DNA of 50,726 nt from positions 1 through 50,726 of IMG/VR virus record IMGVR_UViG_3300037234_000187; one strand, written 5' to 3'. The stretch comes from a virus. Positions 1-50,726 of the stretch are shown here, piece by piece. How positions within the stretch are numbered: the first letter of the stretch is position 1; each line of letters begins with the position of its first letter. Below the pieces are notes generated by a model. It saw only the letters and a list, made by a program, of their open reading frames with translations. It was not told where the DNA came from and searched no databases. The translations under genes were made by a program, and so were the position numbers.

Positions 1-81
1 ATTTGTTGTTTTTTATTTAGATAAATATTCAATTAGTTTCTCCAGTTTTTAAATGCCTAACGGCATAGCCAATTAACAAAC
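1..81 (-). other. Probable 5' part of a fourth, truncated integron cassette
   Basis: On the minus strand this stretch follows directly after the R' core (GTTAGCG) of the leftmost attC site, so by position it is the leading edge of the next cassette. It holds a short hairpin (ATGCC-TAAC-GGCAT, about 54-67) and a GGAG followed by a TTG in a reading frame that stays open to the window edge. No protein can be judged from this length. The assignment rests on position only. Confidence 0.35.
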
Positions 82-137
82 GCTAACAACACCTAAAAAC
101 AAGCCTACGGCCTGTGTTTAGCTGCCAAGCGTTAGGG
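81..137 (-). repeat. attC-like site 1 (integron recombination site)
   Basis: Read on the minus strand, it starts with a CCCTAAC core (R''), continues with a GC and TTGGCAGC segment, and forms an imperfect stem (CTAAACACAGGCC-GTA-GGCTTGTTTTTAG). It ends with the GTTAGCG core (R'). This is the layout of integron attC sites: inverted AAC...GTT cores around a foldable, poorly conserved centre. It lies just after the stop codon of cassette ORF 1. Positions 84-134 are identical, base for base, to 635-685 in attC site 3. Confidence 0.85.
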
Positions 138-320
138 TTAATAACCCTGCCAATGCCAACCATCTGGTTCTTTTCCTGTTGTATGATACACCCAGTAGGC
201 TTTTAATGTGTTTCTATAGGTTTCATCGTCATCCTGCGTAAACACCCAATCTAAAGTAACTAATGGTATTTCAGTCAAAAAGAAGAAAATCCCCGCAAAA
301 AATCTTATTTTCTTTCTCAT
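138..320 (-). CDS. Integron cassette ORF 1: small hypothetical protein, possible membrane anchor
   Basis: Encodes 60 aa. The basic N terminus (MRKK) is followed by a hydrophobic run of about 15 residues (IRFFAGIFFFLTEIPL), which could be a signal anchor. The remainder is polar and rich in Trp and Tyr (ends DGWHWQGY). A GAGGAATTT Shine-Dalgarno precedes the ATG. The gene occupies one cassette almost edge to edge between attC sites 1 and 2, as is usual for integron cassettes. I see no promoter of its own, so it is probably expressed by read-through from the leftward phage operon. I do not recognise the family. Confidence 0.75.
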   Translation of the reverse strand: MRKKIRFFAGIFFFLTEIPLVTLDWVFTQDDDETYRNTLKAYWVYHTTGKEPDGWHWQGY

Positions 321-345
321 AAATTCCTCGTTAAAAATTTACTAA

Positions 346-425
346 CCCTAACAACACCTAAAAACAATTTGCCTCAATCCGATTATGGGGTACTGCAAAC
401 TGTGCCTAGCTGCCCAGCGTTATGT
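346..425 (-). repeat. attC-like site 2
   Basis: About 80 nt, longer than sites 1 and 3. It has cores ACATAAC (R'', minus strand, overlapping the stop of cassette ORF 2) and GTTAGGG (R'). The outer parts match the other sites (AACAACACCTAAAAACAA on the plus strand, GCTGCC-CAGCGTTA at the far end), while the centre is a different, longer foldable segment. The GTTAGGGTT on its R' side is the exact complement of the AACCCTAAC at R'' of site 1, as expected for two ends of one cassette. Confidence 0.85.
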
Positions 426-605
426 GCAATTCTGATTTAGTGCTTTGCATATTAATTCTGCATCTTCTTTTTCAAACGCTTCGCAAACTGGCTTTTTCCA
501 ATAATCACCATAAGTCTCCTTACCTTCTTTAGTGTCAACTACCGTATATTCAAAACAGCAATGGCTAGACGAACTTTCTTCTAATATTATATATCTTTCA
601 GTCAT
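420..605 (-). CDS. Integron cassette ORF 2: small hypothetical protein
   Basis: Encodes 61 aa, soluble and acidic, with a Cys pair (HCCFEY) and a Trp-Lys-Lys-Pro segment near the middle. AAAGG lies seven bases before the ATG. The stop codon lies inside the R'' core of attC site 2, which is common in compact integron cassettes. No family recognised. It shows no similarity to the flanking phage genes that I can see, consistent with acquisition as a cassette. Confidence 0.75.
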   Translation of the reverse strand: MTERYIILEESSSSHCCFEYTVVDTKEGKETYGDYWKKPVCEAFEKEDAELICKALNQNCT

Positions 606-631
606 TGATTACCTTTATTTTAATGAACTGC

Positions 632-688
632 ACATAACAACACCTAAAAACAAGCCTACGGCCTGTGTTTAGCTGCCAAGCGTTATGG
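632..688 (-). repeat. attC-like site 3
   Basis: Same architecture and length as site 1, with 51 identical consecutive bases, but different outermost core bases: ...CCATAAC at R'' and GTTATGT at R' (minus strand). R' of this site (GTTATGTGCA) is the exact complement of R'' of site 2 (TGCACATAAC). The identity of the internal part and divergence of the cassette-specific core bases is what recombination within one attC family produces. Confidence 0.85.
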
Positions 689-689
689 T

Positions 690-857
690 TTATTTCCCCA
701 ATGCTTTTAAACTACTAACAATAGGAACTAATGCCCTAAGTAGTTGCTTGTCTTTTTCTAAAGATTCCTTCAATTCTTTTGGGTAATGCTTATTTATTAC
801 AATTTCCCTTGCCATACAACGCAATCTATCTACGGCATCATCTACATCTATTTTCAT
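690..857 (-). CDS. Integron cassette ORF 3: small helical hypothetical protein
   Basis: Encodes 55 aa from the ATG at 857, which is preceded by GAGGATACT; an in-frame TTG at 881 would add eight residues but has no ribosome binding site. The protein is predicted mostly helical and charged (DDAVDRLRCMAREI near the N terminus, KELKESLEKDKQLLRAL in the middle). It contains no membrane segment. It fills the third cassette, between attC site 3 and the half site beside the thioredoxin gene. Function unknown. Confidence 0.72.
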   Translation of the reverse strand: MKIDVDDAVDRLRCMAREIVINKHYPKELKESLEKDKQLLRALVPIVSSLKALGK

Positions 858-882
858 AGTATCCTCAATTACGCCCAACAAA

Positions 883-925
883 CCATAACAGCACCTAAAA
901 ACAATACTTCGTACTGTTCCTAGGT
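883..925 (-). repeat. Half attC-like site at the phage/cassette junction
   Basis: On the minus strand this has an intact R' side (AGGTGCTGTTATGG) and an attC-like hairpin, ACCTAGGAACAGTAC-GAA-GTATTGTTTTTAGGT, which pairs throughout if G-T pairs are allowed. The outer R''/L'' half seen in the other three sites is missing: the sequence runs into AT-rich DNA after the thioredoxin stop. R' (GTTATGGTTT) is the exact complement of R'' of attC site 3 (AAACCATAAC). It is either a decayed attC or the point where the first cassette entered the phage. Confidence 0.65.
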
Positions 926-934
926 ATTAATATA

Positions 935-1201
935 CTAACTACTCATCGCTTTGGCAAGGTTTAAATAGGTTATCTTCTGTTGGGTACCGACTAGGTGTTG
1001 GTCTTCCCTACCATCTGCTTGAAAAACCACCACGGGTATTGAGCTTATACCGACCTCAGCTATCAGATCCTCGTACATTCCCGGGTGGTCGATGTCTACG
1101 TTGATGTAGTCTGCCCCAACCTCCTTGGACACAGACTGGAGCAAAGGCTCCACCATGTGACAGGGCTGGCACCACTCGGCACCTAATTTAATTATTTTCA
1201 T
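935..1201 (-). CDS. Thioredoxin-like protein
   Basis: Encodes 88 aa, shorter than E. coli thioredoxin (about 108) but with the core fold marks: the redox motif WCQPC at residues 10-14 and the cis-proline segment SSIPVVVF near residue 55. Its start overlaps the stop of the exonuclease gene by four bases (ATGA), so it belongs to the phage operon and not to the cassette array. It probably reduces disulfides. Since T7 DNA polymerase uses thioredoxin as a processivity factor and this phage has its own family A polymerase, a similar use is possible but unproven. Confidence 0.85.
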   Translation of the reverse strand: MKIIKLGAEWCQPCHMVEPLLQSVSKEVGADYINVDIDHPGMYEDLIAEVGISSIPVVVFQADGREDQHLVGTQQKITYLNLAKAMSS

Positions 1202-2478
1202 GCTGTATATCCTTCAGCCATATCATTCGATGCGGCCCGTTTCCCTAATTGTTCGTCTTCGATTAATTTACTCAATGTCTCGGGGTCATTCTCATCCACA
1301 CCAAAATTCACCGCAGTGTATTTAGCCTCACCCACCTTAAGATTCTCAAGTGCGAGCTTGCAATTTTCTTGAACCTGTGCGGGGGCTGATCCTAGGTGCA
1401 TCATAGTGTAGTTTAAGTAATATGAGTCGAACATCTGGTGTTCCACCAAGAAGCTGTGTGTACCTTCCAGGCCCAGTTCATCATATTTTTTAATCAACCA
1501 CTTAGCATTCTTTTTACCCTTGGCCTTCTTCAACTCTTGGTCTAGTGTGTTCGGTCCATCCCATTTAATTTCCCCGAAGCGCATGATCTTCCCATCATTG
1601 ATTGTGACAGGTGGGATATTATCCGATGTGTCACCCATTAACATCTTGGCCAGAAAATGGATCTCAGCTATTCGCTGGTCCTTCCTAACCCAAGTCATAT
1701 TTGAGCAATCGAATCTAGAAACGAACAAACCGTTCAGCATTTCTTGATCCATATCTTGGTCAGTTGTGGCCATCACTACCGTCATTTCTGGATTAGCCTT
1801 AACGCAAGCATGGGCAATGTCATCAAATTCGGACCACTCAGCTTCTACAGTCGGTACACCAAAATGGTCTGCCAAATTATAGGTTAGCTTTCTGGCCATA
1901 TCTTTGAACTCACGGAATGGTGTGTAGAAATCACTTTCCCACTTATCCCGCCGTTGGCCCTTATATTTGATCAGTGCATAGATTTCTTCCCACTCTGGGC
2001 ATTCTGTGTAGAGATTTTTGAATACCGTTCCACCGCAGTGATCTATAAACCATTGTGGTGTGGCCCCATCTTGCCCGAATCCTACCCAGTTCTCCGTATC
2101 GTCTACATCCATGATTTTCTTTTCTGCAGTCTTCAGTGCCCGTTTAGTCCACCCCTTCTCGGCTAGTTTCTCGATGGCGATGAAGTGATTCCCAATATCG
2201 ATGTAGTATAGTGCCGAGTGGATATTTCGGTAGAACTTATAGTGGTTCTTTATGTGGTTTTCCATGAACGCACTACGCCACTCTTTAGAATCCAGCCCCA
2301 TGATAATCTTAGCACCTCGGAACCTGTGGATTAGGTAGTTCATTTTGTGGTACATATTGATGGCGAATTGCTTCGCCTCCAAATGTGTCGTGTTGGTCCC
2401 TTCATCTTTAGACTTCATACTGTACATGGCTTGATACCAAAATACAGACATGTCTAGTAGAAAAATTACGTTATTCAT
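1198..2478 (-). CDS. 5'-3' exonuclease, FEN/PIN family
   Basis: Encodes 426 aa from the ATG at 2478 (AAGGGTGG upstream). Acidic metal-binding positions typical of phage 5' nucleases are visible: LLD at residues 8-10, GLD at about 62, SEFDDIA at about 216, TTDQDMDQE at 238-246 and MGDTSDNIPP at 281-290. The last is the hallmark of the FEN helix-3-turn region. It probably removes RNA primers and degrades duplex ends, like T7 gp6 or T4 RNase H. It is longer than those relatives, with extra sequence after residue 300. Neighbours are thioredoxin and a recombination ATPase. Confidence 0.85.
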   Translation of the reverse strand: MNNVIFLLDMSVFWYQAMYSMKSKDEGTNTTHLEAKQFAINMYHKMNYLIHRFRGAKIIMGLDSKEWRSAFMENHIKNHYKFYRNIHSALYYIDIGNHFIAIEKLAEKGWTKRALKTAEKKIMDVDDTENWVGFGQDGATPQWFIDHCGGTVFKNLYTECPEWEEIYALIKYKGQRRDKWESDFYTPFREFKDMARKLTYNLADHFGVPTVEAEWSEFDDIAHACVKANPEMTVVMATTDQDMDQEMLNGLFVSRFDCSNMTWVRKDQRIAEIHFLAKMLMGDTSDNIPPVTINDGKIMRFGEIKWDGPNTLDQELKKAKGKKNAKWLIKKYDELGLEGTHSFLVEHQMFDSYYLNYTMMHLGSAPAQVQENCKLALENLKVGEAKYTAVNFGVDENDPETLSKLIEDEQLGKRAASNDMAEGYTA

Positions 2479-2479
2479 A

Positions 2480-2647
2480 TCAATACCACCCTTCGGTATT
2501 TCCAATCCACTTACCTGACTTGAGGCAGATGAACCCCCTGTCCAACACCTTGATAACCTTGTCTTGGCGTACACCACCTTCTTGGTTATTGACTAGCTGT
2601 CCCTCTTTTGGGAAGAACTTTTGCTGAGATTGCTCATTTGTATTCAT
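2480..2647 (-). CDS. Small hypothetical protein (55 aa), translationally coupled
   Basis: A short frame beginning MNTNEQSQQKFF and ending TEGWY. It overlaps the end of the 207-aa gene by 14 bases and ends two bases before the exonuclease ATG. The double ATG (2650/2647) is preceded by AAAGGAG. The second ATG has the better spacing. Position, ribosome binding site and exact fill of an otherwise empty 150-base gap support it. Function unknown. Confidence 0.65.
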   Translation of the reverse strand: MNTNEQSQQKFFPKEGQLVNNQEGGVRQDKVIKVLDRGFICLKSGKWIGNTEGWY

Positions 2648-3257
2648 CATTGACTCCTTTGAACACCAACTCTGGGTGATCTAATTGTTTCTTGAGTTCC
2701 TTACAGAATTCCTTCCAATTGTCCAATCTGTGATTCTCACGTTGACGTACAATGTTCTGAAGCGTCATGTATGAAACTTTCCATACACGCTTCTGTTGCA
2801 GGCTCTCCAGTAACCCCATCTTGGCAATTTTAATACCGCGAGCACCTTGGATATTATCTACAGCACATTTGAAGAACTCTGCAGATTGCTGCTGCATACG
2901 TACCAGCATGTCTAGGAAGTTTACTTCTACTTTACTTTCAGGTGTAAATGTTTCAAACTCCAATTTCTGCTTGTGCATTGTAGATTCACTCTGCTTGGTG
3001 GTCAGGCGGTATGTATCTGCCTCAGACCAGAAATAGCGTGTCTCATCCACGAGCAGCCAAACATCCATAGACTCTAGGAACTTGTTGTGACCGTTGCCTT
3101 TGAATGCTAGGGTTCGGGATACCTTGGCCATATCCATACATAGCTCATTGAAGTTGCTGAAGTCCGTGAAACTCATATTAGATGTTTTCCCGTGTGACAA
3201 CCCTAGGCCGTATAATGCCTCTAGGTGTCCACGTTCGCTGATTTTAACTACTGGCAT
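2634..3257 (-). CDS. Conserved phage protein, possibly ThyX-like fold
   Basis: Encodes 207 aa. The segments HNKFLESMDVWL, RYFWSEADTYR and KQSESTMHK, followed near the C terminus by VSYMTLQNIVRQRENHRL, resemble a family often found in phage nucleotide-metabolism clusters. It is sometimes annotated as a thymidylate synthase-complementing-type protein. The canonical ThyX flavin motif (RHR...S) is not present, so I do not call it a thymidylate synthase. Its start overlaps the ATPase gene by 10 bases. The context is DNA repair and nucleotide metabolism. Confidence 0.6.
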   Translation of the reverse strand: MPVVKISERGHLEALYGLGLSHGKTSNMSFTDFSNFNELCMDMAKVSRTLAFKGNGHNKFLESMDVWLLVDETRYFWSEADTYRLTTKQSESTMHKQKLEFETFTPESKVEVNFLDMLVRMQQQSAEFFKCAVDNIQGARGIKIAKMGLLESLQQKRVWKVSYMTLQNIVRQRENHRLDNWKEFCKELKKQLDHPELVFKGVNDEYK

Positions 3258-4471
3258 ACCAAGATTCCTTCAGTTATCAATACTTCATCTACTTCCACAT
3301 CTGCTACATTTCTATGTACACGGGAGGATAGGACTTGAATTCCACGGTCGTTGAACGCCTTAACTGCCTGTGCTTTGTGATCAACGGACATATGTTCTGT
3401 CCTATCCATACGTACCACCTTTAGAACAGCTTTTGCTACCTTATTAGCCACTAGTGCACAACAGACCAATGATATGACAGAGTTGCCAGACTGCTCCAGA
3501 GGTAGACCGTTGTAAAGTACATCACCATCCCCGAAATCAAGACCAGGAAGAGGCATACCAGCTGCCTCAATAGCGACTCTTTTTTCCTCAGTAATATCTT
3601 GGACGGACTCGTTCGCTCCGAACCAATCACGATACGCTTCATCTGAAGTTTCTTTTCTGGTTTCCCATGATACATATTCTGCCGCCTTTGCGTTAGTTTC
3701 TTTGGCATTATCCAATTGTGTGGCCATTTCAGTTGTGCCCACGAGTTCTTGGGTAGCCAGCCAAGCATCTGAATCGACTATGAATTTTTCTTGCTTTTCT
3801 AGTTCAAGTTTAAGCTTCATTACCGCTTCGGATGCACTAGATACGTTGGTCTTAGTTGCGAGGATTACGGAGTTAGCCTCTTCCGCAGCATTGTACTGAT
3901 TGCTCAGTTCCAGAATGTCGATCTCTTTAACCTGGTCTGGTTCGGCCCCTACTTGTTTCTCAGCGAAATCCTTGGTAGTGTTTTTCTGAGTACGTAGTTC
4001 ACGGGCATCTTTCAATCGGGAATTGATGTCATTAATATCCACACCTTCTTGGAAGTTCACACATTCCTGAAGGGCTTCAAGTCGGGCTAGTGGTTTCATA
4101 TCCGCAATATCTTGTGGATTCTTTGCTAGGGATTCAAACCACTTCTTAAACGCAGCAGCTGTGATTTTAGTGCCATCGTCCGTGGTGATCTTGATTGTAC
4201 TGGTCTTAGCCGTGATTGTACGCTCCGCGAATACTTTCTTACCATTGATGGGGTCTTTAAGTATTACACGTAGTTTGGCCTTACCCTGTCCCTTCTTAAT
4301 GGGGTCTGAGGCAGTTTGTACAATTTCCCACAGTAGTGAGATCAAAGTAGTCTTACCCCCGTCAGGCATACCTACGACGTGTAGGTTGTTGCCACGGATC
4401 TGAAGATTAAGCGACTCGAAAATACGGTAGTTCTCGGCCTCAATCTTATCAATTACATATTGGTTTTCCAT
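3248..4471 (-). CDS. SbcC/RecF-like AAA ATPase (recombination endonuclease subunit)
   Basis: Encodes 407 aa. The N terminus IDKIEAENYRIFESLNLQI followed by a Walker A, GMPDGGKTT (about residues 34-42), is the classic RecF/SMC/Rad50 opening. A charged helical middle (about 150-280) can form a short coiled coil. The C-terminal part carries a signature-like LEQSGNSVISLVCC and a Walker B-like segment VVRMDRTEHM. It likely works with the metallophosphoesterase at 6105-7361 as an SbcCD/gp46-47-type nuclease in recombination or host DNA breakdown. The coiled coil is short for the family. Confidence 0.8.
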   Translation of the reverse strand: MENQYVIDKIEAENYRIFESLNLQIRGNNLHVVGMPDGGKTTLISLLWEIVQTASDPIKKGQGKAKLRVILKDPINGKKVFAERTITAKTSTIKITTDDGTKITAAAFKKWFESLAKNPQDIADMKPLARLEALQECVNFQEGVDINDINSRLKDARELRTQKNTTKDFAEKQVGAEPDQVKEIDILELSNQYNAAEEANSVILATKTNVSSASEAVMKLKLELEKQEKFIVDSDAWLATQELVGTTEMATQLDNAKETNAKAAEYVSWETRKETSDEAYRDWFGANESVQDITEEKRVAIEAAGMPLPGLDFGDGDVLYNGLPLEQSGNSVISLVCCALVANKVAKAVLKVVRMDRTEHMSVDHKAQAVKAFNDRGIQVLSSRVHRNVADVEVDEVLITEGILVCQ

Positions 4472-4481
4472 TTTATTGTTC

Positions 4482-4958
4482 CTAGTTTAAGTGTTTTGCG
4501 ATTACGCTTTCGATGTCTGGTGCCATAAAGTCGGCAGGTTTCAGAACTTTACCTTCATCACTAATTGCAAATGGTTTACCATCCGAATCAAGTTTAGATA
4601 GGTTGGCACGGGCTACTTCAGAGAAACACTCATCGAAAGGAATGTTCTTCCGTGCGGCAGTATCCATGATGTAGTATGACGCATCCACCAAGGTATCGGC
4701 TTGTTCTGCGATTAACCTTAGGTCCACCCTATCACCAGTTGTCAGGTAATTGATATTGTCAGCCAGGTCTGCCATGAAAGCTACACGCTCTATGAAAGTA
4801 TGTGTAGTACATAGCAATTCCATCATTTCATCCATCACCATCTTAGTGATAAATTCTGTCTCAGCCTTGGTCATCACTGTCGGATTTAATGGGATAGCCC
4901 CACCCTTGGCCTCAACTGCTGCTTTGGAGAATGTCTTTACTTTATCGAAATTTGTCAT
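4482..4958 (-). CDS. MazG-like NTP pyrophosphohydrolase
   Basis: Encodes 158 aa, all alpha. The metal-binding pattern of the all-alpha NTP pyrophosphatase superfamily is visible: DEMMELL near residue 43 and EQADTLVDASYYIMDTA near residue 85. The preceding FITKMVMDEMMELL helix and the spacing to the second acidic cluster fit phage MazG/HisE-type enzymes. It would hydrolyse dNTPs or alarmone-like nucleotides. Eleven bases separate it from the ATPase downstream. The substrate cannot be deduced. Confidence 0.7.
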   Translation of the reverse strand: MTNFDKVKTFSKAAVEAKGGAIPLNPTVMTKAETEFITKMVMDEMMELLCTTHTFIERVAFMADLADNINYLTTGDRVDLRLIAEQADTLVDASYYIMDTAARKNIPFDECFSEVARANLSKLDSDGKPFAISDEGKVLKPADFMAPDIESVIAKHLN

Positions 4959-4974
4959 CTCTATTGTTCCTTGT

Positions 4975-5235
4975 TTAATGTTGGTTTTCTAATTTCTCGT
5001 TAATGGCATCCGATATAAATTTGGCTACATCATCCTGAAATTTCTCAGCATTTTTAAACCCCTTACCACTAAATTTCCCAGAGTTGCTTAGGAATAGTTT
5101 TTGAATCCGTCCCCATCCCCTCATATCTAGGAGCATTTGTAAGCCTTCGGATTCTGTATCAGAGAAGAAGATACCCGAACCCTGATCGAATACCACCTTA
5201 CCTATGAAGGTTGTGATCTGTTTATTGTCTGACAT
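4975..5235 (-). CDS. Hypothetical protein (86 aa)
   Basis: A small soluble protein with a beta-rich N half (ITTFIGKVVFDQGSGIFF) and a helical, charged C half (FQDDVAKFISDAINEKL). It is the first gene after the promoter at 5268-5296 and has an AAGGATATATAC ribosome binding region. No family recognised. Confidence 0.7.
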   Translation of the reverse strand: MSDNKQITTFIGKVVFDQGSGIFFSDTESEGLQMLLDMRGWGRIQKLFLSNSGKFSGKGFKNAEKFQDDVAKFISDAINEKLENQH

Positions 5236-5267
5236 GTATATATCCTTGTTTAATTTGACTTGTTTTA

Positions 5268-5296
5268 AATATATAACAAAACCCCCTGCATTGCAA
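5268..5296 (-). promoter_or_regulatory. Promoter P-a, minus strand (TTGCAA-17-TATATT)
   Basis: A -35 like TTGCAA (5296-5291), a 17-base spacer and a -10 TATATT (5273-5268) lie upstream of the 86-aa gene. The -35 sits inside the loop of the terminator hairpin at 5279-5303. A near twin occurs at 50615-50643: both read CTTGCA, then GGTTTTG, then the -10, then AAACAAGTCAAA in the leader. The repetition makes a functional promoter likely. Confidence 0.6.
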
Positions 5297-5303
5297 GGGG
5301 TTT
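5279..5303 (-). terminator. Terminator-like hairpin after the 253-aa gene
   Basis: On the minus strand AAACCCC pairs with GGGGTTT, with an inner TGCA/TGCA and a small loop. TTGTTATAT follows. It lies 28 bases past the stop of the 253-aa gene. The T tract is interrupted, so termination may be partial. It overlaps the promoter driving the next gene. Confidence 0.6.
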
Positions 5304-5331
5304 ATTGATTATTTTATTTATTGTTTGATTA

Positions 5332-6093
5332 TTAGCCGTTGAAGCCACCCATTCCAGACTGTGCTGGTGGTTCAGGTGGCCCACCCTGTGGCGTTGTCGG
5401 CTGGTTGAAAGCCTGAGCAGGTGGGGATTCTTGCTGTGGGGGTTGCTGTGCCTGTGGAGCCGCTTGCTGAACTGGAGCTTCTTGCTGTTGTTGGGCTGGA
5501 GCTTGTGCTACGATTACCCGTGGCCAGTCCTGTGCCCACAATTTACGTGGGGCTTCTTCACTCTTGTCCCACTTGCCAGTTTGATCATTCTTTTTACTAC
5601 CTTGGGCAATATCGAATTCAACGAAGAGTGCAGTTGCGCCATTTACAATAGACTGTAACAATCTGTTAAGAGTTGCATATCCTGGATCTACGTCAACATA
5701 TAGACTCCCATCCGGTGTCATCGGTAGGACCGAGAGATCAGCACCAGCCGCAGCTAGATCCGTGATCAATTCTAGGTTCATACCCTTGTTGACTTTTGGA
5801 TTTACATTACCATCTTTGAAAGTTGGATTGAATCCGTAGTAGGTTTTAAATGAACGACCTAATTCCAACACAATCTTGTTCATAATTTCGTTGTGTTCTG
5901 CTGGCCATTCAGTTGGAATAAATTCCGCTACCGTCTGGAAAGCTGTCTTGTCTCGGTTAAGACTTACGTGTAATTTTGTAAGCTTGGCTTTCACACCCTT
6001 ACAAATTGGCCACTTCACCTTTCTTGCTTCACGATCCGCTTCACGTTGTGTTGCATTTGCTTGGGCTTGTGCCCCGTATCCATTATCAGTCAT
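5332..6093 (-). CDS. Putative ssDNA-binding or replication accessory protein with disordered Gln/Pro tail
   Basis: Encodes 253 aa. A globular region (about residues 25-185) is followed by a low-complexity tail of about 65 residues made of Gln, Pro, Ala and Gly, ending GMGGFNG. A globular domain plus a flexible glycine/proline tail is reminiscent of single-stranded DNA-binding proteins, and the gene lies among replication genes. However, the typical acidic C-terminal tip is missing and I cannot identify an OB fold from sequence alone. Strong start: GGAGTCATA before the ATG. Confidence 0.5.
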   Translation of the reverse strand: MTDNGYGAQAQANATQREADREARKVKWPICKGVKAKLTKLHVSLNRDKTAFQTVAEFIPTEWPAEHNEIMNKIVLELGRSFKTYYGFNPTFKDGNVNPKVNKGMNLELITDLAAAGADLSVLPMTPDGSLYVDVDPGYATLNRLLQSIVNGATALFVEFDIAQGSKKNDQTGKWDKSEEAPRKLWAQDWPRVIVAQAPAQQQQEAPVQQAAPQAQQPPQQESPPAQAFNQPTTPQGGPPEPPAQSGMGGFNG

Positions 6094-6104
6094 TATGACT
6101 CCTT

Positions 6105-7361
6105 TTAGATTGTTATCTGGAATATTGTTTTTTGTTCTTTTGTTTTGTCTACTGATTTTGAGTTATATGCTTCGAGCTTTTCTTCTATATCGTAGCTATC
6201 CTCATCGCAGTTTTGTAAATCGACACCAATGACCAGTCGATCAATTTTGCCGAAAACTATTAGGTTTTGACTAGCCCTTCCAGCTAGGTTAAGTTTCTTA
6301 TCTGAGTAGGCATTTGACCCAGCCAAAGAGGAAGATCTTGCCGACATGTCCCCATTGTGCATTGCATGAATGTGGCCAGCAATAATAAAGTCAATGATTA
6401 CCCTTAATTGTGTACTGATCCTACCTAGTGTTGATTGGGTATTCTTCTGGTTATTACTTTGTCCAGAGAAATCATGGGACATGAATACCTTCTGACTCCA
6501 ACCCTCACCGCCAATATCTACTACAGTCTCTACGGTATCGTAGGATATGAAGTTGATACCTTCAAGCTCACCTAGCACCTGATCCAACATAGCCATAATC
6601 ATAAAATCATAACTATTGGACAAAGAATGATCCCCGTAGGTCATCTCTTGATCTGATCTGGACTCATTACCCAGTACTGACACAATGTCCAGTTTGAAAT
6701 CATGTGCCAAATCTAATATCACCTGTTTCAATAGATGTACTGACAATATACAGGCTTTACCCCGATTATTTGCCTGGGAAAGTAACTCATCTAATCTGCG
6801 GTCCGAGTTTAGTAAATCACCCGTAACGGCCAAGACCACTTTCGTTATTCCGTATGCCTTAAAGATACGCTTGGCATGTTTGACGAATTTCTTCAATCTA
6901 CGTGCGGCTACCTTGAAGTCATATTTATTGTAAGGTAGGTCAATCAATTCATTAAAGTGTGGATCGGTAATCTGTAACAGTCCAATGAACTCACCATCTT
7001 TCTTAACTATGGTGGGCTTGAACTTCTTACCAAGGATCTTACCGTATTTCTTGAGCTCCTTGTCGATGTTGATTCCCAACTCTTCAATGGCATTCTCTTC
7101 ACGGGCTTGGCTACGGAAACCTTTACGCTCGATACGCTGTAGGTCTTGGGACTTCTGTAGGCTCTTCCCTAGTCTAACATTTGCAGTTAGGATGTCGCTG
7201 AAATCTTCTATGGAAATCATGTTCTGTTTCCGACACTCTCTAATGTATCGCTTTACTGAGCTTACCGATATATTCAATTGGGACGCTGCCTTAGCATAAT
7301 CCCAGTCACATTTATCCGCTACATTTAATATTTCCTGTAGCCTCTGCGGTGTTATCCTCAA
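6105..7361 (-). CDS. HTH-metallophosphoesterase (SbcD/Mre11-like)
   Basis: Encodes 418 aa from a TTG start (GGAGTTCAAA before it). Residues 15-45 look like a helix-turn-helix (YAKAASQLNISVSSVKRYI). The calcineurin-like phosphoesterase motifs follow in order: TDPHF (133-136), VTGDLLNSDRR (about 180), LGNESRSDQE (about 222), MSHDF and AGHIHAMH (about 322). Such enzymes act as Mn-dependent nucleases. Together with the RecF/SbcC-like ATPase at 3248-4471 it may form an SbcCD-type complex. The N-terminal DNA-binding domain fused to the nuclease is notable. Confidence 0.8.
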   Translation of the reverse strand: MRITPQRLQEILNVADKCDWDYAKAASQLNISVSSVKRYIRECRKQNMISIEDFSDILTANVRLGKSLQKSQDLQRIERKGFRSQAREENAIEELGINIDKELKKYGKILGKKFKPTIVKKDGEFIGLLQITDPHFNELIDLPYNKYDFKVAARRLKKFVKHAKRIFKAYGITKVVLAVTGDLLNSDRRLDELLSQANNRGKACILSVHLLKQVILDLAHDFKLDIVSVLGNESRSDQEMTYGDHSLSNSYDFMIMAMLDQVLGELEGINFISYDTVETVVDIGGEGWSQKVFMSHDFSGQSNNQKNTQSTLGRISTQLRVIIDFIIAGHIHAMHNGDMSARSSSLAGSNAYSDKKLNLAGRASQNLIVFGKIDRLVIGVDLQNCDEDSYDIEEKLEAYNSKSVDKTKEQKTIFQITI

Positions 7362-7539
7362 TTTGAACTCCTAATTTAAAGGTTGTGCCAATTTTAATGT
7401 AAGCTAGGGGCGGTATACATTGCTTAATCTTCCTACCCTGGAAATGTACCATCCAATCCCAATTTGCGATCTTGGTCATGGATGTCGCACTAGGGAATAG
7501 TGTACGTATCGCAGTTTTGTGTAGTGCGGGTAGTCTCAC
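7312..7539 (-). CDS. Hypothetical protein (75 aa), GTG start
   Basis: The best start is the GTG at 7539, seven bases after GGAG. It overlaps the stop of the 100-aa gene as GTGA. The protein starts VRLPALHKTAIRTLF and contains NWDWMVHFQG. The 3' end overlaps the start of the phosphoesterase gene by 50 bases. A longer reading upstream of this start would run through the neighbouring gene. Function unknown. Confidence 0.6.
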   Translation of the reverse strand: MRLPALHKTAIRTLFPSATSMTKIANWDWMVHFQGRKIKQCIPPLAYIKIGTTFKLGVQIEDNTAEATGNIKCSG

Positions 7540-7838
7540 TTTAACTCTCCATGGATCGCTTTTACGTACGTACCACGGCGGCCACTGGGCCAAAGAATAC
7601 GATTTCTCATCTTTCTGGCTTTCTTTTTCTTGGCTAGACATTTAGATTTGTCTCCAAAGAATACGTTCTCAAATGGATTGGCCTTGATTTCATTGAAGTT
7701 AGATCGTCTTCGCATCTTGATTAGGTTTCGGAACTCCTTGCGCCCAAGTTCTGGGGCTAGTTCGGCACCAAATGTGTAGGCCGATCCCAACATAGCCATA
7801 TCTGCGGCCATTGCGTGTTTGTGTTTGTTCTTTTTCAT
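7536..7838 (-). CDS. Hypothetical basic protein (100 aa)
   Basis: Strongly basic, with clusters KKNKHKH at the N terminus and KKKKARKMRNR near residue 72, suggesting nucleic-acid binding. GGAGAACAA precedes the ATG. It is the first gene after tRNA-Ser in the leftward direction. No family recognised. Confidence 0.65.
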   Translation of the reverse strand: MKKNKHKHAMAADMAMLGSAYTFGAELAPELGRKEFRNLIKMRRRSNFNEIKANPFENVFFGDKSKCLAKKKKARKMRNRILWPSGRRGTYVKAIHGELK

Positions 7839-7863
7839 TTGTTCTCCTTTAAGTTTAATTAGT

Positions 7864-7947
7864 AGAGGATGTAGGATTCGAACCTACGGTGACTTTCGCC
7901 ACGCTTAGTTAGCAACCAAGTGCAATAAACCACTCTGCCAATCCTCT
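7864..7947 (-). tRNA. tRNA-Ser (anticodon GCT)
   Basis: The acceptor strands AGAGGAT/ATCCTCT pair perfectly. The anticodon loop TTGCTAA gives GCT, and there is a long variable arm (CGTGGCGAAAGTCACC), as in serine tRNAs. The T arm is GTAGG-TTCGAAT-CCTAC. No CCA is encoded. It probably supplements AGC/AGT decoding. Confidence 0.93.
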
Positions 7948-7954
7948 GTGTTGG

Positions 7955-7996
7955 CCACCCACCGTGGTCCGCATTGTTAAGAGGCGTGGTGGGTGG
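7955..7996 (-). terminator. Long hairpin between the 109-aa gene and tRNA-Ser
   Basis: A perfect 9-bp inverted repeat (CCACCCACC/GGTGGGTGG) with a 24-base loop. No T tract follows, so it is not a standard intrinsic terminator. It may be a processing signal for the tRNA transcript or a messenger-stabilising hairpin. Confidence 0.45.
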
Positions 7997-8002
7997 ACTT
8001 GT

Positions 8003-8332
8003 TTAATATGTACAGTTGTATACGAATTCCCGAACTGGGCTTTTGAGGTGAGTTAAGTTGAAGTTGGTGAATGTATGTCCCACCATTCCGCAGATTGCTA
8101 CTTTGTCTGTATCATTGGCATTTTTATGCTCCCGATACATCCGTGCAGCCTCCTGTCGTTTCCCTTCGACATAGCTTTGGGATTCCTCGAAGACTGTACG
8201 TTCAGCATTTTGCATAGCTTTACCTATTGTCTTCTTTTGGTGAACTCCTAGCCAACCTGCACCGTAAGACATCCCAATAGTTACAGTCAAAAATCCGATA
8301 AGTAATAGTATTCCGATTAGTGTGTTTTTCAT
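8003..8332 (-). CDS. Small membrane-anchored protein (109 aa)
   Basis: An N-terminal hydrophobic segment, about residues 3-27 (LIGILLLIGFLTVTIGMSYGAG), follows MKNT and acts as a signal anchor. A charged helical region follows and two Cys lie in the C half (AICGMVG and VYNCTY). It could be an inner-membrane lysis or exclusion factor, but no family is recognisable. It lies eight bases after the lipoprotein gene. Confidence 0.65.
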   Translation of the reverse strand: MKNTLIGILLLIGFLTVTIGMSYGAGWLGVHQKKTIGKAMQNAERTVFEESQSYVEGKRQEAARMYREHKNANDTDKVAICGMVGHTFTNFNLTHLKSPVREFVYNCTY

Positions 8333-8340
8333 TCTAAATC

Positions 8341-8838
8341 CTAATGTAATGGGAAGGGGGATACAATAATTTCTGGCTCTACATACACTGGTCGTGCTTT
8401 GCCGGTCTTCGGATCAATTAATAGTAACCAAGTAGCTGATAATCCTTCTGGCATAAATAGCCCATTGGGTTCTGCTTGTGGCATCGAATGGTATCCGTAA
8501 CCAGATTGATACGTTCTCTTTTCTGGGTTACTAAATTGTGTAGAGTAAGGTAACCCGTATCCAATAGATTTACCCAGGAATTGCCCAACTTTACCCGTGT
8601 TGCGATTGAATAGATATGCGTAGCAGATTAAGTCTTCACTGTCACGTAGTTCAAGGATAGCCTTCATTGTTTTCTTCTCTTGGAAGTTTACAATTGCAGG
8701 GTATCCTATCTGTTTAACTGCTTCAGACATGGCCATCTCCGTCTTTCTCTGCATCTTTTTGTCTGCAGAGGCTTCGATTTTGCCGCAGCTTGACAAAGCC
8801 AGTATTGTGAGAGTTAGTAATAGTATTAATTTTTTCAT
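8341..8838 (-). CDS. Putative lipoprotein
   Basis: Encodes 165 aa. MKKLILLLTLTILALSSCGK is a signal peptide with lipobox LSSC, so Cys18 is the likely lipidated residue. The mature part carries a conserved-looking core (LICYAYLFNRNTGKVG, then PNGLFMPEGLSATWLLLIDPKTGK and a VYVEPEIIVSPFPL ending). I believe this occurs in other phages and in Gram-negative bacteria, though its function is unknown to me. Possible roles are superinfection exclusion or envelope modification. At 165 aa it is too long and too globular for a typical o-spanin. Confidence 0.75.
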   Translation of the reverse strand: MKKLILLLTLTILALSSCGKIEASADKKMQRKTEMAMSEAVKQIGYPAIVNFQEKKTMKAILELRDSEDLICYAYLFNRNTGKVGQFLGKSIGYGLPYSTQFSNPEKRTYQSGYGYHSMPQAEPNGLFMPEGLSATWLLLIDPKTGKARPVYVEPEIIVSPFPLH

Positions 8839-8871
8839 TTGTTTTGTTCCTTATTGTTTTGTTAATGTAAA

Positions 8872-8944
8872 TCCAGTAGCCGAGACTCGAACTCGAATTA
8901 TCGGCTTCACAGGCCGAGGTTCTAACCAATTGAACTACTACGGG
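8872..8944 (-). tRNA. tRNA-His (anticodon GTG), unusual acceptor
   Basis: The D arm (GTTC/GAAC), anticodon arm (TCGGC-CTGTGAA-GCCGA, anticodon GTG) and T arm (TCGAG-TTCGAGT-CTCGG) are all intact. The acceptor stem pairs CCCGTAG with CTACTGG and contains one C-T mismatch. The usual G at -1 opposite C73 of histidine tRNAs is absent (C at -1, A at the discriminator position). No CCA is encoded. Confidence 0.8.
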
Positions 8945-8952
8945 GTTGAAAT

Positions 8953-9171
8953 TTATAGCGTTACTTCGTCACTGATCTCTCGGAACCCATGCCATGATTC
9001 CGTGTCACCTTGAGATAATTCATAGGTTATCCCGTTCTCACGTAGGGTTATACTTGTCACCATTCTTTTCTTGTTGTCACCATCCGTCTTTAGATAAACT
9101 ATGTCATTCAGCTGGAACTGAAGTTGATAGACACCTGTGTTTAGAATGATGTCTGCGACACCTTTACTCAC
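8953..9171 (-). CDS. Hypothetical protein (72 aa)
   Basis: GTG start overlapping the end of the preceding gene by eight bases. The sequence looks beta-rich and compact (YQLQFQLNDIVYLKT, then GITYELSQGD). It is like small barrel proteins common in phage early regions. Function unknown. Confidence 0.6.
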   Translation of the reverse strand: MSKGVADIILNTGVYQLQFQLNDIVYLKTDGDNKKRMVTSITLRENGITYELSQGDTESWHGFREISDEVTL

Positions 9172-9391
9172 AAAGCTTCGCGAAGTTGTCTACGAACTTT
9201 TCAGCCTTACGCTTTTCTTCAGTAGCTGAGTCACGAATAATCGTGGCACTGTTAATGATACTTTCTTGGGCATCTGCGATGTTGGCATTTTGATCTGCCA
9301 CTTCTTGGAATTGACCTGTGAAACTGTCTACCAAGTCAGCTACTGTTTTTCGCTTGGCTGGTACATCTTCTGTGATTTTCTTTTTGAACAT
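9164..9391 (-). CDS. Hypothetical coiled-coil protein (75 aa)
   Basis: The start is the ATG at 9391, preceded by AAAGGAG. An upstream extension would run into tRNA-Gln. The protein (MFKKKITEDVPAKR...) is mostly helical, with heptad-like spacing from about residue 20 on. No family recognised. Confidence 0.65.
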   Translation of the reverse strand: MFKKKITEDVPAKRKTVADLVDSFTGQFQEVADQNANIADAQESIINSATIIRDSATEEKRKAEKFVDNFAKLCE

Positions 9392-9423
9392 CTCTGCTCT
9401 CCTTTGTTTGTTGTAAATTATAA

Positions 9424-9496
9424 CAGACCCCAGTGGGCTCGAACCACTGACCTGCAGAATCAAAATCTGCTGTTCTACCAACTGAACTAGAGGTCT
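9424..9496 (-). tRNA. tRNA-Gln (anticodon TTG)
   Basis: The acceptor AGACCTC pairs with GGGGTCT (with wobble). The anticodon arm is GCAGA-TTTTGAT-TCTGC, giving TTG. The T arm is AGTGG-TTCGAGC-CCACT. All arms are well formed. No CCA is encoded. Confidence 0.93.
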
Positions 9497-9609
9497 ATAC
9501 TAGGTTTGACACGTCCTAGTTCGCTTATCATGTATCCATATCCTACTACCACCGGGTTGATATCGACAAACCTTATAGTGCTCAACTGCGTTTCTAGGTC
9601 AAGTTAAAT

Positions 9610-9798
9610 TTAATATACATCTCCATCCAGTGTAAGCGCGGCATACGTAGAAGGTATGTCACCTAGGCCACCACAGCTTTCGGTGAAGACACTGTTCAGG
9701 TGTCCCATTAGAGGATGGTTAATCCCTAGCTCACACCAGACGGAGTTGTACACTATTTCATACCAAATACCCAAGGGATTGGTAGGATATACTTCCAA
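9610..9798 (-). CDS. Possible small protein (62 aa) overlapping the HNH gene
   Basis: TTG start with a GCGGGG-like signal. The first 46 bases overlap the 3' end of the HNH gene in another frame. The reading frame fills most of the gap between the HNH gene and tRNA-Gln. It is the weakest of the listed genes and could be spurious or a remnant of a gene disrupted by the HNH insertion. Confidence 0.35.
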   Translation of the reverse strand: MEVYPTNPLGIWYEIVYNSVWCELGINHPLMGHLNSVFTESCGGLGDIPSTYAALTLDGDVY

Positions 9799-10355
9799 TA
9801 GTGTTCCCCGCCTTGTCCCAGACTACCCCCTCGGCTGCTGAAGTTGCAAGCCGATTTAATGTTAGCAGATGAGATACCGAACGCACTAGCCGCATCACTT
9901 GGGGATGGGTACGTTTCAAGTCTTTCACCTTTCACATCATATCGCGCCACTGGGATGACGTTATGTGACGGGTGGGAGTATTTAAGTAATCGTTTACGTG
10001 TGCTCTCACACTCCCGTGTTGCCCAGAATAGATTATGTGTGCAATTATTCAAGGAGTTCCCATCCTTATGAATAACCACCATTCCCTCTTCTTTTGGACG
10101 TTCACCGTAAACCAGTGCCACTAAGTTGTGAACATAGTGTGTACTGTACTTACCATTTCTCCCACGTAGGCTAACCTTCACATGGGGGCAGTCTGTATCG
10201 ACCAATGCGTAAGGAACTTCACGAACTTCGCCTCTCCTATGATAGTCAACATTGAATATTTGTCCCAATTCTGACACAAAATACTGCGGAGCGATGGCTA
10301 AATCGGCCTGCTGTATGTTGCTCATAAAGATTGGGTGTAGAGTGCGTAATGTCAT
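9753..10355 (-). CDS. HNH homing endonuclease
   Basis: Encodes 200 aa. The central region THYVHNLVALVYG, then MVVIHKDGNSLNNCTHNLFWATREC (about residues 78-116), is the HNH_3 pattern: His-zinc-finger-like, with HKDGN...NN...NL.W. A C-terminal NUMOD1-like repeat follows (VARYDVKGE...YPSPSDAASAFGIS). Such genes are free-standing homing endonucleases in phage genomes. It has its own promoter (10377-10405) and a strong AAAAGGAG ribosome binding site. It sits just downstream of the DNA polymerase unit, a favoured location for homing genes. Confidence 0.85.
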   Translation of the reverse strand: MTLRTLHPIFMSNIQQADLAIAPQYFVSELGQIFNVDYHRRGEVREVPYALVDTDCPHVKVSLRGRNGKYSTHYVHNLVALVYGERPKEEGMVVIHKDGNSLNNCTHNLFWATRECESTRKRLLKYSHPSHNVIPVARYDVKGERLETYPSPSDAASAFGISSANIKSACNFSSRGGSLGQGGEHYWKYILPIPWVFGMK

Positions 10356-10376
10356 GTTTTCTCCTTTTCTATATCA

Positions 10377-10405
10377 AAGATACTCTATCTGGTTTCACTT
10401 GTCAA
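10377..10405 (-). promoter_or_regulatory. Sigma70 promoter for the HNH gene
   Basis: Minus strand TTGACA (10405-10400), a 17-base spacer and TATCTT (10382-10377), 22 bases before the HNH start. The spacer end and the discriminator share GATAGA and ATAGA with the promoter at 45779-45807, well beyond the core elements. Confidence 0.75.
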
Positions 10406-10423
10406 TAGTAAACGTGAAAATAA

Positions 10424-10687
10424 TTAAATAAAAATTGCAGACTCCCTAATCATTATGATATCTCTTGACTCACCTATCATCCACCTATCTGGTTTGTCTT
10501 GCCTGAATAGGTACTTACCTCCAGCGTATGTGCATCTACCGAATACCTCACCCGTATCGGACCATATATCATACATGGTTCCGATATCCAGTGTGGATGA
10601 CATCTTCTTCCAAGCTGTGGCTTCTATAAATGGCCCACTGGGCCATTCTATTTGAATCCACGGAACTACTACATCGTTCGGTATCAC
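10424..10687 (-). CDS. Hypothetical protein (87 aa) coupled to DNA polymerase
   Basis: The best start is GTG at 10687, which overlaps the polymerase stop as GTGA and follows GGGAGG by five bases. The protein is Trp-rich (VPWIQIEW, then MYDIWSD) and looks like a small beta-barrel. A frame extension further upstream lies inside the polymerase gene and has no start signal. Function unknown. Confidence 0.65.
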   Translation of the reverse strand: MIPNDVVVPWIQIEWPSGPFIEATAWKKMSSTLDIGTMYDIWSDTGEVFGRCTYAGGKYLFRQDKPDRWMIGESRDIIMIRESAIFI

Positions 10688-12960
10688 ACCACCCTCCCTT
10701 CTGTAGAGTAAATAGTATTTTTCATCGTTTCCATTTGATCCTCCAATGTCTCTCCAGACTTTAGGTATTTCTTCAACTTGTGGTAGAATCTGGCACCCTT
10801 GCCCTCGATCCATGTGTCTTCATGACTATGTAGGTCGATATCTAAACGTATGTCCAGCTTATCGCCAAGTACATTCCTTACGGCCTGCAGCATACATTCG
10901 GCCATATTGTCCCGTACCCATTCAACCTTATCGTCATCTGCCAGTGCGTACAGCGCATCATGTAGTGGGGAGATTAGATTAATACCTATGTTGTGGCAAA
11001 GTCTAACAGCCTCACGCATGATTACACCACCCGTACCTTGGGTTGGGAAGTTCTTTACGGACAATTCATTATCATTATCACCGAAAAGTGTCCAGCCATC
11101 CCAAAGGGTGTAGCATTTGTTCACCTTGTAGCTAACCATTATCTCTTTCAACCATTTCCAGTATCGGGGATATGTTCGTGAATGAAGTTGGATTAACCTC
11201 TTAGCTTCGGCGGGTGAAATAAGATATCCCATATCAGCAGTAAGCTTAATGGAAAGGTTAACATAACCCATACCGTATTGTAAGCCAAGAGTTGTAGACT
11301 TAAATAAATCTCTTTGGCGCGCATAGCTTTCAAATAGGTCATACTCTTCCATCTCCTTAGGGAAGAAACCACGAAGCTGTTGAATCCTAGTTTCGGATGG
11401 TCCGTGTTCGAATGTCTTTTCTGGCCACTGCTTTTTAAGTAATGGATCGAGTAACTTTTTGAAGTTCTTCACCTTCTTAGGGTCAGCACTATCTGGAACT
11501 GCCCCTGCTTTTTTGGCAAAATATAGGTACGGATCACCTGAACGGTATGCAGCCATCATATCTGGATCACCTGAGAGTATCGCAGCAATTGCGAATTCCT
11601 GTGAGGCATAATCAATCGCAATGATTGTTTTACCCTTTGGTGGCCGTATGAGGCATCTAAGCCATGCTGACATCGCTAAGATGAATCTTGATGCCTTGGG
11701 TGCGTTCCGACTAGTTTGCGTCCCATAGCTACCTAAAAACGTCCGTACGGAGTGATCAGAGCCAACCGAATCGAAGAAATCACCGTTAAGCTTAATTTTC
11801 TTCTCATCTGGTTGTTTGAACCATTTGATCTGGCTAATAAGCTTAGTGGTCTGCTTGTAGTGGTTAATCCCAGGGTATCCCACATACTTATCCAGTGTCT
11901 TCTCATCCGTCTTTACAGAGTTTCCATCGTGGTTCTTAGCCTTGGCTTCTGTTCTAGGCCAGTTCTCGAACACATCTTCACCTAAAGTGTGGAGGTATTC
12001 TACAAACTTATCGTACTTCTTGGTCCAACTACCTAGTAATTCTTTACCCTTTCGCTGTCGGACAAAGAACGGGAATACATTTTCGACCAAATCTTTGACC
12101 AAAGATTCCGATGCCATTTTCTCATTCTTCCTAAGGTTCCATGCAGCTTCATAGTCCAGTGGGCATCCTACCTGCTCCATCTTGGCAATTGAGGCTTGGA
12201 ATTCCCCACGCTTAAGCATTGAACCTACAATATGATCATGTGGCATTTTGGACTTAGCCTTGATTACATTATATTGGGCCAGAAGAAGATAGGGTAGTGG
12301 CATCACATCACTCGTACAGTAGTCCATAATATTCTTACGGTCTTTGAGTTCAAATGAGTCTGGATTGGAAATGATTAGATCCCGCATAGCCGTTTTGTGG
12401 CCTGTGTCCACACACACCCCTAAATGTAGACCTACCGCATCTGCCATTGATCCACCGATCTTATTATTGTCGTCACCAGCGTTCAGTTCTTTTACGAACT
12501 TAGGCTTTTTGGTGAAGATCTGGAATCCATTTACGAACTTCCTACCGTACATACAACTGTCATTCTTATTCTGACATTGTTTGTGATCCGCATATAGGTC
12601 AATCCACTCGAACTCATGGGGATTAAACCCCAAAGCCATCATAGCTCGTGCCTCTGCAGGTGTAGCGTATCCCACCATAATTGGGTTATCCGTCACGCGA
12701 CAGGATTCTAGGTAATCATAAAGTGTGTCCCAAGAGTTGGCCTCATCTAAATGTAGCCAAAATTCCCTAACATCTCCACTGGAGTCCATCGTGGAGCACG
12801 ATACTAAATTTAGTACCGGCTCGGAAGAAGAATTGAACTCAAAGTCAAGAAATAGTAGACATCTCTGAAAGAGAGTACTTAGTTCCTGTAAGAACTGTAG
12901 GTCCGGCTTCTTCTGTTTGAAGTTCTGGACCAGTATTTCTGGTTTCGGTATTGTCAGCAT
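10684..12960 (-). CDS. DNA polymerase, family A, with 3'-5' exonuclease domain
   Basis: Encodes 758 aa. The N-terminal DEDD exonuclease has LFLDFEFN (D39, E41) and DYCTSD (about 213-218). The polymerase domain has motif A IIAIDYASQEF (D450), motif B RDLFKSTTLGLQYGMGY (R550, K554, Y562) and motif C PLHDALY (D668). The usual HDE reads HDA here. About 100 residues separate motifs A and B, roughly 45 more than in E. coli Pol I, so an insertion lies there (about 485-530). This is the replicative polymerase. AGGAG lies six bases before the ATG. Confidence 0.95.
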   Translation of the reverse strand: MLTIPKPEILVQNFKQKKPDLQFLQELSTLFQRCLLFLDFEFNSSSEPVLNLVSCSTMDSSGDVREFWLHLDEANSWDTLYDYLESCRVTDNPIMVGYATPAEARAMMALGFNPHEFEWIDLYADHKQCQNKNDSCMYGRKFVNGFQIFTKKPKFVKELNAGDDNNKIGGSMADAVGLHLGVCVDTGHKTAMRDLIISNPDSFELKDRKNIMDYCTSDVMPLPYLLLAQYNVIKAKSKMPHDHIVGSMLKRGEFQASIAKMEQVGCPLDYEAAWNLRKNEKMASESLVKDLVENVFPFFVRQRKGKELLGSWTKKYDKFVEYLHTLGEDVFENWPRTEAKAKNHDGNSVKTDEKTLDKYVGYPGINHYKQTTKLISQIKWFKQPDEKKIKLNGDFFDSVGSDHSVRTFLGSYGTQTSRNAPKASRFILAMSAWLRCLIRPPKGKTIIAIDYASQEFAIAAILSGDPDMMAAYRSGDPYLYFAKKAGAVPDSADPKKVKNFKKLLDPLLKKQWPEKTFEHGPSETRIQQLRGFFPKEMEEYDLFESYARQRDLFKSTTLGLQYGMGYVNLSIKLTADMGYLISPAEAKRLIQLHSRTYPRYWKWLKEIMVSYKVNKCYTLWDGWTLFGDNDNELSVKNFPTQGTGGVIMREAVRLCHNIGINLISPLHDALYALADDDKVEWVRDNMAECMLQAVRNVLGDKLDIRLDIDLHSHEDTWIEGKGARFYHKLKKYLKSGETLEDQMETMKNTIYSTEGRVV

Positions 12961-13147
12961 CTACATCTCCTAGTATTTCATCAATTTTGTTTTGTGCCCA
13001 GTACAGTGTCTGGATCTGGTTCTCAAGCAATCCCTGGGCTTCTGGCCCCACTTTTCTCAACCTCTTGGCCTTGTGTAATCGTTCTTCACTGAGGGTAATT
13101 TTATCAGTGATGGCTCTCGATAATAGGCTAACCTTTTCTCTAATCAT
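12845..13147 (-). CDS. Hypothetical protein (100 aa) overlapping the polymerase start
   Basis: The start overlaps the upstream 70-aa gene as ATGA. The last 116 bases overlap the polymerase gene in another frame. The N half is helical and basic (SEERLHKAKRLRKV), the C half acidic and polar. The long overlap is unusual, but the polymerase ATG with its AGGAG lies within this gene and both frames look used. No family recognised. Confidence 0.55.
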   Translation of the reverse strand: MIREKVSLLSRAITDKITLSEERLHKAKRLRKVGPEAQGLLENQIQTLYWAQNKIDEILGDVDADNTETRNTGPELQTEEAGPTVLTGTKYSLSEMSTIS

Positions 13148-13356
13148 ACGTAACTCCTTACAGATTTAGCTAATTTTTGAAGTTTTCTATTCTTGTGCGC
13201 CCACTCATGTATAGATTCTAGCAATAGCTCATACTCTTCTTGTGATGGTAGTGGTAGTGGTAATCTTTTATCCATCTCTTTATGGACTAACCTAGTCCCT
13301 GCGTGGATTCTACGCTCGTATTTATTGAATCCGCTGTGTCTTTTTCCTCTAGCCAT
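13144..13356 (-). CDS. Hypothetical basic protein (70 aa)
   Basis: MARGKRHSGFNKYERRIHAG opens a basic protein with a proline run (LPLPLPSQEE) and a helical C end. It overlaps its neighbours by one and four bases, so it is translationally coupled. Function unknown. Confidence 0.65.
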   Translation of the reverse strand: MARGKRHSGFNKYERRIHAGTRLVHKEMDKRLPLPLPSQEEYELLLESIHEWAHKNRKLQKLAKSVRSYV

Positions 13357-13682
13357 TATGAGCCCCTTGAATATGTGATTACACTATCGATTATCCCGTG
13401 TTCACCCATTACTCGCTTACAGTCATCACAGCAGTAAGTGTGCCCTATTAGGTATAGAGTAGCACCCTTGGCCTCTTCTCCAGCCTTTAGGCAAGCGTCT
13501 ACTTCGGCATGGTGCCCTTGCTTACAGACATTCTTGCAAAGTTCGTAACCTCTCCCCGACTTCATCCCAGCTCTAGGGCACTCGGTTAGTTGATTGTTGT
13601 GGATCTCATTGGTCCCGATTGACACCAAGATCCCGTCCTTCATTATTACGGCTACTGTTGATTGTTTTAGACAATTTATCAT
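13356..13682 (-). CDS. Cytidine/deoxycytidylate deaminase-like protein
   Basis: Encodes 108 aa. The zinc motif of the deaminase superfamily is present: GHHAEVDAC (about residues 56-64; His ligand and catalytic Glu) and YCCDDCKRVM (about 83-92; the two Cys ligands). An upstream Cys (CPRAG, LCKNVCKQ) may bind a second zinc, as in phage dCMP deaminases. It would convert dCMP to dUMP, feeding dTMP synthesis. It is shorter than T4 dCMP deaminase (193 aa). It is coupled to the methyltransferase gene by a TAATG overlap. Confidence 0.8.
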   Translation of the reverse strand: MINCLKQSTVAVIMKDGILVSIGTNEIHNNQLTECPRAGMKSGRGYELCKNVCKQGHHAEVDACLKAGEEAKGATLYLIGHTYCCDDCKRVMGEHGIIDSVITYSRGS

Positions 13683-14596
13683 TAGTTCTCCTCGATTCCT
13701 TTAAATATGTGGGCGATTACATCTACGGTCCAGCCATCCCCTAGGATGCAGGCTGCCTCGTTTTTGGTTAGCCCGTCTGTATATCCAATAGGTACTGTCT
13801 GGCAGGCTTCTCTTTCGTGACTAGTCATATACCGTACACCGCCGTAGATACTCAAATCTACCTCAACTGCTAGTGCGTCAATCTCTTTAGCTGATTTCCC
13901 TTTGAAGTTTTCGTCGAAGTGTCTCTTTAATTGATTAAAGTGGTACTCAGATTTGAAGATCAGAGTGGTAAATCCAGTATTAAAATACCTGTGACACATT
14001 TTGATCGGGGTGGATAGTGGGCGTGAGTCACTTTCTAGTAACGTCCTAGCTTTATCCCTGTCCGAGAACCCATCAACTAGGAAATCGTTCAATTTCAAGC
14101 CCTTATCTACAGGTGTGCTGATGTTTGGAATGTTAGTCCAGTACAGTCGATGTCTTAGGTGGGGCGCAACTAGCTCCGAATTTATCACAACAGGTTCACA
14201 CCCAATGATCGAACTAACGAAGTCCTGATGTTCCTTCTTCATTCTAACATTCTCAAGTAGGAAGTATTTAGGTCTACAGGCTTTAAGCAATCTAACGTAC
14301 TCAAAGAATAGCCCACTCTTAACCCCATCTGTCCCGAGACGCTGCTTGTTAGCACCTGAGAAATCTTGACACGGGCTTCCACCGATAAGTAGATCTATCT
14401 TAGGTAGTTGCCATGCTCGTATCTTGGTAACGTCACCTAGTCTTTTATCCTTATCTTGAGGGTAGTTTCGGTCAGCCACTTTGATCGCATAGTCCTTGAT
14501 CTCAGCAGAGAAGTAGTTTCCCACTTCAATTCCTGCTTTCTCAAGTGCGATTCTCCCACACGACATCCCATCGAACAGACTTAGTACATCTAACAT
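13682..14596 (-). CDS. DNA (cytosine-5) methyltransferase
   Basis: Encodes 304 aa. Motif I is LSLFDGMSCGRIALEKAG (residues 5-22). Motif IV, GGSPCQDFSG, has the catalytic Cys76. Motif VI is LLENV (about 113-117) and motif VIII follows in LRHRLYWTNIP. The C-terminal motifs IX/X include YMTSHEREACQTVP. No partner restriction enzyme is seen, so it is an orphan enzyme. It is likely used to protect phage DNA against host restriction. Confidence 0.93.
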   Translation of the reverse strand: MLDVLSLFDGMSCGRIALEKAGIEVGNYFSAEIKDYAIKVADRNYPQDKDKRLGDVTKIRAWQLPKIDLLIGGSPCQDFSGANKQRLGTDGVKSGLFFEYVRLLKACRPKYFLLENVRMKKEHQDFVSSIIGCEPVVINSELVAPHLRHRLYWTNIPNISTPVDKGLKLNDFLVDGFSDRDKARTLLESDSRPLSTPIKMCHRYFNTGFTTLIFKSEYHFNQLKRHFDENFKGKSAKEIDALAVEVDLSIYGGVRYMTSHEREACQTVPIGYTDGLTKNEAACILGDGWTVDVIAHIFKGIEEN

Positions 14597-14901
14597 ATTT
14601 CCTCCACATCCCCGTCACTGTTCACAAAATACTGAACGCGATCCATAAGTGAACGATCCATCTCTTTACCAATCAGTCCAGCTTTCTTGTCACAGTAAGC
14701 AACTTCGTCCAGATAGAATCCAATATCATCGGAGTCTTCCCAGTTCTTGAAGAGTACCACATCTACATCTGGATTACATATGATCTGCTCACCAACCTCT
14801 AGATAGTTCTCACCTATATTTACACCTGTTCCTAGAGTTATCACCAAAGCTTTCACTTTAGGTATAATCTCGTAGGATACTGCTATTTCTTTGTAATCCA
14901 T
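14590..14901 (-). CDS. Hypothetical protein (103 aa)
   Basis: Acidic protein (MDYKEIAVSYEII...; NPDVDVVLFKNWEDSDD in the middle). Its 3' end overlaps the methyltransferase start by seven bases and its start overlaps the helicase stop (TAATG). No family recognised. Confidence 0.65.
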   Translation of the reverse strand: MDYKEIAVSYEIIPKVKALVITLGTGVNIGENYLEVGEQIICNPDVDVVLFKNWEDSDDIGFYLDEVAYCDKKAGLIGKEMDRSLMDRVQYFVNSDGDVEEIC

Positions 14902-16562
14902 TATTTGTCCCTCTCCTGAGCTAACAGGAAGTCATTAACTACTACATTTTCTGTAATTCTCTCCATTGTCAGCAATTTACTGGCAACGAGTCTAGCACCT
15001 TTGATCCCGTGCTTATTGTCGTATCTCCCCTCTGTGTAGTTCGGCACTTGGGTGGACATGAACTTCTTGAAGTCGGAATATCTGTGCTTTTCATTCCCAT
15101 ACAGTACTTTAAACACATCTTGTAATACGAATTTCGGTGTGACATATTCTGGGCCAAGTTCAAAGTACTCATCCAAAATGTGTTCATATTTCTCGGTATC
15201 TGGGGTGGTGATTGAATCGAACATTCTATCATCTACTTCTTTAGATACGATAATATTGTTTTGTGTCGGGCATAGTTTTCGGTAAGACGGGCCACAGGCG
15301 GCTAGGAATGCTGGCATCTCCGCAAGTAGTTTACCCTCGATCACATGTGCACTTGTTCCGTATGTAAATTGATCCGTGACCTCTTTCGGTAGGTTTTTAT
15401 TCCCAATTAATTCTTGAATCAATACACGGGATTTTTCATGTGTTTGGGTTACATCCAATTCAGGTTTATAGTTTGCACCCACTATCATTTTACAGTGGAC
15501 ACGCGCCATGAAGGGTGTTTGACCCTTAAACTCAATTGGTATGTTATCCCCACCCAGTGCTTGATGTACGATCCCTGTTCTAATTAGTGATGTGTTTTTA
15601 CAGTCAGGAACTGTGATCAGTCGTTTACCATAAATTTGACTACCGATAAATCTAGACTGGTTCGCTACCTTGTCATCAATCGATGTGGCCCCGTCCCGAA
15701 GGAAAGCTACGATGACATTGGTTATGGTTGATTTACCCGTCTGACCATTATCGTGCATCCAGTAAGCTTGTCTGGCCGTATTGTCTGCATCAAAGATTGA
15801 ATATATGTAGGCCATGAAAATCTCACGATCTTCGGGGTTGGGCATTCTAATATTCAGCCAATTAAACCATGTCGGGCAATCACCCTTTACCGCGTCCAAT
15901 ATGGATAGATCCGTGTAGACGAAAGCCGGTGTGTCAATATTATTGGTTATGATCTTAGGCGATTGAATTCTATAATGTATGCTGCCTAAGAAATACTCTG
16001 CAGTCTTCTTATAGTATTCAGCCAAAGTATATTGTGGGTATACTAGATTGTCACCAGATATTTTAGTATTCAGATCCCAGACTAATAATCCCACTTTACG
16101 CTTATGCTCATACCCTTCTCGAACCATTTGCATGTAGTGATGCTCCATGCAGTTGTAGGCATGGGGTGTTCCAGTCAGAGACACGAACATATCATCGGAG
16201 TTCTCCACTATACTATATACTTGGTTCTCATAGTTCTCGCGAAAATAAACCAGCTGCTTATTCTTTCGATCAGACAGGGCCCATCTAAAGTTAGCCAGTA
16301 GTTGATAATCTAAATTCGATAGTGCCTTCAAAGGCGTTGCCATTAAAGATTCATATATATAGTCTCCGGTACTGTCAAGTTTGGAACCGAACCAATCCTT
16401 AACAATTTTATGTGCGTCTTCGTATGTGGACTTCTGGTCCACCTCTTTAGTGATTAGTGAAGCGATGTCATCTATATGTATAGCCTTACGTCCGTTTGGC
16501 TTTTTATAGATCTCACCTTTCTTCACCTTATAGTTGTCGTCAAGATAGCTTGGTATTTGCAT
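14901..16562 (-). CDS. SF3-type replicative helicase (D5/P4 family)
   Basis: Encodes 553 aa. Walker A is MHDNGQTGKSTI (about residues 269-280). Downstream, SRFIGSQIYGKRLITVPDCKN carries the Walker B-like strand, and MARVHCKMIVGANYKPEL is motif C of superfamily 3 helicases (sensor Asn). The N-terminal 200 residues lack obvious primase catalytic motifs. With the family A polymerase and the ligase it completes the replisome. A strong GAGGAG precedes the ATG. It is the first gene of the leftward operon after the control region. Confidence 0.85.
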   Translation of the reverse strand: MQIPSYLDDNYKVKKGEIYKKPNGRKAIHIDDIASLITKEVDQKSTYEDAHKIVKDWFGSKLDSTGDYIYESLMATPLKALSNLDYQLLANFRWALSDRKNKQLVYFRENYENQVYSIVENSDDMFVSLTGTPHAYNCMEHHYMQMVREGYEHKRKVGLLVWDLNTKISGDNLVYPQYTLAEYYKKTAEYFLGSIHYRIQSPKIITNNIDTPAFVYTDLSILDAVKGDCPTWFNWLNIRMPNPEDREIFMAYIYSIFDADNTARQAYWMHDNGQTGKSTITNVIVAFLRDGATSIDDKVANQSRFIGSQIYGKRLITVPDCKNTSLIRTGIVHQALGGDNIPIEFKGQTPFMARVHCKMIVGANYKPELDVTQTHEKSRVLIQELIGNKNLPKEVTDQFTYGTSAHVIEGKLLAEMPAFLAACGPSYRKLCPTQNNIIVSKEVDDRMFDSITTPDTEKYEHILDEYFELGPEYVTPKFVLQDVFKVLYGNEKHRYSDFKKFMSTQVPNYTEGRYDNKHGIKGARLVASKLLTMERITENVVVNDFLLAQERDK

Positions 16563-16584
16563 AGTCTCCTCTGTGAATAATTAT

Positions 16585-16613
16585 AATTTAATCTAATGTG
16601 TTGTATTTGTCAA
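16585..16613 (-). promoter_or_regulatory. Leftward sigma70 promoter for the helicase operon
   Basis: TTGACA (16613-16608, minus strand), a 17-base spacer and TAAATT (16590-16585), 23 bases before the helicase ATG. A TATAAT lies a few bases further along. Confidence 0.75.
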
Positions 16614-16920
16614 GCACTTTATTTGGGACCAATGCGCCAGGCAAATTTTGCCTCCCATAGAAATCCCACTTTTCAAAAAAGTTAAAAACTAACACTAAAC
16701 ACCAAAAATGAAGATAGATACCATACCATATTTACGATAATATGGCATATGATTATACTGACCACCCTCCCTTCATAGGATGGAAAAATTTCTAGACGTA
16801 GTTGAGTCTTCCGACTCTAGTGACATTGTGGCACTTTGTATAAGGGTTAATCAGTTATTAATTCTTACGTATCTCAAATGTATACTATTATATGAATAAT
16901 GTCAAAGGTTATTTTACCTC

Positions 16921-16949
16921 TTGACAAAATAATATTTAAAGTATATATT
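16921..16949 (+). promoter_or_regulatory. Rightward sigma70 promoter
   Basis: Perfect TTGACA (16921-16926), a 17-base spacer and TATATT (16944-16949), 26 bases before the first rightward ATG. It drives the plus-strand operon 16976-22069. Confidence 0.85.
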
Positions 16950-16975
16950 GTAATCGAGTCAACAAAGGAGAAATT

Positions 16976-17503
16976 ATGAAACTAGAACCATCACTTACTG
17001 AAATACAGAACTACCTAGAGTCTAAACTTGCATCATGCATTCAACGGCGAGACGGCGCAGCAGATACACATGTTGCGGCAGCCAATGGTGGTCAGATATG
17101 TGTACTTAAAGAAATGATGAACTACCTTAAAGACCATGTGGTCGATATGCCGGTGATTGGCGACATCATGTACAATGATAAAACACTGGATGAAAACATA
17201 ATCACATGTACCGGACGTGTGAATGGGTACAAGGCACAGGTGGCTAGATATCAAAGATCACTAACTAAGGTCGCAAAGGAACTAGATAATCTAAAAGAGG
17301 AGAAGAAGGCACTAGAGGACATAGACAGTATTCCAATTTCAGATCACGCCTACCGTAGATACTTTGAAAGAGTACTGGGCTATGACATGAAACAGGTGGA
17401 CTCGGAGATCAAATCCAGGGTCGGTAGTAATGATAAGAGATTTAAAATTGCCATACGTAACCAAGAAATTAAAACGATAATAGTTAAATACCCTAAACAA
17501 TAA
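16976..17503 (+). CDS. Hypothetical phage protein with ISDHAYRRYFERV C-terminal domain
   Basis: Encodes 175 aa. The middle is a coiled coil (about residues 85-120, KVAKELDNLKEEKKALE). The C-terminal 60 residues (PISDHAYRRYFERVLGYDMKQV...) match a small domain I recall from many phage early proteins (typically ISDHA...RYLERV.G.D), which has no known activity. It is the first gene of the rightward operon. AAAGGAG lies six bases before the ATG. Confidence 0.7.
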   Translation: MKLEPSLTEIQNYLESKLASCIQRRDGAADTHVAAANGGQICVLKEMMNYLKDHVVDMPVIGDIMYNDKTLDENIITCTGRVNGYKAQVARYQRSLTKVAKELDNLKEEKKALEDIDSIPISDHAYRRYFERVLGYDMKQVDSEIKSRVGSNDKRFKIAIRNQEIKTIIVKYPKQ

Positions 17504-17516
17504 CAAAGGAACAATA

Positions 17517-18044
17517 ATGACAGAATTCGATAAATTACTAAACATGGTGGACGAGGATAATACCAAATCCCGAGAAATCATGATCAAGAAGAACCACGAT
17601 TACAGTGGTGAAAACCCTGAAGACCCTATGGCGAACTTCAATGCCGTTGAAGGGTTACTGGGTGTCTCAGCTGAAGTTGGGCAGATGGTACGCATCCAGG
17701 ACAAAATGTCTAGGATAGGCAACTTCCTCAAGGCTGGTAATCTGAAGGTATCTGACGAGAGTGTGGAAGACACTATATTGGATGCCATCAACTACCTGAG
17801 ACTTCTGAAGTTCAGGATGTCACAGCGCAAACTAGATAAGCCAAAATCCAACCCACGGGAAGACGCAATGAAAGCGGTAACTGCTGCACAATCTATTGGC
17901 ATTCTTACATCCGCGGATGATGGAGCAGCAGACATCTCCCAAACTTACCCAGCCAGCACTAAGTTTAAATTCTGTGGAAATACTGGTTTGAAATTAACCC
18001 TATGTCCATGTAACGACTGTTTAAAACGATCAACTGGAGGTTAA
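17517..18044 (+). CDS. DUF1599/Nmad1-like protein, possible nucleotide pyrophosphatase
   Basis: Encodes 175 aa. KKNHDYSGENPEDPMANF (about residues 24-41) and the later helix VEDTILDAINYLRLL (about 80-94) fit the nucleotide-modification-associated domain 1 family, distantly related to MazG-type enzymes. The C-terminal 60 residues form a separate part with Cys motifs (CGNTG, then LCPCNDCL) that could bind zinc. It may act on modified or alarm nucleotides. Fourteen bases separate it from its upstream neighbour. Confidence 0.6.
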   Translation: MTEFDKLLNMVDEDNTKSREIMIKKNHDYSGENPEDPMANFNAVEGLLGVSAEVGQMVRIQDKMSRIGNFLKAGNLKVSDESVEDTILDAINYLRLLKFRMSQRKLDKPKSNPREDAMKAVTAAQSIGILTSADDGAADISQTYPASTKFKFCGNTGLKLTLCPCNDCLKRSTGG

Positions 18045-18046
18045 AG

Positions 18047-18940
18047 ATGCTATTTGATAAATTTCAACACATTAAGAAATGGGGCGACCCCATGGTAAAG
18101 AACGTGGAGCTAGGTGAGTGCCTAGTCTTCCCTAAGATCGATGGAACCAACGCTTCTGTCTGGTTGGGTAATGATATCACACTACGTGCGGGATCTCGTA
18201 CACGGGAACTGTCATTGGACAAGGACAATGCTGGATTTTACGCTTGGGCTCGTAGACAATCTCATTTGTTGGACTTCCTCATCGCCAATTCAGATATGAG
18301 ACTATTTGGTGAATGGCTCGTCCCACATTCCCTGAAATCCTACCGTGATGATGCTTGGAGAAACTTCTACGTGTTTGACGTTAAGGTTGGTGACACATAT
18401 CTACCTTATGAGGAGTATGCCCCACTTCTAGAGGCTGCTGGCATTGAATACATCATGCCGATTGCTACAATCAAGAACGGCAGCTACGAGCAGTTTGTAC
18501 ACCAATTGCAGCATAATACATATCTAATTCAGGACGGACAGGGTTCTGGTGAAGGTATTGTGATCAAGAACTACAAATTCCGTAACCGAAACATGGATCA
18601 GCAGTGGGCCAAGATCGTAACATCCGAGTTCAAAGAAAAGCATTTCCGTGCGATGGGTGCGAATGAGGTTGACGGTGCCAAGATGGTAGAAGAGACTATC
18701 ACCAAGGACTACTGCACACAAGCCCTATGTGAAAAGGTTAAGGCTAAGATCGAGCTAGACCGTGGTGAGTGGACTAAACGATGTATCCCGCAATTAATGT
18801 CCACAGTCTTATATGATATTATCAATGAAGACATGTGGGCCATACTGAAGGAGCATAAAAACCCTACAATCAACTTCGCCACACTTCGATATCTGGTACA
18901 GGCCCAGATCCGTGAACATTTACCTGAGGTATTTAGATGA
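18047..18940 (+). CDS. RNA ligase, T4 Rnl2-like nucleotidyltransferase
   Basis: Encodes 297 aa. The superfamily motifs are in order: motif I FPKIDGTNASVW (nucleophile Lys30), motif III-like RLFGEWLV (about 85-92), motif IV EGIVIK (about 169-174) and motif V WAKIV (about 187-191). KxDGTN is typical of Rnl2-type RNA ligases. It seals 3'-OH/5'-phosphate RNA ends. The nearby phosphoesterase and kinase suggest a tRNA-repair pathway against host anticodon nucleases. GGAGG precedes the start. Confidence 0.85.
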   Translation: MLFDKFQHIKKWGDPMVKNVELGECLVFPKIDGTNASVWLGNDITLRAGSRTRELSLDKDNAGFYAWARRQSHLLDFLIANSDMRLFGEWLVPHSLKSYRDDAWRNFYVFDVKVGDTYLPYEEYAPLLEAAGIEYIMPIATIKNGSYEQFVHQLQHNTYLIQDGQGSGEGIVIKNYKFRNRNMDQQWAKIVTSEFKEKHFRAMGANEVDGAKMVEETITKDYCTQALCEKVKAKIELDRGEWTKRCIPQLMSTVLYDIINEDMWAILKEHKNPTINFATLRYLVQAQIREHLPEVFR

Positions 18941-19230
18941 TTAAAGTTATCCCAAATTATAGTATCATTGTCCCTTGCCACCATTGTGCCAGTAGAAACC
19001 AATTAGCAGACTACCGGAAATCTCAATGCACCGAATGTGGTCGAGATGTATTCCATGAAGGGCAAACGAATGAAATTAAGTCCAAGATTTGGGCTCTAAA
19101 TTTCACCAATTGGCTATTGTCACCCGTTGCATGGCTGGCATCTAAATTGGATAGCATTGAAGTCGTAAAAGGTGTAGCCTTCTACGAGTACCGTGACGGC
19201 AAGTTCAACGTGGACATTAGGCGTGTCTAG
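18937..19230 (+). CDS. Small zinc-ribbon protein (97 aa)
   Basis: Two Cys pairs, PCHHCAS (residues 13-19) and QCTECGRD (about 30-37), form a zinc ribbon. A hydrophobic, Trp-rich helix follows (WALNFTNWLLSPVAWLASKL), which could associate with membrane. The start overlaps the ligase stop as ATGA. Function unknown. Confidence 0.65.
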   Translation: MIKVIPNYSIIVPCHHCASRNQLADYRKSQCTECGRDVFHEGQTNEIKSKIWALNFTNWLLSPVAWLASKLDSIEVVKGVAFYEYRDGKFNVDIRRV

Positions 19231-19723
19231 GGTATTTACAATTTCAGACCTACATCTTGGCCACGGAAACGTGGCTAGGTTGAGAGGCTTTGAGAACGTG
19301 GAGTGCCAATTCATAATGTTACGTAGACATTGGAATGAAGCTGTACATCCTAAAGATCTAGTGTTGATCTTGGGTGACATCACTTTGGAGACTCCCGTGT
19401 TCTACGAAATGTTGGATCACCTGAATGGCCGTAAGAAAGTTGTGATGGGTAATCACGATAGCCCTAAACACTGTCGTAAGTTACTGGAGCATGTCGAGCA
19501 GGTTTGTGGTTCAATTGAATATAAGCGAGGAGTAATCCTAACCCATATCCCGATCCATGAATCGCAGATGGGAAGGTTCTGGCTGAATATCCACGGGCAC
19601 GTACACTCGGAAAGTCTAGATGATAATCGATATGTGAATGTAAGTGCTGAGGCTGTAGATTACACCCCAGTTGACATTCACCAATTAATTAAAAGGAGTA
19701 AAGATGATCGTAAGAATCTATAG
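19223..19723 (+). CDS. Calcineurin-like metallophosphoesterase
   Basis: Encodes 166 aa, choosing the GTG at 19223 so that the protein begins just before VFTISDLHLGH. The motifs are complete: DLHLGHGN, ILGDI, MGNHDS, THIPIH and NIHGHVHSE. In this operon, between RNA ligase and a P-loop kinase, it could supply the 2',3'-phosphatase or phosphodiesterase step of RNA repair, as the central domain of bacterial Pnkp does. A general phosphodiesterase role is also possible. Confidence 0.85.
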   Translation: MSRVFTISDLHLGHGNVARLRGFENVECQFIMLRRHWNEAVHPKDLVLILGDITLETPVFYEMLDHLNGRKKVVMGNHDSPKHCRKLLEHVEQVCGSIEYKRGVILTHIPIHESQMGRFWLNIHGHVHSESLDDNRYVNVSAEAVDYTPVDIHQLIKRSKDDRKNL

Positions 19724-20090
19724 GGGATTACCTGGATCGGGCAAGACCACAGAAGCTAAGAAGAATTCTGGGTTCCATATCGAGGAAGATATGCTTCACA
19801 TTAAAAATGGGATATATACCTTCAGATCTGACAAGGTTAAAGATGCGCATGACTGGTGCCATAATCAATTTATGGCTGCATTGGCCAACAACATGGATGT
19901 ATCTATTTCCAATACGTTCACCCGTAGGTGGGAATTCGAGAGGTATATATATCTAGCAGAAAGGTGCGAGGCATCCGTAATCGTATACCGAATGACCGGG
20001 GAATATGGTAGCGTACACGGTGTACCCGATGACGTGTTTGCCAAGATGGAAGAGCGGTTCGAGGATTTTAAAGGGGAGATATTCATATGA
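19704..20090 (+). CDS. P-loop kinase, polynucleotide kinase-like
   Basis: Encodes 128 aa. Walker A is GLPGSGKTT (residues 8-16), as in the T4 Pnk and Pnkp kinase domains. ISNTFTRRWEFERY (about residues 67-80) resembles the region with the phospho-acceptor-binding Asp/Asn and a basic lid. The 3' phosphatase domain of T4 Pnk is absent. It would phosphorylate RNA 5'-OH ends before ligation. It overlaps the phosphoesterase gene by 20 bases. Confidence 0.75.
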   Translation: MIVRIYRGLPGSGKTTEAKKNSGFHIEEDMLHIKNGIYTFRSDKVKDAHDWCHNQFMAALANNMDVSISNTFTRRWEFERYIYLAERCEASVIVYRMTGEYGSVHGVPDDVFAKMEERFEDFKGEIFI

Positions 20091-20314
20091 TAATGGATGC
20101 AGACTTCCACGGTGACGGTGGGACGTTACAAGCCATTGGCGGTGACTATACTGAATCTGAATTCCTTGAGTACGGTAAAGATTCACGTAAGATATCAAGA
20201 CAGATCATTATGACCATAGATGAGATGTCAGTCGCGGCTAAACTTAGCGGTGTTAGTAGATCCGAACTTATTAAACTGGTTACTCAGACTGCGGCTAGGT
20301 TGGGTATGAAGTGA
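20087..20314 (+). CDS. Hypothetical protein (75 aa)
   Basis: ATGA overlap with the kinase gene. The C half (MTIDEMSVAAKLSGVSRSELIKLVTQTAARLG) looks like a ribbon-helix-helix or small helical DNA-binding unit. This is only a sequence impression. The N half is acidic and glycine-rich. Confidence 0.6.
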   Translation: MIMDADFHGDGGTLQAIGGDYTESEFLEYGKDSRKISRQIIMTIDEMSVAAKLSGVSRSELIKLVTQTAARLGMK

Positions 20315-20760
20315 ACGGATTAAAAAATCGACTAAAAAAGAAGTCAACCAAGAAACCCCGTAATGATTTCGAGCATATCTACCAATGTAGGATCATGGTG
20401 TGGAGGGATTTAAACCTCCACAACTGGCCCAATCTCTGGTTACTACACTCGATACCAAATGGTGGTAAAAGATCGGTTACAACGGCTGTGAGCCTTAAAA
20501 ACGAGGGTGTCTTGTCTGGAGTATGTGATCTATTCTTACCAGTAGCTCGATGTGGGTATCACGGGCTCTACATAGAAATGAAGCACGATAAGGTGAAACC
20601 CAAGAGCGTTATCTCGGCAACACAGAAGAAATTCCTTGCAGCGACAGCAGAAGAGGGTTATCTTTCTAAAGTGTGCTACAACGATACACAAGCAATAAAC
20701 TTAATTGAGGAATATATAAGTGGAAAATATAATAAGAGAACTCCAGGTTACGAACTCTAA
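20311..20760 (+). CDS. VRR-NUC domain nuclease
   Basis: Encodes 149 aa from a GTG that overlaps the previous stop (GTGA). The VRR-NUC motifs are present: LHSIPNGG, then LKNEGVLSGVCDLFLP (catalytic Asp about residue 74) and GLYIEMKHD (Glu-x-Lys), followed by SATQKKFLAA. It is a PD-(D/E)XK nuclease, probably acting on branched DNA (Holliday junctions or flaps) in late replication. Its 3' end overlaps the ligase gene by 41 bases. Confidence 0.85.
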   Translation: MNGLKNRLKKKSTKKPRNDFEHIYQCRIMVWRDLNLHNWPNLWLLHSIPNGGKRSVTTAVSLKNEGVLSGVCDLFLPVARCGYHGLYIEMKHDKVKPKSVISATQKKFLAATAEEGYLSKVCYNDTQAINLIEEYISGKYNKRTPGYEL

Positions 20761-22069
20761 AAATGAGAAACATGAAATTCTGGAAAAACACAAAGACAAC
20801 AAGTTGTTCCAAGAAATCCTAAAGGCTACTTACACTAAACAGATCACATATGGTGTAGGTCGATCCGTGCTGGATGCCGATCTGGATAAAGGCCCGTATG
20901 AATTGACATCCAATACTTGGGTACACGTACACCGACTATTGACTGCACTAAGTGGGGGATTGTCTGGAGGTGGTGCCGGTAATAAAGTACTAGAGGTTCT
21001 ACGCGCTTTCCGCAAAGATTCACAAGATATTGTACGTAATATACTACTTCGCGACCAGAAGTGCGGGATCTCGGCCAAGTCAATCAATAAGGTTTTTGGT
21101 AAGAATTTCATACCTGCAGTACCGTACATGGGATGTACACCATATTCCAAGAAGAAGGTGGACAATCTATTCGCAAAACATGATTACTTGATCTCTCAGG
21201 TGAAAATGGATGGGTTATTCTGTAATGCCGTTAATTCCAACAGTGGTGAGCTAAGTATGCAAACCAGACAGGGTACCGAATTCGGGCAGAACTTTATTGA
21301 TTACTTCAAAATCCTAGAGGATTGTCTGAGTGGATTAGTATTTAACGGTGAGTTCACTATACCTGGAATGGATCGGCAAACATCCAATGGATTGATTAAT
21401 AGTTATGTGAAGAATCCAGAACTACCCATAGTTCATAATATTGTCTACACTGTCTGGGATATACTAGATATCAATGAGTATGAATCAGGTCAGTCAGAGG
21501 TTAACTATGAATACCGATTAGGCGCGGTGCAGATCGAGCTAGGGAACATTCAGTCGAACAAGATTAAACTCATTGAGTCCAAATATGTACGAACAGTAGC
21601 CGAAGCCCACTCACATTTCGCAGAAATGGTTAAGCGTGGTGAAGAAGGTACTGTACTGAAAGCACCAGATGGTGAATGGGTTGATAAGAAACCAGTATGG
21701 CAGATCAAATTCAAACCTGAGGAATTTTATGACCTCAAGATAGTAGGATTCAATTATGGGAAGAAGGGAACTAAGAATGAGCATCGCATTTCCTCACTAC
21801 TTGTCACAGATGCCAATGAGTGTGTTACCGCCAGAGCCCAGGGACTCAAAGAAGGCCAGATGGAAGACATCACAGCCAACCAAGATTACTACATGGGGAA
21901 AGTTGCGATTATCAAGTGTAACGGCCTTAGCAGTGATCGAGACGGCAATTATTCACTTATGTCACCAGTGTATACGGGCCTGCACGAGTCTAAATCCGAG
22001 CCAAACACATTTGAAGAATGTAAAGAAATTCACGAAATGAATTTAGGTATTGACAATTTAGAGAAATAA
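20720..22069 (+). CDS. ATP-dependent DNA ligase
   Basis: Encodes 449 aa, GTG start with GAGGAATATATAA upstream. Motif I is VKMDGLF (Lys162 nucleophile). Motif III lies in FNGEFTI, motif IV is EGTVLK and motif V is WQIKFKP. The N-terminal 150 residues form a helical DNA-binding domain, as in T4 gp30 (487 aa). The C-terminal OB fold runs to the end. It seals nicks in lagging-strand and repair DNA. It is the last gene of the rightward operon. Confidence 0.93.
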   Translation: MENIIRELQVTNSKNEKHEILEKHKDNKLFQEILKATYTKQITYGVGRSVLDADLDKGPYELTSNTWVHVHRLLTALSGGLSGGGAGNKVLEVLRAFRKDSQDIVRNILLRDQKCGISAKSINKVFGKNFIPAVPYMGCTPYSKKKVDNLFAKHDYLISQVKMDGLFCNAVNSNSGELSMQTRQGTEFGQNFIDYFKILEDCLSGLVFNGEFTIPGMDRQTSNGLINSYVKNPELPIVHNIVYTVWDILDINEYESGQSEVNYEYRLGAVQIELGNIQSNKIKLIESKYVRTVAEAHSHFAEMVKRGEEGTVLKAPDGEWVDKKPVWQIKFKPEEFYDLKIVGFNYGKKGTKNEHRISSLLVTDANECVTARAQGLKEGQMEDITANQDYYMGKVAIIKCNGLSSDRDGNYSLMSPVYTGLHESKSEPNTFEECKEIHEMNLGIDNLEK

Positions 22070-22078
22070 GAGTATATT

Positions 22079-22118
22079 GAAGTAGTACCGAAGAGTGCTC
22101 TCTCACTCCGGTAGTACT
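22079..22118 (+). terminator. Hairpin after the ligase gene
   Basis: An imperfect inverted repeat, AAGTAGTACCG...CGGTAGTACTT, with an inner AGTG/CACT and a CTCTCT loop. It lacks a T tract. It lies just after the ligase stop and before the stronger terminator. Confidence 0.45.
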
Positions 22119-22138
22119 TACAATATAAAATCATTTTG

Positions 22139-22181
22139 AAACCACCTACTGCTCATCTGGGGCTTGGGTGGTTTTTTTTTT
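22139..22181 (+). terminator. Intrinsic terminator between convergent operons
   Basis: Stem AAACCACC/GGTGGTTT with a 20-base loop, followed by about ten T on the plus strand. It ends the rightward operon. On the minus strand a short TTTC follows the same stem, so it probably also weakens read-through of the late leftward transcript. Confidence 0.85.
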
Positions 22182-22183
22182 AT

Positions 22184-22603
22184 CTATTTGAGCTCAAAAT
22201 GGCACAGATCATCGAAACTTTGATCAGTGAGTATTTCACCATCACCATCCCAGTTACCACCCCACCTAATTTCCACACCTAATTGCTTTCCGGCAGCTAT
22301 GATAAACCCAGCCACCATCGACAGGTTACACAGATCGTATGCCAGCTTAGGTTTTCGTGGCACACATATTGCTATGTCAACGGCCTTTGATGGGTTGTAG
22401 TTATGTTTACCCTTCTTATGGAATCCGTCAATCTTAGATCTACCCTGGTCGAAGAGGGCTTTTTGCCTCTCTGCCGATCTATGGGACTCAGTGATCTTAA
22501 AATCTACAGGGGACCAAGATAATGCCAGATTAAGAACACGCACTAAATCAAAGTGTGTAGACTTTAGATATATCTTAGATCTATTTCCCCATTTATGAGC
22601 CAT
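22184..22603 (-). CDS. Endolysin, M15 (VanY/L-Ala-D-Glu) peptidase type
   Basis: Encodes 139 aa. ITESHRSAERQKALFDQG (about residues 37-54), KHNYNPSKAVDIAI (His and Asp zinc ligands, about 66-79) and DLCHFELK at the end (Glu/His) follow the M15C endopeptidase pattern. It cuts peptidoglycan cross-bridges to lyse the cell. No separate signal peptide, so a holin should exist, but I could not identify one. It is the last gene of the late operon. Confidence 0.85.
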   Translation of the reverse strand: MAHKWGNRSKIYLKSTHFDLVRVLNLALSWSPVDFKITESHRSAERQKALFDQGRSKIDGFHKKGKHNYNPSKAVDIAICVPRKPKLAYDLCNLSMVAGFIIAAGKQLGVEIRWGGNWDGDGEILTDQSFDDLCHFELK

Positions 22604-23379
22604 TATAATAGTACCGCAGTTTTGAGTACTACATACGTCACCTGAATATCCTCAATACTGAAATTAACCCCGATATCCGAGACAATAATATTAAAGATAC
22701 CAGTCCCTGTAACAGAGTGGACATCACTATTCCCATATGTGGCAGTTACTTCATCTGCTGCGTTATTCACTGCCAGTGCGACAGGGGCTATACTTGTCCC
22801 ATCCTCATCGGAAGACAACACAGCACCCGAATTTACACCATTGGTGTGGATTGTAGCACTAAGCATAACCTGTACAAGAGATCCAAAAGGTAGTCCTGAA
22901 TTCCAAGAAAGGGCGGGGATTAGCCCAGCACCTGTATATGGTCCAGCCTCACTCAATCTCTTAATATCATCGATAACTTCGGTAGCATTGAGCTTGGATT
23001 TGGTTACAGCCCCATCCTCAATCTTACTCTGGGTGACGGATGTAGACTGTAACTTACTCTCAGATACTGAAAAATCCTCAATCTCATTGGTCGTGACTGC
23101 ACCACTGGCAAGTTGTGGAGTATCTACCGAGTTATCGGAAAGAGCACTATTGCCAATAGCAGCAGATTCAAAAATAGCTACGGCCATCTGATTGAAAGGA
23201 TCTGTCCCAGAGGATGATGCTGGAACCATACTAGCCTTAGCCAGAATATTCTCACACTCTTTAATCCAAGATGTGGACCATTCGCCCATCATAGTGGACC
23301 CAGGGGCTCCTGAGGTTTCAGCTTGGGTGCGAAAGTACTTAGGATCTGCGCCCATATTCGGGCCTTCGTTATAATGCAT
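22603..23379 (-). CDS. Tail fibre/collar-type structural protein
   Basis: Encodes 258 aa. The middle has a repeated pattern, SALSDNSVDTPQLASGAV then TTNEIEDFSVSESKLQ then VTQSKIEDGAVTKSKL (about residues 78-130). This triple-beta pattern is common in phage fibre stalks. The C-terminal 100 residues are beta-rich. It is likely a tail fibre or accessory receptor-binding part. It overlaps the endolysin start by one base. Confidence 0.7.
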   Translation of the reverse strand: MHYNEGPNMGADPKYFRTQAETSGAPGSTMMGEWSTSWIKECENILAKASMVPASSSGTDPFNQMAVAIFESAAIGNSALSDNSVDTPQLASGAVTTNEIEDFSVSESKLQSTSVTQSKIEDGAVTKSKLNATEVIDDIKRLSEAGPYTGAGLIPALSWNSGLPFGSLVQVMLSATIHTNGVNSGAVLSSDEDGTSIAPVALAVNNAADEVTATYGNSDVHSVTGTGIFNIIVSDIGVNFSIEDIQVTYVVLKTAVLL

Positions 23380-23534
23380 TATTCTTCCTTAGTTTCAACG
23401 GGTGGGAAACATTTAACATGTGCAGCCTTCAAACCTGTGGCCATAAACTGGTGTTCTTTCCCAGTAAGTTGCACACGCTCGCTCAATAGATTATTCAGCG
23501 ACTCAAACCATGCTTGTAATTCTTTATCTTCCAT
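23379..23534 (-). CDS. Hypothetical protein (51 aa)
   Basis: Start at the ATG at 23534, preceded by AAAGGAG. The short helical protein begins MEDKELQAWFESLNNLLSE. It lies between fibre genes, where small chaperones often occur. Function unknown. Confidence 0.6.
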   Translation of the reverse strand: MEDKELQAWFESLNNLLSERVQLTGKEHQFMATGLKAAHVKCFPPVETKEE

Positions 23535-23565
23535 TATGAACTCCTTTGTTCCGAATAATATAAAT

Positions 23566-23823
23566 CTAGTCTGAACTACGGATACTCTCACCAGCTTCGA
23601 TGAATGCTTTCCCTAGATCAGAATTCTGCCATCCGTCCTTCTGCAATCGGATCAAAGCCTTAGTGAAAGCGAACCCGAACTTAATACCTAACTCGATTAA
23701 TAAACCTTTCATATTAGGCTCCTCTGCTTTAGGCACGATGGCCTCTGTTAACTCTTTCTCCAACCTAGTTTCTAATCTAGCTTGAACCCTTCTCTTTAGG
23801 AATTTCCCAAATCTTGTTTTCAT
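23566..23823 (-). CDS. Hypothetical helical protein (85 aa)
   Basis: Start at the ATG at 23823 after AAGGAGGAAGAT. The N half is basic (RFGKFLKRRVQARLE) and the middle is an amphipathic to hydrophobic stretch (LLIELGIKFGFAFTKALIRL) that might be a membrane helix. A holin-like role is possible given the endolysin nearby, but evidence is thin. Confidence 0.6.
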   Translation of the reverse strand: MKTRFGKFLKRRVQARLETRLEKELTEAIVPKAEEPNMKGLLIELGIKFGFAFTKALIRLQKDGWQNSDLGKAFIEAGESIRSSD

Positions 23824-23833
23824 ATCTTCCTCC

Positions 23834-26503
23834 TTAAAATTCACTTAGCCTTAATGCCTTAATATCTACCGTAATAACGCCAACACCTGTTTGACTTATT
23901 TCAAAAACCCCATTTCCCGATATGGCTTGATTAGCTATTACAAACATACCTGCACCCATTTGATTTGCTAATGTGTATGAATCATTAGTACCAACAGTAA
24001 CTAAAAGTGTTACCGCTTGGCTTGTTGCTCCATTTGCAGATAGAGTTACATTATAAACCCCATTAGCCCACCCACTAAAGTTATACTTTACATTTGAAGG
24101 GGTTGATGTATCAATTGAGAATATATTTTTAGCTACTACAAGATCATCAAAGCAAGTTACCTGCTCTGTAAAATCAGCAGTCGTGCCTGTTAGTGCCCCT
24201 TGAAATTCAGCAACCCCTGTAAATACATGCCCAGTTGCGTGACTAATTGTATGCCTAGCATCTTCATCATTATCTGAGTTATATGCCCTTAGACTAAGGT
24301 CTTGCCCGTCACGGGCTGTGTGGATCGCTCCACCAGAATCTATATATAAAGATTGAAATAATGTCGTGTAGTTCTCATGCCCGACACTGCAAGCTACTGA
24401 ACTACTAGGCCATTCTCCAGCCATGAAATTACCAGCTTTTACATAGCCAACCATGTCAAGATTACCATCCATGGTTTCAGTGCCAGAATTGGTAGATCGA
24501 ACGTAGCTATCTAAATCCGTAGCAGTGGCGTAAAAACTTGGTAACTCACCACCTAATTTGTCAGAATCAAGCGAATCGTCTGCTTTTGCATGTAATCCAA
24601 GATAATTAGCGTTAGCGTATGATAGTGTAACCCCATCTTGTGCTAGTGTTGGATCAGCAAAATCTACCTTCCCAGTAAATGAAGCAATTGTACCAGATAT
24701 TTTACTAGCTGCATTAATATTTCCAGAGCCAGCTATTAAGCTAATGTCTCTATTTAAGTATGAGACTATTCTTACATCATTATCGGCTAGATTTGATCCA
24801 ATATATCCGTAATCGGTTGCGCCTTGATTGAATTGGATGTAATTATTTGCAGCAGTTCCACCAGCTCCGATCCGTAGAGCTTCGCCAACCTTACTAGCCG
24901 ATAACATCCCGACCATAGTTTGAGCAGTTGCGGAGGTTTTTGAAACGTAATTACCAGAAACCTCAGAATCTAATTCACCAATTGCTGCCTGAACATCCGT
25001 ACTTGATATAGTGCCAACGGGTGTAAAACTTACATTGGTTGCCGTTGTTTGCGCTGGGGCTGGAACACCCGCAAAGCTTGCACGACTTCCGTAGATAGGG
25101 GTTATCTGCTCTAGTTCAAAATAACTAGTGACCGCTTTAATCGTAACCCTTGCAACAGGTATGAACTCAGCGACTGCCTGATTTAGATCGGCCTTATTTA
25201 ATAATAAAAAATCCTCTAAATGGGCACCAGATGCCGTATTGTAGCTTGCCTGTGGCTGCCACCACATCCATCTGACCTTCTGACCTTCAGCCTCAGCCGT
25301 AGCTGGGATGGCCATTAAGTAAAGATTAGCGTAATTCTGATTACCAATGTTAGACCACACACCTGTTGTCGGGTCTTGGTATTGGGCAGATGTTCCACTT
25401 AGGTGGACGATTTCTAACTCATTTTTAGCAATGCCGACCTCTGTAGCATTAGCTAATTCAATATGGGAATACGGTCCACCAGCTGCCAGAGCAGTAACCA
25501 GTGTCTCAATGTCCTCGTCTTTTAGTATAACTTGGGTAGCACCTGGCCGCCTATCTGCTTCGGTTGAGCTATCCAAGACATACCCATTAACCGTTCCACC
25601 GTCTAGTGTCTTAGTTGATCTAAAAGTACCGTTAAGGGTGTGTATGTCCTCATGTGTGTTCCATTCAATCAACCCATGCACTTCACGTAATGAGATGTAG
25701 TCAGTGGAAGACCAGTATTTTGCCCCAAATATCATTACATCCCAAAACTCCCAAATAGTATTAGACCAAGTGAAATTAATACCATCGGTAGAGTACAGTA
25801 ACCACAGTTCAGGTGTGTCGTCATGTGCAGTGGATGTCCACGAAGTTCCTAAATCTGTGTAATTACCTTTCCAAAAATACCTTAGTCGCGTAGGGTGGGT
25901 TATTGTAACTGTTCGGGCTACTGCATCGTAGGTGACAGTAATATTTGCATTATCTTCCCAGCCTGTGCGTTCTTTAGATGCGTCCCATCCCTTCTGTAGT
26001 TCCGTAAGTTGTGCATATCTACCGTCACCGAATAGTCTATTCACGGCACCACCATCAGCTAGGGCATCAGGTACAATCACCTCAGTGCCAGATAGGATGA
26101 TAGGTGTCGTACTTGAAACTATAAGTGGGTTCACCTTCCCTAAGTACGAACCAGACATGGCCTTAATGTAGCCACGTACCACACTAGCATTGTCTTTGAA
26201 CGTGAAGTCAATGTCTTGACCAGCTAATTTGTTGTAGCCTACGGACAATGTTTCACCAGCACTCAGGTTCTTGTCAACCTTAAGACTACCACGGGCTATC
26301 TGTTCTCCAGTGTTATTCAGATCATAGAATCTACCGAAATCTAATTCTGTGAGTACACGATACCCTTTCTCATATATCTCCCAAAAGTCCACGGGTTTAA
26401 ACGTATCTTTAGTACCGATACGGCTACCATTATTTATAAATAACTTAGACGCTTCCTGAATATCCGTCCAGTAGACATCTAATTGAAAATCACCTGCTGC
26501 CAT
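23834..26503 (-). CDS. Large tail fibre protein
   Basis: Encodes 889 aa. The conserved-looking N terminus (MAAGDFQLDVYWTDIQEASKLF) probably attaches to the baseplate. The body is beta-rich, with repeats of the type YVSKTSATAQTMVGMLSASK and YVRSTNSGTETMDGNLDMVG (about residues 520-540 and 685-705). These are typical of fibre shafts. The C-terminal 100 residues are likely the receptor-binding tip. It directly follows the gp48-like gene, as tail fibres do in Mu-like tails. Confidence 0.8.
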   Translation of the reverse strand: MAAGDFQLDVYWTDIQEASKLFINNGSRIGTKDTFKPVDFWEIYEKGYRVLTELDFGRFYDLNNTGEQIARGSLKVDKNLSAGETLSVGYNKLAGQDIDFTFKDNASVVRGYIKAMSGSYLGKVNPLIVSSTTPIILSGTEVIVPDALADGGAVNRLFGDGRYAQLTELQKGWDASKERTGWEDNANITVTYDAVARTVTITHPTRLRYFWKGNYTDLGTSWTSTAHDDTPELWLLYSTDGINFTWSNTIWEFWDVMIFGAKYWSSTDYISLREVHGLIEWNTHEDIHTLNGTFRSTKTLDGGTVNGYVLDSSTEADRRPGATQVILKDEDIETLVTALAAGGPYSHIELANATEVGIAKNELEIVHLSGTSAQYQDPTTGVWSNIGNQNYANLYLMAIPATAEAEGQKVRWMWWQPQASYNTASGAHLEDFLLLNKADLNQAVAEFIPVARVTIKAVTSYFELEQITPIYGSRASFAGVPAPAQTTATNVSFTPVGTISSTDVQAAIGELDSEVSGNYVSKTSATAQTMVGMLSASKVGEALRIGAGGTAANNYIQFNQGATDYGYIGSNLADNDVRIVSYLNRDISLIAGSGNINAASKISGTIASFTGKVDFADPTLAQDGVTLSYANANYLGLHAKADDSLDSDKLGGELPSFYATATDLDSYVRSTNSGTETMDGNLDMVGYVKAGNFMAGEWPSSSVACSVGHENYTTLFQSLYIDSGGAIHTARDGQDLSLRAYNSDNDEDARHTISHATGHVFTGVAEFQGALTGTTADFTEQVTCFDDLVVAKNIFSIDTSTPSNVKYNFSGWANGVYNVTLSANGATSQAVTLLVTVGTNDSYTLANQMGAGMFVIANQAISGNGVFEISQTGVGVITVDIKALRLSEF

Positions 26504-26504
26504 A

Positions 26505-27251
26505 TTATGGTCCTGTTACTGCTCGTACACCGCTTGCGTCCTCACCATACAATCCAGTCAGATCAATAGCGTAGGGGGACAACTCACCGGCAAATATTAA
26601 AATAACATGGGCTGGCTTAATCTGCAACATACGTGCAACCATAGCCTCGCCCGAAACTGCCCAAGCTTCAGTAGCTGTTCCATCAATTTCCACAAGTGCA
26701 TACCTATTCCACACACCTAACTGGTTCAAACCAGTGTTACCCGAATCCACCCCTAGTTGGTTAAGCCCATCGTTACTTGAATCTACACCAAGCTCAAATC
26801 CGTAGTATTCAAAAACATCGGTAGATACCACAATGGTCCAACCCATATTAGCACCCTGCTCCACTAGATAGTCATCCGTGATGTAAATCTGCTCCCCGAA
26901 AATATGATCCCACACTATCTCCCGTTTCTGGGCATCTGTAAGTGCTGGATTAGCATGGTACTGTAGTACATTACCTGATAAAGTATTCCATCTAGGGAAG
27001 TTCTCAGATGTGATCGGGTTGACGTACTCATATGTTTTCAGTGCATAATTCTCTAAAAGATACAACTCCTGTGCGAACGTAGCCAAGAGCCTGGAGAACA
27101 CACTACCTGAGTTATCGGCCCAATTCAATATTAGGGCAGATATATCTACATCCCAAAACCTACCCTTGGGTAGTAGACCCTTGAGCATGATGAGGTAGTC
27201 CTTGGGGGTATGTCGCTCTTTTACGACTATATCATCAATACTAGGTGCCAT
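26505..27251 (-). CDS. Baseplate protein, Mu gp48/YmfQ-like
   Basis: Encodes 248 aa. The opening region DYLIMLKGLLPKGRFWD followed by a helix with FAQELYLLENYALKT matches the DUF2313 family of baseplate wedge proteins. Residues about 150-185 contain an in-frame repeat, LGVDSSNDGLNQ, LGVDSGNTGLNQ, LGVWNR, as two and a half near-identical units. It acts next to gp47-like protein. Confidence 0.8.
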   Translation of the reverse strand: MAPSIDDIVVKERHTPKDYLIMLKGLLPKGRFWDVDISALILNWADNSGSVFSRLLATFAQELYLLENYALKTYEYVNPITSENFPRWNTLSGNVLQYHANPALTDAQKREIVWDHIFGEQIYITDDYLVEQGANMGWTIVVSTDVFEYYGFELGVDSSNDGLNQLGVDSGNTGLNQLGVWNRYALVEIDGTATEAWAVSGEAMVARMLQIKPAHVILIFAGELSPYAIDLTGLYGEDASGVRAVTGP

Positions 27252-28381
27252 TATAATAGCTCCTCAACGTCCACAGAAAATATAGAGTAAGCCTGGCCAT
27301 ATTGGATAGCTGGCGGTGGGTTAGGATTAGATGCTGGCGGTAAATTCTGATTCACATCATAATTCTTACCATCGGAGTGTCTAATTATCCAGCTAATGAT
27401 GTAGTCACCATCGGACCCTACCGCAGACGATATCGCATCCCGTATAGATGAAATTTTTACAATACCATTAGGTTCAGCCTCATCAATAAATAGTTGTGTA
27501 ATATTCTGAGATATGGACGTGGCTGCATCATCTGAATATGGTGTGATCTTAGTCACAATTGTCATCTCGATTGGGTCAATATCCAACACATCAGTATTGG
27601 CACCTACAACCTCTTTGACATCCAGTGCAGCAACTACTACGGCTTTAACCGTAGGATTTACCACTGATTTATCCACGCCAGCGATTATAGCGGCGGCTGT
27701 ACCTGGACCTTGGTAGTCTTCAGCGGGTAGAATCCACGCATACTCAACACCTTCCACGTCTAAACACTGTTGACTTAAATCGGGGACCGATCCTGAGGAT
27801 GGGCGATTGGCCCACCTATTTTCCACTCTACCACGTAGAGCTTCTTCAGTTTCCTCATCAGCACCACCAACTGGGCTGGATATGAAAGGAGCAGAAGTCT
27901 CAAATTGACCAGATACATCATCTACAAATAATAGCTCAGACGTATCCACATTACCACTAACACCATCTACGGACGCTTCGACATCAGCGTAAACGGACTC
28001 ACCAGCAGGCACTACCACATCTCGGGTGGTTACAAACTCAATTCCATCGGGATCTTCAAGACTAGTACCTACGTATACTGTACCACCACCTGCGACTAAT
28101 CCAGTAACCGATACTGTACCACGGGAAGGGCTGGCAGATTTAAGCCCAACACCCCAAGTAACTGCCAGGCGTTTGAGCCAATCTAATGCCGCTGTGTCGG
28201 GCATAAAGTTATTAGGTATTAACGCTATAAATAAGTATACAAGGTGTACGGCACCTGCGAACACATAGGCCATAACGGTTAGAAACGCCCTGGAGAAAAT
28301 ACCAGTATCTCCGGTTAGGCGAGTGTCCATATCAGCTTTGATACGGTTATAGATTGTAAGAAGTGATGGTACGTTTTCCAT
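27251..28381 (-). CDS. Baseplate J-like protein (Mu gp47-like)
   Basis: Encodes 376 aa. The family marks are visible: the LDWLKRLAVTWGV region, GTVSVTG repeats near residues 85-95, the EETEEALRGRVENRW motif (about 178-195) with VPDLSQQCLDVEGVEYAWI, and a beta-rich C end. It forms the baseplate wedge. It shares one base with gp48-like and ends four bases after the gp46-like stop. Confidence 0.9.
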   Translation of the reverse strand: MENVPSLLTIYNRIKADMDTRLTGDTGIFSRAFLTVMAYVFAGAVHLVYLFIALIPNNFMPDTAALDWLKRLAVTWGVGLKSASPSRGTVSVTGLVAGGGTVYVGTSLEDPDGIEFVTTRDVVVPAGESVYADVEASVDGVSGNVDTSELLFVDDVSGQFETSAPFISSPVGGADEETEEALRGRVENRWANRPSSGSVPDLSQQCLDVEGVEYAWILPAEDYQGPGTAAAIIAGVDKSVVNPTVKAVVVAALDVKEVVGANTDVLDIDPIEMTIVTKITPYSDDAATSISQNITQLFIDEAEPNGIVKISSIRDAISSAVGSDGDYIISWIIRHSDGKNYDVNQNLPPASNPNPPPAIQYGQAYSIFSVDVEELL

Positions 28382-28385
28382 ATTT

Positions 28386-28835
28386 TTATCCCTTTGTCAT
28401 GCTATCCCAATTTAAACTATATTCCTTGTTTAGTGACCCACCATCGATTCGCTCAATGGTTATATCCAGCACTAGTGTACCAGCTACTGCACTCGATGCG
28501 ACTATCACATCATCCGCTGCACCTTCTTCAATCATCCATATTAATGACTCGTAAGCATACTCTCTCGCTAGGTTTAAAGTATCCCTCGTTAACTTGGCAC
28601 GTTCCAGTAGCCACAACTTAGACCCGAGTGAAACCCCAAGAAGTACATCACCGAAAAACCCACGATTTTGTGCACCTGGTGGTAATTGGTCATCACTATC
28701 TGCACGGGCATCCGTAAGCAGTGAAATAGTAACTGCGGTCCAAATACCCTCATCATTCTTTAGGTCATTGTCGAGCATGGTTAAAACACCAAGCCCATCT
28801 ACACCCTGTAAAAATTCTACATCACCTTCTAACAT
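28386..28835 (-). CDS. Baseplate protein, Mu gp46-like
   Basis: Encodes 149 aa. The GP46 pattern is present: AVTISLLTDARADSDDQLPPG, then RGFFGDVLLGVSLGSKLWLL (about residues 58-77) and the helix TLNLAREYAYESLIWMIEEG. It follows the fixed order 44-45-46-47-48 of Mu tails (plus one extra gene). It forms part of the baseplate wedge. Confidence 0.85.
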   Translation of the reverse strand: MLEGDVEFLQGVDGLGVLTMLDNDLKNDEGIWTAVTISLLTDARADSDDQLPPGAQNRGFFGDVLLGVSLGSKLWLLERAKLTRDTLNLAREYAYESLIWMIEEGAADDVIVASSAVAGTLVLDITIERIDGGSLNKEYSLNWDSMTKG

Positions 28836-29207
28836 CTAATTGCTCCTTACCTTTGTCTGACCTGCAGACGATATCACAGCTTTGAATGTAATATCTTTAC
28901 TATCGAATGGGCTCACCGTATTGGTCACGGTAGCTGTGATTGTCTCAGATTCATCGTTCTCCCTGAGTACCAAACTTCCTTCGGCTTTAGATTTGGTAGA
29001 GGTGGCTGGGTAATTTGCCGTAAATGGCCCTGCACCCACATAGTTACCTTCAGTAACGACTGTAGCCGAAACAGTAGATCCATCTATGTGTACCCCACTC
29101 CCAGAAGCCTTAACCTTAATCGATGGCACATCTGTCAACAATAAGATCGCCGTGATACTAGGCGTATCCGTAGACATAATTAACCCACTAACTGCAACCC
29201 ATTCCAT
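28836..29207 (-). CDS. Baseplate-associated protein (123 aa)
   Basis: A beta-rich, Ser/Thr/Val-rich protein that resembles an Ig-like domain (SIKVKASGSGVHIDGSTVSATVVTEG). It sits between the gp45-like and gp46-like genes, where Mu itself has no gene. It may decorate the spike or baseplate. Both neighbours are contiguous. Confidence 0.6.
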   Translation of the reverse strand: MEWVAVSGLIMSTDTPSITAILLLTDVPSIKVKASGSGVHIDGSTVSATVVTEGNYVGAGPFTANYPATSTKSKAEGSLVLRENDESETITATVTNTVSPFDSKDITFKAVISSAGQTKVRSN

Positions 29208-29596
29208 TAAGCCAGTACCTCTAAATTACCATTCAATACGATAGAAGCCCCTTGACTACCATCAATATTTATGGACCCATCTTCTTTCAGATAGATCTTA
29301 GATCCGTTCTTGTCGTACAGGCAGACTTCACCTTCTTTTAGGGCTTTTACACGATACTGACCACCATCCATAGCGATGATCACGTATCTGTCCACGTTAC
29401 CGCCAATATTTACACCAACGGAGGGTGCATCACTTGGTGGGTTGGAGGATAAACCATAGTTCTGGATTCTCTCCATACCTTCACGGGAAGACCCATTAAC
29501 CCCAGAGCCATTGATAAGCTGGATGTCATTGGAGTCATCAACACTGGTGCTGGTGAACTCTTGGATCATATTATATAATCTAGTTAGTATGTTCAT
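29207..29596 (-). CDS. Baseplate spike protein, Mu gp45-like
   Basis: Encodes 129 aa. The N terminus is followed by an OB-like strand region (VDRYVIIAMDGGQYRVKALKEGEVCLYDK) and an end rich in short beta repeats (GSKIYLKEDGSINIDGSQGASIVLNGNLE), typical of the triple-helical spike. It is the cell-puncturing tip of the contractile tail. It is shorter than Mu gp45 (about 200 aa). Confidence 0.8.
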   Translation of the reverse strand: MNILTRLYNMIQEFTSTSVDDSNDIQLINGSGVNGSSREGMERIQNYGLSSNPPSDAPSVGVNIGGNVDRYVIIAMDGGQYRVKALKEGEVCLYDKNGSKIYLKEDGSINIDGSQGASIVLNGNLEVLA

Positions 29597-30765
29597 TTTT
29601 TCTTTTTCTTCTTCTTAATGTCCACTACCGACCCAGGGGACGGTTTGTATGTTCTGCGATCCACTAGGACTACCGATGACTTTCTACCCGAATTAGTGTC
29701 CGAGAAGGTTACCTCCGATATCATATAGTTATCGAGTGATTTCCATTTATCTACTGCTAAGGTAGCTATGGAATTGATTTGGAACGGCCTGTACACACTC
29801 GCCTGCCGTTCTAATTTTGTGAACCATCCAGGTACGGACACTGTAAACGAGGCAGATTGACCATTACGGACTTGCGCCTCCCAGTTGACCCTATCCTGGA
29901 CCACAGCCTTGGATACATTACTCTCAATCTGAAACACTTTAGGTCGATATCTCTTTACATTAAGGTCTTTAGCTTTGGCATTCAATGTGGTTGTACCTTT
30001 CCCCCACTTCTGACCTTTCCCTGAAACTTGACCATAGCAGGTGTAGTCCGAAAATTTATAATTATCACTGCGTGTCCGACTAACCGAGTACAGGTTTACC
30101 CCATATGTGAAATGTACACCCGGTGATTGATCCCACTGAGCATTCTCTAATAATAGATTTCCGAATTGATCAGACAATAGCATCACACCACGGGCTTTAG
30201 CTGCACGGGATAAAATAGCTGCAGGTGTCTCATCTGGACGCGCCACAAATTCTTTAAATGGTTGACTATGTTGCGCAGCTGTTCCAGTTACGAAGATATC
30301 GAAAGGCTTACATAAATCTTGTGCAATTTTATATAGTGTGGCATTTCGCCACTCATACCTAGGTACATCCACCGAGCATTGGGTTAGGTCGATTGTCTTA
30401 TCTGCTGCGGCTACGGACATTGTCCAGCCACCCTCCGTGATATTGTCACTCACACCTACAACCCACCCAGTCATCATAGGTGCTTCAGCTTTTTGTGAGA
30501 ATTGGGCTGTTCCATCGAATGGAGCTAGTGGATCAGTTTTAAACGAGTCTTCACTAATTACGGATACCTGAAAACTAGCACCATCGACAATATCGAAGGT
30601 GTTTTCACGATTGTTATCGCCCACTGCAATATTAAGACTGGCAGTACCTACTAGACTATCCATAGATCTGGTGATCTCTAAACTGGTCCATTCCCTAAAT
30701 ACAGAACCATCTATGGTTACAATTACATCGGAGTTATTGGGGAAAAATTCTTCATACATTGACAA
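29593..30765 (-). CDS. Baseplate hub protein, Mu gp44-like
   Basis: Encodes 390 aa. VIVTIDGSVFREWTSLEITRS at the N terminus, SVAAADKTIDLTQCSV, then LYKIAQDLCKPF and VARPDETPAAILSRAAKARGVML are the landmarks of gp44/gpD-type hub proteins. The C terminus ends in VVDIKKKKKKK, an odd run of seven lysines. It overlaps the downstream spike gene by four bases (ATGA). Confidence 0.85.
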   Translation of the reverse strand: MSMYEEFFPNNSDVIVTIDGSVFREWTSLEITRSMDSLVGTASLNIAVGDNNRENTFDIVDGASFQVSVISEDSFKTDPLAPFDGTAQFSQKAEAPMMTGWVVGVSDNITEGGWTMSVAAADKTIDLTQCSVDVPRYEWRNATLYKIAQDLCKPFDIFVTGTAAQHSQPFKEFVARPDETPAAILSRAAKARGVMLLSDQFGNLLLENAQWDQSPGVHFTYGVNLYSVSRTRSDNYKFSDYTCYGQVSGKGQKWGKGTTTLNAKAKDLNVKRYRPKVFQIESNVSKAVVQDRVNWEAQVRNGQSASFTVSVPGWFTKLERQASVYRPFQINSIATLAVDKWKSLDNYMISEVTFSDTNSGRKSSVVLVDRRTYKPSPGSVVDIKKKKKKK

Positions 30766-31921
30766 GCACCCTCAGTTCAACACCTGCGGCTAGAAACCCA
30801 GGATAGTCAATTTTGTTGGAGGCTACAATATTGGCAATTGGATCGATATTACCATATATCCCGTAGGTGTAGTCTAGAATATTTGATACATTTAATGGGG
30901 CCACGTTCTTCTGTTGGGACAAACGGATACTTACCAAATCTAAATGTTCATTCACGGCATATCGTGCGTCACGTATGGATGAAGTAGTTTGGACAGAAGT
31001 ATTGTCATTACCCTCAAGTTCAGCCAAGGTATCATTAATTGTAGTTCGCGTACTGTCAGCCTCTGCTGTAGTCAAGAATGACATCTGGGTAACTACACCA
31101 ACAGCAGCAGAAGCCGCTATGAAGGTCTGGAAATCTTGGATAGCCTTAGCTAATGACCATCTAGGGTCCGAATATTTTTTAGATAATTCAATTAGCTCAT
31201 TGAATCTGTTTCGTATTTGATCTGGGCTGAGTTGAGACAGTCTCTCCTCAGTAGATCCGAAATCCATTAGGTTGATGATCGACCCTATAATATCTTCAAT
31301 AGTGTACTTTAGCTCAATACCTTTACCGATAGAGTTGTATATTTCCCTCTTAAACTCTTCAGCATCTGCTACCGTTTGTCGAACCTTGCGAACTTGGTCA
31401 ATACCATTATTAAATACTTTCTGGGCATCACGAATATACTGGGCTGGTTTTTTATCACGGGTGTAGATATCATTAAGATTGTCAGTTGCAGAACTAATCA
31501 TGGCCTTTTTAGCACCCTGAACTTTAGCCTCAGCCGAAATAGCTCTCCATGTAGTAATCGTTCTTTCTTCAGTTAAAGTAATGGAGAATGTCAACATCCC
31601 GCCATCCACAGAAGTGTTTGTGAAAGTGTACTGTCCAGCACGGGCTGAATAGATACCCTTAAACGGATGATTGAAGGTTCCTGGGCCTTTACGGTCAAAA
31701 GCTTTTTGAAGCTTGTCCCACTGGTCTAGATAGTCATCACCGACCAAATACCCACTAATCTGCCAAGAGTTATACATTTTCCCAACATCTTCATTCACCA
31801 CAGCATCCCTACCGGGCATCAAATGGTTGTTAACCCTTCGGCCACCTCCATCCTGAATGTCCGTGAAGAAGAACCTTACTTTCCTAAATGATGCTGATTT
31901 TATCTCGTCTTTCCAACTCAT
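30752..31921 (-). CDS. DNA circulation/tail protein, Mu gp43-like
   Basis: Encodes 389 aa from the ATG at 31921, one base after the tape measure stop. The N terminus MSWKDEIKSASFRKVRFFF and the region MYNSWQISGYLVGDDYLDQWDKLQKAFDRKGPGTFNHPF (residues about 52-90) are the DNA_circ_N family. It is a structural component joining tape measure and hub. The middle and C regions are helical. It overlaps the hub gene by 14 bases. Confidence 0.85.
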   Translation of the reverse strand: MSWKDEIKSASFRKVRFFFTDIQDGGGRRVNNHLMPGRDAVVNEDVGKMYNSWQISGYLVGDDYLDQWDKLQKAFDRKGPGTFNHPFKGIYSARAGQYTFTNTSVDGGMLTFSITLTEERTITTWRAISAEAKVQGAKKAMISSATDNLNDIYTRDKKPAQYIRDAQKVFNNGIDQVRKVRQTVADAEEFKREIYNSIGKGIELKYTIEDIIGSIINLMDFGSTEERLSQLSPDQIRNRFNELIELSKKYSDPRWSLAKAIQDFQTFIAASAAVGVVTQMSFLTTAEADSTRTTINDTLAELEGNDNTSVQTTSSIRDARYAVNEHLDLVSIRLSQQKNVAPLNVSNILDYTYGIYGNIDPIANIVASNKIDYPGFLAAGVELRVLVNV

Positions 31922-31922
31922 A

Positions 31923-33902
31923 CTAATTTCCAGATGTTGCGAGGTTTTTACCCCCAGAATTATCGACAAATGCCTGCTTTACTGTGCCTGAATTTGGGTC
32001 CACAATGATATTGATATTGAGTCCAGTTAGATCTAACATGGAATTAGCATTACCCATAGGTAATCCAAGTGCTCTCATTTTGGCAAATTCTTCTTCACGC
32101 CCTACCCTAGTATACTGTTGTGTACCCTCTGTTCTGGCCCATTGACCTGTATTCATAGATCTAAGGTCGGCAGCCTCACCCTCGGTCATTTCGGCTGCTC
32201 CCGGAAGTGCACTAGTGGCACTACGTAATATTCCCATAGCTCGTGGATTTGAGAATAGATTATATCCCGTAGACCCACGTACATCAAATACACTTTTAGC
32301 TGCCTTAGATGTCTCTCTAGCTACAGAACCTGCTCTAGTTTCAGCGAAGTACTTTTTGAATATCTCAGGGTTCTCTTGTACCCTCTTACGCATCAACTCT
32401 TCGTCTCTAAGATACATACCCGCAGCTTTTGCGTTATGCTCTAAGTTCATACCACCCTCAACCACATCGGCTAGGGTCTTGACGGATACTGCTGCTGCTG
32501 CCAATGGCACTACTAATCCAAGTGCAGATGCAAGTATAGATGTAAAACCACCAGCTATTCCACTAACACTAGCGGCAGTGGATGCAAAGGCCGCATCTTT
32601 GGCAAACAGGCCCAAAATGTATGCAGATTCACTAGCACCCTTCAGTACCATAAATGCTGTACCTAGTCCCATTATCGAACTAGTCAATGTACCAATAGCC
32701 CATGCTGCCAATGGCATAGCCATCAGTAACGGTATCAATGTACCAACAGTCTTCATAAACATTGGGGACGAAGCGTTAAATGAACGTATACCTTTTGTAA
32801 ATACGTGAAGGGCTCCAGTAATCCCAGCGAACATGCCACCAGCACCCATTAGCTCTAGGCTAAGTGCTTCGATAGCGGAAACAAAGTCCATAGTAGTACC
32901 GACACCATTACTACGCATGATCTTATCCATCGCATTCAATGAGTCAACACCGGCCCCCATCAACATCTTAGATAGTTCGTGGGTGGCTTCTTTGCCTTCG
33001 GTTAATGCTCTAGATAAAACGGTAGCACCGGCAATAGCCCGCATTCCGAAAATGTTTTTAAGTGCTGCGAGTGTTTCTTGTTGTGTCTTACCCTTACTGG
33101 CACTGAAAAAGTCTTTCAGTATCTCCCCAGGATGGCGCATATTACCACCCATATCGGCTACTTCCACCCCAAAGTCCTTCAAATAACCACTAGCTTTCTT
33201 TGTGGGTGCAGCTAGTCGTAGCATCATGTTCTTTAGAACAGTAGCACCTCGAGTGCCCTGAATACCTGCGTTACCTAGTAAACCAGTAAAGAGTGCAGTA
33301 TCGCGTAGGCTTAGTCCATACATTTTGGCAACAGGCGCAGCCATTGCAAAAGTCTTAGCAACCTGAGCTAGATTTACATTAGTTTTGGCTGTGACCATAG
33401 CTAGAACACCAGCTATTTCTCCAGTCTCTCCCGCCTCTTTACCATAGGCTTTCATGATATTGGAAACCCAGTCGGCGGTTTCACCCAATCCAGAGGATGT
33501 AGCTGTCGCTAGTTTTAGAGTCGGCTCGATAGCCGCAAAGATTTCGCCAGTATTGAAACCAGCTTGAGCTAAGTAACCCATACCCTGTGCAACAGCCCGG
33601 GCTGAGTGGACGGTAGTGCCACCAAGTTCTTTAGCTTTCATACGTAGTTCATCAATTGATTTACCACGTTTGGTGGATTTAGCCTCCACCATATTCATAA
33701 ATTTATTAAAATCTAGGGCTGTTTTGAACATAGCCCCAGTCATCATGGCCATAGGGAGTGTGAACCCCATAGTCATGGCTCTACCCTTATTGGATAGATT
33801 TTTGGCAGATGAGTTGACCTTGTTGGTCATTCTGCCGTAAGTGGTGGAGAATTTATCCACGGCCATAATAGCGACTTTAATTGGTGGCATACCGATGGCC
33901 AT
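31923..33902 (-). CDS. Tail tape measure protein (TP901 type)
   Basis: Encodes 659 aa. The N third holds the TP901 core (MAIGMPPIKVAIMAVDKF; then FNKFMNMVEAK, TTVHSARAVAQGMGYLAQAGFN, LATATSSGLGETADWVSNIM). A set of hydrophobic segments follows (about 375-480, WAIGTLTSSIMGLGTAFMV and ILASALGLVVPLAAAAV), which probably insert into the host membrane. The length suggests a tail of about 100 nm. TAGGAGAGTCCC precedes the ATG. The frameshifted chaperone ends nine bases before it. Confidence 0.9.
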   Translation of the reverse strand: MAIGMPPIKVAIMAVDKFSTTYGRMTNKVNSSAKNLSNKGRAMTMGFTLPMAMMTGAMFKTALDFNKFMNMVEAKSTKRGKSIDELRMKAKELGGTTVHSARAVAQGMGYLAQAGFNTGEIFAAIEPTLKLATATSSGLGETADWVSNIMKAYGKEAGETGEIAGVLAMVTAKTNVNLAQVAKTFAMAAPVAKMYGLSLRDTALFTGLLGNAGIQGTRGATVLKNMMLRLAAPTKKASGYLKDFGVEVADMGGNMRHPGEILKDFFSASKGKTQQETLAALKNIFGMRAIAGATVLSRALTEGKEATHELSKMLMGAGVDSLNAMDKIMRSNGVGTTMDFVSAIEALSLELMGAGGMFAGITGALHVFTKGIRSFNASSPMFMKTVGTLIPLLMAMPLAAWAIGTLTSSIMGLGTAFMVLKGASESAYILGLFAKDAAFASTAASVSGIAGGFTSILASALGLVVPLAAAAVSVKTLADVVEGGMNLEHNAKAAGMYLRDEELMRKRVQENPEIFKKYFAETRAGSVARETSKAAKSVFDVRGSTGYNLFSNPRAMGILRSATSALPGAAEMTEGEAADLRSMNTGQWARTEGTQQYTRVGREEEFAKMRALGLPMGNANSMLDLTGLNINIIVDPNSGTVKQAFVDNSGGKNLATSGN

Positions 33903-33911
33903 GGGACTCTC

Positions 33912-34399
33912 CTATTTTGATTTATATCGTTTTCGCAGTACAGTGGTGGCAGCTTTTGCCCACCTACGTAGTTCTGGCGCGGTTAAACTTCCAAGGACAC
34001 TGGGTGTCCAATTGTAAGCCTCTGCAATTATTTCTTGGGCTAATTCCCAGTCCCCCGGCCATTTACTAAAAAATACATGGTGATACCAATAGCCTGTTCG
34101 AAGTCTTCAAATGCGATCTTCTCAATCAAAGCTATAGGGGTTCCCGTCATGTGCGAAATCAATGGTTTCCAGTACTTTTTAGGGTATTTGCCCATATTAC
34201 CCAGGAAGTCCAGTGGCAAGTCTTCGGTAGCTAGGGAGGTCAATGCACTTTTGTACACTAATGAGTCCTTAAGTACGGTGTCACCTTTCGCATTCATAAG
34301 TGGTGTACTTAATGGCTGCACATGCCCTATTTTGAAGTCTTGGGCATTGAACGCCTCAAACGCCTCTTCTAACTGTTCGTCTGTTATTTCTTCAGTCAT
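33912..34399 (-). CDS. Tail assembly chaperone, -1 frameshift product (162 aa)
   Basis: Ribosomes that slip one base back at T_TTT_TTA (34073-34067) leave the short frame after residue 111. They read a further 51 residues (SKWPGDWELAQEIIAEAYNW ... WAKAATTVLRKRYKSK) to a stop at 33914-33912, nine bases before the tape measure ATG. The extension lacks its own start codon or ribosome binding site. The arrangement equals lambda gpG/gpGT and the frameshifted pair in Mu-like phages. The extended form should bind the tape measure while the short one recruits tube subunits. Confidence 0.8.
34040..34399 (-). CDS. Tail assembly chaperone, short form (119 aa)
   Basis: An acidic N terminus (MTEEITDEQLEEAFEAF) and a helical body between the tail tube and tape measure genes place it as the gpG/Mu gp41-type chaperone. 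The zero-frame product ends GRGTGN. The slippery heptamer lies nine codons before its stop. Start with AAAGGAACAAAG upstream. Confidence 0.8.
   Translation of the reverse strand: MTEEITDEQLEEAFEAFNAQDFKIGHVQPLSTPLMNAKGDTVLKDSLVYKSALTSLATEDLPLDFLGNMGKYPKKYWKPLISHMTGTPIALIEKIAFEDFEQAIGITMYFLVNGRGTGN
34067..34073 (-). promoter_or_regulatory. Slippery heptamer T_TTT_TTA for -1 frameshifting
   Basis: In the zero frame the codons are TAT TTT TTA, which is the X_XXY_YYZ pattern with X=Y=T and Z=A. It is followed by GC-rich sequence (GGCCGGGGGACTGGG, then AGCCC) that may form a stimulatory structure. The new frame stays open exactly up to the tape measure ribosome binding site. Confidence 0.85.
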
Positions 34400-34427
34400 C
34401 TTTGTTCCTTTGTAACTGAGGTGAATA

Positions 34428-34450
34428 AACCCCGACTAATTGCCGGGGTT
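34428..34450 (-). terminator. Hairpin between tube and chaperone genes
   Basis: Stem AACCCCG/CGGGGTT with a nine-base loop, followed on the minus strand by TATT. It has few T residues, so it is likely a partial terminator that lets abundant tube and sheath messages exceed those of chaperone and tape measure. Confidence 0.6.
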
Positions 34451-34461
34451 AAGTATTTTGA

Positions 34462-34827
34462 TTAGGCTACCCAATCTCCAGAAGATCCCTGATACTCGAA
34501 ATCCATAGTACCTTCTGCTGACATGTAGTTACCATCAGCCGCAAAGTCTGAGTCATTCATTACGAATACACGACCGTCTGGCTGAGTTACCGTGATCTGA
34601 GCACCACGGATATTTACGATATCTCGCTCAATGTCCACATCTTCTGTGATTCGGAATGAACCTTTCACATAAGGTGGCTCAAATTCTTCCTTAGAGCCTT
34701 GTGGTTCACCGTTAGGGCCGATAAGCTTAGTAGCTTTACCGCCCGTACCCTTACAATCTACATCACCGGTCACGGGCATTTTCGTACCGTTGATGTCTAG
34801 TTCCCAATTACCTGCAATTCTTGCCAT
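34462..34827 (-). CDS. Tail tube protein (Mu-like)
   Basis: Encodes 121 aa. MARIAGNWELDINGTKMPVTGDV and the region VKGSFRITEDVDIERDIVNIRGAQITVTQPDGRVFVM match the Mu-type tail tube family. The length is right for the family. It follows the sheath gene with a one-base overlap. Its subunits stack as hexamers inside the sheath. Confidence 0.9.
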   Translation of the reverse strand: MARIAGNWELDINGTKMPVTGDVDCKGTGGKATKLIGPNGEPQGSKEEFEPPYVKGSFRITEDVDIERDIVNIRGAQITVTQPDGRVFVMNDSDFAADGNYMSAEGTMDFEYQGSSGDWVA

Positions 34828-36296
34828 TATCCAACTCCTTGAAGTTTGAAGCCCAAGTTAGCACTTGCCACGATCAATTGGTTAACGAGATCTGGAGGTA
34901 AGAACCAGTTTAAGCGATTTGGATTACTTAGATCACGTTCACAGCGAACATCATCTTTAAACTGTTGAAGATTCTCTACGATACCTTCACCTTCTAATTC
35001 TTTGAACCAAGCTACAGCTAGTGCTTTACCCTTTCGAGGTGTGATAACTTTACCGCCAGAACGAATCTGTTCGGTACTGTTAGCCAATTTAGCACGGGCA
35101 TATTGATCTAAAACCTTAGAACGGAAAGTAAAACGTAAGTACAATAATGTCCAAAGTGTGTTCTGCAAGCGATAGATATCACTAGCACCATTTGAATCAT
35201 TTTTTAAATACATGGTTACTGCATTTTCAGTACGTACACCGACATCGTCCGTATATGTAGAGATACCGAATTGGCCCATTTCATTACGGTCTGCGAAAGA
35301 TCTAACATCTTCAGTAGATAGTACTGCGATACCGACTAGTGGCATACGGTGTAATGGAGTGGCTACATCATTCACAGATAGTGTACTGTTGATGGTAGCA
35401 GAGGCTTCAGCAGCGGCAAATTCTGAAATAGTATTCAAACGTGCGTTATAGTCACCAAAGTTCACCAATTTACTATTACGTGCAGCAGCTGTAGAAATTA
35501 CTTTCAACTCAGATTTAGATCCACGATCTCCTGTGAAGTAGTATGTATCTTTTTGAACATCTACAGACCATTGAGTATCTAGCCAGATCTGAAGATCAGT
35601 CAAGAATGTATTGTCCGAGAAAGGTCCAGAGATTACTTCGTACCAGCGTTCACCGATTCCAGCTGTAAATTCAGCAGCGGTTACAACACCAGTACCTACA
35701 GAATATACGATACCTGTGATTGAGAACCCGGCAGGGGTAGTCTCACCAGCAGAGTAGTTGAAGCGGAAATCCATGTCACCTACGCCGAGGCCAAGTTCTT
35801 TGGAAGTCAAAGTCAATATACCAACACCGCCAACAGCCGAAGCTTGAGCGTAGGCATCTGCAGTAACTAGTGCAGCTAGTGCCGCAAGAGCTTCGTCAAT
35901 AGTATCATCTACAGCAACAGGTGTAGCATATCGGACATTGTTCAAATATCCAACTAATTCCCCAGAGGATGTAGCCGTACCCGTAGCCGATACTACAGTA
36001 GCCGATGCAGTACCAGCAGGTGCCGCAGCGAAGATCATATCCAATGGAATAGTGGAACTATTAAGCCTATGCTTAATGGCAGCAGGGTATGCTGCAGATC
36101 CAGCACCAGCTAAAGCGATCACTTCATCGGGGTCTGAGATTTCATATACTTTACCGGCATCGGCTGTGCCGCCTGCCAGTTTTTGCCCGATGATTAACGC
36201 GCGTGCAGGTACTTTTGAAAGACCAGCCGTGTTATTAGTATCATCGAAGTCAACCCCCACAAATGGGGATGTTACATTAGTTGGGACTCCAGCCAT
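34827..36296 (-). CDS. Tail sheath protein (Mu gpL-like)
   Basis: Encodes 489 aa. The N terminus (TSPFVGVDFDDTNNTAGLSKVPARALIIGQK) and the C-terminal region (LYLRFTFRSKVLDQYARAKLANSTEQIRSGGKVITPRKGKALAVAWFKELEGEGIVEN) fit Mu-type sheaths. The presence of the sheath proves a contractile, myovirus-type tail. GGAGTAATTAC precedes the start. Confidence 0.92.
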   Translation of the reverse strand: MAGVPTNVTSPFVGVDFDDTNNTAGLSKVPARALIIGQKLAGGTADAGKVYEISDPDEVIALAGAGSAAYPAAIKHRLNSSTIPLDMIFAAAPAGTASATVVSATGTATSSGELVGYLNNVRYATPVAVDDTIDEALAALAALVTADAYAQASAVGGVGILTLTSKELGLGVGDMDFRFNYSAGETTPAGFSITGIVYSVGTGVVTAAEFTAGIGERWYEVISGPFSDNTFLTDLQIWLDTQWSVDVQKDTYYFTGDRGSKSELKVISTAAARNSKLVNFGDYNARLNTISEFAAAEASATINSTLSVNDVATPLHRMPLVGIAVLSTEDVRSFADRNEMGQFGISTYTDDVGVRTENAVTMYLKNDSNGASDIYRLQNTLWTLLYLRFTFRSKVLDQYARAKLANSTEQIRSGGKVITPRKGKALAVAWFKELEGEGIVENLQQFKDDVRCERDLSNPNRLNWFLPPDLVNQLIVASANLGFKLQGVG

Positions 36297-36345
36297 GTAA
36301 TTACTCCTTCTTTTGGTTTACTGTAAATTTAGATCAAAGATTCAA

Positions 36346-36933
36346 TTACGACTCTAGATCCCCTTTCGCTTCGATTAAGACTAATGATTGGTCTTCATGG
36401 TCTACAATCTCGGCTATGTATGTTTCAAAGTCTTCGTACCTGTATTCAAGCACCCGTTCTTCGTTGTACGGTATTTTGTAAGACATGGTGTAGGATAATG
36501 GCCTTGCCTGCCCCTCACCTGAATAAATTGCTACCGTCCCCTGGTAAAATACCCCAGAAGATAAACCCTGTGACGGGAAACCATTTGGATCAAAATCTGG
36601 TAGACCTTTCATTAGGTAGATGTCATCCGTTATCACATTTTGTATCTTGTACTTGATGTCATCTATGAAATCTTCAGGTGATGCGCCGTCAGTAATGGTG
36701 TTTTCTGTAATAGCTATGGATATGTCATAATTGAGCCCAAAATCTTGCTCATCAGTATTTCCCATTCCTGAAGGTGTTTCATTCTCTTCAGTTTTGAATT
36801 GGATGAATACTGCTGGATAATACTTCTCATCAATGTTTATAGCCTTACCGAGTACGATGTAGCGAACTGTGTCACCAATCTCACCCTGCAGCATACTGAC
36901 TAGATAATTTCTTATAAATTTTGGATAGTTCAC
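36346..36933 (-). CDS. Probable tail terminator / head-tail joining protein
   Basis: Encodes 195 aa. It is positioned just before the sheath gene, where Mu gp37-type and other tail terminator proteins lie. MNYPKFIRNYLVSMLQG at the N terminus is typical of small neck proteins. A beta-rich middle follows (YDISIAITENTITDG). Identification is mainly by gene order. Confidence 0.55.
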   Translation of the reverse strand: MNYPKFIRNYLVSMLQGEIGDTVRYIVLGKAINIDEKYYPAVFIQFKTEENETPSGMGNTDEQDFGLNYDISIAITENTITDGASPEDFIDDIKYKIQNVITDDIYLMKGLPDFDPNGFPSQGLSSGVFYQGTVAIYSGEGQARPLSYTMSYKIPYNEERVLEYRYEDFETYIAEIVDHEDQSLVLIEAKGDLES

Positions 36934-37355
36934 TAGTCTTTAAATTCCTTCAAATACAGGATAGTAACCCCGTATGAATGCTCCCAGTTATCGATGGAAT
37001 ACTTTTTGGCGTTTAGTATCGCAGTATCATCCCTACTGATCTCATGTTTAAACTGTTTCGTTCTCATTTGAACGTATACTAGATCATTTATATTTTGACC
37101 TAGACCACCACCAATATCTTGGAGTATGGTTTTTGTATCATCTAGGCAAGAGTATGTCTGTAACACATTGTCACGATCCGTATCGTGCAAGTAGAACATA
37201 TTCTGTGCAAAATCAACCTGACCATTTGGGATAAAAACATTATCCAGGTCATCTTCCATTATCTGTAAAAAAACCCCCAAGGTATTTACTCGGACCGTTG
37301 CTGATCCGGTAAATCCCGTTGGAGGTAGGAACAAAGGAGACACTATTTGAGTCAT
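36933..37355 (-). CDS. Probable head-tail connector protein (140 aa)
   Basis: Lies between the structural genes of head and tail, with one-base overlaps on both sides. The sequence is mixed alpha/beta (VNTLGVFLQIMEDDLDN, then LVYVQMRTKQFKHEI). I do not recognise the family. A neck or connector role is inferred from position only. Confidence 0.5.
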   Translation of the reverse strand: MTQIVSPLFLPPTGFTGSATVRVNTLGVFLQIMEDDLDNVFIPNGQVDFAQNMFYLHDTDRDNVLQTYSCLDDTKTILQDIGGGLGQNINDLVYVQMRTKQFKHEISRDDTAILNAKKYSIDNWEHSYGVTILYLKEFKD

Positions 37356-37747
37356 TAGTACCCCACGATACCTAACGCATCCCAGTCCACTACCACTTCT
37401 TCATCTTGGACAGTGGTGATCGCTGCGATGTCGTGAACAGATATCAGAGTACATGCCTCTTTAGTTTTGGCATCCAGTGCCACTACTATAAGATCTGCAT
37501 TCCTTTCGGCTACAACTTTCTGAAAAGTACTGTCCCCAGCCTTGAGGGCAGTACCGTCTAGACTTTTTGAGTCAATAGGTGTATCTGACAAAATGGCAGA
37601 ATCGGGAATAAATGCTAGGGACTCATCGACTTCCAGGTCCGGCGTGTAGAATGTACTATCCACCAACACCGCCATAATGTCACCAGCTATCAAATCGACA
37701 TTACCCGACATTAATTGCTGTGTTCCTTTCGTATATTTCCCACTCAT
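37355..37747 (-). CDS. Structural protein (130 aa), head-tail region
   Basis: MSGKYTKGTQQLMSGNVDLIAGDIMAVLVD is a phage structural opening that I have seen annotated as hypothetical virion protein. The following part is beta-rich, with an FxK-x-V pattern (STFQKVVAER). A decoration, neck or fibre-like role is possible. It sits three bases after the 120-aa gene. Confidence 0.55.
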   Translation of the reverse strand: MSGKYTKGTQQLMSGNVDLIAGDIMAVLVDSTFYTPDLEVDESLAFIPDSAILSDTPIDSKSLDGTALKAGDSTFQKVVAERNADLIVVALDAKTKEACTLISVHDIAAITTVQDEEVVVDWDALGIVGY

Positions 37748-37750
37748 CTA

Positions 37751-38113
37751 TTAATCCTCAAACCCTTCAACTGCTTTTAAGATGTCATCAGCAGATTTCT
37801 CGGCGATACCCTTAAGAGCGATAAGGTCTTCTCGTGATACTTTTTTGATTTTAGCTACTGTGTCTAGACCAGCTTTGAAGAGAACTTTCTCGACAGAAGA
37901 TGTGATGTCTAGCATTTCTTGTAGGTCTTCGATGATCTCGTCTTCTTCCAAATCTGCTTCAACGAAATCTACGATAATTGCATGTCCTTTGCTCGCTAGT
38001 TCCTTAGCAAGAGCAGAGTCCAGAGTCAGTTTCGACCCTGGGCGATACAATTTACGTTCGAAGCGAAGCGAATGAATCGCCTCAACTTCTAATGTGTCTT
38101 GTAGTTCTGCCAT
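37751..38113 (-). CDS. Protein with C-terminal helix-hairpin-helix domain (120 aa)
   Basis: The C-terminal 45 residues (VEKVLFKAGLDTVAKIKKVSREDLIALKGIAEKSADDILKAVE) form a helix-hairpin-helix of the type found in RNA polymerase alpha C domains and in Mu gp35/36-like head proteins. The N part is a short beta region. It probably assists head completion or DNA entry. It lies between capsid and connector genes. Confidence 0.65.
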   Translation of the reverse strand: MAELQDTLEVEAIHSLRFERKLYRPGSKLTLDSALAKELASKGHAIIVDFVEADLEEDEIIEDLQEMLDITSSVEKVLFKAGLDTVAKIKKVSREDLIALKGIAEKSADDILKAVEGFED

Positions 38114-38118
38114 TATGA

Positions 38119-39171
38119 TTATGCCCCTTCAGTCTTGATAACTGAAACTGAGTTAGGTTCGTACATGCCGATCAAAGGAGAGGACTCCAAAGAAATGAAC
38201 ATAGACTTACCGCGCTTAGCAACGTCAGACATTGGGAATCTCTTACCAACGAAGTTACCAGTTTTGAAGTTCTCGATCATACCGTAATGCATCTTCCAGT
38301 TTGCACCAGATTGATAGAAAATACAAGTATTCGCAGAAACTACTGAGTGGTACGTTCCACCTTGGTCGCGATATTTGCCATTGTAAGAGTACACTTCGGC
38401 AGAAAGTCCAACACCTTCAACGTTACCCAAGTAAGTTAACTTACCTGACTGCGAGTTAGAGATCTTAATAGAACCGTCATGTACACGAAGTTTGTCTTTG
38501 TTAGCCAAAATCCCAGTGTTTTTCAAGAAGTTCTTAGCAGCTAGTGGGTCTAGCAATACTGTGTTGTAGTCATATCCGTATGTACGGCCATCATCTGCCA
38601 AGTCTTCCAACTGACCGATAATATCGGAACTTACGTCTGACCATTTGTCACCAGCCACAGTATTTAGTACTGTCAACTCAGACTTACGGCCGAAATCAAC
38701 CACGAAATCAACCCCATCACCAGCTACGGTAACTTTGCCTGTTTCAAGTGCTTCGCTGATTTGTAGCTCTTCCGCTTTGTCAAAGCGCATGTTAAGACTC
38801 ATAAAGCCTTTAGCTACTTTACGCTGCATACGAGAAGCCATAGTACCTTCATAGATAGTCTCACCAAAGGCGCGATCTACGAAATCTGAAGGTGTGTAAT
38901 TCTTTTCTTCGTACAAATAAGGAGTAGCGTGACGAACTGTGTCGAAACCCTGATCACCGATAATGTGTGGTCCACCCTTACGAGAAACGTAAGTAGCTAC
39001 ACCATTGTCAAGTTCTTCTTCATCGTACTCGATGAACTCTTTATCTGAAAATTCTTCACCGCGAACGAACATTTGACGTAGTGGCATATCATCTTGTTTA
39101 GTGATGGCAACTACGGGTAAAAGTTCAATCGGAGTGTATTCTGTAAATTGGTCAACTGCTGTTTTAGCCAT
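38119..39171 (-). CDS. Major capsid protein (lambda gpE-like)
   Basis: Encodes 350 aa from the ATG at 39171, nine bases after AGGAG. The N-terminal pattern (VDQFTEYTPIELLPVVAI, then LRQMFVRGEEF, YEEKNYTPSDFVDRAFGE) and length (lambda gpE 341 aa) fit the E-type HK97-fold capsid protein. It forms the head shell with the decoration protein. The codon use is noticeably less AT-biased, as is usual for a highly expressed gene. Confidence 0.92.
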   Translation of the reverse strand: MAKTAVDQFTEYTPIELLPVVAITKQDDMPLRQMFVRGEEFSDKEFIEYDEEELDNGVATYVSRKGGPHIIGDQGFDTVRHATPYLYEEKNYTPSDFVDRAFGETIYEGTMASRMQRKVAKGFMSLNMRFDKAEELQISEALETGKVTVAGDGVDFVVDFGRKSELTVLNTVAGDKWSDVSSDIIGQLEDLADDGRTYGYDYNTVLLDPLAAKNFLKNTGILANKDKLRVHDGSIKISNSQSGKLTYLGNVEGVGLSAEVYSYNGKYRDQGGTYHSVVSANTCIFYQSGANWKMHYGMIENFKTGNFVGKRFPMSDVAKRGKSMFISLESSPLIGMYEPNSVSVIKTEGA

Positions 39172-39184
39172 TGTCAATTGCTCC

Positions 39185-39586
39185 TTAAGGTGTTAAAAGT
39201 GTTACAGGGTATAGATTCTTGTCTTCCATTGCAACTTTCACACCAGCCGTAGCTATTGTGTCAGTTCCACCGAATTTCAATTGGCTTGCGTCAAAAGATC
39301 CAGTCTTAGCAATTACGATAGACGCATCAGCCGCTTGTGAGTCAGCCGTGGCTAACAATACCGCGCGAGGTACTTCACTACCGTCCGAAGCAGTAGAATC
39401 ACTTGCGGTATATTTACCGGATGCTGTGATAATACCCAAAACTGTACCAGCTTCGGAAACTGCAGCAGTTCCTGTAATTAGTGTACCCACACCGGGGGTT
39501 ACGCCGATAACCCCGTCAAGTACTAACTTTACCGGGTTGTACGTGGTACGTACTGTATCATTTGGAATATATCCTGGGATTCCCAT
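39185..39586 (-). CDS. Head decoration protein (lambda gpD-like)
   Basis: Encodes 133 aa. The N terminus is followed by TGTAAVSEAGTVLGIITASGKY and AVLLATADSQAADASIVIAKTGSFDASQLKFGG, the repeated beta pattern of gpD-type trimers. It stabilises the expanded capsid. It lies between protease and capsid, just as in lambda (C-Nu3-D-E). GGAGGGTAAATA precedes the start. Confidence 0.88.
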   Translation of the reverse strand: MGIPGYIPNDTVRTTYNPVKLVLDGVIGVTPGVGTLITGTAAVSEAGTVLGIITASGKYTASDSTASDGSEVPRAVLLATADSQAADASIVIAKTGSFDASQLKFGGTDTIATAGVKVAMEDKNLYPVTLLTP

Positions 39587-39981
39587 TATTTACCCTCCTT
39601 AGGCATTAATTCTGTAGCGGCAGCTAACAGTCCAGCAGCACTTTCTTTGCGTTCTTTAGCTTCGATATCGCCGTCATCAACTTCGATAGAACCAGCCGCA
39701 GGTAGGTCACCAGCCAATTCCGTGGCATCTGCTTTAATAGCTTGAGCGGGCTTGGCAGTTTCTTTAGCAACCGCAGCCAATACCAAAGCGGATACAGAGC
39801 CAACGTCTTCATCTGCTGAAAATTTCTTTTCATTGATAACGCTTGCTACTACGTCCTTGATAGCTTGCGGGTGACCAACAAAAGCATCGCCGATTCCCTC
39901 AATAGCCTTAATGTTAGCGTAAACTACTTCTTGTGCAGAAAGAGTTCCACCTTCATCTGGCTTTGTGTTTTGTTCTGACAT
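39586..39981 (-). CDS. Nested scaffolding protein (lambda Nu3-like internal start)
   Basis: Encodes 131 aa in the same frame as the protease, beginning MSEQNTKPDEGG. The ATG at 39981 is preceded by CAGGAGAAAAT, a strong ribosome binding site inside the gene. The product is acidic and helical (AKETAKPAQAIKADATELAG), as expected for a scaffold. The arrangement copies lambda C/Nu3. It has not been shown experimentally here. Confidence 0.75.
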   Translation of the reverse strand: MSEQNTKPDEGGTLSAQEVVYANIKAIEGIGDAFVGHPQAIKDVVASVINEKKFSADEDVGSVSALVLAAVAKETAKPAQAIKADATELAGDLPAAGSIEVDDGDIEAKERKESAAGLLAAATELMPKEGK

Positions 39982-40854
39982 ATTTTCTCCTGTCATGTTG
40001 AACATTTGATTAGGTCCGTTGGACCCTTCCTGTCTAGGTTCTTTATTGAGCTCGGCCAATATAGTCCCAAAACTTGCTGTAGAATCAATCATTCCAAGGT
40101 CTTTAGCCTTAGATGCGATGATCATTCCACCTTTCCCAAAGTTATCCAATACTTGTTCTTTTGTAACTCCACGGCCAGTCGATACGTTTTCGATAAACAC
40201 GTCAGCTAGGTCATTTACCATAACTTGTGCTTCGGCCTTACCTTCCTCTGTCTCAACGCTCATGCGCTTCTTAGGTGATTGAGCCGATACGATTTCGATA
40301 GTGTTATCACCATCCTCGCCCTGTTTCTCATAAACCATTACCGCGCCAATTGAGCCAACTTGGGCTGTGGGTGCTAGTACGATCTGGCCTGCTTGGGATG
40401 CAATCCAGTACCCAGCCGAAGCTGCCATACCGTAAACATAGGCCGTTACGGGTTTTTCGCTATTCGCGATAAGCGAAGCAAAGTCATATAGCCCAGTGAC
40501 CGCGCCACCAGGCGTATCCATATACAGTACAATCTCAGAGATGTTGGGATCTTCCGACATTGAGATAAAGTCTCGTGTCAGTGCTTGGTAGTCAGCCACT
40601 CCCGATACATTCGAGAACATTGTAGCCTTAGGGATCAATGGGCCATCAATTGCCAAAATCCCTACGTTACCGATCACATCCACATCTCCAGATACCTCAC
40701 CCTCTCCAGGTAAAGCCATGTGGAATTTCTCTCTATCGTCTTCTGAAAGTTGATACCCTTTCAGAACTTCAACTACAGTGGCATACGCAGTGGGCGTAAT
40801 CGCCCAAGGTGCCTTTTTAAGTTCTGCCATAGCTAATTTATGTTCTATTGTCAT
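39586..40854 (-). CDS. Head maturation protease, S49 family (lambda gpC-like) with scaffold C terminus
   Basis: Encodes 422 aa, choosing ATG at 40854 after TGGGGATAAA. The S49 core covers about residues 60-250: IVLYMDTPGGAVTGLY, then AYVYGMAASAGYWIAS (Ser146 nucleophile), VGSIGAVMVYE and SAQSPKKRMS (Lys general base near 196). The last 130 residues are Ala-rich and helical, like lambda scaffold Nu3, and have an internal start (39981). It degrades the scaffold during head assembly. Confidence 0.9.
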   Translation of the reverse strand: MTIEHKLAMAELKKAPWAITPTAYATVVEVLKGYQLSEDDREKFHMALPGEGEVSGDVDVIGNVGILAIDGPLIPKATMFSNVSGVADYQALTRDFISMSEDPNISEIVLYMDTPGGAVTGLYDFASLIANSEKPVTAYVYGMAASAGYWIASQAGQIVLAPTAQVGSIGAVMVYEKQGEDGDNTIEIVSAQSPKKRMSVETEEGKAEAQVMVNDLADVFIENVSTGRGVTKEQVLDNFGKGGMIIASKAKDLGMIDSTASFGTILAELNKEPRQEGSNGPNQMFNMTGENMSEQNTKPDEGGTLSAQEVVYANIKAIEGIGDAFVGHPQAIKDVVASVINEKKFSADEDVGSVSALVLAAVAKETAKPAQAIKADATELAGDLPAAGSIEVDDGDIEAKERKESAAGLLAAATELMPKEGK

Positions 40855-40855
40855 T

Positions 40856-42493
40856 TTATCCCCATGTTTGACCACCGGGCTTGATTGGGTCTTTGCCGGT
40901 TGGTCCTTCTACTTCTTCTGCATCGTCTACTAACTCAACTGGAGCCATTCCTAATTCTTTCATCAGATCTCTTTCCTCTGAAAGCTGAACCATGGCGTTA
41001 TCCCAGCGTTCACCCCAGATGGATGTGAATTCTTTGGAATGTGTAGTCAGGCCATTCTGTAATCTGATCACTGAAGCCTTAGCTTCTTTCTGTGGATCGA
41101 TCATACCGTTAGCTGGTCCAACCCAAAATGCTCTTGCCCAAGCCTTACGTGTGATTAGATCTGTAAGGAATCCGGGTGCGTCTATTCGCCCTTTAACTAC
41201 CTCTTCTTCCAAGAACATTTCAAACGCAGGCTGGACAAAGTTTCTAGTAAACCATAATCTAAATTTTCTAATTGTTTTTTCGGCCTCTTGTAGTGCAGCA
41301 CGGGATGCCGAATAAGAAGAGTCGAATTGGCGCATTACCTGCTCATAAGAAAGGTCGAGAGCAGAACAAACTTCTCTAGCCATAGAGTCATGAAAATCAG
41401 TATACATGTTGTTCGCTCTGCGAGGATCAGCGATCGATATGTCCTTGTCCTCATCCAACTCAACAATAGTACCGGGGCCAATATTGTATTCGAGTTCATG
41501 TCCTTGCTCCTTAGCTTCTTGTGTTTGCTCACCAAGTTCGTCCGTAGATGTACCACCGTCAAAATCAGCCTCTTCTGGTGTGAATGGCTCATTTAAGCCC
41601 ATACCTACGCCGCTTGTGTCCTTCACAAATACCGTGAACATTGAAGTTACAACAGCAGATTGGATCTCTGCCTCGGTGTGCGTAGCTACGGATTTTAGTG
41701 TATCTACAATAGTTGTAAGCCAAGGCATTGTGCGCCTTTGACCTGGTCTACCGAATGGTAGCATGATGTGGTGGACATTCTGTCTACCATTGGTCCCATA
41801 CTTAGCAATACGCTTAGTCTCAATACCTGTGGGTCTTCCATAGGCATTGGCATCATTCGCGCCTGGGTATGAATCAGCTACATGTATAGCTGAAAACTGA
41901 CCTTGTGCATTGAACTCGATACCATTTATAATGTCTTTAGTGCCGTACTCCGATCCCACTGGATCTCGGATTAGGTCGGCTTCAATAACCTGTATGCAAG
42001 TTTCCCAAGGCCATAGACCTGGACGGGCTTGTTTCTTCCAAGGGAATGCAGCAAATATATCGCCGGACTCTAAGATCGATCTGAATACAATAGACTGTAG
42101 ATCATAGAAATTTCGCTGGCCACGGGCATCACATCGTGTGTCCAATGACCAGGCATCGAATCTACGCTCAACTTCTTCTGACCAAGTCTTGGCTACTTCT
42201 TTGGTAATGCCTAAAAATTTAAAGTCTGGAACTGATTGGGGGATTAAACCCGGACCAATTGTATTGGTGGTGTGTGTAGATAGAATCGCATTAGCCAATG
42301 GGGTGTTCATCGCGAGGTCGCGAGAGTCACCACGGGCTGGATCTAATTTACCGCGAACATCTGCATTTGGGGAGTTGGCTGTATTTCTCCAACCCTTCAT
42401 GGACTTCTTACCGCCACGACTGGTGTCGTAACCTACCATTGATTGCTTAGGTTGGGCACCGGTGAATTCGTAAAACTTTTCCCTAAAACCCAT
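40856..42493 (-). CDS. Portal protein (lambda gpB-like)
   Basis: Encodes 545 aa (lambda gpB 533). Characteristic segments: DLAMNTPLANAILSTHTTNTIG, FRSILESGDIFAAFPW, IKAR-like MLPFGRPGQRRTMPWLTTIVDTLK and the helical crown with DSSYSASRAALQEAEKTIRKFRLWF. It forms the dodecameric channel for DNA. Its end overlaps the protease ribosome binding site. Confidence 0.92.
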   Translation of the reverse strand: MGFREKFYEFTGAQPKQSMVGYDTSRGGKKSMKGWRNTANSPNADVRGKLDPARGDSRDLAMNTPLANAILSTHTTNTIGPGLIPQSVPDFKFLGITKEVAKTWSEEVERRFDAWSLDTRCDARGQRNFYDLQSIVFRSILESGDIFAAFPWKKQARPGLWPWETCIQVIEADLIRDPVGSEYGTKDIINGIEFNAQGQFSAIHVADSYPGANDANAYGRPTGIETKRIAKYGTNGRQNVHHIMLPFGRPGQRRTMPWLTTIVDTLKSVATHTEAEIQSAVVTSMFTVFVKDTSGVGMGLNEPFTPEEADFDGGTSTDELGEQTQEAKEQGHELEYNIGPGTIVELDEDKDISIADPRRANNMYTDFHDSMAREVCSALDLSYEQVMRQFDSSYSASRAALQEAEKTIRKFRLWFTRNFVQPAFEMFLEEEVVKGRIDAPGFLTDLITRKAWARAFWVGPANGMIDPQKEAKASVIRLQNGLTTHSKEFTSIWGERWDNAMVQLSEERDLMKELGMAPVELVDDAEEVEGPTGKDPIKPGGQTWG

Positions 42494-42720
42494 TATCGGC
42501 TCCTGTACACGGCTGTCTTAACGCGAATACCGCCACCATATCGTAATATTTCTTTCTCTATCTTAGACAATGCGTCCTGTAATTCACCCATATCGGCCAT
42601 GGTAAACTTACGTGTACCGATTTCATACTCTTGGGCACCATCAAGAATCTTCTCGATAGCTGCGTTGTATTTTCCCCACAGCTTATCTTTCTGAGTTAAC
42701 ATTTGTGCTTTAGTTGGCAT
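42493..42720 (-). CDS. Head completion protein (lambda gpW-like)
   Basis: Encodes 75 aa (lambda gpW 68) from ATG at 42720, preceded by AAGGAGCACA. Helical N part (MPTKAQMLTQKDKLWGKYNAAIEKI), then a short beta hairpin EIGTRKFTMADMGELQDALSKIEKE, as in gpW. It joins the portal to the neck. Position between terminase and portal is as in lambda. Confidence 0.85.
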   Translation of the reverse strand: MPTKAQMLTQKDKLWGKYNAAIEKILDGAQEYEIGTRKFTMADMGELQDALSKIEKEILRYGGGIRVKTAVYRSR

Positions 42721-42739
42721 TGTGCTCCTTAAAATAATA

Positions 42740-42813
42740 TCTACATGGATGGACTCGAACCACCGATTTCCTGGCCCCAAACCAGGCGACTTACCAGACT
42801 AGCCTACACGTAG
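42740..42813 (-). tRNA. tRNA-Pro (anticodon TGG)
   Basis: Acceptor strands CTACGTG/CATGTAG. Anticodon arm CCTGG-TTTGGGG-CCAGG gives TGG. The T arm is GGTGG-TTCGAGT-CCATC. It is isolated from the other tRNAs, between terminase and gpW genes in the late operon. No CCA is encoded. Confidence 0.92.
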
Positions 42814-42857
42814 TAATAGTTTAAAATGTATATACTGTTTCCGATTATACTATCAGA

Positions 42858-44972
42858 TCAGTATACGCCCCTAGACCTACGCTTGATGGTTTTCTTCTTT
42901 TTAACGACCTTTTTCTTAGATTGAGTTCGCCATGTTCCAGTAGGTTTGTCAGTATCTGGCACAGTGATATTTCTGGGGTTATTGTCAACGATTGAGGGTA
43001 TAACTGGGGTTTCAGTAACAACGTCATCGAATCCACCTTCACCTACACGGTTAATTAAATTTGGACCATAAAACATAAATGCTGCAAGTGCATACCCACG
43101 AATATCTAGTGGTTCATTTCTGGCACCATCTGGGCAATCCCACTTCATTTTCCCCTTTTCAACCTTAAGAGTCTCGGATACAATACCAGCAAAGTACTTT
43201 TTATCGTAGACATCTTTCTTAGGGAAATGGCAGTATCCACGGCCTGGTTCAGGCACCCGTAACATGCCGTATACGCGCTTTTTCATCTCATCCACGTAAG
43301 TGTATGGGGTGTATACCTTATACTCTTCATGCCTGCGCTTAGGTCTAAATACTAAGCCTTTACCCCAACCAGACATACCCATGGTTGGAAATACCCTATC
43401 AACTTCACGGTATCTGCAGAAATTCGATACTATGTGTGTCAGAAACCCAGCATCGATAAAGGTGCATTCTATGTCTAATTGAACACCATCGTCACGGGTA
43501 TACTTCGAATATATAAGCTCGTCTAGCTGTTTCCAGCATGTCTTCTTCCCGTTTGGTCCAAGACCTTGCTTATCTCCAGTCCACTCGGTATTACCCCAAA
43601 GTACATGATAACCGAGTGACCATGTCTCCCCGTCCAGTCCATGACCTAGGACTTCTGCTTCTAGTCTATCTTGCTGTACATCCACACCCATAGTGATACA
43701 GAGTACTTCATCGGGAACTTCGTAGTCCTCTTTCCTGGCCATTAGCCAGTTAAAGTCAATATCTTGTCCGGCAGCGTTATACGTCTCACCCAGAATTTGA
43801 TTTACGAATGTCTGCAACAGGGCTTTATCGCCTGAGTCCTTGTACAGCCAGAAATCCGATACACAGCTACCCCATGATTTGAAACCTAACGGTGAGTACA
43901 GTGAACTTATCTGAAATGATGGGATACCATAGTCACCCACTTCGTAGGGGGCTACTGGTTCTTCGTAATCTTCGTGGTTCTTAGTGGACATCCAGATACC
44001 TTTCTCCAACATCCACGTCTTCTCATGCTCTTCAATTTCCTGACCACAGTGGGTGCAAACTAGATGAACCCATTTTGGCTCACCTAATGTGTCTCTCTCA
44101 CGGGAGAACTGTATGAAGTACCCAGAGCCCTTAGCGTTATCATAATCTTCGCTCCACTTAATTACATCATAGGTACCATCTCTGTCAGCGTTTGGATTAC
44201 AGTGGGGGCACGGGACATAGTAATATTCTTCAGAGCCACGTACAAATCCTTTATTGTAGATCGTAGAGGTTTCGGTATATTTGGGTGTGGATATGCGTAA
44301 GAACTTCCGTAGTGGGAAATTATTCATACGCATTCTGATCATACCAATTGGGGAACCCTCACCGTCAATATCGGCATTGAATGAGTCTTCTTCATCTGCA
44401 ATGGCATTTTTGATAGGCTTGGATCGTAGGAAGGCACCTGAGTTGGCACCACCCATTACTATGAATCCACCTGGGTAGCCCTTTTCACTGGCTGAGTTGG
44501 TCTGGTTACCCGTACCGATTATATCTCGGGTACGTTCACATAGTTCAATATTTGGGGCTAGTCTTTGTTTGGAAAATTCTTCTGCCGAGTCGATTGTCTT
44601 CTGGCAGTACATGTATGGGCCTGGATCTCGATCCGCACCGTAGAGCATCCAATTGGTGGCAACCTCGGTTACACCTAATTGACACCCCTTAACTACCACA
44701 ACCTCTTTTGCCATGGAAGAGGGTGATAGGCATTTCATTATTCTACGAAGGAAGGGGAATCTAGATGTACGCCATATTCCGAACTCGGAAGATGATTGCT
44801 GCGGCAGTATTCGATATTTGTCAGACCAGTCATCCAGGTCCAGAAGTTCGGGAGGTTTAATGGCTTTCCTGAATACTTCCAGTAATTGATTCTTTTTGTC
44901 TAGATCTGAAAAAATCGGCACATCCGCTAATGTACCGATCTTAGATTTTGATTTTACGCCTCGTGTTCCCAT
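42858..44972 (-). CDS. terL: Terminase large subunit (lambda gpA-like)
   Basis: Encodes 704 aa (lambda gpA 641). Walker A-like KGCQLGVTE (about residues 95-103), the Walker B region KNAIADEEDSF and the zinc Cys pairs PCPHC and CTHCG are all present. Nuclease segment later, ITMGVDVQQDRLEAEVLGHG and ECTFIDAGFLTHIV. The C terminus is basic (KKKVVKKKKTIKRRSRG). It packages DNA into the prohead, cutting at cos-like or pac-like sites. It belongs to the GpA family. Confidence 0.93.
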   Translation of the reverse strand: MGTRGVKSKSKIGTLADVPIFSDLDKKNQLLEVFRKAIKPPELLDLDDWSDKYRILPQQSSSEFGIWRTSRFPFLRRIMKCLSPSSMAKEVVVVKGCQLGVTEVATNWMLYGADRDPGPYMYCQKTIDSAEEFSKQRLAPNIELCERTRDIIGTGNQTNSASEKGYPGGFIVMGGANSGAFLRSKPIKNAIADEEDSFNADIDGEGSPIGMIRMRMNNFPLRKFLRISTPKYTETSTIYNKGFVRGSEEYYYVPCPHCNPNADRDGTYDVIKWSEDYDNAKGSGYFIQFSRERDTLGEPKWVHLVCTHCGQEIEEHEKTWMLEKGIWMSTKNHEDYEEPVAPYEVGDYGIPSFQISSLYSPLGFKSWGSCVSDFWLYKDSGDKALLQTFVNQILGETYNAAGQDIDFNWLMARKEDYEVPDEVLCITMGVDVQQDRLEAEVLGHGLDGETWSLGYHVLWGNTEWTGDKQGLGPNGKKTCWKQLDELIYSKYTRDDGVQLDIECTFIDAGFLTHIVSNFCRYREVDRVFPTMGMSGWGKGLVFRPKRRHEEYKVYTPYTYVDEMKKRVYGMLRVPEPGRGYCHFPKKDVYDKKYFAGIVSETLKVEKGKMKWDCPDGARNEPLDIRGYALAAFMFYGPNLINRVGEGGFDDVVTETPVIPSIVDNNPRNITVPDTDKPTGTWRTQSKKKVVKKKKTIKRRSRGVY

Positions 44973-45009
44973 GTTCGTAAATATACTACATGGGAACTAA
45001 TCGGGGCTT

Positions 45010-45426
45010 TTAGGCTGGTCGGTATCCTTCAAACGCATCCGATGGCCATGTATATCCACCAGCGTTCCACATCCCATCGGACCCAGCACTCGATATTTCT
45101 AGTACTGTGTCACACAGTGGGGTCATACCTGACCCAGACCAACCGTTAGGTATTTTCGGATTACCTATGCTGTTTAACCCATATACCCTTAGTAGTTCTC
45201 CGAACGACTTAACCCTAACTGTATCCCCTATCTTGATCTCAGAGAAGGTAGCCATCTTTGGATCACCAGTCTTATCGACCTTAGTTACTACCAGATTACC
45301 CAGTGCTAGGATCTTCTTCTTGGCGGCCTTGGTGATTGTGTAGCCCGAGTAGTCCTTCAGAATTGCCGCTAGGATCTCTTCAGCAGATAAGGTGGTATTT
45401 ACTGTTGTGGTTGTTTTAGGCATCAT
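45010..45426 (-). CDS. Hypothetical protein (138 aa)
   Basis: An N-terminal helical part (LSAEEILAAILKDYSGYTITKAAKKKILAL) is followed by a probable SH3-like barrel (IKIGDTVRVKSFGELLRVYGL). GGAGGTGC precedes the ATG. It overlaps the upstream gene by four bases. It lies directly upstream of the large terminase. Function unknown. Confidence 0.65.
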   Translation of the reverse strand: MMPKTTTTVNTTLSAEEILAAILKDYSGYTITKAAKKKILALGNLVVTKVDKTGDPKMATFSEIKIGDTVRVKSFGELLRVYGLNSIGNPKIPNGWSGSGMTPLCDTVLEISSAGSDGMWNAGGYTWPSDAFEGYRPA

Positions 45427-45746
45427 GCACCTCCAGGCATCATGCGCTCTAGTGCATCGGGTGAGCGTTGAAGTGCTTTCATGGCGATATCTAAGTAGAA
45501 TGCCCGAACCACTTTTTGGGAGATGTGATCCGTTGGGTAGAGTACACCATCAGCCGACATCGACATACGTGCGTTCACGGATAGTTTACCAATCTTTTCT
45601 CCCAGAGCTTCCATGTCGATACCGACACCATTTGCAGCAGCCAATCCGTCTTCAGAAACTACCATTTGAAACGCGATAAAAGCATCACATTTTTCGATAC
45701 CTTCGATGGCTGATTTCTTGGCTTCTTTCATATTATTTACTGACAT
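45423..45746 (-). CDS. Hypothetical protein (107 aa)
   Basis: A helical protein (MSVNNMKEAKKSAIEGIEKCDAFIAF). It is the first gene after the promoter at 45779-45807, with an AAAGGAACAAAACT ribosome binding region. Position at the head of the late operon. No family recognised. Confidence 0.65.
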   Translation of the reverse strand: MSVNNMKEAKKSAIEGIEKCDAFIAFQMVVSEDGLAAANGVGIDMEALGEKIGKLSVNARMSMSADGVLYPTDHISQKVVRAFYLDIAMKALQRSPDALERMMPGGA

Positions 45747-45778
45747 AGTTTTGTTCCTTTTGTTGAATGTCTATTCCA

Positions 45779-45807
45779 AATATAATCTATCCGATTTCTA
45801 TTGTCAA
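45779..45807 (-). promoter_or_regulatory. Late sigma70 promoter
   Basis: TTGACA (45807-45802, minus strand), a 17-base spacer and TATATT (45784-45779). It reads into the structural gene cluster. It shares GATAGA at the end of the spacer and TTTG-2-ATAGA after the -10 with the HNH promoter. Confidence 0.85.
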
Positions 45808-45950
45808 GTACTATTACCACTCTCCACGTTAAAACACTCTTTATTTCTTCTTATTAATATTTAAGTTATAATTAGTAGTAGTATAAATAATATAGTGAAT
45901 GAAAAAGGGCATTCTAGCTAGGAGAGTGGTAATTGGGTGTTTAGCCTAAA

Positions 45951-46021
45951 ATTCCTCAAAAAGTGCCGATCTGAGCTTACATTATCCATGTTTGTCGAAA
46001 ATAAACTGGTTTTCGCCTATG
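45951..46021. repeat. Direct repeat A
   Basis: Matches repeat B in GATCTGAGCTTACATT (45968-45983) and GAAAATAAACTGG (45997-46009), with the same 29-base start-to-start spacing. CTCAAAAA precedes it, as in the other copies. Confidence 0.8.
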
Positions 46022-46188
46022 TGAGATTGAGACCCAGTCTCCGCGTGTCACAAGTATGTCACAAGAGATTGAGACGTTGTGTCAGAGACACGTTCAAATT
46101 ATTTTCGCCAGCTTTTGACCTTTTTTAGGGTGATACAGTGTTTTCTGTGGTTCTGTGTTCCAAAGTGCGAAATTCGTAAAAGTGTAAA

Positions 46189-46285
46189 ACTCAAAAAACT
46201 AAATAAGTGCTGATCTGAGCTTACATTGTTAACATTTATTGAAAATAAACTGGGATTTTATCATTTAGACCACCCTAAATGCGAA
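46189..46285. repeat. Direct repeat B
   Basis: Shares two long blocks with repeat A (46212-46227 and 46241-46253; offset 244 bases). It shares two further blocks with repeat C: TTTTATCATTTAG (46256-46268) and CTAAATGCGAA (46275-46285). It contains the palindrome CATTTAG-6-CTAAATG. Confidence 0.8.
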
Positions 46286-46342
46286 AGTGTGGAAATGGAT
46301 TAGGATGGAGTCTCAATTTGAGAACTTTTCAGAATTTAAGTA

Positions 46343-46429
46343 GCCTCAAAAACCCTAAAAGTGGCCAAATTGAGCCCCAACCAAAGCCGTTTGCTAAATT
46401 TTTATCATTTAGCCGTGTCTAAATGCGAA
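46343..46429. repeat. Direct repeat C, overlapping the 3' end of the small terminase gene
   Basis: Shares with B the blocks at 46400-46412 and 46419-46429 (offset 144 bases), including the palindrome CATTTAG-6-CTAAATG with a different six-base centre. The CTCAAAAA start is common to all three copies. The end of the small terminase coding sequence lies in it. Confidence 0.75.
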
Positions 46430-47049
46430 TCTGGGACATCTGGTGTATTTGCGTCAATGTAGTCCTCAATACCCGATAAATTCTCCAAAATCTTAGCGAA
46501 TTCTTCGTCCAATATTTGGTCACATTTATGGTTAGTATTTGCCGCCGAAAGTAGGGGTGACATACGTGGTTTTGCGGAGGCCATTGACTGTTTAATTCGA
46601 CCAGCTAAATCCGATAATAATGACACGATATCTTCTACAGGGGCCACCTCATTCTGTAGGACTTGGAGCTCCAAAACCTTCTTCTTGGCGTTGGTTTCAG
46701 AGAGCAGAGTGTCCCAATCTTTTTTGGTTTTCTCCTCAGTTCCGTCTGGTTTGTAATCCTCCGGAAGACCCTTTTCTACATTCTCGAACCACTGAGGTCT
46801 TTCACCGTAGGGTCGATTTCTGAGGTACTTCATTAATTCATCGTTGTGGATATATAGCTTCTTGGCCTTAGTATTTGGAGCTACTACCCAGCGTAAATTC
46901 TCTAGGTCAAACTTACCATCCCTACGCATATTGGACACATTCTGCTTGGCGCAGTCGGATCTCTCAGCAAACATAGGTCGGGAAATATACCCAGCAGGTA
47001 CTCGGGTGATTACCGAGATACCTTCATGTTGTGGTGGTTTCTTAGCCAT
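46405..47049 (-). CDS. terS: Terminase small subunit (Nu1-like)
   Basis: Encodes 214 aa. The N-terminal part (about residues 15-75) looks like a winged helix (FAERSDCAKQNVSNMRRDGKFDLENLRW) that binds DNA. A helical middle (SETNAKKKVLELQVLQNEVAPVEDIV, about 110-140) fits the oligomerisation region of Nu1-type proteins, including the LQVLQNEVAP spacing seen in DUF1441/Nu1 families. The gene overlaps the repeat region downstream. Confidence 0.7.
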   Translation of the reverse strand: MAKKPPQHEGISVITRVPAGYISRPMFAERSDCAKQNVSNMRRDGKFDLENLRWVVAPNTKAKKLYIHNDELMKYLRNRPYGERPQWFENVEKGLPEDYKPDGTEEKTKKDWDTLLSETNAKKKVLELQVLQNEVAPVEDIVSLLSDLAGRIKQSMASAKPRMSPLLSAANTNHKCDQILDEEFAKILENLSGIEDYIDANTPDVPDSHLDTAK

Positions 47050-47055
47050 TATAGT

Positions 47056-47649
47056 TTAATTCCCTTTTGGTTTCTGGATAGGAGGTGGAACAAATCTCCA
47101 AAAATACCCATACGCCGATTTTATTTTCAAGTGGCAACATGCAGATATACTTTTATTCGCATGTTTAGATAGTTTCATTTGTTTAGCCGCTTCACTAGCA
47201 CTGGGAAACTCAACAAAATCACCACTACATATCTCTATTCCTAATACTGGTTTTCTTTCTTGATTACTGGTACTTAATCCAGTGGAAAACGCATGTTTTA
47301 TATTATCAGAGCAAGAGCACCATTCTAAGTTTTCAGTAAAATTATCAGATTTTACCCCATTAATATGGTTCACTTGTGGAAGATTTTCATTATTGTTTAG
47401 AAAAGTTTCTGCCACTAATCTATGTACCGAATATTTCTTCTTCTTACCCGACACCCCTAATCCTAGACAAATCCTACTATACCCTTTTCTACATGAATCT
47501 TGCTTTAATATCCTACCAGTTCTCTCATTGCGAACTCTGCCTTTGTTGGATATTCCATATTTACCTATAAACCCAGATATAGGCATGAAAAATTCTGGCT
47601 TTCGTCCAGTCTCGGCCCCATCTTTCCCGCTTAGTGTGGTGGTTTTCAT
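47056..47649 (-). CDS. HNH homing endonuclease with NUMOD4
   Basis: Encodes 197 aa from ATG at 47649 (ATGA overlap with the 55-aa gene). NUMOD4 is FFMPISGFIGKYGISNKGRVRN (about 20-41). The HNH core is SVHRLVAETFLNN...VNHINGVKSDNFTENLEWCSCSDN (about 73-119). A NUMOD1-like segment is at the end (FVEFPSASEAAKQMK). It is likely a homing endonuclease. HNH proteins beside terminase genes can also help packaging in some phages, so that role remains possible. Confidence 0.85.
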   Translation of the reverse strand: MKTTTLSGKDGAETGRKPEFFMPISGFIGKYGISNKGRVRNERTGRILKQDSCRKGYSRICLGLGVSGKKKKYSVHRLVAETFLNNNENLPQVNHINGVKSDNFTENLEWCSCSDNIKHAFSTGLSTSNQERKPVLGIEICSGDFVEFPSASEAAKQMKLSKHANKSISACCHLKIKSAYGYFWRFVPPPIQKPKGN

Positions 47650-47813
47650 TTCCAAGAGTCCCCGACTTTCATCATTTTTATTCTAGGCTTAGGTTGGCCA
47701 GATAGGCACCAAGATTGAGCCAACGCTGTTACTCTTCCCAAACCTTCTACCACTACAATGGTCCCACATTTAGGTTTATTTTCAAGACCATCTCCCCTTT
47801 GAGTAATTTTCAT
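47646..47813 (-). CDS. Small hypothetical protein (55 aa) coupled to the HNH gene
   Basis: MKITQRGDGLENKPKCG opens a small protein ending KVGDSWK. The stop overlaps the HNH ATG by four bases, and the start overlaps the preceding gene by four (TTTAAATG-type junction). It fills the gap exactly. Function unknown. Confidence 0.6.
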   Translation of the reverse strand: MKITQRGDGLENKPKCGTIVVVEGLGRVTALAQSWCLSGQPKPRIKMMKVGDSWK

Positions 47814-48004
47814 TTTAAATCCTTTGGTGATTTAAAGTCCAATCGAATAACCATCGATTCCATACCATCCACATGGATAGTCTGTTCTTCGAGGTATCGT
47901 ATTTTAGCTTCCTTTACAGCTTGTAGGACTTCGTCTAATTTCAGGAGTTCCTGTTTTCGCTTCTTATATTTACAGGAATACTGCATTTTCGCAATCTTAG
48001 CCAT
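47810..48004 (-). CDS. Hypothetical helical protein (64 aa)
   Basis: Start at the ATG at 48004 after GAGGAATTGC. It is a lysine-rich helix (CKYKKRKQELLKLDEVLQAVKEAKIRYLEEQ) with coiled-coil character. It overlaps the membrane protein gene upstream by eight bases. Function unknown. Confidence 0.6.
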   Translation of the reverse strand: MAKIAKMQYSCKYKKRKQELLKLDEVLQAVKEAKIRYLEEQTIHVDGMESMVIRLDFKSPKDLK

Positions 48005-48449
48005 AAATAGCAATTCCTCGTACAATGGCCAATATAATCGCAGAAACTGCCACTAATGATCCAAATATGAATAATCCGAACTTAATTAGGCTTCTTTTGA
48101 ATTTTCTAGCCCAATTTGTGTAACTTATCCTCATAAATGAGACATTAGTTCTCGAGTAAAGATGATACGTACCATCTCCATGTTGTACAATAAATAGGCT
48201 CCCGTATGACCAACCCGTGAATATTTTACGTTTTGGGCCATCTAGTAGCTTACAACCCGAATCTAGGATTGGGGAGGTCTTCACCTCTACTGGTTTGTAA
48301 TCTGCGGGTAAAATTGTCTCGGCCCCAGCCTTACCTAGACCTTGCATGATCCATCGATCAATATCCGTATCTTTACGTAATGTACCCACGATTACTTGGT
48401 GGCCACTCAGGCCATGGGCAAATAGGGGCTTCTTGGCAATTGACATCAT
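47997..48449 (-). CDS. Hypothetical membrane protein (150 aa)
   Basis: Start at the ATG at 48449, which overlaps the previous stop (ATGA) and is eight bases from GGAGA. The C-terminal 30 residues hold a membrane helix (LIKFGLFIFGSLVAVSAIILAIV). The N part is soluble, beta-rich (SYGSLFIVQHGDGTYHLYS). Function unknown. Confidence 0.6.
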   Translation of the reverse strand: MMSIAKKPLFAHGLSGHQVIVGTLRKDTDIDRWIMQGLGKAGAETILPADYKPVEVKTSPILDSGCKLLDGPKRKIFTGWSYGSLFIVQHGDGTYHLYSRTNVSFMRISYTNWARKFKRSLIKFGLFIFGSLVAVSAIILAIVRGIAIYG

Positions 48450-48697
48450 AGACATTTCTCCTGTTCTTCGGACGGGTCTAGCTTAAATACGGATGTAATC
48501 ACTATGTCACTACCGTCACCGCCATCAAGTAGGGTACATACTCTACTGATTTTATCCTCACTAAATCTATCACCAACAAATACACTGTGGCCCAATTGAC
48601 CATCACGGCATTGATAGGACACTAACCACCTATTCAAGTACCGTTCCGGTAATACTGCAGCATTGTTGGCTTCTTCTGTTAATTCTTTGTAGTTCAC
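48446..48697 (-). CDS. Hypothetical protein (83 aa)
   Basis: GTG start overlapping the upstream stop (GTGA), with AGGAG nine bases away. WLVSYQCRDGQLGHSVFVGD and DIVITSVFKLD suggest a compact alpha/beta fold. I do not recognise it. Confidence 0.55.
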   Translation of the reverse strand: MNYKELTEEANNAAVLPERYLNRWLVSYQCRDGQLGHSVFVGDRFSEDKISRVCTLLDGGDGSDIVITSVFKLDPSEEQEKCL

Positions 48698-48867
48698 ACT
48701 AAATAACTCCTAAATTCTTCTGGCCATGGGCAGCCAGTCTTCTTATGTTTATATCTGCCGTTAAGATGTAGCCTCCCACATAAACTAGATCCTTCACGGC
48801 CAAAAGTCAAGATATTTATGAGGAAACTTAATTTGTGCCCGAATAGTTTATCAACCTTCATTAGCAT
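48694..48867 (-). CDS. Hypothetical protein (57 aa)
   Basis: Start at ATG 48867 as a TAATG overlap with the upstream gene. MLMKVDKLFGHKLSFLINILTFGREG; the C half is basic (HLNGRYKHKKTGCPWP) with two Cys. Another in-frame start upstream lies inside the neighbour and has no signal. Function unknown. Confidence 0.5.
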   Translation of the reverse strand: MLMKVDKLFGHKLSFLINILTFGREGSSLCGRLHLNGRYKHKKTGCPWPEEFRSYLV

Positions 48868-49277
48868 TAGAATAACCACCCCACTACACCAATCATTGTG
48901 GAGAGCATGCCTACGGCCACTGACCACTTGAAATACTTCGAGCTGTTGTCCGAGATTAGCTTGTACTTCTCGACCAACTCTTGGGCACGACCGATCTGTG
49001 ACTGGAAATGCTTGTAGGCTTCAGACTTGGAGTACATTTTAAGTTTATCGAATCTACTCATATCCGAGTTGTACCAAATTAGCCCAAACACTTGATTACA
49101 TACCATACCCTCTTCCATGGCTTCTGTGATCAAATCACATTTCACATCTAGAGATTTGTCATTCAGATCGATGTAGACTTGTAGCTTATCCTTCTCAACA
49201 TCGAGTAACTTATCAAAGTTCTTCTCGATATCCCTCAGACGGTCAAGCTCTTCTAGTGGGATTGTTGCACTTCTCAT
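48867..49277 (-). CDS. Hypothetical coiled-coil membrane protein (136 aa)
   Basis: A long helical charged region (residues 8-105, ELDRLRDIEKNFDKLLDVEKDKLQ...) ends in a C-terminal membrane helix (WSVAVGMLSTMIGVVGWLF). It is thus a tail-anchored protein. GGAGGTTCCAGT precedes the ATG, which overlaps the stop of the upstream gene. A lysis-inhibition or envelope role is conceivable but unsupported. Confidence 0.6.
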   Translation of the reverse strand: MRSATIPLEELDRLRDIEKNFDKLLDVEKDKLQVYIDLNDKSLDVKCDLITEAMEEGMVCNQVFGLIWYNSDMSRFDKLKMYSKSEAYKHFQSQIGRAQELVEKYKLISDNSSKYFKWSVAVGMLSTMIGVVGWLF

Positions 49278-49891
49278 ACTGGAACCTCCGTGGATTTCCA
49301 GGCTTTATCTGTGGGTCTATCTTTATATTTATCAACCAGTTCAGCCACGAATACAATTCCACATACTTTAATTTGGTCGGTATTTGGATTCACACCCTCA
49401 ACTACGTGCGTATAGTCACCCACACCCATAACTACCAACTTATCTGGAATCTCTACCCACTTCCCTGCCAACTCCTCAGCGGTCATTCGGCGTGTTTGGG
49501 GTTCTCGACAATCCCATACGCGCTCATTGGAATTGAAAGTGTAGCTTCTACCACAGTCACAATTGAATGGGAGTAGATGTGTGTCGAAATGATGTACACC
49601 ACACTTACAGTTGAATTTCCAGCTGACCGTGACTTCACGTTTCATGTCTTCGCGATAGGGTGACACATCACTGGCTAGGAAGTAATCACCATGAACATCA
49701 CCTTCAATCTCAGATAGCATTATTTCAGGGTAATCCCCTACAGGTTTCGTTAGTACAACGTACAGGTACGGTTGATTGAGAACCTTGGCACCCCTCCACA
49801 CAACGCTAGAGTTCAACCCCTTGACACGTCCATCTGCTGTCTTTCGATGCGGTACTACTTTCATTCCCAATTTAATATCACTGTGTTCCAT
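49274..49891 (-). CDS. Hypothetical zinc-binding protein (205 aa)
   Basis: Start at the ATG at 49891 after GAGGAGTAATT. The N half looks like a small barrel (IKLGMKVVPHRKTADGRVKG). Residues about 112-135 carry a metal cluster, FNCKCGVHHFDTHLLPFNCDCG, with four Cys and three His. The rest is mixed. Function unknown. Confidence 0.6.
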   Translation of the reverse strand: MEHSDIKLGMKVVPHRKTADGRVKGLNSSVVWRGAKVLNQPYLYVVLTKPVGDYPEIMLSEIEGDVHGDYFLASDVSPYREDMKREVTVSWKFNCKCGVHHFDTHLLPFNCDCGRSYTFNSNERVWDCREPQTRRMTAEELAGKWVEIPDKLVVMGVGDYTHVVEGVNPNTDQIKVCGIVFVAELVDKYKDRPTDKAWKSTEVPV

Positions 49892-49893
49892 AA

Positions 49894-50316
49894 TTACTCC
49901 TCTAAAGTTTTCACTGCTAATTTCGCCCACTCCGGCCACACACCAACGTATAGTTCATAATTGTCCCACACCCTGCCGTATCTAGTACCCTGCCAGCAGA
50001 AGTTCTTTTTGTCGGCACTATTGTAGAAACCTAGTAATTTGGCAGCCGTGTCTTTATTGTCCCAACACCAGACTAGATCCTTGTCGCGTAAACCGATACC
50101 CTCTTCTTTGGGTACTTCAAATGGCCTCCAGAATAGTACGGGATTGATGAAATCTTCATGTACTCTACCGTCTAATTGGTATGACCCCGAACTCTCATCA
50201 TCGAAAACCACATTGATAGGTGTTCTGGGGTTAAGATCAACATTATCGATTACACCCCAACCGATCATCATGTCCCAAACTTTGTCACCGACTCTTGCAC
50301 TTGCAAACTTTTCCAT
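49894..50316 (-). CDS. Hypothetical protein (140 aa)
   Basis: The N half resembles an SH3/Tudor-like barrel (ARVGDKVWDMMIGWGVIDNVD, then INVVFDDESSGSYQLDGR). The C half is Trp-rich (LVWCWDNKDTAAKLLGFYN). The sequence around its start is the same as at the downstream gene (TTCCATAATTACTCCTC on the plus strand). Function unknown. Confidence 0.6.
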   Translation of the reverse strand: MEKFASARVGDKVWDMMIGWGVIDNVDLNPRTPINVVFDDESSGSYQLDGRVHEDFINPVLFWRPFEVPKEEGIGLRDKDLVWCWDNKDTAAKLLGFYNSADKKNFCWQGTRYGRVWDNYELYVGVWPEWAKLAVKTLEE

Positions 50317-50334
50317 AATTACTCCTCGACCCTA

Positions 50335-50583
50335 TTAAGTGGGTGGGTTGTCTAGTTGTAGGTTCACGACAATGTTACGCCAGAAAGTGTCACCTTCGGG
50401 GGAAGATTCCCAGATGAATACTCCGCCCAATCCAGCCTCTACGATGGCATCTATATTACACCCCTCGGTATCCAATCTATTTTGGATTTCCCGATCCAAC
50501 CCAGCTAGTGCTTTGGCCTTATCTTCGTACGTGATACTACTTAGTGACTCAATCTGTTTGTAAAGTTCTGTATTTTTAGGCAT
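50335..50583 (-). CDS. Hypothetical protein (82 aa)
   Basis: First gene after the promoter at 50615-50643, with a strong AAAAGGAGG. It is helical (MPKNTELYKQIESLSSITYEDKAKALAGLDREI), with a Trp-rich C end (GGVFIWESSPEGDTFWRN). Function unknown. Confidence 0.65.
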   Translation of the reverse strand: MPKNTELYKQIESLSSITYEDKAKALAGLDREIQNRLDTEGCNIDAIVEAGLGGVFIWESSPEGDTFWRNIVVNLQLDNPPT

Positions 50584-50614
50584 TCTAGCCTCCTTTTAAT
50601 TTTGACTTGTTTCA

Positions 50615-50643
50615 AATATAGTCAAAACCTGCACGAAATGCAA
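50615..50643 (-). promoter_or_regulatory. Promoter P-b, minus strand (TTGCAT-17-TATATT) with operator-like repeat
   Basis: TTGCAT (50643-50638), a 17-base spacer and TATATT (50620-50615). The same layout and leader (AAACAAGTCAAA) occur at promoter P-a. An inverted repeat TTTTGACT...AGTCAAAA spans the -10 here, a possible operator. Confidence 0.65.
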
Positions 50644-50726
50644 GGACTTTGTTGAAATTTAATCATAAAGGGGTAAAAGCCGTTTTCGAATTGCGCAAAT
50701 TGGGGAGCTGGTGACTTGCCGTTACC
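50644..50726. other. Right edge of the window, no gene seen
   Basis: 83 bases upstream of the last promoter. I see no reading frame or RNA gene with a start signal. It may contain further regulatory sequence; the window end truncates it. Confidence 0.4.

Follow-up and report, generated by a model that had tools for sequence, protein, structure and literature searches.

A phage gene cassette array with integron-like anatomy and the probable phage-encoded platform behind it

Phages are mosaic, and the movement of their small accessory genes is mostly ascribed to illegitimate or homologous recombination. At the left end of the linear virus record IMGVR_UViG_3300037234_000187 (50,726 bases, analyzed over its full length and hereafter called the window), three small ORFs stand in tandem, each followed by a site resembling attC. 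We asked whether these are mobile gene cassettes and, if so, which enzyme would move them.

The array at the left end of the window

The window phage is contractile-tailed, with genes for a lambda-type portal, the terminase large subunit, the tail sheath, and the tape measure, and we found no close relative among GenBank phages. The array follows a minus-strand operon whose last genes encode an exonuclease and a thioredoxin-like protein (Table 1). Three sites and three complete cassettes could be read directly, which upholds the sequence-only reading of mobile gene cassettes arrayed in tandem in a phage. The contig end falls within a further, cut cassette: the R'' of cassette 0 (...CAAACGCTAAC) is without its GTTAGCGTTTG partner in the contig, so that cassette 0 is truncated. 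Rfam models matched nothing at the array, and distant BLAST searches of the array against phages and plasmids returned no significant match.

Table 1. Features of the array and its flank in window positions. R2, covariance model of the window sites; R3, model of the window sites plus those of the Bacteroidota genome G617.
Feature	Positions	Strand	Details
Cassette 0, cut	1..131	+ (site direction)	gene lies beyond the left contig end; terminates with site 1
attC-like site 1	81..137	+	CGCTAAC...GCGTTAGGG; core G|TTA at 131/132; R3 60.1 bits, site 1 itself being a member of R3 by construction
Cassette 1	132..419	+	own R boxes 131-144 and 339-352; inverted repeat I2; 10 pairs, A/G mismatch at 11, 3 pairs
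Cassette 1 ORF	138..320	-	60 aa; possible N-terminal membrane/signal segment; stop 9 nt before site core
attC-like site 2	346..425	+	core G|TTA at 419/420; R3 52.6 bits
Cassette 2	420..682	+	own R boxes 419-432 and 625-638; inverted repeat I3
Cassette 2 ORF	420..605	-	61 aa; phrog_19733, phrog_34012; stop codon within site TAAC
attC-like site 3	632..688	+	core G|TTA at 682/683; R3 61.6 bits
Cassette 3	683..930	+	own R boxes 682-694 and 877-889; inverted repeat I7
Cassette 3 ORF	690..857	-	55 aa from ATG; stop 9 nt before site core
Site 4, distal, degraded	883..935	+	left arm TAACAGCACCTAAAAACA and hairpin retained, R' end (CGTTA) lost; family D1; R2 12.2 bits
Flanking gene, thioredoxin/glutaredoxin-like	935..1201	-	Pfam Thioredoxin E 4e-10; same direction as cassette ORFs

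The GCTGCC-N3-CGTTA block that had been noticed at the three sites was indeed found there, at 121, 409, and 672, and is absent from the rest of the record. Sites 1 to 3 have the sequence TAACAACACCTAAAAACA..TAGCTGCC-N-AGCGTTA in common and contain TAACAACACCTA, for which site 4 has TAACAGCACCTA. The inner part is identical in sites 1 and 3, while the central stem of site 2 is longer and different. All of them are predicted to fold as hairpins and sit at gene ends.

The R boxes of each complete cassette are complementary to one another, and the complementary sequences differ from one cassette to the next. This complementarity had been recognized correctly as the mark of cassettes; it is exact and slightly longer than first described, since 10 nt are paired, position 11 is mismatched (A vs G), and two to three further pairs follow in three of three cassettes (GTTAGGGTTA-A-TAA / GTTAGGGTTA-G-TAA; GTTATGTGCA-A-TTC / GTTATGTGCA-G-TTC; GTTATGGTTT-A-TT / GTTATGGTTT-G-TT). 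A search for 10-nt own-R pairs in the whole window found the three array pairs and one elsewhere, compared to a mean of 0.82 and a maximum of 4 in shuffles; by itself, this count is only modestly above chance. A tandem trio, however, with each pair exactly at a repeated site and with the same mismatch, is beyond chance.

The TAACAA..GCGTTA ends of the sites set the plus strand as the canonical top strand, and all three minus-strand ORFs therefore oppose the site direction. They have Shine-Dalgarno-like leaders, and their stops fall 9 nt ahead of the site core in cassettes 1 and 3 and within the site in cassette 2. The view of each cassette as an ORF plus its site is correct in that three ORFs lie between the sites, but their orientation is reversed. 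In terms of the classical integron, the G|TTRRRY-like core and the complementarity of own R' and R'' were found in three of three cassettes, whereas the classical gene orientation, read from Pc with the sites, was found in none of them. The ORFs of cassettes 1 and 3 match no known family, and that of cassette 2 belongs to a small phage protein family of unknown function with relatives of 68-71% identity in two viral contigs (L022 and L023).

Site 4 marks the boundary between the array and the phage operon. The array is A+T-rich (GC 0.36 vs 0.43 for the whole window contig) and joins the phage genes within a few bases. An assembly chimera was considered, but the distal site has the arm of the family described below, so the junction looks like a true boundary. 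Among relatives retrieved via MCP and exonuclease, G002 alone is collinear with the window phage. It carries a C5 DNA methyltransferase (L024, 2-817, minus strand) after the exonuclease, at the place where the window has the thioredoxin-like gene and the array, and its contig then ends.

Elsewhere in the window, Rfam models identified four tRNA genes within 7863-9496 and 42740-42813 (-). A match to the abiF RNA family at 7957-7993 on the minus strand (40.8 bits, gathering cut-off 37) is flanked by a tRNA gene at 7863-7947 and an ORF at 8003-8332. In a phage, an RNA of this kind could be connected with an Abi-type defence gene or serve as a decoy.

A site type distinct from canonical attC

In order to compare the window sites with known attC sites, we used the covariance model R1, for which the arms of genuine attC sites, 16 in all, were taken from Vibrio, Shewanella, a class 1 integron, and the Tetrasphaera phage TJE1. 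R1 recovers attC sites held out of training at 19-37 bits. With filters off, it scored none of the window sites above chance, R1 being a small, home-made model distinct from that of IntegronFinder. In canonical attC sites, the spacers measure 3 nt, the outer L stem 5 bp, and one base is extrahelical; in the window sites, the spacer is asymmetric and there is a symmetric C.C mismatch. The sites are thus attC-like in their hairpins and G|TTA cores, as had been claimed, but they are not canonical attC. Together with the ORFs running against the site direction, the failure of R1 to recognize them argues against mere capture of a bacterial array by a phage.

A comparison with marine gammaproteobacterial integrons, which the sequence-only reading had proposed, led nowhere: R2 found no match over 321 Gammaproteobacteria, and the relatives are phage contigs and one Bacteroidota array. 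Over 345 Bacteroidota genomes, R2 detected an array in one (G617), and a pattern search over 394 Bacteroidota genomes gave a true match in the same genome alone. Its 3.7-kb contig (L036) carries four sites of the form TAACAGCACCTAAA..TTTAGCTGCCGAACGTTA, the fourth of which is also recovered by R3, and cassettes with R boxes of their own (GTTATACATA/TATGTATAAC and GTTATGTGTA/TACACATAAC). Unlike in the phage arrays, the two ORF-bearing cassettes (a membrane protein and a methyltransferase) read in site direction. We found no integron integrase above the family cut-off in this draft genome, and a 370-aa recombinase was rejected as a partner of the array, as it lies on another contig with no array near. 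Two other patterns were discarded: the TAACAACACCTAAAAACA pattern gave two chance matches in viral contigs, both within one phage gene, and CCTAAA..TAGCTGCC..GCGTTA gave five matches in genome contigs, all by chance. In another Bacteroidota genome (G530), a single related hairpin, TAACAAAACCTAAACTGC..GCAGTTTAGCCAAATCGTTA, is located between two genes (L037, ~1501-1552).

The site type, which the window sites fit, is TAACRRCACCTA..TAGCTGC-N2-A-N-CGTTA with a C.C mismatch. A scan of IMG/VR with a pattern made from this type returned 114 stretches, and more than 100 viral contigs carry such sites. AAC followed by two bases stands directly before 81 of the 87 matches in 80 listed loci (AACAG in 67); as the pattern did not ask for this motif, most matches are real. 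At least one site was found under a relaxed rule in 109 of the 114 loci. Across 88 distinct sites, the stems covary strongly, with 94% and 91% Watson-Crick pairs vs 41% and 32% expected, and the C.C mismatch within them is invariant. The large proteins of the site-bearing contigs match phage portal, terminase, primase/helicase, and methyltransferase families. An antisense gene ends at 74 of the 87 sites: its stop lies within TAAC or ahead of the site, at a median distance of 9 nt. At 71 of the 87, another gene starts after the site.

A linked recombinase, an attI-like site, and traces of exchange

A tyrosine recombinase (PF00589) was present in 10 of 41 full site-bearing or related records. 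Seven of these enzymes constitute one family of ~277 aa encoded close to a site (0.5-1.5 kb as read from the coordinates); the other three lie 8-18 kb away. In the family, the catalytic R, K, HxxR, H, and Y are all aligned and the C terminus is SPL as in IntI, without the IntI-specific insert. Family enzymes reach 155-172 bits with TIGR02249 (cut-off 265), and the nearest model is XerA/integron-integrase with 198-206 bits, below its cut-off of 220. The closest solved relatives by sequence profile are XerA/XerC/XerD and IntI4 (PDB 5hxy, 4a8e, 1a0p, 2a3v; XerA E 1.3e-49, IntI4 1.2e-46), from which the family differs in being phage-coded, ~277 aa in length, and linked to cassette arrays.

To avoid circularity, we repeated the search from the recombinase alone and obtained 74 loci, 73 of which are clear relatives, with portal and terminase as phage hallmarks in the family. 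Under a structural rule for sites (YAAC, a stem of at least 9 of 10, CGTTR), the 73 loci contain 160 sites; 152 lie upstream of the recombinase and in antisense orientation to it, and shuffled sequence gave one. This bias held even though the loci offered more sequence downstream of the recombinase than upstream. Its binomial p of 1e-88 is overstated because it counts sites as independent and includes duplicate contigs, but the direction is not in doubt. Seventeen of the 73 loci have no generic site, and some of these have little upstream sequence. The window sites themselves fall short of the 9-of-10 stem threshold and satisfy the rule only when it is relaxed to 8 of 10. Read in site direction, the arrangement matches the classical integron order, with the recombinase antisense at the 5' end and the cassettes next. 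The recombinase is also carried by a viral contig of 212,632 bases (L203), and the system is therefore not limited to small phages.

We searched for attI candidates at the recombinase loci as the complement of the R'' of the first site and obtained 51 candidates. A core is located at the 5' end of the recombinase in 36 of the 51 loci, 35 times at 50-111 nt and once at -3, where the alignment start is uncertain. This attI-like core reads TACATATAATA|GTTA, and the first cassette starts behind TACATATAATA or a comparable motif. Of the remaining 15 candidates, most follow attC-like ends and look like sites that were missed by the structural rule. Eight contigs with a 100% identical recombinase and nearly identical attI have four different first cassettes; the change falls exactly at TACATATAATA|GTTA, and shared cassettes are reordered. 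Judged from sequence, such attI switching and reordering is the pattern that attI-directed insertion and shuffling would be predicted to leave.

Exchange is also visible within the arrays. The same 485-bp cassette occurs in three contigs (L054, L079, and L118), each time with a different neighbour on either side, and both breakpoints lie at C|GTTA; shared cassettes overall measure ~450-490 bp. L083 and L107 have another cassette in common with different neighbours, and L107 and L088 have 577 bp in common, starting at the core. Cassettes that are always fixed in related phages, without exchange, had been named as an argument against mobility; in the family, as distinct from the window's own three cassettes, exchange was found. 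The R-box signature recurs as well. Own complementarity has a mean of 7.5 nt and a mode of 10 for adjacent cassettes vs 4.4 for other pairs, 37 of 45 cassettes have A/G at position 11, where 2% match, and positions 12-15 match in 76-87%. These family data come nearly all from metagenomic contigs, some of which are duplicates of one phage, and some rules were tuned during the work.

In recombinase-linked arrays, where the median cassette length is 551 bp, the ORF is antisense in 62 cassettes and sense in 3, and 12 have no clear ORF, as judged from simple ORF calls. Among the cargo are six N6/N4 and two C5 DNA methyltransferases, an MT-A70 protein, a glycosyltransferase-like protein, and many small unknown proteins; none of the window cassette genes turned up in the arrays of the family. 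Numerous cassette ORFs start within the site before them, and their translation crosses the core (L190 1884-2090, the L104 region, L129 4464-5165, and others), with a common N terminus such as ...PSFLGAVM or ...FAKPMLxA. The site may thereby supply a start codon to whichever gene comes next.

One isolate, the Polaribacter phage Leef_1, has a related integrase (34% identical), three structural sites upstream and antisense, and an attI-like core 54 nt from the integrase start (GCGTATATAGGGGC|GTTAGC). Its cassettes bear the same signature (GTTGGTAACA-A-TTA / GTTGGTAACA-G-TTA; GTTGGCAGTA-A-TTA / GTTGGCAGTA-G-TTA). Those who described Leef_1 interpreted the integrase as indicating a temperate lifestyle and left integrons unmentioned (PMC8776804). 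In a further Polaribacter phage, P12002L, the hairpins TAACAATGGCTAAA..TTTAGCCGTAGCCGTTA and TAACACCACCTAAAAAAC (L020, ~29994-30060 and ~30909-30970) resemble the family site type more than canonical attC. Leef_1, G617, and P12002L point to Bacteroidota, which are probably the hosts of the metagenomic contigs and of the window phage.

For the window phage itself, tblastn of family recombinases on the contig found none, nor was a recombinase found in its sole relative G002, which is also a fragment. The statement that the phage has no integrase cannot be made, however, since the contig breaks off within the array at the end that bears the recombinase in related phages. Given the leftward transcription, the recombinase is expected left of position 1; its presence beyond the contig end is a prediction, and we infer that the window phage has or had such an enzyme.

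A probable phage-encoded platform and its alternatives

The window agrees with the family in R-box signature, site type, ORF orientation, and stop positions. At the sequence level, cassette anatomy, covarying hairpins, exact exchange junctions, an attI-like position, and recombinase-site linkage are established. We consider it likely that the window array belongs to this family of integron-like phage platforms and works as they would. The array would then be the distal part of a phage-encoded platform whose recombinase and attI are situated just beyond position 1. Small promoterless genes would be carried on cassettes that each end in a hairpin site acting as attC, and the ~277-aa XerA/IntI-like tyrosine recombinase, coded beside the attI-like site, would cut at G|TTA and insert, excise, and reorder cassettes. 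The enzyme is presumably the catalyst and would act on folded single strands. As the cassette genes face the recombinase and run against the site direction, they would be read by the phage operon, and their cargo may help to counter host defence.

The main competing explanation is that the phage captured part of a chromosomal integron from a bacterium (Bacteroidota) and that a host IntI would be what moves it, if anything does; this would make it a phage CALIN. The Bacteroidota genome G617 does have sites of the same type with cassette-own R boxes, and IntI1 has been shown to act on attC sites from phages, among them one of a Polaribacter phage (PMC9892861). We nevertheless regard this origin as unlikely: the sites do not fit R1, the single true match among 394 Bacteroidota genomes is in a genome without an integron integrase above the cut-off, and its two ORF cassettes are sense, whereas the phage cassettes are reversed (62 to 3) and tightly linked to a recombinase family of their own.

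Ordinary terminator or regulatory hairpins, repeated between genes of an operon whose "cassettes" are immobile, would also fold at gene ends and lie a median of 9 nt from ORF ends. They predict neither a cassette-specific 10-nt complementarity nor exact swaps at G|TTA nor an attI-like start beside a recombinase; this explanation is already contradicted at the family level, and we hold it to be very improbable. We regard homologous recombination between similar sites, with the recombinase serving lysogeny only, as equally improbable. Conserved stretches common to the sites could make some junctions in this way, and the Leef_1 enzyme has been interpreted as a lysogeny integrase (PMC8776804). Yet first cassettes switch at |GTTA although attI (TACATATAATA) and the attC-like ends have nearly no sequence in common, and R boxes that match within a cassette and differ between cassettes fit site-specific recombination of circles rather than homologous exchange.

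The spread of cassettes by phages is not new as such. Qi et al. (2023) described integrons and integrase-less cassette clusters (CALINs) in phages, including virulent ones, and showed that IntI1 recombined phage attC sites (PMC9892861), so the new route that had been suggested was already known. Similar to our family, their phages, both virulent and temperate, carry attC cassettes with DNA methyltransferase cargo, and P12002L is one of their examples. In contrast, those elements are parts of bacterial integrons acquired by phages and tested with IntI1, and the report is without a dedicated insert-less phage recombinase, an adjoining phage attI, or systematic gene reversal (PMC9892861). The sedentary chromosomal integrons of Vibrio and Shewanella (L014 and L016) have the integrase antisense at one end, attI, hairpin-ended cassettes, R''/R' complementarity, and the G|TT core in common with the family. 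They differ in the IntI insert, the single extrahelical base in one attC arm, the 3/3-nt spacers, and genes oriented with the sites; the phage family has the C.C mismatch, ~1/5-nt spacers, 10-nt R boxes mismatched at position 11, and genes against the sites. In Treponema integrons (PMC3607928), recombinase and cassette genes are likewise transcribed in one direction, but there intI points toward attI with the cassettes beyond, while in the phage family the genes point toward the recombinase.

Overall, it is likely that many phages, probably of Bacteroidota, own an integron independent of bacterial integrons. It would consist of a XerA-like recombinase without the IntI insert, an attI, and reversed small genes, many of them for DNA methyltransferases, swapped between phages at attI and attC-like hairpins. 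In the open-licence literature, we came across no description of a phage platform having an attI and an IntI-insert-less recombinase of its own. While phage cassettes themselves are known, a phage platform that combines a dedicated recombinase with an attI and reversed genes appears to be new. Since the isolated phage Leef_1 appears to carry the system, it can be tested. With regard to integron origins, an insert-less recombinase that seemingly uses folded attC-like sites would test the need for the IntI insert in hairpin recognition. If true, the platform would provide a defined catalogue of phage accessory genes for screening. A dedicated site-specific cassette system of phages would explain the fast turnover of their small genes, including methyltransferases able to shield phage DNA from restriction.
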